DNA of 10,022 bases from Malacoplasma sp. (GTDB taxonomy: Bacteria; Bacillota_I; Bacilli_A; Mycoplasmatales; Mycoplasmoidaceae), in contig JAIDMU010000220.1 in the NCBI GenBank assembly GCA_029050415.1, forward strand, positions 1 through 10,022. The letters run 5' to 3'. The first letter of the stretch is position 1; the number at the start of each line of letters is the position of its first letter. The translations under genes were made by a program, and so were the position numbers. The notes under the pieces were generated by a model. It made no database searches. It had not been told where the DNA came from and saw nothing but the letters and a program-made list of their open reading frames with translations. Below are positions 1 to 10,022 of this stretch, piece after piece.

Positions 1-10
1 TGTATAATAG

Positions 11-1183
11 TCAGGAACAGGAAAGTCTTTTCTTATAAAAGTATTTTCTGAAATTTTTAAATCTCATAAAAAAATTTATTTAACCAACACTAATTCTGCT
101 AAAGATAATTTAAAAAGATTGATAGGAGGTAATGAAAAAAATTTTAAAACAGTAAAAAGTTTTTTATCACAAAATAATGTTGATGAAACAGATTTTTTAT
201 TTATAGATGAGTGCAGTAATATTAGTAATAAACAAATGTATGATATATTGAAAAAATCTAATTTTAAAATTTTAGTTTTATCTGGAGATGAGTGTCAGCT
301 TGAATCAATAGTTTTTGGAACATGATTTAATTTAATAGATTTAATTATAAATGATGAAAGTATTTGTAGATTAGATTGTGATTGAAGATCAAATAATAAT
401 CAAATAAAAAAACTTTGAGAAAAAACAAGAAATATCAAAAAAGATGAAATACTAGAAAATATTGTTACAAATAATTTTTCTGTTACTACTGATAATTTAC
501 AAGAATTTTTTAAAAAAGAATGTGAAGACGAAATTTATTTATGTTTGACTTACAATGGAGCTTTTGGAATTAACAACATTAATAAAATAATTCAATCTAA
601 AAATAAAGAAATGTCAGTTAAACATGGAATTTATGAGTTTAAAAAGAATGATCCAATTCTTTTTTTAGATTCTAAAAAATATGGGAAGATATTACACAAC
701 AATTTAAAAGGAAAAATTGTAGATATTCTATCAGATGAAAAATCAGATTCAACATATTTTGTTTTAGAAGTGGAAAAAAGTTTAGATGAAATTGAAACTA
801 GAGAAATTGGTGTTGATTTGATAGAATTTTTAGAAAATAATAAAACAAAAATAGGTATGCGAATTAGTAAAAAAAGAAATTTTGACAATGATGACAGTCA
901 AGAAACAGATAGTATTTTGCCTTTTCAATTATCTTATGCTATTTCCATACATAAATCTCAAGGACTAGAATATGAATATGTAAAAATCATTATTGGAGAA
1001 GATGAAATAAAAAAAATAACTCATGAAATTTTTTATACAGCCATAACAAGATGTAAAAAAAATTTAAAAATATTATGAGATGAAATAACATCGAAAAAAA
1101 TAATTAATAATTTCAAAAATAGTGGAGATTTTTCAAGAGAATTTAAATTACTGAATCTTTTAGAAAAGGAAAAATATAAGTAA
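11..1183 (+). CDS. Superfamily 1 DNA helicase / RecD-PIF1-like ATPase, 5' end missing or frameshifted
   Basis: The frame is open from base 11 to TAA 1181-1183 (390 codons, UGA read as Trp). Helicase motifs appear in order: a P-loop remnant SGTGKS (11-28), Walker B FIDE (200-211), motif III SGDECQL (281-301), a late SIHKSQG motif (about 947-964) and the YTAITR motif VI (1034-1051). This order, with HKSQG and YTAITR at the C terminus, is typical of SF1 helicases of the RecD2/PIF1/TraA type, which hydrolyse ATP to unwind DNA in repair or conjugation. The family assignment is secure; the exact substrate is not. Two stops (TAA 5-7, TAG 8-10) sit immediately before SGTGKS in the same frame, where the first Gly of GxxxxGKS belongs, while frame 1 is open across them (C-I-I). 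No ATG precedes the P-loop in frame; TTG 119 would omit it. The gene therefore either enters from the left by a frameshift or is a pseudogene. The C-terminal part looks intact. Confidence 0.8.
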
Positions 1184-1302
1184 TTAATACAATATTTCAT
1201 TTTATTTAAAAATTTTAAATTTTAATATTTTAGGTAAGAGAATTCATTATAAAAGTAATTTAGCTTAATAAATTTTTTTAATTAAATTAAACTTTGATTT
1301 AA
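1184..1302. other. AT-only intergenic spacer
   Basis: This spacer between the helicase stop and the next promoter is nearly pure A/T. A short A/T inverted repeat (AAAATTT-T-AAATTTT, about 1209-1224) could help end the helicase transcript, but it has no G-C pairs and no clean T tract, so I do not call it a terminator. No ORF or RNA gene was recognised. Confidence 0.4.
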
Positions 1303-1308
1303 TATAAA
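1303..1308 (+). promoter_or_regulatory. Candidate -10 box (TATAAA) giving a leaderless transcript
   Basis: TATAAA lies only 8 bases upstream of ATG 1317, and no Shine-Dalgarno sequence is present. A start site about 7 bases downstream of the box would fall at or next to the start codon, giving a leaderless mRNA, which is common in mollicutes. There is no recognisable -35, and in such AT-rich DNA TATAAA may occur by chance. Confidence 0.35.
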
Positions 1309-1316
1309 ATTTATTT

Positions 1317-2324
1317 ATGGAAAATAATATTCAAAAAAATATAGCTCTTGCAGTTAGATTTAGTCAATTAAAATTACCTTGATGAATTTTAGTTATCCCC
1401 ATATTAAACTGTGCAGCATATATATCTATTTTCAAATCTTGATTTGTTGAATTTAGTGATAGAGAATTCATGACTTTCTATTATAGTAAAGAACAATTCA
1501 AAACAATAGGTGTTCAAGCACTATTATTTTTTTTATTTATTCTGTTTTCTTTTATTTATTTTTTTACCATTGAATGGAATTGGTATAATTTAGGTTTTTT
1601 ATCTTATGGTGAATTGTATTTATTTTTTTTAAGTTTTTTTATTCTTTGTTTTTTAACTTACTATCCATTTGTTATTGCTTCTAGACCGAAAAAGATTATA
1701 TCTGTATATAAAGAACATTGTTATCTTCAAGATATTTTTGACTTTGATTTTGAAACTTGTGATGATGATTTAATTAGATATAAAATAAAAGACTCTTTTT
1801 TTGGAATTAAATTTAATTTTTCTGATGCAAATTATTATTCACTTTACTCTCTTTTTAATCCAGATTTAAATCTTGCAGAAAAAACTAGAGAATCTGATGT
1901 TGATATTATGAATAAATATTTTATATTTCCACAAAAAATATGATTTCAATACAGTGAAAAACCTAAAATTACTAAAGATCCTCCTTTTGGTTTTTGCTTT
2001 AAATATTTGTTTTCATCAGGGTTTTGATTTTTAGGAATTTTAAGTTCAATTTATGACTTATTAAAAGTAAAAGATGATTTTTTAAAAAAAATAAATATTA
2101 TTGGTAGTATTTATTCAATTTCTTGATACTTGATAAATATATTATCAATATTATTGATTTTTCCCATAATTAGCCAATCTAGCTTTTTGCATTTATCCCA
2201 ATCATTTTCAGAAATTGAAAAATACTTAATAAGAATTGCTATTTTATTGGCAATCAACATAGTTTATATACATGTTATTGGATTATCTATAAGTATTGTT
2301 GTTAAAAATCATTTGATGCCATAA
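1317..2324 (+). CDS. Polytopic membrane protein of unknown function
   Basis: This ORF encodes 335 residues from ATG 1317 (first residues MENNIQKN) to TAA 2322. I do not recognise a family. It appears to have six hydrophobic segments: about residues 21-42, 60-81, 98-122, 229-248, 262-284 and 303-329. A cytoplasmic-looking, acidic and aromatic domain (about 123-225) sits between the third and fourth, including a DFDFETCDDDL stretch. There is no signal peptide or lipobox. The 3 + domain + 3 layout could suit a transporter-like or scaffold membrane protein, but no transport motif is visible and I assign no function. ATG 1317 is chosen because it is the first ATG in frame and includes the first membrane segment; ATG 1470 would lose it. 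No ribosome binding site is seen, and the gene seems to be transcribed alone. It ends 6 bases before the convergent glucosidase gene. Confidence 0.8.
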
Positions 2325-2330
2325 ATTTAT

Positions 2331-3752
2331 TTAACAATTACCGTTTTGTTTAATTATTTTTTGATATCAATAAAAACTATCTTTACAATATCGTTTCATA
2401 TCTTTTAAATCAAACTCATCACGATTTACATAAACAAAACCATATCTTTTTGATACTCCTTCATGAGTTGAAACCAAATCGATTGCACTTCAAGGACAAT
2501 AACCAATAATTTCTACACCATCAGAAACAGCATATTTCATTTGTTGAATATGCTGTTTTAAATATTCAATTCGATAATTATCATGAATTTTAAATTCTTT
2601 TGTTAATTTATCATATGCTCCTAATCCATTTTCAGATACTAGCAATGGTAAGTTATATCTTTCATATAATTCTTTAAATGTTAGTCTAAATCCAACTGGA
2701 TCTATAGTTCAACCAAATTCAGTTTTTTCTAAATATTCATTTTTTACAAAAGAAAACATATTAGGTATATCAAACATATTGTGTTGATCTATTTTTTTGT
2801 TTTCGTTATTTCCTTTATATTCTTGAACAGTGTGAGAACTGTAATAGTTAAATGCTATAAAATCAGGTTTACCAGCTTTAAATATTTCCATATCGTTTTT
2901 TCTAAATTCAGGAACTGCATTCATTTCTTTTAAAAAATTTAAAACTTCTTTATTATATTCTCCCTTAACTACTACATCTAAATATCATCAGTGTAAAATT
3001 GCTTGTGCTTTTTTTGAAGCAAGCAAATCTTTGGGATTACATGTTTTTGGATAACATATTGAAACATTTGGAGCAGGTCCTATTTTTGAACTAGGAAACA
3101 TTTTATGTAATAGTTCAAATACAATAGATTGTGCTATTAGCATATTATGATTTTGGTTTGCAATTGTTTTTCATTTGTTTGCTACTTTTTCTTGTTTAAT
3201 ACCAATTACATCACCAACCATTGCTATCATATTTTGTTCATTAATAGTAATTCAGTATTTTACTTTGTTGCCATACTCATTAAATAGAATTTTTGCAAAA
3301 TTAACAAATGCATCTACAATTAAATCTCTGTTGTTTCATCCACCATTGTTTTCAAGTTCTAAAGGTAAATCAAAATGAAACATTGTAACAATTGGTTCAA
3401 TATTATATTTCAATAGTTCATCAATTAAATTGTGATAAAAATCTATTCCTTTTTGGTTAACTTTCCCAATACCATTAGGTAAAATTCTAGATCAAGATAT
3501 AGAAAATCGATAAGCTTTAAGCCCCATCTCTGCTATGAGTTTTACATCTTCTTTGTAAAGGTGATAATGATCACTTGCTACTTTAAAATCAGATATTTTA
3601 GATCAGTCTATTGAATTATTACCATTATTATTTTTTTCAACATCTTGAACTGATAATCCTTTACCATCTTCATTTCAAGCACCTTCAAATTGGTATGCAC
3701 TAGAAGATGCACCTCATAAAAAATCTTTTGGAAATTTAGCTTCTTTTTTCAT
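2331..3752 (-). CDS. bglA: 6-phospho-beta-glucosidase, glycoside hydrolase family 1
   Basis: This 473-residue protein has the usual length of GH1 phospho-glycosidases. In the cytoplasm it would hydrolyse phosphorylated beta-glucosides (cellobiose-6-P, salicin-6-P, arbutin-6-P) imported by a PTS permease, releasing glucose-6-P for glycolysis. The N terminus [19 protein letters not shown] is classic GH1. The acid/base Glu is E172 in TINEQN, and the nucleophile is E374 in SENGLGAYD. The C-terminal pattern [12 protein letters not shown] places S428, K435 and Y437 like the phosphate-binding triad of LacG-type enzymes. Thr, not Trp, follows S428, which favours phospho-glucosidase over phospho-galactosidase (inference from family knowledge). 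No catalytic residue is missing. ATG 3752 (MKKEAKF) matches the family N terminus; an in-frame ATG at 3764 would add MVVK. Neither start has a clear ribosome binding site. No PTS gene lies in the window, so the permease must be encoded elsewhere. The gene is monocistronic here and convergent with the membrane protein gene. Confidence 0.95.
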
Positions 3753-3797
3753 TTTTACAACCATACATTATTTATATTTATATTAAAGTAAGTTTTT

Positions 3798-3826
3798 ATT
3801 TTATTATTGAATTATTTTTTTATCAA
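3798..3826 (-). promoter_or_regulatory. Sigma-A-type promoter of the phospho-beta-glucosidase gene
   Basis: Read on the minus strand, TTGATA (3826-3821) is separated by exactly 17 bases from TAAAAT (3803-3798). Both are one mismatch or close to the -35/-10 consensus. Transcription would start near 3791, leaving a leader of about 27-39 bases. That leader has no room for an antiterminator hairpin of the LicT/BglG type, and no cre-like operator is obvious. Confidence 0.65.
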
Positions 3827-3897
3827 TTTTAACTTTTTAGATATTTAATATCCTTAATATTTAATAACAAAAAAATAAATTATTAAAAAACAAGTAA

Positions 3898-3906
3898 TGC
3901 TAAAAT
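3898..3906 (+). promoter_or_regulatory. Extended -10 promoter of the cysteine peptidase gene
   Basis: TGCTAAAAT is an extended -10 element (TGn + TAAAAT) with no clear -35, as expected when the TG motif is present. It points to a start near 3912 and a leader of about 24 bases. This promoter probably also serves the downstream lipoprotein genes. Confidence 0.5.
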
Positions 3907-3924
3907 CAAGTTAGATAGATAATT

Positions 3925-3929
3925 AGGAG
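3925..3929 (+). promoter_or_regulatory. Shine-Dalgarno AGGAG before the peptidase ORF
   Basis: AGGAG lies 6 bases before ATG 3936. It is one of only two strong ribosome binding sites in the window and fixes the start of the peptidase gene, including its hydrophobic N terminus. Confidence 0.8.
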
Positions 3930-3935
3930 AAAATA

Positions 3936-5213
3936 ATGAAGCTTTGATCTTCAAGTTTTGGTATCATATCTATTTTAGTATCGATGTTAAGTGGTATGGG
4001 GATTTCTGGTGTAAATGAATCTAACATTCAATATCATGTAGCACCTGATTGTGTTTCAACATCTGATTTTATTGAAAATAATTTTCAAACTTTTGTGTCT
4101 TCATATAATGAAAGTGTAGAAGATAGTAATTTATTTCTAAATGCAACATATGTAGAATCTAAAAAAAGTGTTACAAATCTAGATGATAATTCACAAGCAA
4201 TATATTTAGATTTTAATGATGATAATGGATATGCATTAATTGGTAATAATTATTTAATATTAGATTTTGCTACAACAGGAGATTTATATTATCTAAAAGA
4301 TGTAGATAATTTATTATTTACTCAAACTGATGGTTTTGTATATGAAACAGAATTCGGTTATGCTAGATATGATTTTGAATATGTTACTGAAAAAGATTTG
4401 GAAAATGTGGAATTTGGTGGTTCATTTAGAAAATATAAAGGTCAAAAAAAATTAGGTTCAGGACAAATAGAAAAACCTAATGATTATATTAAAGATAGAT
4501 ATGGGTCTGATTATAAAAAAGGCAAAGAAGTTATATTAAATAATTTTCAAAATGTTGTGTAGGACAAATATAGTATTTACACAAACAGAAAAACAGGATA
4601 TAGAGAAGGAAATTGTGTCCTTTCTTCCATGTATGGTGTTATGCAATATTTTAGAGACAATAAATCAACAACAAAATTACTATACGGGAATACAGAAATT
4701 AACCCTGAAAATGATTATTTTTATAAATCGGTAATTAAAGACTTTTATGTGGATAATGTAACTGTACCAAAAATATATGCAGTGATTAGAGAAAATGCAA
4801 AGAAATTTGGTTATACAACACAAGCCTCAGTGTTGTCATCTTTAAATATGGCAAATATTTTTACAAATACAATGAGAAGTTTTGGTTATTCAACAAAAAT
4901 TTTTCAAAAATATGCTAATATGGTTCTTTTTTGATCTTTTGGATCTCAAGTAAAAGCTGAGATTGATGCTGGATGTCCAACAATTTGAAACCCAATAATA
5001 AGTCAGTATGGTCAACCTCATTCTCTGATTGTAAAAGGATATTTACAATATTATAAAGAAAAATCTTTTTTATTTTTTAAGTGAAAAGAATATAAAAGCC
5101 TTATGGTTGTAAGTGACAATTGGGATGAAAGAAATTTGTATTTTGACTTAACAGCATTTGGACAATTTGAAAGATTAGGTGTATTTTTAAAAGTGAGAAA
5201 TTATGCATATTAA
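3936..5213 (+). pseudogene. Exported papain-fold-like cysteine peptidase, interrupted by an in-frame UAG
   Basis: The frame runs from ATG 3936 to TAA 5211 (425 codons) with one internal stop, TAG 4560-4562 (codon 209). Both halves are in the same frame, so this is a nonsense change, not a frameshift. Residues 1-25 (MKLWSSSFGIISILVSMLSG) form a signal peptide or membrane anchor. About 30-208 look like a propeptide or accessory region. The catalytic half has GNCVLSSMYGVMQYF (Cys227), PHSLIVKGY (His362) and VVSDNWDE (Asp394/Asn395). This Cys-His-Asp/Asn order and spacing resembles papain-fold C39/C47 (staphopain-like) peptidases and the putative cysteine peptidases of mollicutes; the exact family is an inference. 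Reinitiation at ATG 4629 would lose Cys227, so without UAG readthrough no active enzyme is made. Apart from the stop the gene shows no decay, suggesting a recent lesion, suppression or a sequence error. The start overlaps nothing; the end overlaps the first lipoprotein gene. Confidence 0.75.
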
Positions 5214-5217
5214 TAAA
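5141..5217 (+). repeat. Source copy of a repeated junction: peptidase 3' end plus lipoprotein start
   Basis: This stretch encodes the last residues of the peptidase (FERLGVFLKVRNYAY, stop 5211) and the first codons of lipoprotein 1 (ATG 5203). The same sequence, diverged and about 9 bases shorter, recurs at 5746-5813 and 6340-6406. In those places the peptidase part no longer belongs to a gene. Confidence 0.85.
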
Positions 5218-5736
5218 CTGTTTAAAAAAATAATTAAGCCAGCTTTTTTGTTTTGTCCAGTTGTTTGCATTCCTTTTATTTCTACAGCTTGTCAAACAAC
5301 AGGAACGAAATCTTATTATGTTAATAGTGAATGAGAGTGTTATGGATCAATTTTTAAATTTGAGTCAGTTGATTACAAATTAATAGAAAATGATTTGGAA
5401 ATAAAAGTAAGTATTGCTACAATTCCTTCAAAACAAGGTCTTAGACTTGATGGATATCTTAGTTCTAGATACTACTTTACTACCTTACCAAATAAAGAAA
5501 AAAGCACAGAAGAAAGTGGTTTTGATATAACAGAAACAATTTATAGCAAACAAACTTATATTTTTGTATATTATATATCTATTTCAACACTTAATGATTT
5601 AAAAAAAGAATATGATTATTTGCCAATTGAGAATAATAAATTATGTATTCCTTTTCAAATTTATATATTAGGTCCTTATGATATTGAATTTAAAATAGAC
5701 ATTTTGGAATTTATTGATAATTCAACTAAAAATTAA
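5203..5736 (+). CDS. Small lipoprotein, paralog 1 of a tandem family
   Basis: The ORF encodes 177 residues from ATG 5203, which lies inside the peptidase gene (11-base overlap), so translation may be coupled. Residues 1-30 form a lipoprotein signal: basic MHINKLFKKIIK, hydrophobic AFLFCPVVCIPFIS, then TAC-Q with Cys30 as the likely lipidated residue. The lipobox is not canonical because it has Ser at -3. The mature part has no recognised domain. It contains motifs shared with the next copy: SEWE near the N terminus, FKFESVDYKLIEN, a YFTTLPNKEKS segment, ESGFDI.ETIYSKQTYIFV and a C-terminal EFKI-ILEFID. It is probably an outer-surface lipoprotein. The immediate pairing with an exported cysteine peptidase could mean a substrate, partner or inhibitor role, but nothing in the sequence proves that. 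The Trp of SEWE is UGA. Confidence 0.8.
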
Positions 5737-5745
5737 ATAGAAGAA

Positions 5746-5813
5746 TTTTGATTTAACTATATTTGAAAGATTAGATGTATTTTTAAAAGTGAGAAATTAT
5801 GCATATTAATAAA
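5746..5813 (+). repeat. Vestigial copy of the peptidase gene 3' end before lipoprotein 2
   Basis: Translated in the matching frame this reads FDLT-I-FERLDVFLKVRNYAY-stop, against FDLT-AFGQ-FERLGVFLKVRNYAY-stop in the peptidase. The last 40 or so bases are almost identical, including the ribosome-binding region and ATG CAT ATT AAT AAA. The vestige lies 10 bases after the stop of lipoprotein 1 and has no start of its own. It marks the left edge of a tandem duplication. Confidence 0.85.
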
Positions 5814-6329
5814 ATATTTAAAAAATTATTCAAATCATTTTTATTGTTTTCCCCAGTTGTTTCTATACCTTTTATTTCTACTTCATGCCAATCAACAGGA
5901 TGGCAAGGTCACTGTGTTGGTAGTGAATGAGAATATGATGGAGGAACTTTTAAATTTGAGTCAGTTGATTACAAATTAATAGAAAATAATTTAGAAATAA
6001 AAACAAGTATTGTTATAAATCCACCAAAATATGGTCTTAGTCTTGATGGATATCTTTATGGACTTTACTTTACTACCCTACCAAATAAAGAAAAAAGCAT
6101 AGAAGAAAGCGGTTTTGATATAGCAGAAACGATTTACAGCAAACAAACTTATATTTTTGTACATGATATATCTGTTTCAATGCTTAATGATTTAAAAAAA
6201 GAATATGAGAATTCAACAATTGAAAACAATGAATTAAATGTACTTTTTTTTATGTCTATGTTTGGTCCTCATATTATTGAATTTAAAATAAACATTTTGG
6301 AATTTATAGATGATTCAACTAGAAATTAA
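5799..6329 (+). CDS. Small lipoprotein, paralog 2 of a tandem family
   Basis: The ORF encodes 176 residues from ATG 5799 to TAA 6327 and is clearly homologous to paralog 1 over the whole length. Identical or near-identical blocks include MHINK-FKK, FLLFSPVVSIPFISTSC (lipidation Cys30), SEWE, FKFESVDYKLIEN, YFTTLPNKEKS and ESGFDIAETIYSKQTYIFV. The most divergent stretches follow the Cys (residues 31-45) and a C-terminal segment around residues 140-160, as expected of exposed surface regions. No domain was recognised. The upstream region, with a weak AAAGTGAG ribosome-binding element, was carried along in the duplication from the end of the peptidase gene. The gene is likely cotranscribed with paralog 1; there is no terminator between them. 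Confidence 0.8.
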
Positions 6330-6339
6330 GTAACAAAAA

Positions 6340-6406
6340 TTTTGATTTAACTGTGTTTGAAAGATTAGGTGTTTTTTAAAGGTAAGAAATTATGTATATT
6401 AATAAA
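6340..6406 (+). repeat. Second vestigial copy of the peptidase gene 3' end, before lipoprotein 3
   Basis: This copy reads FDLT-V-FERLGVF and then hits a stop (TAA) because the KVRNYAY part has changed. Like the copy at 5746 it lacks the AFGQ codons, so both descend from one already shortened unit. The ribosome-binding element has become AAAGGTAAG, a better Shine-Dalgarno match than in the other copies. Confidence 0.8.
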
Positions 6407-6956
6407 AAATTTAATAAATTATTTAAATCATTTTTATTGCTCTCTCCAGTTGTTTGTATACCAATTGTTTCTATTGCTTGTAAAACACTTTCTCCACGAA
6501 TTCATTCTATTGGTAGTGAGTGAGTTGTAGGAGAACAAGAAAATCAGTCACTTTAAGTTTAATACATTTGATTACCAAGTAATTGATAGTAATTTAGAAA
6601 TAAAGGTAAGTATTACTATTGTTCCTTCAAAGTATGGATACGATTTATTCATTGATGAAAAAGATAAATTTATTTTTTTCATGCAAACTCCTTGAATTGA
6701 ATTTTTTGCAAATAAAACTAAGAGCATTGAAGAAAGTGGTTTTGATGTTTTTAAAGAAAAAATTTGAAATGAAAGTACTTGTATTTATGTATATGAAATT
6801 CCTCTTTCAACATTTAAAGATTTAAAAAATAAACATGATTATATAACTCAAGATAATCCAAATGTGCTTTTTAGAATTTACATAGATCCATTAAATGATT
6901 TGTTTTTTGAAATTAATGGTTTTGATATAATTGGCAATCAAGATACTAACAATTAA
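6392..6956 (+). pseudogene. Lipoprotein paralog 3, frameshifted
   Basis: ATG 6392 opens a frame with a signal peptide like the other copies (MYINKKFNKLFKSFLLLSPVVCIPIVSIAC, lipidation Cys30) and the conserved GSEW. It then ends at TAA 6554-6556 after about 54 residues. From about 6549 a second frame, one base ahead, continues the family alignment: HFKFNTFDYQVIDSNLEIKVSI, ESGFDVFKEKIW, YVYEIPLSTFKDLKN, and a C terminus ending at TAA 6954. A one-base indel between about 6530 and 6550 therefore splits the gene. Both halves are otherwise well preserved, with UGA Trp codons intact. It is the most diverged of the three copies, so it probably duplicated earliest. The indel could be a recent mutation, a phase-variable slip or an assembly error. 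A short lipopeptide of 54 residues could still be made. Confidence 0.75.
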
Positions 6957-7034
6957 AATTAAATTAAAAAAGTAAAACATAAAATTAATTATTTTTTTAT
7001 CTATATAATTTTTTTATCTTCTAAAATGATATAA

Positions 7035-7052
7035 AAAAATCGCAAGATTTTT
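7035..7052 (+). terminator. Hairpin with GCAA tetraloop (weak terminator or leader structure)
   Basis: AAAAATC-GCAA-GATTTTT is a perfect 7-bp stem capped by a GNRA tetraloop and ending in five T. It could terminate the lipoprotein transcripts. With a single G-C pair it is weak as a terminator, so it may instead be a leader structure of the next operon. Confidence 0.4.
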
Positions 7053-7094
7053 AATTTCCTGTGATTTGAGACAGTAACCCAAAGCATTATAAAT

Positions 7095-7116
7095 AAATTT
7101 ATTAATTAATAAATTT
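7095..7116. repeat. 22-bp perfect palindrome, possible operator
   Basis: The sequence AAATTTATTAA followed by its exact reverse complement TTAATAAATTT gives a 22-bp palindrome of A and T only. Its centre lies where the -35 of the 7126-7131 TATAAT box would be expected, the position of an operator. In DNA this AT-rich some palindromes arise by chance, but a perfect 22-mer is noteworthy. Confidence 0.4.
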
Positions 7117-7125
7117 TTATTATTA

Positions 7126-7131
7126 TATAAT
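7126..7131 (+). promoter_or_regulatory. Consensus -10 box (TATAAT) nearest rpmG
   Basis: This is a perfect TATAAT, with transcription expected near 7139. A transcript starting there would begin with the GUGAAU...AUUCAC hairpin at its very 5' end. The alternative TATAAT at 7004-7009 would make a leader of about 168 bases instead. Neither has a clear TTGACA. Confidence 0.45.
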
Positions 7132-7138
7132 TAATTTA

Positions 7139-7172
7139 GTGAATTAACCCTTAGTGGGTTTTTTTTATTCAC
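7139..7172 (+). terminator. Intrinsic-terminator-like hairpin in the rpmG leader
   Basis: AACCC (7146-7150), loop TTAGT and GGGTT (7156-7160) form a stem followed directly by six further T. An outer stem GTGAAT (7139-7144) with ATTCAC (7167-7172) can enclose it. It contains the only run of three G-C pairs in this spacer. It lies between any plausible promoter and ATG 7184, so it either ends upstream transcription or works as an attenuator. Confidence 0.6.
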
Positions 7173-7183
7173 ACAAAAAAATT

Positions 7184-7330
7184 ATGGCAAAAACAGTAAT
7201 AATGATATGTGAAGATTGTTTATCTAGAAACTACAAAACAAAAACAAATTCAGCTAGAAAAGAAAGACTTGAATTAAATAAGTTTTGTCCTAAATGTAAT
7301 AAAAAAACTTTACATAAAGAAACAAGGTAA
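7184..7330 (+). CDS. rpmG: 50S ribosomal protein L33
   Basis: The 48-residue protein [20 protein letters not shown]... is a typical L33, a small zinc-ribbon protein of the large ribosomal subunit near the E site. The two CxxC pairs (C9/C12 in ICEDC and C36/C39 in FCPKC) are intact, so this is the zinc-binding (C+) form. The [23 protein letters not shown] pattern and the HKETR C terminus are characteristic. The order rpmG-secE-nusG is the conserved bacterial arrangement and supports the call. No ribosome binding site precedes ATG 7184; a terminator-like hairpin ends 17 bases before it. secE follows after 5 bases, so the two are surely cotranscribed. Confidence 0.95.
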
Positions 7331-7335
7331 AAATT

Positions 7336-7620
7336 ATGAATGATGAAAAAAACAAAAGTCTATTTGGTGGTAGTAACAACCAAATAAAAGAAGAAAAAAG
7401 AGAAAAAATAGTTGTTGATTTAAAAAAAGAAGCTAAATTAAGCAAAGCAAAAAAAGAAAATAAATTTAAAAAATTCTTTTTTGGTGTTGGTAAAGAATTC
7501 CAAAGAATTACTTGAACACCAAAAAAAGAATTGGCTTCAAGTTTTTTGATAATAATTGTAGTTATAGTTTTTTTTGGAGTAATTTTTACATTAATTGGAT
7601 TAGCACTAACAATTGCTTAA
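7336..7620 (+). CDS. secE: Preprotein translocase subunit SecE
   Basis: SecE is the small membrane subunit that clamps SecY in the SecYEG protein-export channel. This 94-residue protein has a long, lysine-rich cytoplasmic N terminus (about residues 1-50), the conserved amphipathic region FGVGKEFQRITWTPKKEL (about 50-67, the ITWP-like motif with UGA Trp), and one C-terminal membrane helix, about 69-92 (SSFLIIIVVIVFFGVIFTLIGLAL). This is the single-helix form usual in Gram-positives and mollicutes, with a somewhat longer charged N terminus than the roughly 60-residue B. subtilis protein. It starts 5 bases after rpmG; the AAGG at the end of rpmG may serve as its ribosome binding site. nusG follows after 27 bases. 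Confidence 0.93.
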
Positions 7621-7634
7621 TTAAGAAATTAAAA

Positions 7635-7643
7635 AAAGGAGAT
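7635..7643 (+). promoter_or_regulatory. Strong Shine-Dalgarno of nusG
   Basis: AAAGGAGAT is a near-perfect match to the anti-Shine-Dalgarno sequence, four bases before ATG 7648. It is stronger than any other site in the window and settles the start of nusG. Confidence 0.85.
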
Positions 7644-7647
7644 AGCA

Positions 7648-8643
7648 ATGGAAAACAAAGATTTACAAATTGATAATAAAAATAAAGCTAAATGATATAT
7701 TGTTACATCAATTACAGGTAATGAAGATACAGTATATAAAAACATTGAAGATAAAGTTAGAGCTTATAATTTAGAAGATGTTGTTCAAGAAATGAGATTG
7801 TTAAAAACTAGAGAAATTACTATTGAAGTTTTTGACCCAATTAACAATCCACCTCCAACTAGATTTAGAAACACTAAATCAATTACTTGAGAAACTTTAC
7901 CAGGGAATCGTTATAAAAAAACAAGAATTAGAGAAATTAATAGATTTCCAGGATATATTTACATCAAAATGGTTATGGCTGATGATGCTTGATATATTAT
8001 TAGAAATACTTTTGGTGTTACTGGATTTGTAGGTTCATCAGGGAAAGGTGCTAAACCTATTCCAATGTCTGACTATGAGGTTGAAAACTTGTTTAACCCA
8101 GAAATGAATAAAGACATTATTATTAATAAAACTCCTGATGTTTTTCTTGAACAAACTATTACTAAACCAAGAGAACCAGAAAAGAAAATTGAATTTTTAG
8201 AAAAAGAAGTAGATTTATTAAATGAAGAAGGATTTTTTGATTCTTCATTATCTAATAATAAATCTGAAGAAAAACAAGAAGAAATTACTGTTGAATCAAA
8301 ACCTGAAGAAATTCTTTCTACTGAAACTGAAAAAATTAGTTTTGAAAATAAATCTGAATATTTAGAAAATCATGATCAAAATATAGAAGAAAAAGAGATA
8401 AATGAACAACAAGAAAATGATGAAGATATTTCAGTTGAATTATTTTCACATGGAAATAGTCAAGATAAAAATAGTATGTTTGCAATTGGTAACACTGTGG
8501 AAATTGTAAGTGGATCAATTCAAGGGTCTGAAGGTGTTATTACTGAAATTGACTTGGAAAATAAAAAAGCTAAAGTTACTATTGATATTTTAGGTCGTGA
8601 AAATGTTGTTGATGTAGATTTCTCTGAGATTGTTAAAAAATAA
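7648..8643 (+). CDS. nusG: Transcription termination/antitermination factor NusG with an acidic interdomain insertion
   Basis: NusG binds RNA polymerase through its NGN domain to control pausing and termination, and contacts partners (ribosomal S10, Rho) through its KOW domain. Here the NGN domain runs from about residue 20 (KWYIVTSITGNEDTVYKNIEDKV) through FPGYIYIKMVMADDAWYIIRNT and GVTGFVGSSGKGAKPIP to about 150. The KOW domain is at about 278-331 (FAIGNTVEIVSGSIQGSEGVITEI... LGRENVVDVDFSEIVKK). Two features make it 331 residues instead of about 180: an extra loop within NGN (about 63-97, FDPINNPPPTRFRNTK...) and a linker of roughly 125 residues (about 150-277) that is extremely rich in Glu, Ser and Asn and likely disordered. 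Enlarged NusG proteins are known in some mycoplasmas. The ORF is complete and under the strong ribosome binding site. Third gene of the rpmG-secE-nusG operon. Confidence 0.95.
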
Positions 8644-8675
8644 ATATTAAAAAAGTTTAATATTTTAAATTTTTA
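8642..8675 (+). terminator. A/T-only inverted repeat after nusG
   Basis: AAATATTAAA (8642-8651), loop AAAG, TTTAATATTT (8656-8665) is a perfect 10-bp inverted repeat that overlaps the nusG stop codon and is followed by a T-rich stretch ending in five T (8670-8674). It is a plausible terminator for the operon, but with no G-C pairs its efficiency is doubtful. Confidence 0.45.
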
Positions 8676-8677
8676 GT

Positions 8678-9664
8678 ATGCCAAAAATTTCTATTATTAT
8701 TCCTTTTAAAAATACTGAACTTATTTGAATGAACAAATTGTTTGATTCTTTAGAAAAGCAGACCTGTAAGGATTTTGAAGTTATTTTTATTGATGATTTT
8801 TCTGATAATGAAATTAATTATAAAGAATTAATTATTCAAAAAGGTTATCGATATTATTGTATTAATGATTCTTTTTTAGGTGTTGGGAAATTAAGAGACT
8901 ATGGAGTTAGTGTTTCAAAAGGGGAATTAATTTGATTTATTGATAGTGATGATTGAATCACCCATGATGCTGTTGAATATTTAATTTCTTGTTTTGAAAA
9001 GTATCAAGATATTGATTTGGTAGTTTTTAAATACCAATGAGTTTTTAAACAAAATGATATAAATTTTCATGAAAAAAAAATTGTATCTTTTGTTTTGGAA
9101 AATGTTCCTAATAAAAAAATGAATAAATGATTTCACACTGATTTTCAAACAGATTGAAGACAATGTTTTAAAAAGGAATTTTTAGTTAACAATCAAATAT
9201 ATCATAAAGAAAATTTAATGATTTATGAAGATGTATATTTTGGGTTGATTTGAAAAACAATTTATAAAAAAGCTTTGTTTTCGAACAAAATTTTATATTT
9301 TTATAACCGAATGAATAAGTTTTCTACACTGAATCAAACTAAAATATTTGATCCCAATAAATTATTATTAAATATTCTATCTAGTAAAAATACATTATTA
9401 AATTCTAATCAGTTTAATGAAAAATGATTTTTTTATGCAAATAATTGAGCTTTTGTGGCAGCAAGTTGCAGACCTTATAAAGCAAGAAAAGAAAATAAGA
9501 TTTTAATTAGAGATGTGATTGGTCCTAAACATTGTAGAAATCACAAAGTTTTAGGTTTTGGAATAAGATGATTTGTTTCTAATTTTTTGGTTTGAAGACC
9601 ATTATTGATGGCTATTTTAAAAAAGATTTTAGGTTTTAAAGTTATGGAAGATAATGAAACTTAA
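8678..9664 (+). CDS. Family 2 glycosyltransferase (GT-A fold)
   Basis: The 328-residue protein has the N-terminal signature of GT2 enzymes: MPKISIIIPFKNTE, EVIFIDDFSDN (nucleotide-binding Asp), GVGKLRDYGVSVSKGELI, and IDSDDW at about 87-92, the DxD motif that holds the metal and the sugar nucleotide. A second acidic motif, IYEDVYFGLIW (about 184-194), fits the ED catalytic-base region. It therefore probably transfers a sugar from a UDP- or similar donor to a lipid or polysaccharide; mollicutes use such enzymes for membrane glycolipids and capsule. The acceptor cannot be deduced. No membrane helix is clear, although the C-terminal region (about 275-320, GFGIRWFVSNFLVWRPLLMAILKK) is hydrophobic and basic and could bind the membrane. 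ATG 8678 is the first start in frame and gives the standard N terminus. There is no Shine-Dalgarno. It follows nusG by 34 bases but may be a separate unit. Confidence 0.88.
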
Positions 9665-9677
9665 AAAGTTTAGATGT

Positions 9678-9707
9678 TTGTGATTTTAATTTTTACTAAT
9701 TTAGAAT
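9678..9707 (+). promoter_or_regulatory. Candidate promoter of the last gene
   Basis: TTGTGA (9678-9683) and TAGAAT (9702-9707) are separated by 18 bases, an acceptable sigma-A arrangement with two mismatches in the -35 and one in the -10. It would start transcription about 25-30 bases before ATG 9741. Confidence 0.35.
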
Positions 9708-9740
9708 AATTTATAAGAAGTAATTTATATATAAGTAACA

Positions 9741-10022
9741 ATGAATAAGAGTATAAAAAATAAAATTTCTAGTTTAGTTAATGTTGATAGAAGAGATAGT
9801 TCTATTTTCACACCTTTTAATACTAACCACATTTCTATTTCTAATTTTGTAGATTTAGATGAATTAGTATCATTTTTTGATGGAATAACAGACCAAATAA
9901 TGATAAATTCAAGTATAGATTTTGAAGAAATTAAACAAGAATTAAGTGGTTCAAATTCTGTTGAAGAATTTTTAAAAATATGTGAAAACATAAGTTTTCC
10001 TTTACCACCTTCTAAATTAAAT
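9741..10022 (+). CDS. Unrecognised protein, 3' end beyond the window
   Basis: The frame is open from ATG 9741 to the window edge (94 codons seen). It begins MNKSIKNKISSLVNVDRRDSS and continues with an acidic, Ser/Asn-rich stretch (FVDLDELVSFFDG, INSSIDFEEIKQEL) ending in ISFPLPPSKLN. No signal peptide, membrane segment or known motif is visible. No ribosome binding site is clear, and a 76-base gap separates it from the glycosyltransferase. It could be a cytoplasmic regulatory or plasmid/phage-type protein, but I assign no function. The antisense ORF opposite it is not supported. Confidence 0.6.
   Translation, partial: MNKSIKNKISSLVNVDRRDSSIFTPFNTNHISISNFVDLDELVSFFDGITDQIMINSSIDFEEIKQELSGSNSVEEFLKICENISFPLPPSKLN

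Follow-up and report, generated by a model that had tools for sequence, protein, structure and literature searches.

A probable recombining peptidase-lipoprotein surface module in Malacoplasma that carries the tail of its peptidase gene in a shared block

Introduction

Variable lipoprotein families of mycoplasmas have conserved 5′ ends and signal peptides, and variable mature parts. The vsa, vsp/vpma and vlhA families, and mpl/P35 of M. penetrans, are described as multigene families diversified by recombination (PMC4534519), and promoter inversion is named for mpl in PMC8593674. The latter source also describes CysP of M. gallisepticum and M. synoviae as a surface cysteine protease that is considered to have been exchanged between species. 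In Mollicutes, the MIB-MIP system is presented as a tandem two-gene operon of a protease and its partner, with copies that differ between isolates (PMC11213901). In the account of Bacteroides fragilis given in PMC2873492, Bfp peptidases of family C10 are encoded beside, and co-transcribed with, small Bfi partners, two of which are predicted lipoproteins.

The Malacoplasma locus described here resembles vsa, vsp/vpma and mpl in its tandem paralogous lipoprotein genes, whose signal peptides are conserved while the mature parts diverge. It differs from them in that its copies are all direct (+ strand), that a peptidase gene belongs to the unit, and that the end of this upstream gene lies in the conserved stretch. 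Like MIB-MIP, it repeats a pair made of a protease and a partner; MIP, however, is a serine protease, whereas our locus appears to encode a cysteine-type peptidase, and the Pfam and NCBIfam matches listed include no MIB or MIP family. As in SpeB-Spi and Bfp-Bfi, a cysteine peptidase gene directly adjoins a small partner gene, but the C10 match is sub-threshold (best 19.8 of 26 bits) and no similarity between the lipoprotein and a known inhibitor was detected. CysP is a comparable cysteine protease of a mycoplasma, likened here by its description. On the interpretation favoured below, the locus would be a variant of known mycoplasma surface-gene shuffling, set apart by the peptidase gene in its unit and the peptidase tail in the shared block. 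None of the papers listed by broad word searches of the open-licence literature describes it.

Materials and Methods

The window, that is the whole stretch of DNA analysed, is the complete 10,022-base contig C136 of a Malacoplasma genome of 942 kb in 261 contigs, translated with genetic code 4. Ten genomes of the genus and 95 of the family were scanned; the window's own genome is G000 in the 22-mer count, and G004 is a metagenome bin of the same genus. The relatives that carry the locus are all known from metagenome bins or fragmented assemblies. Signal peptides and lipoboxes were read by eye from translations. The lipoprotein C74b was excluded from the six-unit alignments that underlie the mosaic tests. 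The names rpmG, secE and nusG are those that we presume, from the sequence, for the genes concerned.

Results

The locus consists of a cysteine-peptidase-like gene with a hydrophobic N-terminus (3936–5213, + strand), followed by the lipoprotein genes LP1, LP2 and LP3, and then by rpmG, secE and nusG. The peptidase gene is interrupted by an in-frame TAG at 4560–4562, which splits the N-terminal region from the catalytic half; the initial annotation of this DNA made no mention of it. An intact, full-length copy (428 aa) exists in G004, on contig C23. The 3′ end of the peptidase gene overlaps by 11 bases the start of LP1 (5203–5736, + strand, 177 aa). LP2 (5799–6329, + strand, 176 aa) is intact, and LP3 (6392–6956, + strand) carries a frameshift at about 6540–6556 that leaves open pieces at 6392–6556 and 6681–6956. 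Given the TAG in the peptidase and the frameshift in LP3, LP1 and LP2 are the intact genes of the locus.

All three lipoprotein genes begin with signal peptide-like sequences ending in Cys (ISTAC in LP1, ISTSC in LP2 and VSIAC in LP3), as expected of bacterial lipoproteins. The lipobox Cys is invariant in the six full-length members of an alignment from which LP3 was left out, and the LP3 piece has it as well. Two long repeats align LP1 with LP2 at 83–84% identity; the close similarity of LP3 to them is confined to its 5′ end. The mature domain has fold similarity to Ig-like beta-sandwich lipoproteins of the YxkC, YjhA and MPT63 type. A Pfam scan of six members gave one match in one member (UPF0728, E 0.058) and none to a family of this kind. 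No known peptidase inhibitor of the staphostatin/Spi type was found in Pfam or among the 50 fold matches listed, and the latter absence excludes nothing. A scan of the named genome collection with the lipoproteins found no relative, and they had no match in G001, which we take to be M. penetrans HF-2. Weak matches of the lipoprotein profile outside the locus (10 places in 8 genomes including G004, E 5e-6 to 7e-4), several of them of signal-peptide length, were not used.

The identity of the peptidase was examined with profiles and motifs. Scores against PF01640 (peptidase family C10) were 17.8, 19.8 and 15.2 bits, all below the curated cut-off of 26, and PF13529 (peptidase C39-like) gave 23.0 bits, below its cut-off of 24, in one (G004 C23) of the three scanned peptidases that hold the catalytic half. 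In the three sequences that span all three motifs, GNC, HS and DN follow one another in this order, and they may be the Cys, His and Asn/Asp catalytic motifs of a papain-fold cysteine peptidase. On these motifs and the two sub-threshold matches, the protein looks like a cysteine peptidase; it is probably secreted. A search of PDB sequences with the peptidase profile returned a single match, a lectin (E 0.73), and an AlphaFold model was unusable (mean pLDDT 30, four rows in the alignment).

The initial annotation had proposed that the second and third lipoprotein genes are each preceded by a copy of the end of the peptidase gene, and this is borne out. The peptidase tail itself lies at 5141–5213 (+ strand). 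Copy 2 (5746–5813, + strand) starts 9 bases 3′ of the LP1 stop, and its part before LP2 covers 5746–5798; the 11-base overlap with the lipoprotein start, also part of the earlier claim, is kept there. Copy 3 (6340–6391, + strand) starts 10 bases 3′ of the LP2 stop. Both correspond to the last 20 or so peptidase codons, with pairwise identities to the gene's own tail (5141–5202) of 50/53 for copy 2 and 48/52 for copy 3; over a slightly longer stretch, a MAFFT alignment of six units gives 50/56 and 46/55. Their local alignment scores of 38.9 and 32.9 lie far above the maxima of 2000 dinucleotide shuffles each (19.5 and 22.0) and above the best of 2300 other stretches of the contig on both strands (16.1), so that the tails are clearly distinct from random AT-rich sequence. 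A 109-base query made of the tail and the LP1 start has three matches in the whole genome, all at this locus.

The two copies have a common history. Homology starts in both at the same TTTTGA, and the same 9 bases are absent from both (AFGQ becomes I or V), as the initial annotation had noticed from the missing codons; copy 3 lacks one more base. The 120 bases 5′ of the tails score 13.0 and 11.5, no better than chance (shuffle means 16.2 and 15.2, 300 each). The common junction and the common 9-base loss indicate that one shortened tail was copied.

The last part of the tail is also shared more widely. The 22-base block TTTTTAAA(A/G)GT(A/G)AGAAATTATG (5184–5205, + strand, repeated at 5780–5801 and 6373–6394) occurs without mismatch at three places in the window's genome and at three in G004, each of them a lipoprotein start. 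Since the pattern was written from these places, its informative part is its near-absence elsewhere: one match with two mismatches in G003 and none in the other seven genomes, against two matches of the reversed control in all ten. One of the G004 starts, that of lipoprotein C74c, keeps this block although little of the remaining tail can be recognised: its last 24 bases match the window tail at 18/24 and the preceding 24 at 10/24. The lipoprotein C74b is without the block. A conserved motif independent of duplication, which the initial annotation had named as a finding that would speak against its reading, may thus exist in part, for the last 22 bases and not for the tail as a whole. Of the Shine-Dalgarno words tried, a weak one precedes LP3, and none was found ahead of LP1 or LP2. 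Judged from its sequence, the end of the tail may persist as a lipoprotein start region or for translational coupling. Promoter-like sites in 3760–7200 show no excess (26, against a chance mean of 31.1), and the one terminator-like site found there (7146–7160, + strand) compares with 0.6 expected by chance.

The affinities of LP3 are discordant along its length. Left of about 6460, 32 sites are LP2-like and 8 are like the lipoprotein on C23; to the right, 16 are LP2-like and 146 C23-like, a split reached in 0/5000 permutations. Mature LP3 matches the C23 lipoprotein at 113/120, 138/150 and 180/206 positions (87–94%), against 61–65% with LP1 or LP2. In these alignments LP3 is a mosaic, with an LP2-like signal peptide and a mature part from the lineage that in G004 follows a full-length peptidase. 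Its 3′ flank (6957–7075, + strand) is like the flank on C23 that leads into a further peptidase start. LP1 is likewise a mosaic by its site pattern: up to about 5292, in the tail and signal peptide, C74a-like and LP2-like sites stand at 18:5, and beyond, in the mature part, at 22:146 (0/2000 permutations). Weaker splits were seen in LP2 between LP3 and LP1 (1/2000) and in C74c between C74a and C23 (8/2000). Such discordance could look greater than it is if the signal peptide is under stronger constraint than the mature part.

The peptidase gene has the same kind of structure. From its start to about 4350, the window and C23 are 91–97% identical per 75 bases; beyond, identity falls to 57–82% except for one step of 67/75 (89%), whereas it is 84–100% with the peptidase on the second G004 contig, C74, which is 95% identical to the window's catalytic half. 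Compared with C23 in this way, the peptidase is a mosaic of a conserved 5′ half and a variable 3′ half. Its dS between window and C74 is 0.12 (0.06–0.19), far under the 0.42–0.45 (intervals from 0.32 up) of the neighbouring nusG, bgl and membrane protein genes between window and G004, which suggests exchange after the species split. Intermediate values were obtained for the peptidase 5′ half between window and C23 (0.25, 0.14–0.38) and for LP3 against the C23 lipoprotein (0.25, 0.11–0.45). For mature LP1 and LP2, dS is 0.22 (0.11–0.35), below that of the species split with intervals that just touch; their duplication therefore probably post-dates the split.

We then compared the locus in relatives. 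A profile scan found the peptidase in three of the ten genus genomes, the window's own included, and the same three were the only ones among the 95 of the family; a scan of the named genome collection led to C23 and C74. In G004, C23 carries the membrane protein and GH1 family genes that neighbour the locus in the window, then the 428-aa peptidase, a lipoprotein, and the start of a next peptidase at the contig end. C74 starts inside a peptidase, continues with three lipoproteins, the third after a short tail remnant, and ends in a peptidase start. A third contig, C4 (L069, 4680–4842), ends in a further peptidase start behind genes that we take to be an ftsZ-like gene and a small membrane gene. 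As these contigs break at the repeated peptidase 5′ end, we infer from the contig ends that G004 holds arrays of modules. In the window's genome, the matching small gene lies on contig C30, which stops some 130 bases further on, perhaps at a repeat of this type.

G005 offers an independent case of the same architecture, by its gene order, with another lipoprotein family and another breakpoint; the profile of the window's lipoproteins found nothing there. Its contig C2 starts inside the peptidase and holds this partial gene, a 251-aa lipoprotein, a decayed copy of the last 75 or so peptidase codons, and a second 251-aa lipoprotein. Tail and lipoprotein form a direct repeat with a spacing of 1032 bases. 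The dead peptidase copy (about 225 bases) is conserved at 209/225, a count that leaves out the first 43 bases of the peptidase piece (19/35 identical), where the similarity ended; the third positions of the mature lipoproteins agree at 169/226 (P = 1.7e-7). A passive relic of the same age as the lipoprotein pair should not exceed its silent sites in conservation; the tail region has therefore probably been copied or converted since, and the tail copy is no clock for the duplication. In the window, the corresponding comparison of tails 1 and 2 (50/53) with LP1-LP2 third positions (124/146) tends in the same direction but is not significant (P = 0.09), and against all mature sites (363/438) P is 0.03.

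In G002 the island is missing: on contig C21 (L068, 4148–5649) the membrane gene is disrupted, and what remains of the GH1 gene (bgl) directly precedes rpmG. A 52-base stretch of G002 that matches the LP2 start (E 9e-7) could be left over from a lipoprotein start; being AT-rich, it was not counted. G007 gave no peptidase match, and its contig C66 ends just short of the place. At the other edge of the region, the window contig starts inside an SF1 helicase-like gene (11–1183), with two stops at 5–10, at the contig edge; 119–1180 matches PDC-S53, a candidate phage-defence protein, in its C-terminal part (positions 559–893 of 900, E 1e-112). In L016 (1–1924), two genes that by eye resemble type I restriction-modification subunits stand beside the same membrane gene in place of the helicase, which might make this a second variable site.

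Discussion

We favour, with a probability of roughly two in three, the interpretation that the locus is a repeated, recombining peptidase-lipoprotein surface module in which the tail lies within a shared block. In each module, the end of a cysteine-peptidase-like gene would overlap the beginning of a lipoprotein gene. Two stretches would be conserved among copies, the peptidase 5′ half on one side and the tail, lipoprotein start and signal peptide on the other, and the catalytic half of the peptidase and the mature lipoprotein would differ. Homologous recombination between these direct repeats could copy, delete and swap the variable parts. The window would then be a shortened array, with one broken peptidase and three lipoproteins, of which LP2 and LP3 have the tail only. 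In a possible order of events, a short unit of tail and lipoprotein would have arisen after LP1 and lost 9 bases, and would then have been duplicated; a crossover in the signal-peptide region would finally have fused the terminal short unit with an older lipoprotein gene, once equipped with its own peptidase, with deletion of the intervening DNA. Selection for variation, or for the start context, may also have acted.

The initial annotation had read the locus as a clear record of gene-family birth, in which one shortened unit was recently amplified. A single tandem duplication of this kind, with its left breakpoint in the last peptidase codons, would have let unequal crossing-over amplify the short unit with the tails as passive passengers. 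The junction and 9-base loss common to tails 2 and 3, the low dS between LP1 and LP2, and the direct repeat of G005 all agree with it, and the copying of one shortened tail holds. It is nevertheless unlikely as the whole history: mature LP3 is closest to a lipoprotein that stands behind a full peptidase, and the dead tail of G005 is too conserved to match the age of its lipoprotein pair. With LP3 and LP1 both mosaics, descent of all three genes by simple amplification is not supported, and it is the dS of LP1 and LP2, not the tails, that makes a duplication after the species split probable. The record of family birth is therefore only partly supported. If instead each lipoprotein once had a full peptidase, the tails would be leftovers of deletion, kept for the start region. 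The full module and the short remnant before C74c in G004 fit such losses, as do the survival of the 22 bases at a start that has nearly lost the remaining tail, the broken peptidase of the window and the eroded bgl of G002; yet the common junction and 9-base loss ask for one event followed by copying, not for two deletions, and deletion as the sole process appears improbable. For LP3, the loss of a full peptidase copy is favoured. The tail before LP2 may have come along with a duplication, or it may be what a deleted full peptidase left behind.

The window contig itself could be misassembled or a mixture of strains. An assembly of 261 contigs, the repeats, and a nonsense codon and a frameshift at the locus are what one would see if reads of several strains or modules had been merged into one contig. 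This is very improbable, because the architecture recurs in G005, which was assembled separately, and because the C23-like 3′ flank of LP3 continues into the rpmG-secE-nusG region that is common to G004, G007 and G002. The locus also lacks the marks of an inversion system: among the 25 longest of 76 inverted-repeat pairs, one joins LP1 and LP2 (5330–5359 with 5816–5845, 30 bases, 73%), and it is comparable to the other AT-rich pairs.

Within the recombining module, a more specific form can be proposed tentatively, and we consider it rather doubtful: catalytic half and mature lipoprotein might be exchanged independently of each other, through the peptidase 5′-half block and the block of tail and signal peptide. 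If so, different cells would hold different pairs of enzyme and partner, and, through the gene overlap, a single stretch would combine recombination block, start region and signal peptide.

A relic of an upstream gene is readily taken for the dated footprint of a duplication. At this locus the relic region appears to recombine apart from the gene behind it, and so dates nothing by itself. As a recombining module, the locus would illustrate the rebuilding of a surface region from shared blocks in a reduced genome. Should it vary among the cells of one population, this uncultured lineage would provide one more system of surface variation.
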